A stretch of 21,472 nucleotides of DNA from a virus. The notes under the pieces are model-generated. The model saw nothing but the letters and a program-made list of their open reading frames with translations, did not search any database and was not told the origin of the DNA. Position numbers and translations under genes: made by a program. Position 1 is the first letter of the stretch. Every line of letters begins with the position of its first letter. The DNA lies in the IMG/VR virus record IMGVR_UViG_3300022752_002813, positions 1 through 21,472 of that record. One strand, given 5' to 3'. Below, in pieces: positions 1 through 21,472 of the stretch.

Positions 1-123
1 GCGTTCGAGTTTCGGGGGTCGAGTTCGACTATTGCAGGGCGCCCTAAGGGGTGCTAGGGTTAGGGGGTCGAGGACGTGCACCGCATCAGCGGGGCGCTCG
101 ACGTAGCCCTAAGGAGGGGAACG

Positions 124-579
124 ATGGACGGGGAGCACACTCCCTCAATGAGCCGCGAGCGGGCGGTCGAGCTCGTCGATGCGATGAGCCGCACGGAACT
201 GGTCGAGTTCGTGCAGTCTCACTATTCGACGATGGATTCGCTTAGGACTCAGTCGAACGATTGGGCGAACGCTTGCCAGACTGCACGAGCCGAACGCGAC
301 TCCCTGCTCGCCCAGGTCGAGGGGCTGGAGTCGATGGGCAGCGACCTACACTCCCGCATTCAGCGCCTCGTGGACGAGCGGTTCGAGTTCGGGCGTCGAG
401 TTTGGGATGCAATCCCCGAATCGGTTCGGGAACTGATCCTCGACGAGGCGAGGGATTCGATGCGGCGCGAACTGGTCGACGAACTCCGCGACGAACTGCG
501 CGACGAACTCCGCGACGAGTTGCAGGAGGAATGCGCGGAGGAACTCCGCGACGCGCTGAACCGCCTAGACTGGTTCTAG
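124..579 (+). CDS. Small acidic coiled-coil protein, function unknown
   Basis: A 151-residue protein that I do not recognise. I chose the ATG at 124 because AAGGAGGGG (111-119) lies just upstream; the reading frame stays open to a GTG at 76 that lacks such a site. The protein is very rich in Glu, Asp, Arg and Leu. It has a helical stretch around residues 55-85 and a C-terminal run (about 117-134) made of a repeated Asp-Glu-Leu-Arg tetrapeptide, which predicts a long charged helix or coiled coil. I see no catalytic motif, signal peptide or membrane segment. The gene is markedly GC-richer than the structural genes downstream (40 of 60 bases G+C at 121-180, against 29 of 60 at 1741-1800). It is followed at once by a strong terminator, so it is probably the last gene of a separate transcription unit entering from the left. 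A role as a small oligomeric scaffold or regulator is only a guess. Confidence 0.7.
   Translation: MDGEHTPSMSRERAVELVDAMSRTELVEFVQSHYSTMDSLRTQSNDWANACQTARAERDSLLAQVEGLESMGSDLHSRIQRLVDERFEFGRRVWDAIPESVRELILDEARDSMRRELVDELRDELRDELRDELQEECAEELRDALNRLDWF
478..525 (+). repeat. Four tandem 12-bp units encoding an acidic/basic helix repeat
   Basis: Four consecutive 12-bp units starting GACGAA or GACGAG lie at 478-489, 490-501, 502-513 and 514-525. Units 1 and 3 are identical, unit 2 differs at one base, and unit 4 is diverged. They encode Asp-Glu-Leu-Arg repeats in the C-terminal helix of the upstream small protein. An in-frame 12-bp unit can change copy number without breaking the gene. Confidence 0.85.
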
Positions 580-590
580 TCGCCTAGTTC

Positions 591-604
591 GCCCCTAGCG
601 GGGC
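591..604 (+). other. Small hairpin just before the terminator
   Basis: GCCCC (591-595) pairs with GGGGC (600-604) around a TAGC loop. It sits between the stop codon at 579 and the main terminator stem, forming a tandem hairpin arrangement. It may help protect the 3' end or assist termination. Confidence 0.45.
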
Positions 605-607
605 ACT

Positions 608-645
608 GAACCCCTCGACCCTTCGGGGTCGGGGGGTTCTTTATT
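608..645 (+). terminator. Rho-independent terminator with UUCG tetraloop
   Basis: A 14-bp stem with one T-G wobble is formed by 608-621 and 626-639. It closes a TTCG tetraloop with the favoured C-G closing pair, and TTTATT follows directly. This is a textbook intrinsic terminator on the + strand and ends the transcript of the small acidic gene. It isolates the GC-rich left end from the structural genes. Confidence 0.9.
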
Positions 646-850
646 GCCCGCCGTCATCCCTCCCCTTCGGGGCGGATTCGGGGGGAGCAGCTCGACTAGC
701 CAGGGGTTCCGGTGCAAGAGTTCGAATCGGCCGCATCAGAGCCGGACTACGGCGCCGCTATCCCTTGGATTATTCGGAACCAATCGACGAGCTCGAAGAG
801 CCCAGGGCGTGCTCAGTTTTTGGGGGGGTCATACCCTTTTGGGTCGCCAC

Positions 851-867
851 ATAACTCGGCGAGTTAT
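851..867. promoter_or_regulatory. 17-bp perfect palindrome, possible operator
   Basis: ATAACTCG (851-858), a single central G, then CGAGTTAT (860-867) is a perfect inverted repeat with a 1-bp centre. That form is typical of a dimeric DNA-binding protein site rather than an RNA hairpin, because the loop would be too short. It lies in the gene-free region, far from any clear promoter. The binding protein is unknown. Confidence 0.45.
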
Positions 868-1047
868 CGGGTCGGTTGTACCCCTTGACGGCGCCGCTTT
901 TTTCTGGTACCCCTCCCCGCCGTCATTGTTACAACGCGGGGGCTGCGGGCGGGAACACCCTCCCTGAACTTAAACACCCCCTGAAAAGTCGCAATTCCAC
1001 CTCATTTGTCCAAACTTGTGCCACTGTAAGGCTGTAAAGTCGGGCAG

Positions 1048-1062
1048 CAGTGTTGATAACAC
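1048..1062. promoter_or_regulatory. First copy of the CAGTGTTGATAACAC element
   Basis: CAGTGTTGATAACAC at 1048-1062 contains the dyad GTGTT-GAT-AACAC. The same 15 bases recur at 1274-1288. The exact repetition 226 bp apart within the gene-free leader suggests a protein binding site, such as an operator or a replication or recombination site. Confidence 0.5.
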
Positions 1063-1272
1063 AGGTAGACAAACACCCCTTGTCAAAGAAAAAGCCCTGT
1101 AGGCGTGGAGTCCACCCTCAAAAATCTAAAAAAACGTATCGAAAGCACAGTAAGAAATCTTAACCGTGTCAATTTGCACCATTTCATAGGTGAAACCGTG
1201 GTAGAGAGTGGGGGGATAAGAGGGGGGCCAGAAAAGATCCGTGTAATCAGAGGGATTAAGATCCACACAGAA

Positions 1273-1291
1273 ACAGTGTTGATAACACTGT
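1273..1291. promoter_or_regulatory. Second copy of the GTGTTGATAACAC dyad, extended palindrome before the structural genes
   Basis: ACAGTGTT (1273-1280), GAT, AACACTGT (1284-1291) is an 8-bp perfect inverted repeat with a 3-bp centre. It contains the same 15 bases as 1048-1062 and ends 18 bp before the ATG at 1310. Its place directly upstream of the first structural-side gene suits an operator or an RNA hairpin in the 5' leader. I could not match convincing -35/-10 boxes to it. Confidence 0.5.
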
Positions 1292-1309
1292 AGGCCGAAA
1301 AGAGGCAAA

Positions 1310-2224
1310 ATGGCTGTAAAGAAGACCACTGACGACTTCAATTTCGCCACTGCTCGTGGATCGAGCGGGCGAACGGCCTTCCGTACGCCACAGATGTCTA
1401 GGACCCAGTTCACCCCAGTAGATCGCTTTAGCCAAAAGGTAATTCAGAACTACGTTGCCAGTGGTGGACGTGGACTTCAGTCTGGCGTTAGCCCATACAA
1501 GATGCTATATGGAGCTCTTACATCTGCCGCCAATAGAGCAATGATGAATCCCCTAGGTAGGGGCAACATCATGGCTGCGAATACCCTAAGGGGGATGGCA
1601 GATGATGCGCTTCTGGCACAAAGGTTTCCAAAATCTGCTGGAGCAAGCAAAATTCAGGACTTCTTTATGAAGATGGGGACTGAAAAAATGCTTCAGTCAC
1701 AAATTGGTGGTGGACTAAAAGGTCCGAACCTTACCTTTGGAAGTGACGCTGATGCGTTTAGACTTTCACCACAGGAACTACAGGTAGTCAATCGAGCTGG
1801 GGCTAAGATTGTTGGGAATGCTGCCAGGGGAGAGCCTTCGTTGCGGCCAATGGCTAGGGGATTTGGAGTTGGCTCACAGGGTCAAGTATCAAAAAGCGCA
1901 CTATTCCGAGATATGGATGAAGGCATCGCTAGTGTATTCGATAGGATTGCCAGAGGTTTGCCAGCATATGGGAAAGAATCTTATGGCCCATATTCTGTTA
2001 GAGCCGAGCCCAATGGTTCGATGTGGCGAACAACCACTCTGAGTACTCCTGCTGGAACTAGAATTCGAGTTGGCGGGCCAGGGCGCTATTGGGAAGAAGT
2101 AGCAGCAAGAACTCGATTGACAAAAACACTTGAAGAACTAAAGGCGCTAAAGGCAAGAATAAATCCAGATGGATCAATGAGGCCACCAGCCCCAAGAACT
2201 CCGACAAAACGAGGAAGACTGTAA
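1310..2224 (+). CDS. Unrecognised phage protein, possibly virion-associated
   Basis: A 304-residue protein with no family I can name. The ATG at 1310 follows AGAGG (1301-1305) and opens the structural-side gene run. The protein is basic, rich in Gly, Arg, Ala and Ser, and appears to lack long hydrophobic segments. The middle has mixed helical stretches such as the one around residues 225-240. The C-terminus is a Pro/Arg tail (about 285-304) that is probably disordered and could bind nucleic acid. A 53-bp gap separates it from the next gene of similar character. Its position before the fibre and packaging genes, together with its basic and low-complexity make-up, fits a minor virion protein, but this is inference. 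Codon use (many CGA, GGA and CCA) matches the rest of the structural block and not the GC-rich gene at 124-579. Confidence 0.75.
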   Translation: MAVKKTTDDFNFATARGSSGRTAFRTPQMSRTQFTPVDRFSQKVIQNYVASGGRGLQSGVSPYKMLYGALTSAANRAMMNPLGRGNIMAANTLRGMADDALLAQRFPKSAGASKIQDFFMKMGTEKMLQSQIGGGLKGPNLTFGSDADAFRLSPQELQVVNRAGAKIVGNAARGEPSLRPMARGFGVGSQGQVSKSALFRDMDEGIASVFDRIARGLPAYGKESYGPYSVRAEPNGSMWRTTTLSTPAGTRIRVGGPGRYWEEVAARTRLTKTLEELKALKARINPDGSMRPPAPRTPTKRGRL

Positions 2225-2277
2225 TAGGTAAAACCGCGAAGGCGGAATCCTAAAAAAGAAAGTAAGGTAGGTAAACT

Positions 2278-3276
2278 ATGGCACCACGAAACCCAACAGG
2301 AGCATCACGACAAAGCCGACGTATGGTCGATCCAGACTATGCTGGGCAAATCCGAGCTGGAATCGGCGCTAAGCTGAATGGTCAGATGACCTCATCCAAC
2401 TCCTTCAAGGCATTCCAGACGCCAATGGGCAGCGGGATTTCAAACGCTGAGAAAAATCGCCTCATTGCACAGCAACGGGGTAATGAGTTCGATAATATCT
2501 CAAGCACACGAGATAAATTTAATCCAAACGCTGCACAGGGCGTAGTGGACTTCTTCGGTGCTGGAGTTAATTCAAGCGGAAAATTTGAAGTTAATCCAGC
2601 TGTCCTTGCATTGAACTTCTTTCCATTTGGCAAGGTTCTTGGTCCGCTTGGTAAGGCAGCAAGTCTTGCTGCTCGTGGAGAAAAAATTGGCCAGGTGCTA
2701 AAGCCACTTATCCCAGCTGGTCAGCGTCTTGGAAATGCAGCACGTGCTGTTCAGGCTCGAGCAGCAGCACAACTCCGTCGAGCAAATGCCGACGAACTTG
2801 TTGCAAGAGGACTTAGAACGCAAGGAGAAGACTATGTTCAGATGGGGTATAGAAACACTGGAAAGGTTATCCGACACGAGCCAGGATATGTTCGAAACGT
2901 TCAGCGCGGTCCATTCGACGAAATCATTTCTGACAACATTGAGTCAGTAGGTCAAGCAACTGGAGATAGCTGGAGCGAGGCAAATCGACTTGTTCGAATG
3001 GGCTTTGCAAAAGAAGTTGTTGATCCAAAGACTGGTGCACGAACATGGATTAGCCGAGACCCTAGCGGACTTGCCGAATCAGGGGCAGCACTTCTCCGTG
3101 AGTCGGCAACAGCATCAGCTGATGCCGCCGCTCGCGCAACTCGCGCATCAACACGAATTGAGCAGGGAGTACGCTATACAAGGAAAACTCTTGAGCAGCG
3201 ACTTAAGAATTACCAGAGGGCTAGCCGACAACCTGGGTTTGGCGTAAAGACACCAAAAGAACCAATGGCCTGGTAA
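2278..3276 (+). CDS. Unrecognised basic protein with a hydrophobic central segment
   Basis: A 332-residue protein that I do not recognise. The ATG at 2278 is preceded by an AAGGTAGG-like site. The N-terminus is basic and polar. Residues about 106-133 form a hydrophobic, Gly- and Phe-containing stretch ([20 protein letters not shown]), followed by amphipathic Ala/Arg-rich helices to about residue 180. The C-terminal part (about 270-320) is again an Ala/Arg-rich helix. This pattern of a membrane-interacting segment embedded in a basic helical protein is seen in phage internal or ejection proteins, so I infer a virion or membrane-active role without a family match. The stop codon overlaps the start of the first microprotein gene (TAATG at 3274-3278), so the two are translationally coupled. 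Confidence 0.75.
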
Positions 3277-3416
3277 TGCCACTGAAGAAAGGTTCATCCC
3301 AGAAGACTATCTCCGCCAACATTAAAATGGAGATGAAGAAGGGATACCCACAGAAGCAAGCCATTGCTATGGCACTCGCCGCAGCTGGCAAGAGCAAGAA
3401 GAAGAAGGGGAAGTAA
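3276..3416 (+). CDS. Lysine-rich phage microprotein 1 (46 aa)
   Basis: A 46-residue protein that starts at the ATG overlapping the preceding stop codon (TAATG). It begins [17 protein letters not shown], then has a [16 protein letters not shown] helix, and ends in a Lys/Gly tail. From memory, this layout (MPLKKG-S-KT-S-NI ... PQKQA-A-AL--AGKSKKK) is a common small-protein family in tailed phages with no assigned function. The strong positive charge suggests binding to DNA or RNA or to acidic proteins. There is no clear ribosome site upstream, so expression probably depends on coupling to the 332-aa gene. Confidence 0.8.
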
Positions 3417-3418
3417 CC

Positions 3419-3568
3419 ATGCCGATGGTTGAAGGAAAGAAGTTCCCGTACACGAAGGCTGGCATTGCCGCTGCCAAGAAGGCTTCCGCTAAGCACGAGA
3501 AGTCCGAAGGTAAGATGGAGCGAGAAATCGAGTACGGCAAGAAGGCTAAAAAGGGCAAGAAGAAGTAA
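3419..3568 (+). CDS. Lysine-rich phage microprotein 2 (49 aa)
   Basis: A 49-residue, highly basic protein beginning MPMVEGKKFPYTKAGIAAAKKA and ending in Lys-rich repeats. The FPYTKAGIAAAKKA core resembles a recurrent phage small-protein motif that I recognise only as conserved and uncharacterised. AAGGGGA (3405-3411), inside the end of microprotein 1, acts as a ribosome site for the ATG at 3419. The stop codon overlaps the next start (TAATG, 3566-3570). Confidence 0.8.
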   Translation: MPMVEGKKFPYTKAGIAAAKKASAKHEKSEGKMEREIEYGKKAKKGKKK

Positions 3569-3717
3569 TGCCCGCTAAGCCAGGGCTTTACGCAAACATC
3601 AACGCCAAGAAGAAGCGCATTGCCGCTGGTTCTGGCGAGAAGATGCGTAAGCCTGGGTCAAAGGGAGCACCGACCGCGAAAGCGTTTAGGGACTCAGCAA
3701 AGACCGCTAAAAAGTAA
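3568..3717 (+). CDS. Lysine-rich phage microprotein 3 (49 aa)
   Basis: A 49-residue basic protein beginning MPAKPGLYANINAKKKRIAA, followed by a GSGEKMRKPGSKGAPT segment. This sequence style (LYANINAK-KRI--GSGEKMR-PGSKGAPT) is widespread in tailed phages and uncultured viruses, as far as I recall, and has no known role. It starts at the ATG overlapping the stop of microprotein 2, and a strong hairpin follows it. The three microproteins form a compact set of similar size and charge, and probably have a shared or related role in the virion or in DNA handling. Confidence 0.85.
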   Translation: MPAKPGLYANINAKKKRIAAGSGEKMRKPGSKGAPTAKAFRDSAKTAKK

Positions 3718-3721
3718 CATT

Positions 3722-3768
3722 AGCTGCGGGAGGTCGCGGGATGTTCCCCCGTCCCCCCTCCCGCAGCT
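3722..3768 (+). terminator. Strong 12-bp hairpin after the microprotein genes (no U-tract)
   Basis: AGCTGCGGGAGG (3722-3733) pairs perfectly with CCTCCCGCAGCT (3757-3768). Further G/C pairing is possible inside the loop. There is no run of T after it, so it may be an RNA-stabilising or processing hairpin or an inefficient terminator rather than a classical intrinsic one. It separates the microproteins from the fibre gene, whose ribosome site begins 8 bp later. Confidence 0.6.
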
Positions 3769-3786
3769 TCATACCTAAGGGGATTA

Positions 3787-5772
3787 ATGGCTACATTCCG
3801 TTTCGGTCGAGACGTGAACATGAAGTGGCAGGGCAATGATATCCAGGGCCCAGCTGGTACCATCTTCCGTATCTCGGACGCTTACTATGAGGAGTTTAAT
3901 AGCCAGGTTGGCCAAGTTGAGCCAACGCTGGAGTGGCTAGTCACCAATGAGCTTGCAGCAGTGCAGTCTCAAGTGGCTGGCCTTCCTGTGTCTGCTACCT
4001 TGCCAATTACCGCAACGACTAGCACTGCTGGTACCAACATCTCATTTGCCGTTGGTACTGCGCCAGCTGGATATGTGCTCACTTCCAATGGTAGCGGAAG
4101 CGCAGCGTTTGCTGCCGCAGCTGCTGCTACTCCAGCAACTGTTGTTCAGGGGACTTCACCGATTAGTGTCTCGACGAGTAGCAATACTGCTACCGTCAGC
4201 CTAAGTGCAAACTACCAGACAGCTGGCACGTATGTTACCTCTGTCTCTGGGACTTCTCCAATTACCGTCTCTGGAACCACTGCCATCACCGTAAGCATCG
4301 ATCCAACGCTTACTACGGCCAATAGCGCAGAAATTATTCGACAATACGTCAAGAACGACAGCGGTGTTGCCCTTACAAAAGGACAGCCAGTATATATCAC
4401 TGGCGCCAATGGAACGAATGTTCTCATCGGGCTTTCTGCTGCAAGTGCCGAAGCTACGTCGTCAAAGACGCTTGGCCTTCTTGAGCAAAATCTGGCTATC
4501 AATGGCCTCGGATATGTAATTACTGAAGGCCGACTTACTAATATCGACACGAGCACAGCTACAGCTGGGCAGTCGGTCTGGCTTGGCGCATCTGCTGGAT
4601 CAAAGACCTATGGAGATCCTCCAGCTGAGCCGAATCATGGGGTGTATCTTGGCGTCGTAACAAAAGCAAACGCTAGCACTGGCGAGATCTTCGTTAAGGT
4701 GCAGAATGGCTACGAGCTTGATGAGCTACATGACGTATCTGCTGCAAGCCCATCAGACGGCGACATAATTCAGTATAAGACCTCTAGCAGTCTTTGGACA
4801 AATTCTTCTATTACAAACGCTGGAATTGCAACTAGCGGCCATAGTCATAGTGGATTACTGCCAACTGGCGGAACAACTGGCCAGGTGCTGTCTAAAGTTA
4901 GTGGTACAAACTATGACGTAACATGGTCTGCTGCTACTGGCGGTGCTTCACTTAGCAACACTGCCGCAATCGCACTTAGCACAACAGCATCAGCAGGAAC
5001 GGCAACGGATGCATCTCGACAAGACCATGTTCACCCAACTACTGGTATTAATAAGGTTTATTATCAAACAACAACCCCAACTGGTGGAAGCTATACAACA
5101 GGGGATCTCTGGATAGATTCAGACGCCACCCTTGGTGGACCGATTACCTTAATAGATTCCACAAGTAGTACAAGCACCACAACGGCTGCAACGCCGAAGA
5201 ATGTCAAGACCACCTATGACATCGCGACGGCAGGATGGGAGGCATATAACTTTGGCGCAAGTGGAGTTATTGGCAACCTTCCAAAGTTTATTTTGACAAC
5301 AACTGAAACGATTACAAGCGGAACGATTTATCACAATATTCTTATTCCTCACAGAGACTTTACGGTTAGCAACATTTCTTTTACCAGTGGAGGAACTTTG
5401 CCGACAACGCCAACACTGATTCGATATGGAATCTACACGCGCAGCGGAACAACGTTCACACTGGTCGCTCGTACAGCATCGGATACGACGATTTTTAGTT
5501 CAATTACTACCAAATACACTCGCGCACTAGACACGACAGGTGGCTACCCTGCAACGTATACAATGACGGCTGGTACTGAGTACTGGATCTCGTTGATTGT
5601 CGTTGCTACTGCAGGTCCGACAGTGCTTGCCGCAGCAACTCGCACATCTAGCGCAGCAAACGCTGCAACCGGCGTTGCCGTTTACACTCAAACTGGTCGC
5701 ACCGACCTCAGCGCATCATCAACAGGAACAGCCAGTGGTACTCAGGTTGGCAAGTATGCGGAGGTATCGTAA
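3787..5772 (+). CDS. Tail fibre / appendage-like protein with beta-rich C-terminal domain
   Basis: A 661-residue protein with a strong AAGGGG site before the ATG at 3787. Residues 1-60 form a compact polar N-terminus that may attach the protein to the virion. Residues about 65-170 are Ser/Thr/Gly/Ala-rich repeats of the trimeric-fibre kind. GHSHSG (351-356) and DHVHP (413-417) are His motifs common in fibre shafts, where they may hold metal ions. A Tyr/Gly segment (about 425-447) of a type often seen in fibre proteins follows. The C-terminal part (about 452-661) looks like a beta-sandwich, with motifs such as GGYPATYTMTAGTEYWIS. Function inferred: host recognition or adhesion on the virion surface. 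The gene overlaps the next by TAATG. I cannot say whether it is a fibre, spike or head decoration; fibre is the most likely. Confidence 0.8.
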   Translation: MATFRFGRDVNMKWQGNDIQGPAGTIFRISDAYYEEFNSQVGQVEPTLEWLVTNELAAVQSQVAGLPVSATLPITATTSTAGTNISFAVGTAPAGYVLTSNGSGSAAFAAAAAATPATVVQGTSPISVSTSSNTATVSLSANYQTAGTYVTSVSGTSPITVSGTTAITVSIDPTLTTANSAEIIRQYVKNDSGVALTKGQPVYITGANGTNVLIGLSAASAEATSSKTLGLLEQNLAINGLGYVITEGRLTNIDTSTATAGQSVWLGASAGSKTYGDPPAEPNHGVYLGVVTKANASTGEIFVKVQNGYELDELHDVSAASPSDGDIIQYKTSSSLWTNSSITNAGIATSGHSHSGLLPTGGTTGQVLSKVSGTNYDVTWSAATGGASLSNTAAIALSTTASAGTATDASRQDHVHPTTGINKVYYQTTTPTGGSYTTGDLWIDSDATLGGPITLIDSTSSTSTTTAATPKNVKTTYDIATAGWEAYNFGASGVIGNLPKFILTTTETITSGTIYHNILIPHRDFTVSNISFTSGGTLPTTPTLIRYGIYTRSGTTFTLVARTASDTTIFSSITTKYTRALDTTGGYPATYTMTAGTEYWISLIVVATAGPTVLAAATRTSSAANAATGVAVYTQTGRTDLSASSTGTASGTQVGKYAEVS

Positions 5773-5909
5773 TGGCAGTGATCACTGAGCCAGCCGTCTA
5801 TGATCCAATCAACGATGAGTGGGTGCAGGTTGTCCGCGACGCGGATACTGGCACAATAGTCGGAACCAATACGCGCAAGACGCCATTTGATGAGGAGATT
5901 TCTGAATAA
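5772..5909 (+). CDS. Small acidic protein between the two fibre genes (45 aa)
   Basis: A 45-residue acidic protein starting at the ATG that overlaps the fibre stop codon. It has a good ribosome site, GGAGG (5760-5764). It reads as a short beta-type segment (DEWVQVVRDADTGTIVGTN) followed by an acidic end. I know no family. It sits between two fibre genes with TAATG overlaps on both sides, so a fibre accessory, linker or assembly helper is plausible. Confidence 0.65.
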   Translation: MAVITEPAVYDPINDEWVQVVRDADTGTIVGTNTRKTPFDEEISE

Positions 5910-6637
5910 TGGGGCTTCGTACATATGTTTGGAATGGCACATCTTGGGTTGAACAAACAAGTGGTAGTGACAATGTTGTTACCTCAATTACAGGAACATC
6001 AAACCAGGTAACCGCAAGTGCCCCAAATGGGGCGGTCACACTTTCGCTTCCACAATCAATTGCAACAAGCTCGACACCAACATTTGGTGGATTAACTGTT
6101 GGATCAAGCGGAATTTCATCCACTGGCAATGTCACTGTTGGATCAGGCGGAATGTCGCTTACTGCCGCTGGCGGTCATACCGATCTTATGGCTGCACTTA
6201 TAGCTACAAATACTGGACAAGACCTGACTGCAACGGACGCATCGACATCAAATATTATTGCATGGAACACTACATCATCCTATGGGGTAACGGGAAAAGC
6301 CCCGACTGCAACGGCATCTGGAACAGGTCATTACATTACCGTCAATATGACTGGTCTTTACCACATCTGTGTTTCGCTTCGTCTTCTTGGCGGATCTGGA
6401 TTTGGCGCAATTTCTCTCTGGACTGGAGCTTCTGGCGGATCTAAGGTTTGTGAAAATCAAACGCAAAACCAGACCAGCACAACGAAAGACATTATGACGC
6501 TCAATGTTTATAGATATTTCAACAGTGGAGATATCTTTAGGCTTACGGGGTTTGTTCAAACAACAAGTGCAAGTGCCGAAATTGTGAGTGATAGCACTGT
6601 CAATCGATTGGCGTGCGTTTATCTTGGAGCTGGATAA
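5909..6637 (+). CDS. Fibre tip-like protein with C1q-like C-terminal domain
   Basis: A 242-residue protein starting at the ATG that overlaps the preceding stop; GAGGAG (5892-5897) is its ribosome site. The N-terminus (WNGTSWVEQ) and the segment at about 22-85 (VTSITGTSNQVTAS, GAVTLSLPQSIATSSTPTFGGLTV, then two Gly/Ser repeats) are typical of phage fibre shafts. Residues about 138-242 carry a pattern of beta strands (GHYITVNMTGLYHICVSLRL, then FNSGDIFRLTGF, then LACVYLG) that resembles the C1q/TNF-like jelly roll used as a trimeric binding head. I infer a receptor-binding tip that works with the 661-aa fibre protein. Cysteines at 154, 181 and 236 lie in this domain. The family call is from pattern only. 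Confidence 0.75.
   Translation: MGLRTYVWNGTSWVEQTSGSDNVVTSITGTSNQVTASAPNGAVTLSLPQSIATSSTPTFGGLTVGSSGISSTGNVTVGSGGMSLTAAGGHTDLMAALIATNTGQDLTATDASTSNIIAWNTTSSYGVTGKAPTATASGTGHYITVNMTGLYHICVSLRLLGGSGFGAISLWTGASGGSKVCENQTQNQTSTTKDIMTLNVYRYFNSGDIFRLTGFVQTTSASAEIVSDSTVNRLACVYLGAG
6095..6153 (+). repeat. Near-identical 20-bp repeats in the fibre tip gene
   Basis: Bases 6095-6114 and 6134-6153 are the same 20-mer with one mismatch, 39 bp (13 codons) apart. They encode the repeated strand unit TVGS-G-G-I/M in the shaft. The unit suggests growth of the shaft by duplication. Confidence 0.8.
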
Positions 6638-6642
6638 ATTCT

Positions 6643-7194
6643 ATGAGCGGTTTAGCACCAGTTTTAACTGGATGCCATGTTTGCCGTAGCCCACTTGTAG
6701 ATCTAATTAATGCTCGTATTAAAAAGGGTATGGCCGATACGGCAATCAGTAAGTGGCTGGAGTCAGAAGGGCACTACGTCAGCAGGATTACCTTGGGGAA
6801 GCATAAACGAGAACATCTGACTTCCGACCATGAGTCGAAGCGGATTGCAGCCGCAGAAGCCCTTCAGAAGCAATCAAAGACAATAAAATTCAATGGTGAT
6901 CTTGCGTCTCTTGTGAGGGATCAGGTGGTTTCGTTGGTAGAGAGTGGGACATTAATGCCCTCCCTCGCTGAAGGCCTCCGAGCGCAGGAGATCATCGATA
7001 GGCGACAGGAGAAGTCATCAGATCGTGAACTGGCTATTGCGCTCGCTGGAATCCTTGGTGGCTCTATTGTGGTCGATGGTACCGCGACGGAGATCTCGGG
7101 CCCAACAGATACGCTTGTACAAGTTCTCGAAGCTACCGTTCAGGCTCAAATGGAGCCCGCTGATGACGGAGCAGGACTGGAACAGCTGGGATAG
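6643..7194 (+). CDS. Putative small terminase or CxxC/HTH/HxxxH DNA-binding protein
   Basis: A 183-residue protein. I take the ATG at 6643, after GGAG (6626-6629), rather than the GTG at 6613 that lies inside the fibre-tip gene. Residues 11-14 are C-H-V-C, followed by a helix-turn-helix-like stretch (about 20-50) and H54-K-R-E-H58-L. That C-x2-C ... H-x3-H arrangement around an HTH looks like a small zinc-supported DNA-binding module found in phages. The middle and C-terminal parts are helical and could mediate oligomerisation. The gene is two genes upstream of the large terminase, which is where the small subunit would be expected, so TerS is my best guess. A transcription regulator remains possible. 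Its 3' end overlaps the next gene by 32 bp. Confidence 0.5.
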   Translation: MSGLAPVLTGCHVCRSPLVDLINARIKKGMADTAISKWLESEGHYVSRITLGKHKREHLTSDHESKRIAAAEALQKQSKTIKFNGDLASLVRDQVVSLVESGTLMPSLAEGLRAQEIIDRRQEKSSDRELAIALAGILGGSIVVDGTATEISGPTDTLVQVLEATVQAQMEPADDGAGLEQLG

Positions 7195-7576
7195 GTCTAT
7201 CAAGATCGCTACACAGGCAGCTAAAGATCATTACATCCCAGTCAAATACATTAAGATTCATAAACATTTATTCACAAGCAATTGCGACCTAGGATCAACG
7301 GATACTGGTCGAAAGACCATCGAACTATGTGACGACCAGGCAGAGACTGCATTGCACGAGCTAGCGCATATCTGGTCGCAGGCAAACCATACGGAGATCT
7401 GGGTGCGTAAACTCTATCAACTACACGAAGAGTATCTCGAAGACGATGAAATTGAACTCTATCGCCGAGAAACTGAGAATCGCTATAAGGCAGCCAAAAA
7501 GATGTCCGAAGATGGCGAGCCTGTAAAAAAGAAGCGCAAGAAGCGCCGAAGGGGGAGCAAGAGGATTGTCGGTTGA
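7163..7576 (+). CDS. HExxH metallopeptidase-like protein with Lys/Arg-rich tail
   Basis: A 137-residue protein. I take the ATG at 7163, after GGAG (7152-7155); the frame is open far upstream but only inside the preceding gene. Residues 65-69 are H-E-L-A-H, the zinc-binding and catalytic motif of many metallopeptidases. H76, with the hydrophobic W80 after it, is a candidate third zinc ligand (HExxH-x6-H), as in SprT-like or similar small peptidases. A helix (about 82-115) follows, and the end (121-134) is a run of Lys and Arg. Function inferred: a small zinc peptidase, or a fold that lost activity. Placement between the putative TerS and TerL suggests a role in head assembly or packaging. The basic tail could bind DNA or the acidic scaffold. 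The gene overlaps TerL by 11 bp. Confidence 0.6.
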   Translation: MTEQDWNSWDRSIKIATQAAKDHYIPVKYIKIHKHLFTSNCDLGSTDTGRKTIELCDDQAETALHELAHIWSQANHTEIWVRKLYQLHEEYLEDDEIELYRRETENRYKAAKKMSEDGEPVKKKRKKRRRGSKRIVG

Positions 7577-9071
7577 TCTCTCTAAAGGAACCATTGCACG
7601 CGATCTGGCTCTCGGCCGCACTGACGTCGAGTTCTTTGCTGAACGTTGGCTGGGCATCAAGGGAAACCCAGGCCAAGTGGCATGGTGGACAGCCTGTGCA
7701 GAACGCGATTCCTCTGGGTGGCGACCGAAATACCTCACAACAGTCGTATCCGCTGGTAATCGTGCGGGGAAAACGTTGGCGATGGCGGTCATATGCCTAC
7801 ATCATTCCTTCTATAAACTCGGCATCAAACCTCCAGAGGATGGCCAAAACGATGCACGTCGATGGCTCACCCAGCCATACGAATGGTATCACATCGGCAT
7901 TCAGCAAGAGACTGCGGAGCTTGTTTACCGCGAGCTAACAATGATGCTGGAGGGGATTCATCCAGCGCAGAAGGGCAGAGGATGCCCACTCATCAAAGAA
8001 CTAGGACGAATTGCTACATATGACAAGAAATACAGAGGGGAATATCCATGGATTCAACTAAGCCCAGTAGTCGGCGGGGCAAACATTCACTTCCGAACGA
8101 CGCAGGACAAGGCGAAGGCGCTCCTCGGAAAAGATATGAATGGGATCTCCTTCGACGAGGCGGCCTTCGAGCCCTATCTGGATACAATCTACCAAGAGGT
8201 ACTCAACCTACGGCGGCTCTCTACTGGAGGGCCATTGCACTTCATCGGAACTCCGACGGAGGGGCATAACTTCTACGCTGATCTTTGGGAACGAGGGAAC
8301 CCAGAGAATCCTATCAAGGATGAGCAGTTCATTTCCTTCAGGCTATCGACCCGCGACAATGTCGGGTACGGACTTTCTGGAGATACATTTGAGTCAATCA
8401 TCCGACAACAAGAAGCCTACCTTATTCCGCAAAACATCGATGGTGAATTCATCGAAGCACGGAAAGCTTTTTTCTCTTCCGAATCCGTCGTCGGATGCTT
8501 CGATCCTGGGCTACATGACGATAACCCGCCTGAACGTGGACATCGATACGTCCAAGGAGTGGACCCTGGCATTTCTGCCGACGCGACCTGGAGTCTTACG
8601 CTCGACGCTACTAACCGCAATCGTATCGTTGGTGTCCGAGCTCGACGGCGAGGTGGAAAACAAACGATACCAGCAGTAGTCAATATGGTTCGAGAGAGCC
8701 ATCTGCTGTACAACCAGAGCGGAGCATTCTGCTCGACAGTGATTGATAGCACTGGACTTGGTGGACGATTGTTCCAGCAAGAGTTTAGCATCATCAAGCC
8801 AGTTCGCGGATTTGACTTTGGCGGAACCAAGGCAAAGAAGCTCGAGCTTCTATCCGACTTGAAGTCGGTAATGGATAAGAAACAGTTGGTTATGCCAAGA
8901 GACGGCGTCTGGGGAGATCTGCGACGTCAGCTACTTGGCTACCGACTCGATGATAAGAAGTTGGAACAGGACGCAGTAATGGCACTGGCCATGGCAGTCC
9001 GACAAATCGTTAGGAACCCAGAGAATCCTGTGAAAGATCCTGTGTTCAGTTATTATGGAGAGAATGATTAA
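7566..9071 (+). CDS. terL: Terminase large subunit (TerL)
   Basis: A 501-residue packaging motor and nuclease. The N-terminal ATPase has Walker A AGNRAGKT (63-70), Walker B ISFDE (194-198, with catalytic E198) and a coupling-type motif GTPTEG (228-233). The C-terminal RNase H-like nuclease shows acidic residues D333 (GVDPG), D394 (VIDSTG) and D469 (EQDAV). It pumps DNA into the prohead through the portal and cuts the concatemer. The only reasonable start is a TTG at 7566, preceded by GGGGGAG (7551-7557), because no ATG or GTG is available before Walker A. The start overlaps the metallopeptidase end, and the stop overlaps the portal start (TAATG at 9069-9073). Length is normal for the family, and all catalytic elements are present. 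Confidence 0.95.
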   Translation: MSVDLSKGTIARDLALGRTDVEFFAERWLGIKGNPGQVAWWTACAERDSSGWRPKYLTTVVSAGNRAGKTLAMAVICLHHSFYKLGIKPPEDGQNDARRWLTQPYEWYHIGIQQETAELVYRELTMMLEGIHPAQKGRGCPLIKELGRIATYDKKYRGEYPWIQLSPVVGGANIHFRTTQDKAKALLGKDMNGISFDEAAFEPYLDTIYQEVLNLRRLSTGGPLHFIGTPTEGHNFYADLWERGNPENPIKDEQFISFRLSTRDNVGYGLSGDTFESIIRQQEAYLIPQNIDGEFIEARKAFFSSESVVGCFDPGLHDDNPPERGHRYVQGVDPGISADATWSLTLDATNRNRIVGVRARRRGGKQTIPAVVNMVRESHLLYNQSGAFCSTVIDSTGLGGRLFQQEFSIIKPVRGFDFGGTKAKKLELLSDLKSVMDKKQLVMPRDGVWGDLRRQLLGYRLDDKKLEQDAVMALAMAVRQIVRNPENPVKDPVFSYYGEND

Positions 9072-11368
9072 TGGCAAAGACTAGGAAGATCCCTGCTTCA
9101 TATCAAGCGCAGGCTGGCAAGCCTACTCGTGCCATTCCTGCCCAGTATACCACTGACCCAGATGTCGCTACGCCAGAGCAGGTGCGTGCGCTTGGGCTTG
9201 CTGCCGAGAAGGGCAAAATCCTTCGTGAGGGCAAGCTCGTTAGCACGCCGATGGTCCGAGAGACCCCGCTGGTCAATTCGCTGGTCAATATTGACACCGA
9301 CATCGGTAATGCTCCAGGAAGCGTCCGCAAGCAGCCAAACAAGCGACTGCGCGGATCTGGAGCAATCAAGACTGGTGCAACCTTTGCCGATCTAAATCAG
9401 CCAGAACGTGGTATCGATATGCAGCCGTTTATTGTCGGCGATATTGATCAGTTGCCAGAACAGGCACGCGCTGCCCTCATGATGGCTCAGTCGAGCCTTG
9501 CAATGCGGAACATCCATCCAGAGGAGAACGACGAGTATGTTCTCTATCGTCAGATGCTCACGCGCCGCAACAACATGGAGTCCGAGCAGTCGCGCCTCAA
9601 GGCAATGTTCCGACGATTTGATAACCTCTACCACCCGACAACGATGACTGCGGGCGGAGCTGACCATTGGCCCGAAGATCCGAGCGCCCGACTTGCGGGC
9701 CGCGTTCACATTAGCGTCAATGTACATCCGTCCTATGTTAATATCCCAGCGTCGCTACAGGCTGTTCGCCCTGTCATCAACTACGTCCCATCTGGGACAG
9801 ACAAGGAAGCCCGAACGCTTGCAACCGAGCGAGAGCGATTGTTCTTCCGCTGGTGGGAAGAGAACGATATGGACCTGCTCCTTCAGGATGCGTGCACCCT
9901 GAAGTCCCTTTATGGGCATACGGCAGCTAAGGTCTATTGGGACCCGATCTCTAAGCTTCCACGCCTCTCGATTATCGAGGCTCCTGAGAACCTCTACCTT
10001 GGATTCGGATCGTCCGACTTCCGACGCATCGACTGGGCACTCTATGTCTACGGCCTATCGCCGCAGGCTGCCTTTGAGGAGTTCGGCATCAATACTATCC
10101 CAGTACGCGATGGTGGAAAGATGCACCTCTATACCTCAAGCAGCACCCACGATGACCCGCTTGCCAACGTCTACCGCAACAACCTGGAGCGCAACCCTCA
10201 GCGGAACCGCTCGAACTATGAGCTTCAGCAGGTTGAGGTCTACGACTACTGGTACAAGAAGCCACAGGGACCTGGCAAGCCGTCAATTGTTTGCAACGCT
10301 ATCTTTGTTGGCAACACGATGGTCAAGAATGACGAGCACCCAGAGTATGGCGGAACGATCCCGTACCTCGTGCTTCAGAATAGCCGCATTCCTGGCAGCC
10401 CATATGGTAAGCCAGAGCTTTACGACGTAGAGCAACTTCTCCGAGAGAAGGACGAGCGAATGTCGGCACAGGCGCAAATGATTGCTTCAACCGTTGGCGG
10501 TCAGATGTGGCAGCTCGTCGGACCAGAAGCTCCAGATGAAGTTCCACCGAATGCTATTCCAAAGCCAAACCGCATTGCCACGCCTGGGCCAGGGAATGAG
10601 ATCCGCTCGATTTCCCCATTCATCCCAGAGTTCCAGGTCGAAGACTTCAACCGACGTCTTGACCGAGAAATTGCTGTGGTCACGGGTCTTAATGACCTGC
10701 TCCTTGGTCTTGCGCCGAGCGCAGTCCTTGGTTCCTCGCGTGCTATTGCATCCCTCGTAGCAAACTACGAGCAGCGCATTGCCCCGAAGCGTGCGCTGCT
10801 TTACACCTGGATTAAGCAGGTATGGGAGATGACTGGCCGACTATGGGGCAAGAAAGACGGAGACGTCGAGTTTATCCTTGCAAACGAGTTCCGACTGGAG
10901 ATTACTCCGCCAGAACTTACTCCGCGAGATACGCTTGAGCTTGCTCAGACTGCCATCAATCTTGTTCAGAACCGTGTTTGGAGCGCAGAGCGCGCAATGG
11001 ATCGCGTTGGTGTCGATGACCCAGAAGGAGAAAAGGACGTCATCCGCGCTGAGCAGACTGACGCAACCCTCAACCCAGCTGCCGTTATGACCATGGCAAA
11101 TCTCATGTCGCAGTTCCAGCAGCTTCAGATGCAGGGCGTTCAGATGCAGCAACTTCAGCAGCAGCAAGCACAGGCGCTTCCGCCTGATGCTCAGGCTCAG
11201 TTTGCTGCGCAGCAAGCCAGCGCACAGAATGCGTTCATGTCACTCAATCCACCAGCAGCCGCAACGTCAAACGCGCCAGAGCTGCAAGCAAACCCACCGC
11301 AGGAGTCTCTCCCAGCTAATGCACAAGCTGGCGCAGAACTACTGCCACCTGAAGGAGCGGCCCAATAA
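9071..11368 (+). CDS. Portal protein
   Basis: A 765-residue protein that starts at the ATG overlapping the TerL stop, with GGAGAG (9056-9061) as ribosome site. The first 165 residues are a polar extension. The core (about 168-640) has the segments expected of a phage portal: helical stretches, the region GTIPYLVLQNSRIPGSPYGKPELYD, and a long helix near GLNDLLLGLAPSAVLGSSRAIASLVANYEQRIAPKR. A dodecameric ring at the head vertex is the known form; it conducts DNA and binds TerL and the head-tail connector. Residues from about 675 to the end are Gln-, Ala- and Pro-rich and probably disordered. The gene is longer than many portals because of both end extensions. It overlaps the 793-aa gene by TAATG. 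Confidence 0.92.
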   Translation: MAKTRKIPASYQAQAGKPTRAIPAQYTTDPDVATPEQVRALGLAAEKGKILREGKLVSTPMVRETPLVNSLVNIDTDIGNAPGSVRKQPNKRLRGSGAIKTGATFADLNQPERGIDMQPFIVGDIDQLPEQARAALMMAQSSLAMRNIHPEENDEYVLYRQMLTRRNNMESEQSRLKAMFRRFDNLYHPTTMTAGGADHWPEDPSARLAGRVHISVNVHPSYVNIPASLQAVRPVINYVPSGTDKEARTLATERERLFFRWWEENDMDLLLQDACTLKSLYGHTAAKVYWDPISKLPRLSIIEAPENLYLGFGSSDFRRIDWALYVYGLSPQAAFEEFGINTIPVRDGGKMHLYTSSSTHDDPLANVYRNNLERNPQRNRSNYELQQVEVYDYWYKKPQGPGKPSIVCNAIFVGNTMVKNDEHPEYGGTIPYLVLQNSRIPGSPYGKPELYDVEQLLREKDERMSAQAQMIASTVGGQMWQLVGPEAPDEVPPNAIPKPNRIATPGPGNEIRSISPFIPEFQVEDFNRRLDREIAVVTGLNDLLLGLAPSAVLGSSRAIASLVANYEQRIAPKRALLYTWIKQVWEMTGRLWGKKDGDVEFILANEFRLEITPPELTPRDTLELAQTAINLVQNRVWSAERAMDRVGVDDPEGEKDVIRAEQTDATLNPAAVMTMANLMSQFQQLQMQGVQMQQLQQQQAQALPPDAQAQFAAQQASAQNAFMSLNPPAAATSNAPELQANPPQESLPANAQAGAELLPPEGAAQ

Positions 11369-13749
11369 TGGCACGTCGAGGTCGATTCGCCCGCGCTACT
11401 GGCGGGTCAGATATTTCCAGTCTTATTAGCCAGCTGATTCAACAGCAGGCAACACGTCGCTATAATGCGATGTATGCGGCCTTTAAGAATGGCACAACGT
11501 TTGAAGGGTCTACCCCAACTGCTTCGCAGGTTATGGCGTATCTCGGCAGCGTTGCTGATATTCTTGGATACGACTCGACAACGCTTGCGTCAGAGCAGAA
11601 CAATATCCTGATCACTGGGGCAACAAATGCTGCCTCTGCTGCTGCATCTGCGTATAGCGCAGATCGTGGAAACGCAGTAAAGTATCAGGATTATATCAAT
11701 GCAAAACGTGCACTACTTGCGTTCTACACTCCTGGGAGTGATAACTATAACTCAACTCAGGCTGACATTGACAGCGCAGCATCTACATTCGTCAATGATA
11801 GCGCAAAGCTTCTTGAGTCTGGCGCCATCACTGTAGATCAATACAAGAACGCATCCCTTAATGCACTTTCTGGCATTAGCGGAGATCAGCTTGATGTAGC
11901 AACGGATAACTATCTTAAGAACCTTTATAACTACGAGCAGAAGTTTGAGCAGGCCAAACTCAACAAGACGAAGAACTATGCTGCCTACTCTAAGTGGCTA
12001 GCTGGATGGCTTAAGATCTACGAGAATGCTGGTCTTCAATCATCTTCGACCTACGCAACACTTAAGGGCGACCTTGCTCGGACTAATGAAGCTGGGTCAA
12101 ACGCTGCCGCACAAACTGCCGTAACTGACGGTGTTGCATCAATGCAGGCTGGTATCGGTCAGATTGATGCATTCTATGGACTAGTTGCAGAAACTCTTGG
12201 TATTGATCCTAAGACCGTATCTGCCGCAGATGTTGCTCGATTCTATGCTATTGCTCAAGCAACACCATCGCTTACTAAGTATAGCACCTTTATTTCACGA
12301 ACTGATCTTGCGAATCTTACAAACGGATTGCGCAGCACTTCTCTTGGCATTACGAGTTCAGCAGCATCTGGAAAGGTAACACTTGGCCAGGGAGTAATCG
12401 ATCTTCAAAATGCTGTTATTAATCTTGCTGAAAGTTATGGTCTTGATACCCTTGGTGATCGCGCAAACGTTATTACTGGAGAGTATCTCAACGATAACTT
12501 TGCTGCTAATAATGGCGTAACTGATGAGCATGAGGCAGACAAGGCGTACCTTCGAAAGCTTCAAGCAATCATTGCTGCGTATAAGGCTAAGGAAAATCTT
12601 ACAGCTACTGAAAACGATCTACTTCTTGGTCTTGAGGCAGATGCTGCCGCAATTAGCGGCGCCCTAAGCGGACAAATGCCACCAACTGGGGCAGTTGTTC
12701 TTACTGTTTCTGGCGAAGAGATTGACCTCAATGGCATTCATTCTAACGCAGAAGTAACAAAGCAAATTAATGACGGTAAAGCTGTCCAGGCATATGATAA
12801 CAGCACTGGACAATTCATCACAAGCTCAGAGCCAGGAGCACTAGTTCTTACAACTGGCAATGGCACAGTTCAGCAAGGCAATGGCGGATACTACGCTCTT
12901 ACCTATCGAACTGTCAATGGAAAAAATCAGCGCGTTGCCGTCAAGGGTGATGCTGTTCGAGACGCAAACGGTCAAGTAGTATTTGTTTACGTCAGAAGCG
13001 GATCTGGTGGAGACACCATTCTCTATGGCATTGATGGAAAGACTGTGTTCTTTGGTGATCAAGCCGACACGGTTATCACTGCATCTGGTGGTCTTGTTGG
13101 GTCATCAGAGGGTGGTTTTGTATTCAGGGGTGGCTTAAATCTTGGCGGCGCAATCCCAGCAAGCAATCCAATCATTGACTCTCGAACTGGAGAGATCGCA
13201 GCATTTGAATCTCCGACAATGGCAAAGACCTATGCTGGATATGACACAGTAACTGAGAACAATGGAATCCGAGCAGGCCTTGATGCGCAGGCAGCTGCTG
13301 AAGCTGCGAAGCCACCGCTTGTCACCATCGGTCCAGCAAACTATATGACTGATCTTATCGGTGCAGTTTTCCTCAAGCCGTTTGAAAATCTTTGGACTGG
13401 CTTGGATAATACTGTTCGACTTACTGGAGAAGTCCTCTTTGGTGAAGGCGGTCTTATTAAGAACGGACCGAAGGATGTGACTCCAATTGGACCAGCTCCA
13501 ATAGTTTTTATTCCTCCGAAGCCACCAGCGCCTGGAACAGTAAACCTTGGAACAACCAATTTGTTTGATATTCCACCAATGCCAACTGGAACGATTGGAA
13601 TTGGAACAGGTTATAACCTTACTACTGGACTTGGAACAAACAACTTGCCACCAGTCCCAACCAATACCATGATTAACACTGCATCACTAACCACTGCGCC
13701 TTCACCAGCGCCAGTGTTTGGTCCAGATGGAAAGAGGCGTAACGTTTAA
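11368..13749 (+). CDS. Unrecognised 793-aa probable virion protein
   Basis: No family recognised. The ATG overlaps the portal stop, and AAGGAG (11352-11357) precedes it. Residues 1 to about 440 are rich in Ala, Leu, Asn, Ser and Tyr and look mostly helical. Around 444-600 the sequence changes to a beta-rich, Gly-rich section (TVSGEEIDLNG through GGLVGSSEGGFVFRGGLNLGGA). From about 650 on it is Pro/Gly/Thr-rich, with PPKPPAPG at about 714-721 and an FGPDGKRRNV end, probably disordered. No signal peptide or catalytic motif is evident. It is made directly after portal and coupled to the giant protein after it, so I infer a structural or internal (ejected) head protein. A protein carried in the head and attached to portal is one possibility. 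Confidence 0.75.
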   Translation: MARRGRFARATGGSDISSLISQLIQQQATRRYNAMYAAFKNGTTFEGSTPTASQVMAYLGSVADILGYDSTTLASEQNNILITGATNAASAAASAYSADRGNAVKYQDYINAKRALLAFYTPGSDNYNSTQADIDSAASTFVNDSAKLLESGAITVDQYKNASLNALSGISGDQLDVATDNYLKNLYNYEQKFEQAKLNKTKNYAAYSKWLAGWLKIYENAGLQSSSTYATLKGDLARTNEAGSNAAAQTAVTDGVASMQAGIGQIDAFYGLVAETLGIDPKTVSAADVARFYAIAQATPSLTKYSTFISRTDLANLTNGLRSTSLGITSSAASGKVTLGQGVIDLQNAVINLAESYGLDTLGDRANVITGEYLNDNFAANNGVTDEHEADKAYLRKLQAIIAAYKAKENLTATENDLLLGLEADAAAISGALSGQMPPTGAVVLTVSGEEIDLNGIHSNAEVTKQINDGKAVQAYDNSTGQFITSSEPGALVLTTGNGTVQQGNGGYYALTYRTVNGKNQRVAVKGDAVRDANGQVVFVYVRSGSGGDTILYGIDGKTVFFGDQADTVITASGGLVGSSEGGFVFRGGLNLGGAIPASNPIIDSRTGEIAAFESPTMAKTYAGYDTVTENNGIRAGLDAQAAAEAAKPPLVTIGPANYMTDLIGAVFLKPFENLWTGLDNTVRLTGEVLFGEGGLIKNGPKDVTPIGPAPIVFIPPKPPAPGTVNLGTTNLFDIPPMPTGTIGIGTGYNLTTGLGTNNLPPVPTNTMINTASLTTAPSPAPVFGPDGKRRNV

Positions 13750-16700
13750 TGGTTAGATCAATTGGCGGATCTGGCACACCACAATATCGTCCTGGCTCCA
13801 TTGGCGGGGCTACTGGCGGACTGAATCAGAAGCAGCCTGATGTAACAAACATCGGGCGCCTTCAGTTGTCCGCAGGGCAGCCTCCGAACGAGCCAGACTT
13901 CGGGAAAATGCTAAGTGGCGTTCCAGTACTAGGACAGATCGGACAAGCCGTAGGGGCCGTCGGAGGTGCCATTGGCGGGGCTCTAGGAGGACTCCTAGAC
14001 GTGGCTTCTGCCCCAGTACGCTTTGTTGAGAAGGAAATTGCTGGTCGAACCCGTGTCGAGCTTGCAAAGGCTGGCGCCATTGGTACTGGCGAAGGGATCA
14101 AGGACATCCCTGTTATTGGGACTCTTACTGGTGCCCTTCGTGTAAATAAGACTGTTGATCAAATGGCAAAGCAGGGATCAAGCACTGACGAAATTCTTGC
14201 CTATATGGAGAAGAATCAGATCGGTGGATTCTCTGAAGACGGGTTGCAAAATTTTGTTGGCGGTCTTGTACTTGATCCAATAAACCTTATTGGCGGAGAA
14301 GTAGTTAAGCCATTCATCTATGCAAAGAAGGCTGGAAAGATTGCCAAACTTGCAGAAGCTGGCGTTAAGATCGGTGCAGAAGATGCAGCATTCCTGGCAA
14401 AGCATGATTTTGCTGGTGGTCTATACAATGCGACATTTGGCAAGGCGTCTGGAAAGCTTGCTCAAATCGGCAGCGCAGTACGCGGGCCTCTTATTGCTGC
14501 TATTCAAAAAGAACATGGCATTGATCGTCTTCGTGCAATTGAGGGACGACTTGGCGCAGACGGATCAGAGACATTTGTCCGCAACTACCAGAACGGAACT
14601 GCAAACATTGCTCGCGCAACAACGCGAGATCTTATTAGCTCACTAACCCAGGGGAATGCTGACGCTGCTGTAACATTTGCAGTCACGCGAACCATTGAAT
14701 CGATTGACGAGATTGGACGAGTTGATGATGCGATTATTGACAACGTTGCTGCAATTCTTGGTATCACTAAAAACGATGCTCGCAGCTTTACGGCAAAGGT
14801 TGCAGAACTACGAGTAAGCGGCGACCTTGACAAGCTTGCTGCCTTTCAAGATTCCTACATTAAGAAGATCGTTGATACTGAGATTGCTGGAAAGGCTCGA
14901 TACCTTCGATCAGACAAGCAGATTGAGGCGTTTGGTGGCGCATCGCGTAAAGAGATTGAGTCTGGTGCACGCGGCCGCATTAACCGAGAGATGCTTGAGC
15001 TTGATCGATTTGCTACTAGCGAAGATCTTTGGAAGCATACTTACACCAAATGGATGGCCCAGGGTGCTGGCGTTACTGAGGCAAAGGCCGCAGATCTTGC
15101 AGACGCAGCATGGAAGGCCGCCAAGGGGGATCGCTCCGCACTGATGCGTGAGCTCGACATTACCCGCCAGGCTGCCTTTGGTTCACTTGCGTCAAAAACC
15201 GCAAAGCTTCGCAAGCGACTCAAAGGAGATCTTGGCCGACTAACCGTTATCAGCAAGCGCAGTCTTACGACCAGCGTTGTCAAGGGGATTGAGCGAGACT
15301 TTGAAATCCTCACTGGTCTTGGCCCAGAAAGCCTTACGGGCGGGAAAAATATCTATGCAGTTACGCTTACACTAAATCAACCAAAGATACGAAAGGAATT
15401 CGTTGAGGGGGTACGTTCTAGATTTGGCGATGAGTTTGCAGATCAAGTTCAAAAAGAGTTCGATGACGCTGCCGCTATACTTGGACGACTTGATCTAGAC
15501 AAACCAAAAACTACCACGTTTAGGGGGGAAGTAATTGAATATGCTGAAGGCCCAACTCGGAAGGAACTTGTTGCCGCTGGTCGAGAACGCGCAGCTGCAA
15601 TCCGTGAGATCTACCTTACTGCCTATGCCAAGGTTATCGTTCGCAACTTCGATGAGGCTGACGCACTCTTTGGACGTGGCAACCTAAAGAACCTTCGGTG
15701 GGAAGAGGTTCGTCGATTCGTCAAGCAGGCTCGACGCGACAATATTCTCGTCAGCGACTACCTGCCAAAGAACATCCCAGCAAACGTGCAGAAGCTTATT
15801 GATGAAGCACAGCAGGCTGGGTACACGCTTGGCCTTGCCCCTGAGAGTGGCGTTGGCAAGCAACTCATTCCTATAACAATGGCAGATGGTCGAACAAAAC
15901 TAGCCCCAGTCTCGACCATCTTCTCCGACGCCGTCGATGGATTCGGCGATGAGATCCTTGGCGTGACCACTGGATCTGCTGGGTCAGGAAAGCTTGCAAA
16001 GCTCAACCGACTACAGTCCATTGCCGACACGTGGCTTAACCCGTTCAGCAACCGTGCTGTACAGCAGAACGCCATCGAGCGTATGTTCACGCTTTCTGGC
16101 GGGCGACTGACTCGACGCGAAGCAATGCGCATCTACATTGCGCTGATCGACAAGGCGCTTGAGGCCGAGACGAGCATCCGTGGCCTAGGGCGAGACCAGA
16201 TCGACGCCGTCTTCAAGGACGTCCTTGGGGCTAAGAATCTCCAGGATGCTGGATTTAAGTTCGCCGACTCCGACCCGCAGCGTCTAGTGATGATTGCCCT
16301 TGAAGGCGATCTAAAGAATGTTGGCGTGACTCAGAAGATTTCTGGTAAAGTTAAGACATTCGTACCTGACGTTACCCTTATTACTGACCGATATTATGGA
16401 AATGTTAAGTTCCGTTATAATCCGTACTTTAACCTTGCCCAAGAGCGCATTGAGCCGTTCTTCTTCAACTATCTCCGTGGCATTCGACCAACGGTTAAGG
16501 AGATCTTGACGGGCAAGGCTGGGGCAACTCAAAAGACGATTATCGAGAATGCCGAGTTTACTCAGGCAATGCTTGGGTCGGCGAACTCAGTGACCCGCGA
16601 AGCGGTTGATCAGTCGCTTCTCCTTTCACGAGCAGATGCCGCAATGGCACGAACACTGGACAAGGAAGCTCCGCAGCTAGGAAATGCCGTCAGCCGAGCC

Positions 16701-18107
16701 CTTGGTGTTGAGGGCCGAGTTAAAACCGCTCAGATTAAGCGGGAACAGGCAGCTGTTCTAGCCGACAGACTTTCGGTTGAGGCATTGGAGCGGGTCTTCA
16801 CCTCAGACAACCCACAGCTCATGAAGGCACTCTACGAAGTATACAATACATCAGACCCAAAGATTGCCATTGAGCGATACCTTGCCGACAAGATGGACGG
16901 ATTGATCCCAACGCGGGCAGCAGAGCGAGCCAAGGGACTCTACCCACTTGGCTTTGGACTTCCGTATGCTATTGATCCGAAGCTTGCCAAGATTAGCAAG
17001 CAGGCACTGATCCGCAGAAAGTATCTCCGAGCCAACGACATTCCATCCCTTGAGGCTGCGGTTGCCCTTGCGAAGGATGCGGGCCTTAAGGGCGATGACC
17101 TTGCCAGACTGGAGAAGCACGTCGAAGACATCAGGGGCATGATTTCCCGATCACGCACTGGAAAGATCAGCACTCCAGCAAAGTTTATCCGTGACGTCAA
17201 TAAGATCGAAGGCTTTGCAGTGCGGCAGCAGGAAACCATGCGGTTCCTGCGTCCGCTGCTTGAGCACCCACGAATCAAGCAGGTTATTGGCGAGTTCACC
17301 GATGGCGTTACCGAAGAGAAGGCGCTGACTGAGCGCCTGATTGAGGCGCTGTCGGTTGATGAGTTCGTCCCTGGTATCCAGGAGATTGGCGAGCGCGTTG
17401 CCCGTGGCGAGAAGCTTTTGCCGTCCGACGTGGACAAGATTGCCCGTGGCCTTCAGAACACGATGGCAGAGCGATCAGCCCAGGAGCTCGTCTACTCTGC
17501 CGTGACCCTTGCCTACCAGAACGCGCAGAAGCAGGCGTTCAAGATCGGCTACTACTCCCAAGAGAAAAGCCTCCTTGAGCGAAGCTTGAATCACCCATAT
17601 CTTGGCCTGTATCCGACATCCTATATGTGGGGCAAGATCATCCCAGAGTTCAGCCGTGCACTCTTCAAGTATCAGCCATTCACTGGCAAGCCGCGACCTC
17701 TTGGTGGCGCTGCGTGGGCTGGGTGGATTTCTGATCAGGTATCTATGGCGCTGGAAAACAGCGAGTTTGGCAAGTTCCTCCAGGATCGACCAGAAGCATA
17801 TTTCCTTATTACAAACCTTATCCCTGCAACGCCAGACCAGATCGGCGTCAGTATGCCAGCGTGGTTCCGCAAGTCCGTCTTGCAGCCACTTGCTCGTGGC
17901 AAGTTCGATCCACGAACTGACATCCTTGGAATTGGTACAGAGTTCATCGGCGGCGCATCCAACATCGGTGTGCTGAACGTTGGACGACAAATTATCGGAA
18001 CTGGCCAGGCTGTAAGCCGTGGGCTCTTCGGTAGTAATCAACGCGGAAACGAGACGTCAGGATTGGTTCCTGACATCTATAATGAGCTGAGCCGACCAGG
18101 ACAGTAG
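13749..18107 (+). CDS. Giant 1452-aa probable internal virion / ejection protein
   Basis: The largest gene in the window. It starts at the ATG overlapping the 793-aa gene stop (TAATG), with AGAGG at 13733-13737. The N-terminus is Gly-rich. Residues about 55-83 form a glycine-zipper-like hydrophobic stretch (VLGQIGQAVGAVGGAIGGAL) that could insert into membranes. The rest is overwhelmingly helical with many Arg, Lys, Ala and Glu. Near 1281 lies N-H-P-Y-L-G-L-Y-P-T-S-Y-M-W-G-K, a stretch I associate with large phage minor head proteins. I see no polymerase, lysozyme or protease signature on inspection. Large size, helical nature, membrane-active start and position between portal and scaffold support a packaged protein released with the DNA. 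A large minor capsid protein is the alternative. Confidence 0.75.
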   Translation: MVRSIGGSGTPQYRPGSIGGATGGLNQKQPDVTNIGRLQLSAGQPPNEPDFGKMLSGVPVLGQIGQAVGAVGGAIGGALGGLLDVASAPVRFVEKEIAGRTRVELAKAGAIGTGEGIKDIPVIGTLTGALRVNKTVDQMAKQGSSTDEILAYMEKNQIGGFSEDGLQNFVGGLVLDPINLIGGEVVKPFIYAKKAGKIAKLAEAGVKIGAEDAAFLAKHDFAGGLYNATFGKASGKLAQIGSAVRGPLIAAIQKEHGIDRLRAIEGRLGADGSETFVRNYQNGTANIARATTRDLISSLTQGNADAAVTFAVTRTIESIDEIGRVDDAIIDNVAAILGITKNDARSFTAKVAELRVSGDLDKLAAFQDSYIKKIVDTEIAGKARYLRSDKQIEAFGGASRKEIESGARGRINREMLELDRFATSEDLWKHTYTKWMAQGAGVTEAKAADLADAAWKAAKGDRSALMRELDITRQAAFGSLASKTAKLRKRLKGDLGRLTVISKRSLTTSVVKGIERDFEILTGLGPESLTGGKNIYAVTLTLNQPKIRKEFVEGVRSRFGDEFADQVQKEFDDAAAILGRLDLDKPKTTTFRGEVIEYAEGPTRKELVAAGRERAAAIREIYLTAYAKVIVRNFDEADALFGRGNLKNLRWEEVRRFVKQARRDNILVSDYLPKNIPANVQKLIDEAQQAGYTLGLAPESGVGKQLIPITMADGRTKLAPVSTIFSDAVDGFGDEILGVTTGSAGSGKLAKLNRLQSIADTWLNPFSNRAVQQNAIERMFTLSGGRLTRREAMRIYIALIDKALEAETSIRGLGRDQIDAVFKDVLGAKNLQDAGFKFADSDPQRLVMIALEGDLKNVGVTQKISGKVKTFVPDVTLITDRYYGNVKFRYNPYFNLAQERIEPFFFNYLRGIRPTVKEILTGKAGATQKTIIENAEFTQAMLGSANSVTREAVDQSLLLSRADAAMARTLDKEAPQLGNAVSRALGVEGRVKTAQIKREQAAVLADRLSVEALERVFTSDNPQLMKALYEVYNTSDPKIAIERYLADKMDGLIPTRAAERAKGLYPLGFGLPYAIDPKLAKISKQALIRRKYLRANDIPSLEAAVALAKDAGLKGDDLARLEKHVEDIRGMISRSRTGKISTPAKFIRDVNKIEGFAVRQQETMRFLRPLLEHPRIKQVIGEFTDGVTEEKALTERLIEALSVDEFVPGIQEIGERVARGEKLLPSDVDKIARGLQNTMAERSAQELVYSAVTLAYQNAQKQAFKIGYYSQEKSLLERSLNHPYLGLYPTSYMWGKIIPEFSRALFKYQPFTGKPRPLGGAAWAGWISDQVSMALENSEFGKFLQDRPEAYFLITNLIPATPDQIGVSMPAWFRKSVLQPLARGKFDPRTDILGIGTEFIGGASNIGVLNVGRQIIGTGQAVSRGLFGSNQRGNETSGLVPDIYNELSRPGQ

Positions 18108-18120
18108 TCGGCAGATATAG

Positions 18121-18134
18121 CCCAGTACGCTGGG
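18121..18134 (+). other. Small hairpin upstream of scaffold
   Basis: CCCAG (18121-18125) pairs with CTGGG (18130-18134) around a TACG loop, in the 47-bp gap before the scaffold gene. It lies just 5' of the AGGAGA ribosome site and could adjust mRNA processing or translation. It is weak on its own. Confidence 0.3.
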
Positions 18135-18154
18135 AGAAATAGGAGAAAGCACAG

Positions 18155-18712
18155 ATGGCTGAAGAAGTCGTCAATCCAGTCGCGGAGGAGTCGCTTCCCG
18201 CAGTCGAGACGCCAGTCGAGGCCGCAGATGCCACTCAGGGCGACGAGGATCTGGCCACTTGGAAGAAGCGTCTAGCTGGTAAGGATCAGGCTCTGACTTC
18301 TACCAAGAAGGAACTTGAGGCCAAGGCATCCGAACTCGAAGCTCTACGCAAGTGGAAGGCAGAGGTCGAGCAGGCCAATATGACCGAGCTGGAGAAGGCT
18401 CAAGCGCGGGTAGCCGCGATGGAGTCTGAACTGAATGCGGCACGTGAAGCGGCACGCCGTGAGGCGATTGCTCGTAAGCACCCGCTCTTTGCTCAGTTTG
18501 CCACGGATACGCAGGGACTGGACGTTGAGGCTCAGGCCGCAGCGTTTGAGAAGTTTGTTGCGAACGTCGCACGCGAGCCACAGAAGGCGGATGCGTTCGT
18601 GGATGTCAATGCCCCTCGTAAGTCTGCCCCGCAGGCAGCTGCGAAGCCTGATGCAAAGTCTCTTTCTGAGGCTATTAAGGCGATAGGCAACCCGTTTTAC
18701 GACGGTAAATAA
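18155..18712 (+). CDS. Capsid scaffolding protein
   Basis: A 185-residue protein preceded by AGGAGA in the 18141-18147 area. It has an acidic, Pro/Val-rich N-terminus (1-35), a long charged heptad-rich helix that predicts a coiled coil (about 36-105), and a more basic Ala-rich C-terminus ending in SEAIKAIGNPFYDGK. This is the standard build of phage scaffolds: an acidic, flexible, helical rod with a basic end that touches capsid protein. It stands directly before the major capsid gene, the usual place. It would fill the prohead, direct shell assembly and then leave or be cut. Codon use is closer to the capsid gene than to the genes upstream, consistent with high expression. Confidence 0.85.
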   Translation: MAEEVVNPVAEESLPAVETPVEAADATQGDEDLATWKKRLAGKDQALTSTKKELEAKASELEALRKWKAEVEQANMTELEKAQARVAAMESELNAAREAARREAIARKHPLFAQFATDTQGLDVEAQAAAFEKFVANVAREPQKADAFVDVNAPRKSAPQAAAKPDAKSLSEAIKAIGNPFYDGK

Positions 18713-18732
18713 TCACTAAGGAGTAAACTAAA

Positions 18733-19713
18733 ATGCCAATGACTGGTACAACCACCAGCACGTCGGGCTTTAGCGATCTCGTAACGCAGCTCGTCGTCGC
18801 TCAGGCGGAAGAGGAACTGCGCGCTCGTGCCGTACACGCGATGCCAGGGATGTATGTCCCAGGGCGTTTCGTGAAGGGCACGAACACGATTCGTTTTGCT
18901 CGCTACGCTGACCTCGGTCTTGCTTCCGTAACCGCCGTCCTCTCAGAGGGCGTTGCGCCAACGGATCAGGGCCTCTCGATCTCGTCCGAGTTCTACACTG
19001 CCGCCCAGTACGGTGGCACGGTAGCCATCTCGGATCTCGCTAACCTCGATAGCCCACACGATCTGATCTCGGTTGCTGCCGAGCGCATCGCGTATCAGGC
19101 AACTCGACTCATGGACGTTCTCGTCCGTGACCAGATCCACGCTGGTGTGGACACTGGTGCAATCTTCACGGCAACCGCTTCGGCGACCGTTGCCGCGAAC
19201 GGCGCAACTGCCCTCGCTCCGCTTAATGGCTGGCAGGTCAAGCGCATGGTAGCTTCGCTCAAGGCTGCGAACGTCCCAACGTTCCCAGACGGCTTCTACC
19301 GATGCATCATTCACCCAAATCAGGAGTTCGACCTCCTGACCGATACGACCGCCAATGGTTGGATCGAGCTCAACAAGTACGTGTCGGATCTTCCAGCACT
19401 TACGAATGAGATCGGCCGCTTCGCTGGCGTTCGCTTCATCACGTCGTCGGACGCGCACCGCGCTGCCACGACTGCTCCAACCACGTATGCTGCCTCGGGC
19501 GCGAACTACCAGGCGTTGTTCCTTGCCCCAGACGCTTACACGATTGGTGACAGCCAGACCCTCCAGAGCTACTTCGTGGCTCCTGGTGGCGACCACACCG
19601 ACCCACTCGCACAGAAGGCCCTCTTGGGCTTCAAGATGCGCTGGGGCTCGATGCTGATCGACGCAGCTGGCGCACGCTATCGCGTGCTTCGCACGACTTC
19701 TACGATCAGCTGA
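18733..19713 (+). CDS. Major capsid protein, N4-gp56 family
   Basis: A 326-residue protein with AAGGAG (18718-18723) before the ATG at 18733. The pattern YVPGRFVKGTNTIRFARYADL (about 41-61), LSEGVAPTDQGLSIS (70-84) and AQYGGTVAISDLANLDSPHD (91-110) is characteristic of the N4 gp56-type HK97-fold capsid family: a beta N-terminal segment, an acidic/Pro turn, then a beta-strand and spine-helix region. Many copies would form the icosahedral shell. Codons are unusually regular (Arg almost all CGC/CGT, Leu CTC/CTT) compared with the CGA- and CTT-rich neighbours upstream, as expected for the most highly made protein. No large insertion and no separate decoration domain is apparent. A 14-bp hairpin follows the stop. 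Confidence 0.92.
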   Translation: MPMTGTTTSTSGFSDLVTQLVVAQAEEELRARAVHAMPGMYVPGRFVKGTNTIRFARYADLGLASVTAVLSEGVAPTDQGLSISSEFYTAAQYGGTVAISDLANLDSPHDLISVAAERIAYQATRLMDVLVRDQIHAGVDTGAIFTATASATVAANGATALAPLNGWQVKRMVASLKAANVPTFPDGFYRCIIHPNQEFDLLTDTTANGWIELNKYVSDLPALTNEIGRFAGVRFITSSDAHRAATTAPTTYAASGANYQALFLAPDAYTIGDSQTLQSYFVAPGGDHTDPLAQKALLGFKMRWGSMLIDAAGARYRVLRTTSTIS

Positions 19714-19735
19714 TTGTAGCATAGTCTAGCAACCT

Positions 19736-19774
19736 TTCCCGCTCCAGCCTGTGCCGTGCAGGCTGGAGCGGGGA
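19736..19774 (+). terminator. Strong hairpin after the capsid gene
   Basis: CCCGCTCCAGCCTG (19738-19751) pairs perfectly over 14 bp with CAGGCTGGAGCGGG (19759-19772). Two more pairs, one a wobble, extend it on the outside. The loop is 7 nt. No T-run follows on the + strand, so it may be a weak terminator or an mRNA-protecting hairpin. It lies between the capsid gene and the ribosome site of the glycosyltransferase gene, where it could keep capsid mRNA levels high. Confidence 0.65.
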
Positions 19775-19791
19775 TACACGGCAGGGGAGTT

Positions 19792-21039
19792 ATGAGTAAA
19801 GAAGTTAAGGTTCTAATCTGGGGGACAGCAGCTCAGGGGCCATGCGCATACTACCGTGGTCACCTATTCGACAAAGAGCTGGAGAAGCGTGGGGTCATCC
19901 TCAAGCATATCGATAGAGTAGAGTTCCAGGTCCAACAGGGATGGGAAGACAAGCCCATGGACGAAGCGATGGCCGCAGGAAAGGTCACGCTGGACTCATC
20001 AGATATCGACTGGGCGGACGTGGTCATGTTCCGCCGATATTATAATACTGCATTTAAATGCATGACCTGCGGAGCTGCTTACAAAGACATCAAGAAGGTT
20101 GAAGAGCACCCGCATCCAATGGAGCGTCGAGATGGCGTAACGTCGCTTGTATGGCCAGCCTTTGAGTTTGGAGACCATAACAAGGCAATTGTCTACGACA
20201 CCGACGACAATCACTTCAACATCGAACGATGGAACGGCTACTATCCAGACGTTCAGGAAGAGCTTCCGCTTGTTACTGGAATGGCAAAACGAGCAGATCT
20301 TCTAACAGTTAGTACGCCAGTTCTTGGCAGGCAGTACGGACATCTTAACGACAACGTTCGAGTGATTCGAAACGCGATTGATCCAGATACGTACGTGCTT
20401 GATCCAGCCAAGGAGGTTCCAGACCTTGGCAAGCCAAAGCTCCTCTATTACGGTAGCGGAGCTCGGATGCGAGACTACGCTGGCTGGAGGAACCCAACCA
20501 CACAGAAGTGGGATGGTGGCTACTGCTCAAAGGCAGCAGAGGATCTCAAGGACAAGATGGTGCGCATCTTTGTCGGAGTCAATCCTGGCGAAGAGCCAAT
20601 CGTTGCTCCACACTTCGATGTGATGCACCCATACATTGAAAATATTGCCGAGTTCAACAAGGTCATTACTTCGATCAAGCCAGACATTGGCGTCTCTCCA
20701 CTTGTCGGCGGACCATTTGACCAGGCAAAGTCCGAGCTTCACTGGCTGGAATATTCGATGGCTGGAGCCGCGACAATTAATCAGAAGTTCTACGGGGATG
20801 GACCATACGACGTGATCAAGGATGGCGTCGATGGCTTTATGGCCAAGGGCCGAGCCGAATGGTACACAAAGATGCATCGTCTTGTAGCAGAACCAAACCT
20901 GCGCAAAGATATGGCTGCCGCAGCTAAGGAGCGCGTGCTCAAAGAGTACGACTACCGAGTCCGCGCAGACGAATGGGCCGACGCCTTTAGGTGGGCGGCA
21001 GAGAACGCTGGTATCAGCAAACATAGGAGGGTTGCATAG
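19792..21039 (+). CDS. Glycosyltransferase (GT-B, GT4-like) with possible zinc-binding insert
   Basis: A 415-residue protein. I take the ATG at 19792 after GGGGAG rather than a GTG at 19756, which lies in the hairpin. The N-terminus (KVLIWGTAAQGPCAYYRGHLF) and the later motifs DTDD (136-139), NAIDPDTY (194-201), LLYYGSG, and SELHWLEYSMAGAATI (314-329, with E320 in the usual acidic donor-binding position) fit a GT-B glycosyltransferase related to GT4. C90-x2-C93 with H106-x-H108 may form a zinc-binding insert. Known phage enzymes of this sort glycosylate DNA, virion proteins or host surface polymers; which one applies here is unknown. It lies between capsid and adaptor genes and is coupled to the latter by TAGTG. 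The protein appears soluble. Confidence 0.85.
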   Translation: MSKEVKVLIWGTAAQGPCAYYRGHLFDKELEKRGVILKHIDRVEFQVQQGWEDKPMDEAMAAGKVTLDSSDIDWADVVMFRRYYNTAFKCMTCGAAYKDIKKVEEHPHPMERRDGVTSLVWPAFEFGDHNKAIVYDTDDNHFNIERWNGYYPDVQEELPLVTGMAKRADLLTVSTPVLGRQYGHLNDNVRVIRNAIDPDTYVLDPAKEVPDLGKPKLLYYGSGARMRDYAGWRNPTTQKWDGGYCSKAAEDLKDKMVRIFVGVNPGEEPIVAPHFDVMHPYIENIAEFNKVITSIKPDIGVSPLVGGPFDQAKSELHWLEYSMAGAATINQKFYGDGPYDVIKDGVDGFMAKGRAEWYTKMHRLVAEPNLRKDMAAAAKERVLKEYDYRVRADEWADAFRWAAENAGISKHRRVA

Positions 21040-21472
21040 TGGCAACGTTCGCAGACCTTATTACCAAGGTACGCCGTGACCTACGCGACACGAATGCATC
21101 AGCCTATACGTGGTCTGATGCTGAAGTGTCCGATATGGTCGATGACGGCATTGACCAGGTAGAATCACTTTACCCGAAGGAAGTTACGCACGAGTTCGTG
21201 TATACGCCACCAGCAATCTCTGGTGGTCTTCGCACGGTCTCTCTTGCTGCGACCACGTCCCCGATTAATCAGCTCTATCGAGTTGAGATCTGGGGATCGC
21301 AGTCGTCTGTCCGTCAGGGATTCCAAGAGACGCTAGAGCCAGGAACTGGCTATGGTCCAGACAGCGGATGGGATATTCATGATGGAATCCTGCATCTACC
21401 GCCGTACTACGAGCTACCAAATCCATGCAACATTCGCTTGCTTGGCTATGGGCAGTATACCAAGATCGGTAG
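21039..21472 (+). CDS. Putative head-tail adaptor / connector protein (3'-truncated by window end)
   Basis: The GTG at 21039 overlaps the previous stop codon (TAGTG) and has a perfect AGGAGG (21025-21030). At least 144 codons are open to the end of the window. The start, MATFADLITKVRRDLRDTNASAYTWSDAEV, followed by helices and a beta-rich part (VTHEFVYTPPAISGGLRTVSLAA), resembles phage head-tail adaptors that bind beneath the portal. These commonly begin with a short helical ATFADLI-RVRR-L-D segment. The gene sits after capsid genes, as adaptors do. The tail genes would be expected further right. The full length and C-terminus are unseen. Confidence 0.65.
   Translation, partial: MATFADLITKVRRDLRDTNASAYTWSDAEVSDMVDDGIDQVESLYPKEVTHEFVYTPPAISGGLRTVSLAATTSPINQLYRVEIWGSQSSVRQGFQETLEPGTGYGPDSGWDIHDGILHLPPYYELPNPCNIRLLGYGQYTKIG

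Follow-up and report, generated by a model that had tools for sequence, protein, structure and literature searches.

A small zincin encoded across the end of the putative TerS gene of a freshwater phage, and its possible action on DNA-bound proteins

What does a small HExxH protein do when its gene lies among the packaging genes of a phage? Such proteins are common in phages and, to our knowledge, almost none has a known substrate. The case considered here comes from a freshwater phage, IMG/VR virus record IMGVR_UViG_3300022752_002813, of which we analysed the whole stretch of 21,472 bases (the window). A preliminary description had noted an HExxH gene wedged between the putative TerS and TerL genes and had suggested that its product, a compact zinc peptidase, could take the place of the serine-type prohead protease in capsid maturation. 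The features of the locus are as follows.

6643..7194, + strand: putative TerS, 183 aa, recognised by its synteny upstream of TerL; the 3' end overlaps the zincin gene
7115..7576, + strand: probable full zincin gene from TTG 7115, 153 aa; adds an N-terminal beta strand and extends the TerS overlap to 80 bp
7163..7576, + strand: HExxH ORF as first called, 137 aa; GGAG shortly upstream of the ATG; dN/dS computed against L002
7259..7267, + strand: H33-x-H35, a second histidine pair invariant in 18 homologues, at the end of strand 29-32
7328..7330, + strand: C56, an invariant cysteine that follows the strand ahead of the active-site helix
7355..7369, + strand: HELAH, invariant in 18 homologues, inside helix 60-72; H65 and H69 probable zinc ligands, E66 probable catalytic base
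7388..7390, + strand: H76, invariant, probable third zinc ligand, in the loop joining helices 60-72 and 78-91
7526..7564, + strand: Lys/Arg tail, residues 122-134, predicted to be disordered (low pLDDT); the same DNA covers the probable TerL ribosome-binding region
7566..9071, + strand: TerL, 501 aa, TTG start; phrog_2 E 1.6e-19, Terminase_6N above cut-off

Reading frame, selection and gene start

The ORF at 7163-7576 encodes the 137-aa protein with H65-E-L-A-H69, H76 and a Lys/Arg tail that had been described, and it shares 32 bp with TerS and 11 bp with TerL, in agreement with the proposed coupling to both packaging genes. The motif occurs once among the approximately 6,600 annotated residues of the window and, as 0.11 occurrences are expected from composition, is by itself weak and suggestive evidence. 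In 18 homologues with identities down to 25%, however, H33, H35, G44, L55, C56, L64-H69, W71, H76, W80, L87 and Y108 were all invariant, and we found no homologue without HExxH, including in searches that did not depend on the pattern HELAH[IL]W alone, a pattern that biases part of that search. Comparison of the window with its relative L002 gave dN 0.034 and dS 0.535 for the zincin gene (dN/dS approximately 0.06), close to the values for TerS and TerL; the gene is under strong purifying selection. The invariance of HELAH together with H76 in 18 homologues and the low dN/dS thus place the motif beyond chance. The H33-x-H35 pair and C56 show the same invariance as the active site itself, and a second metal site or a Wss1-like cysteine switch is conceivable.

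The Lys/Arg tail, on the other hand, was confined to the window, L002 and L003, the three genomes in which the zincin gene abuts TerL; in most other clade members the C-terminus consists of CxCG and a few basic residues. As the tail is found in three genomes only and its codons lie over the probable TerL ribosome-binding region, it cannot define the function of the family.

The start of the gene was probably mis-set, the real start lying upstream at TTG 7115. In the clade relatives, the zincin frame continues without a stop ahead of the ATG, and this part codes for a conserved motif resembling PF(K/R)(V/L)K. For the 11 codons preceding the ATG, the mean pairwise identity was 0.57 in the zincin frame versus 0.32 in the TerS frame, and 0.39 versus 0.17 when the window was compared with the others. 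The segment is also present in homologues that do not overlap TerS, L145 having MDKYSNLNFKVNFPKGM where the window has MYKFSKLPFRLKWSPLM, and AlphaFold2 models the added residues as a strand (10-13). Since the upstream codons are in frame and encode a strand conserved also outside the TerS context, the start is probably upstream of the ATG. TTG 7115 is shared with L002 and L003, but in some relatives the corresponding position has only a CTG or lacks any standard start codon, so that this start is likely rather than certain.

Predicted fold and family assignment

We modelled the protein with AlphaFold2 from an 18-sequence alignment, in both the 137-aa and 153-aa forms, and compared the models with known structures using Foldseek. 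The core had pLDDT values mostly of 92-98 (pTM 0.80), with HELAH on helix 60-72 and H76 in the following loop. For the 153-aa model, the two best PDB matches were both Wss1 (5xbv, E 1e-3; 5xbn, E 5e-3), and the first of these had probability 1.00 with TM-scores of 0.48/0.57, a likeness that is only moderate. The 137-aa model matched selecase first (E 0.012) and also abylysin (E 0.03), with Wss1 at rank 17, so that the longer start lifted the Wss1 match from rank 17 to rank 1. The TM-scores of the fold matches ranged from 0.47 to 0.57. In a library of viral models, the best matches were uncharacterised phage proteins (E 6e-9), followed, among the named matches, mostly by SprT-like proteins. Given the invariant HExxH and H76, the helix at 60-72 and the matches to Wss1, selecase and abylysin, the models indicate that the protein very probably has a zinc-peptidase fold, and the idea of a compact zinc peptidase gains support.

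Family assignment is less direct. Pfam WLM was the most frequent sequence match (E 0.007-0.009, under the cut-off), and the PF08325 scores of 16.9 and 16.6 bits fall below the cut-off of 26. The protein shares with the WLM type both the fold (5xbv, then 5xbn) and the HExxH followed by a third histidine in a downstream loop, H76 lying in loop 73-77 of the model; as the PF08325 score is under the cut-off, we call it WLM-like and do not file it as a member. SprT-like (PF10263, cut-off 25.6 bits) was reached only at E 0.2-0.3 and in three to four members, and IrrE/ImmA type (M78, PF06114, cut-off 22 bits) at 13.1 bits in one member, with IrrE/PprI structures matching weakly (probability <0.3). NCBIfam gave nothing for the window protein, and PADLOC a chance-level HORMA match only. 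Sequence profiles run against solved structures returned essentially only aminopeptidase helices, matched through a similarity of short motifs, and peptide deformylase was set aside as no such structure was among the fold matches listed.

Genomic setting in two sister clades

A TerL search of IMG/VR gave 118 related places, and a tblastn comparison with named phages found no match for the zincin, three of its distant homologues or TerL. Among records with TerL approximately 75-97% identical, the zincin gene was at the TerS end in all 17 distinct records covering the place. Its frame was +1 relative to TerS in 11 of 11 relatives measured, with overlaps of 32-143 bp. TerS itself is 55-97% identical throughout the phage group and always upstream of TerL; as profile searches found no confident family match, its name is an assignment by position. 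Adjacency to TerL was seen only in the window, L002 and L003. The other 14 records keep the TerS overlap or adjacency and have roughly 1-4 kb of genes between the zincin and TerL, namely a C39-like gene and, in part, holin-like, proline-rich secreted and DUF6321 genes (e.g., L006:1846-6004). This block probably serves lysis in part, and it has been lost or moved in the window (at 7576) and its two closest relatives. The description of a gene wedged between TerS and TerL thus holds for these three genomes, and for the remaining 14 only its TerS side does; as TerL adjacency is limited to three genomes, we consider the zincin tied to TerS, not to TerL. Zincin distances correlated with those of both TerS (r 0.85) and TerL (r 0.93), which indicates co-inheritance.

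Further downstream, the window contains the following head genes.

18155..18712, + strand: putative scaffold, 185 aa; phrog_3760 head scaffolding E 0.015; precedes the capsid gene
18733..19713, + strand: major capsid protein, N4-gp56 family; TIGR04387 112 bits against a cut-off of 60, phrog_1357 E 6e-36

Directly after the capsid gene follows a glycosyltransferase-like gene (19798-21039; named from reading its sequence) that is 48-89% conserved throughout the group. Upstream, the giant virion-like protein (13749-18107) has 1452 aa in the window; its counterpart in the related record G013 (L149:1-8105) reaches 2701 aa or more, and the identity between the two is low.

A sister clade, with TerL 71-74% identical, has orthologous TerS, portal, scaffold and capsid genes. 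The zincin family of the window (family I) was absent from every sister-clade record searched. These phages instead have another small HExxH protein (family II; alignment A4, HELIHxHQ), which was found in 24 group records upstream of the tail-fibre gene and TerS (e.g., L042:1760-2152) and was missing from all 7 records of the group that have family I. Family II matches Pfam SprT-like at E 4e-5, and homology between the two families beyond the motif was undetectable (hhalign probability 2.7%). As the exclusivity follows a single clade split, it counts once. Record G010, which seemed to have neither zincin, was dismissed as uninformative, its contig ending just upstream of TerL with the TerS region missing. 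In the 85-kb record G016, genes of family II and family I are adjacent (L146: 5551-5955 and 5956-6408).

Elsewhere, family I is patchily distributed across unrelated phages and genomic contexts. In L139, the homologue is preceded by exonuclease, DnaC-like, DnaB-like and thioredoxin-like genes (the last read from sequence), and in L138 its neighbourhood includes DnaB-like (likewise read from sequence) and Cas4-type exonuclease genes. A candidate in L147 (5620-6339, Acidimicrobiaceae MAG) was rejected as an orthologue as it looks secreted; this protein, the sole match in a cellular genome, has a signal-like N-terminus, the motif LHELAHLW and weak similarity to the phage zincin.

Possible substrates and comparison with known systems

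We propose, tentatively and with somewhat less than even confidence in the full reading, that the zincin is expressed late and attacks DNA-bound proteins as a protease of the Wss1/SprT type; the models support the fold well, and the substrate is one that we infer. The protein would be a small minigluzincin-class zinc metallopeptidase whose fold comes nearest to that of the Wss1 (WLM) protease; judging from conservation and fold, H65, H69 and H76 would be its zinc ligands and E66 would serve to activate the water. It would be made late, alongside the packaging genes, through the frame that overlaps TerS, the overlap being observed and the coupling presumed. Its substrates would be host or phage proteins bound or crosslinked to DNA, in the manner of Wss1 and Spartan, and the phage DNA would be cleared of them during replication and before packaging. 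The basic or Cys-containing C-terminal tail may tether the enzyme to DNA, and in the sister clade the SprT-like family II, whose gene is likewise found close to TerS in the late region, probably has the same role. Both Wss1 and Spartan require DNA and break down the proteins bound to it whatever their identity, Spartan requiring its C-terminal DNA-binding region (PMC5128726), and SprT-like proteins are widespread in mycobacteriophages (PMC12363180). The replication-gene neighbourhoods of the L139 and L138 homologues, in part read from their sequences, lend support to a link with DNA. Counting against DNA-bound substrates are the Pfam WLM and SprT scores below cut-off, the TM-scores of 0.47-0.57, the approximately 15% identity to Wss1, the unconserved tail, the existence of minigluzincins such as selecase for which we know of no DNA role, and the reduction of the family I/II complementarity to one event. 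In a more specific form of the proposal, which we regard as rather unlikely, phages of this group would need a DNA-dependent protease, made with TerS, that frees concatemers of tightly bound or crosslinked proteins ahead of the action of the terminase motor; the sister clades would have recruited two unrelated families of zincins for this single task.

The metallopeptidase could alternatively cut host proteins, such as a regulator, defence or nucleoid protein, in takeover or counter-defence, and we consider this unlikely though far from implausible. There is a precedent in the SprT-like and ArdC-like zincins of jumbo phages, which have been argued from their patchy distribution and copy number to be host-directed (PMC7824862), and both the scattered occurrence of family I in unrelated phages and contexts and the weak IrrE/M78 matches are in line with it. 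Within its own clade, however, the zincin is stably maintained and inherited along with the packaging genes, in contrast to an accessory gene with fast turnover; its position among the late genes is late for a takeover function, and the only PADLOC hit was at chance level.

A role in maturation, in which the zincin would cut a head protein such as the scaffold or the giant protein, is disfavoured, and we think it quite improbable. The observation behind it stands: no S78, ClpP-type or S49 protease was found in the window, nor in the long records of either clade. The long group records covering the relevant region moreover encode a zincin, from either family I or family II, the gene is co-inherited with TerS and TerL, and, in group 1 jumbo phages, an uncharacterised zincin has been proposed to act in maturation (PMC7824862). 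The suggestion that it replaces the serine-type enzyme nevertheless fared poorly against the capsid, sister-clade and S78 evidence. The major capsid protein is of the N4-gp56 type, on which no N-terminal propeptide was seen, and the scaffold is encoded by a separate gene. The sister clade keeps the scaffold (about 46-51%) and the capsid (65-70%) without family I, so that the protein is not present wherever its cognate capsid and scaffold occur, and as an HExxH zincin it falls outside the known catalytic classes of prohead protease (S78, S49 and ClpP-type serine). In four unrelated phages, family I coexists with an S78 protease scoring above the cut-off, approximately 10-34 kb from the zincin in those measured, and other homologues sit in replication modules.

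A zincin fold without peptidase activity, for example a metal-bound accessory factor of TerS, would agree with the constant TerS overlap in the clade and with the invariant H33, H35 and C56 outside the HExxH, but it is very improbable as the catalytic glutamate and the ligands are invariant in 18 of 18 homologues, also in those away from TerS. A chance ORF or chance motif, which could be argued from the overlap with both neighbours and from an HExxH expectation that is not vanishing, is refuted by the dN/dS, the motif intact in homologues to 25% identity and the confident fold.

What emerges is a zincin stably tied to a terminase operon, with Wss1 as its nearest fold and replaced by another zincin in a sister clade, and with this system one could test directly whether packaging requires phages to clean their DNA first. 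A gene start that was probably misread is corrected as well, the upstream codons improving the fold match.

Among known systems, the serine prohead proteases (S78, S49, ClpP type) resemble the zincin in being phage-encoded proteases with the role first proposed for it, and differ in catalytic class, in their absence from the window group and, for S78, in coexisting with the zincin elsewhere. Family II is likewise a small HExxH protein encoded near TerS, and the head and packaging genes of its phages are orthologous, but its gene is placed upstream of the tail-fibre gene and TerS, it matches Pfam SprT-like at E 4e-5, and its likeness to family I ends at the motif. The minigluzincins selecase (4qhf, 4qhi) and abylysin (4jiu) share the compact zincin fold of about 105-110 residues; they are archaeal, and their matches are at E 0.01-0.03 with TM-scores of 0.4-0.5. 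We know of no DNA role for these enzymes. SprT-like proteins and Spartan (PF10263) are zincins of similar size and account for most named viral-model matches, whereas the Pfam SprT-like profile is reached by few family I members. Wss1 (WLM, PF08325; 5xbn/5xbv) carries its HExxH on a helix with the third histidine in the loop after it, its ligands being H115, H119 and H125, the last in loop 7 (PMC5557861). The phage zincin has the same arrangement with a spacing between the second and third histidines one residue longer, and a short tail in place of the C-terminal region with Cdc48- and SUMO-binding motifs.
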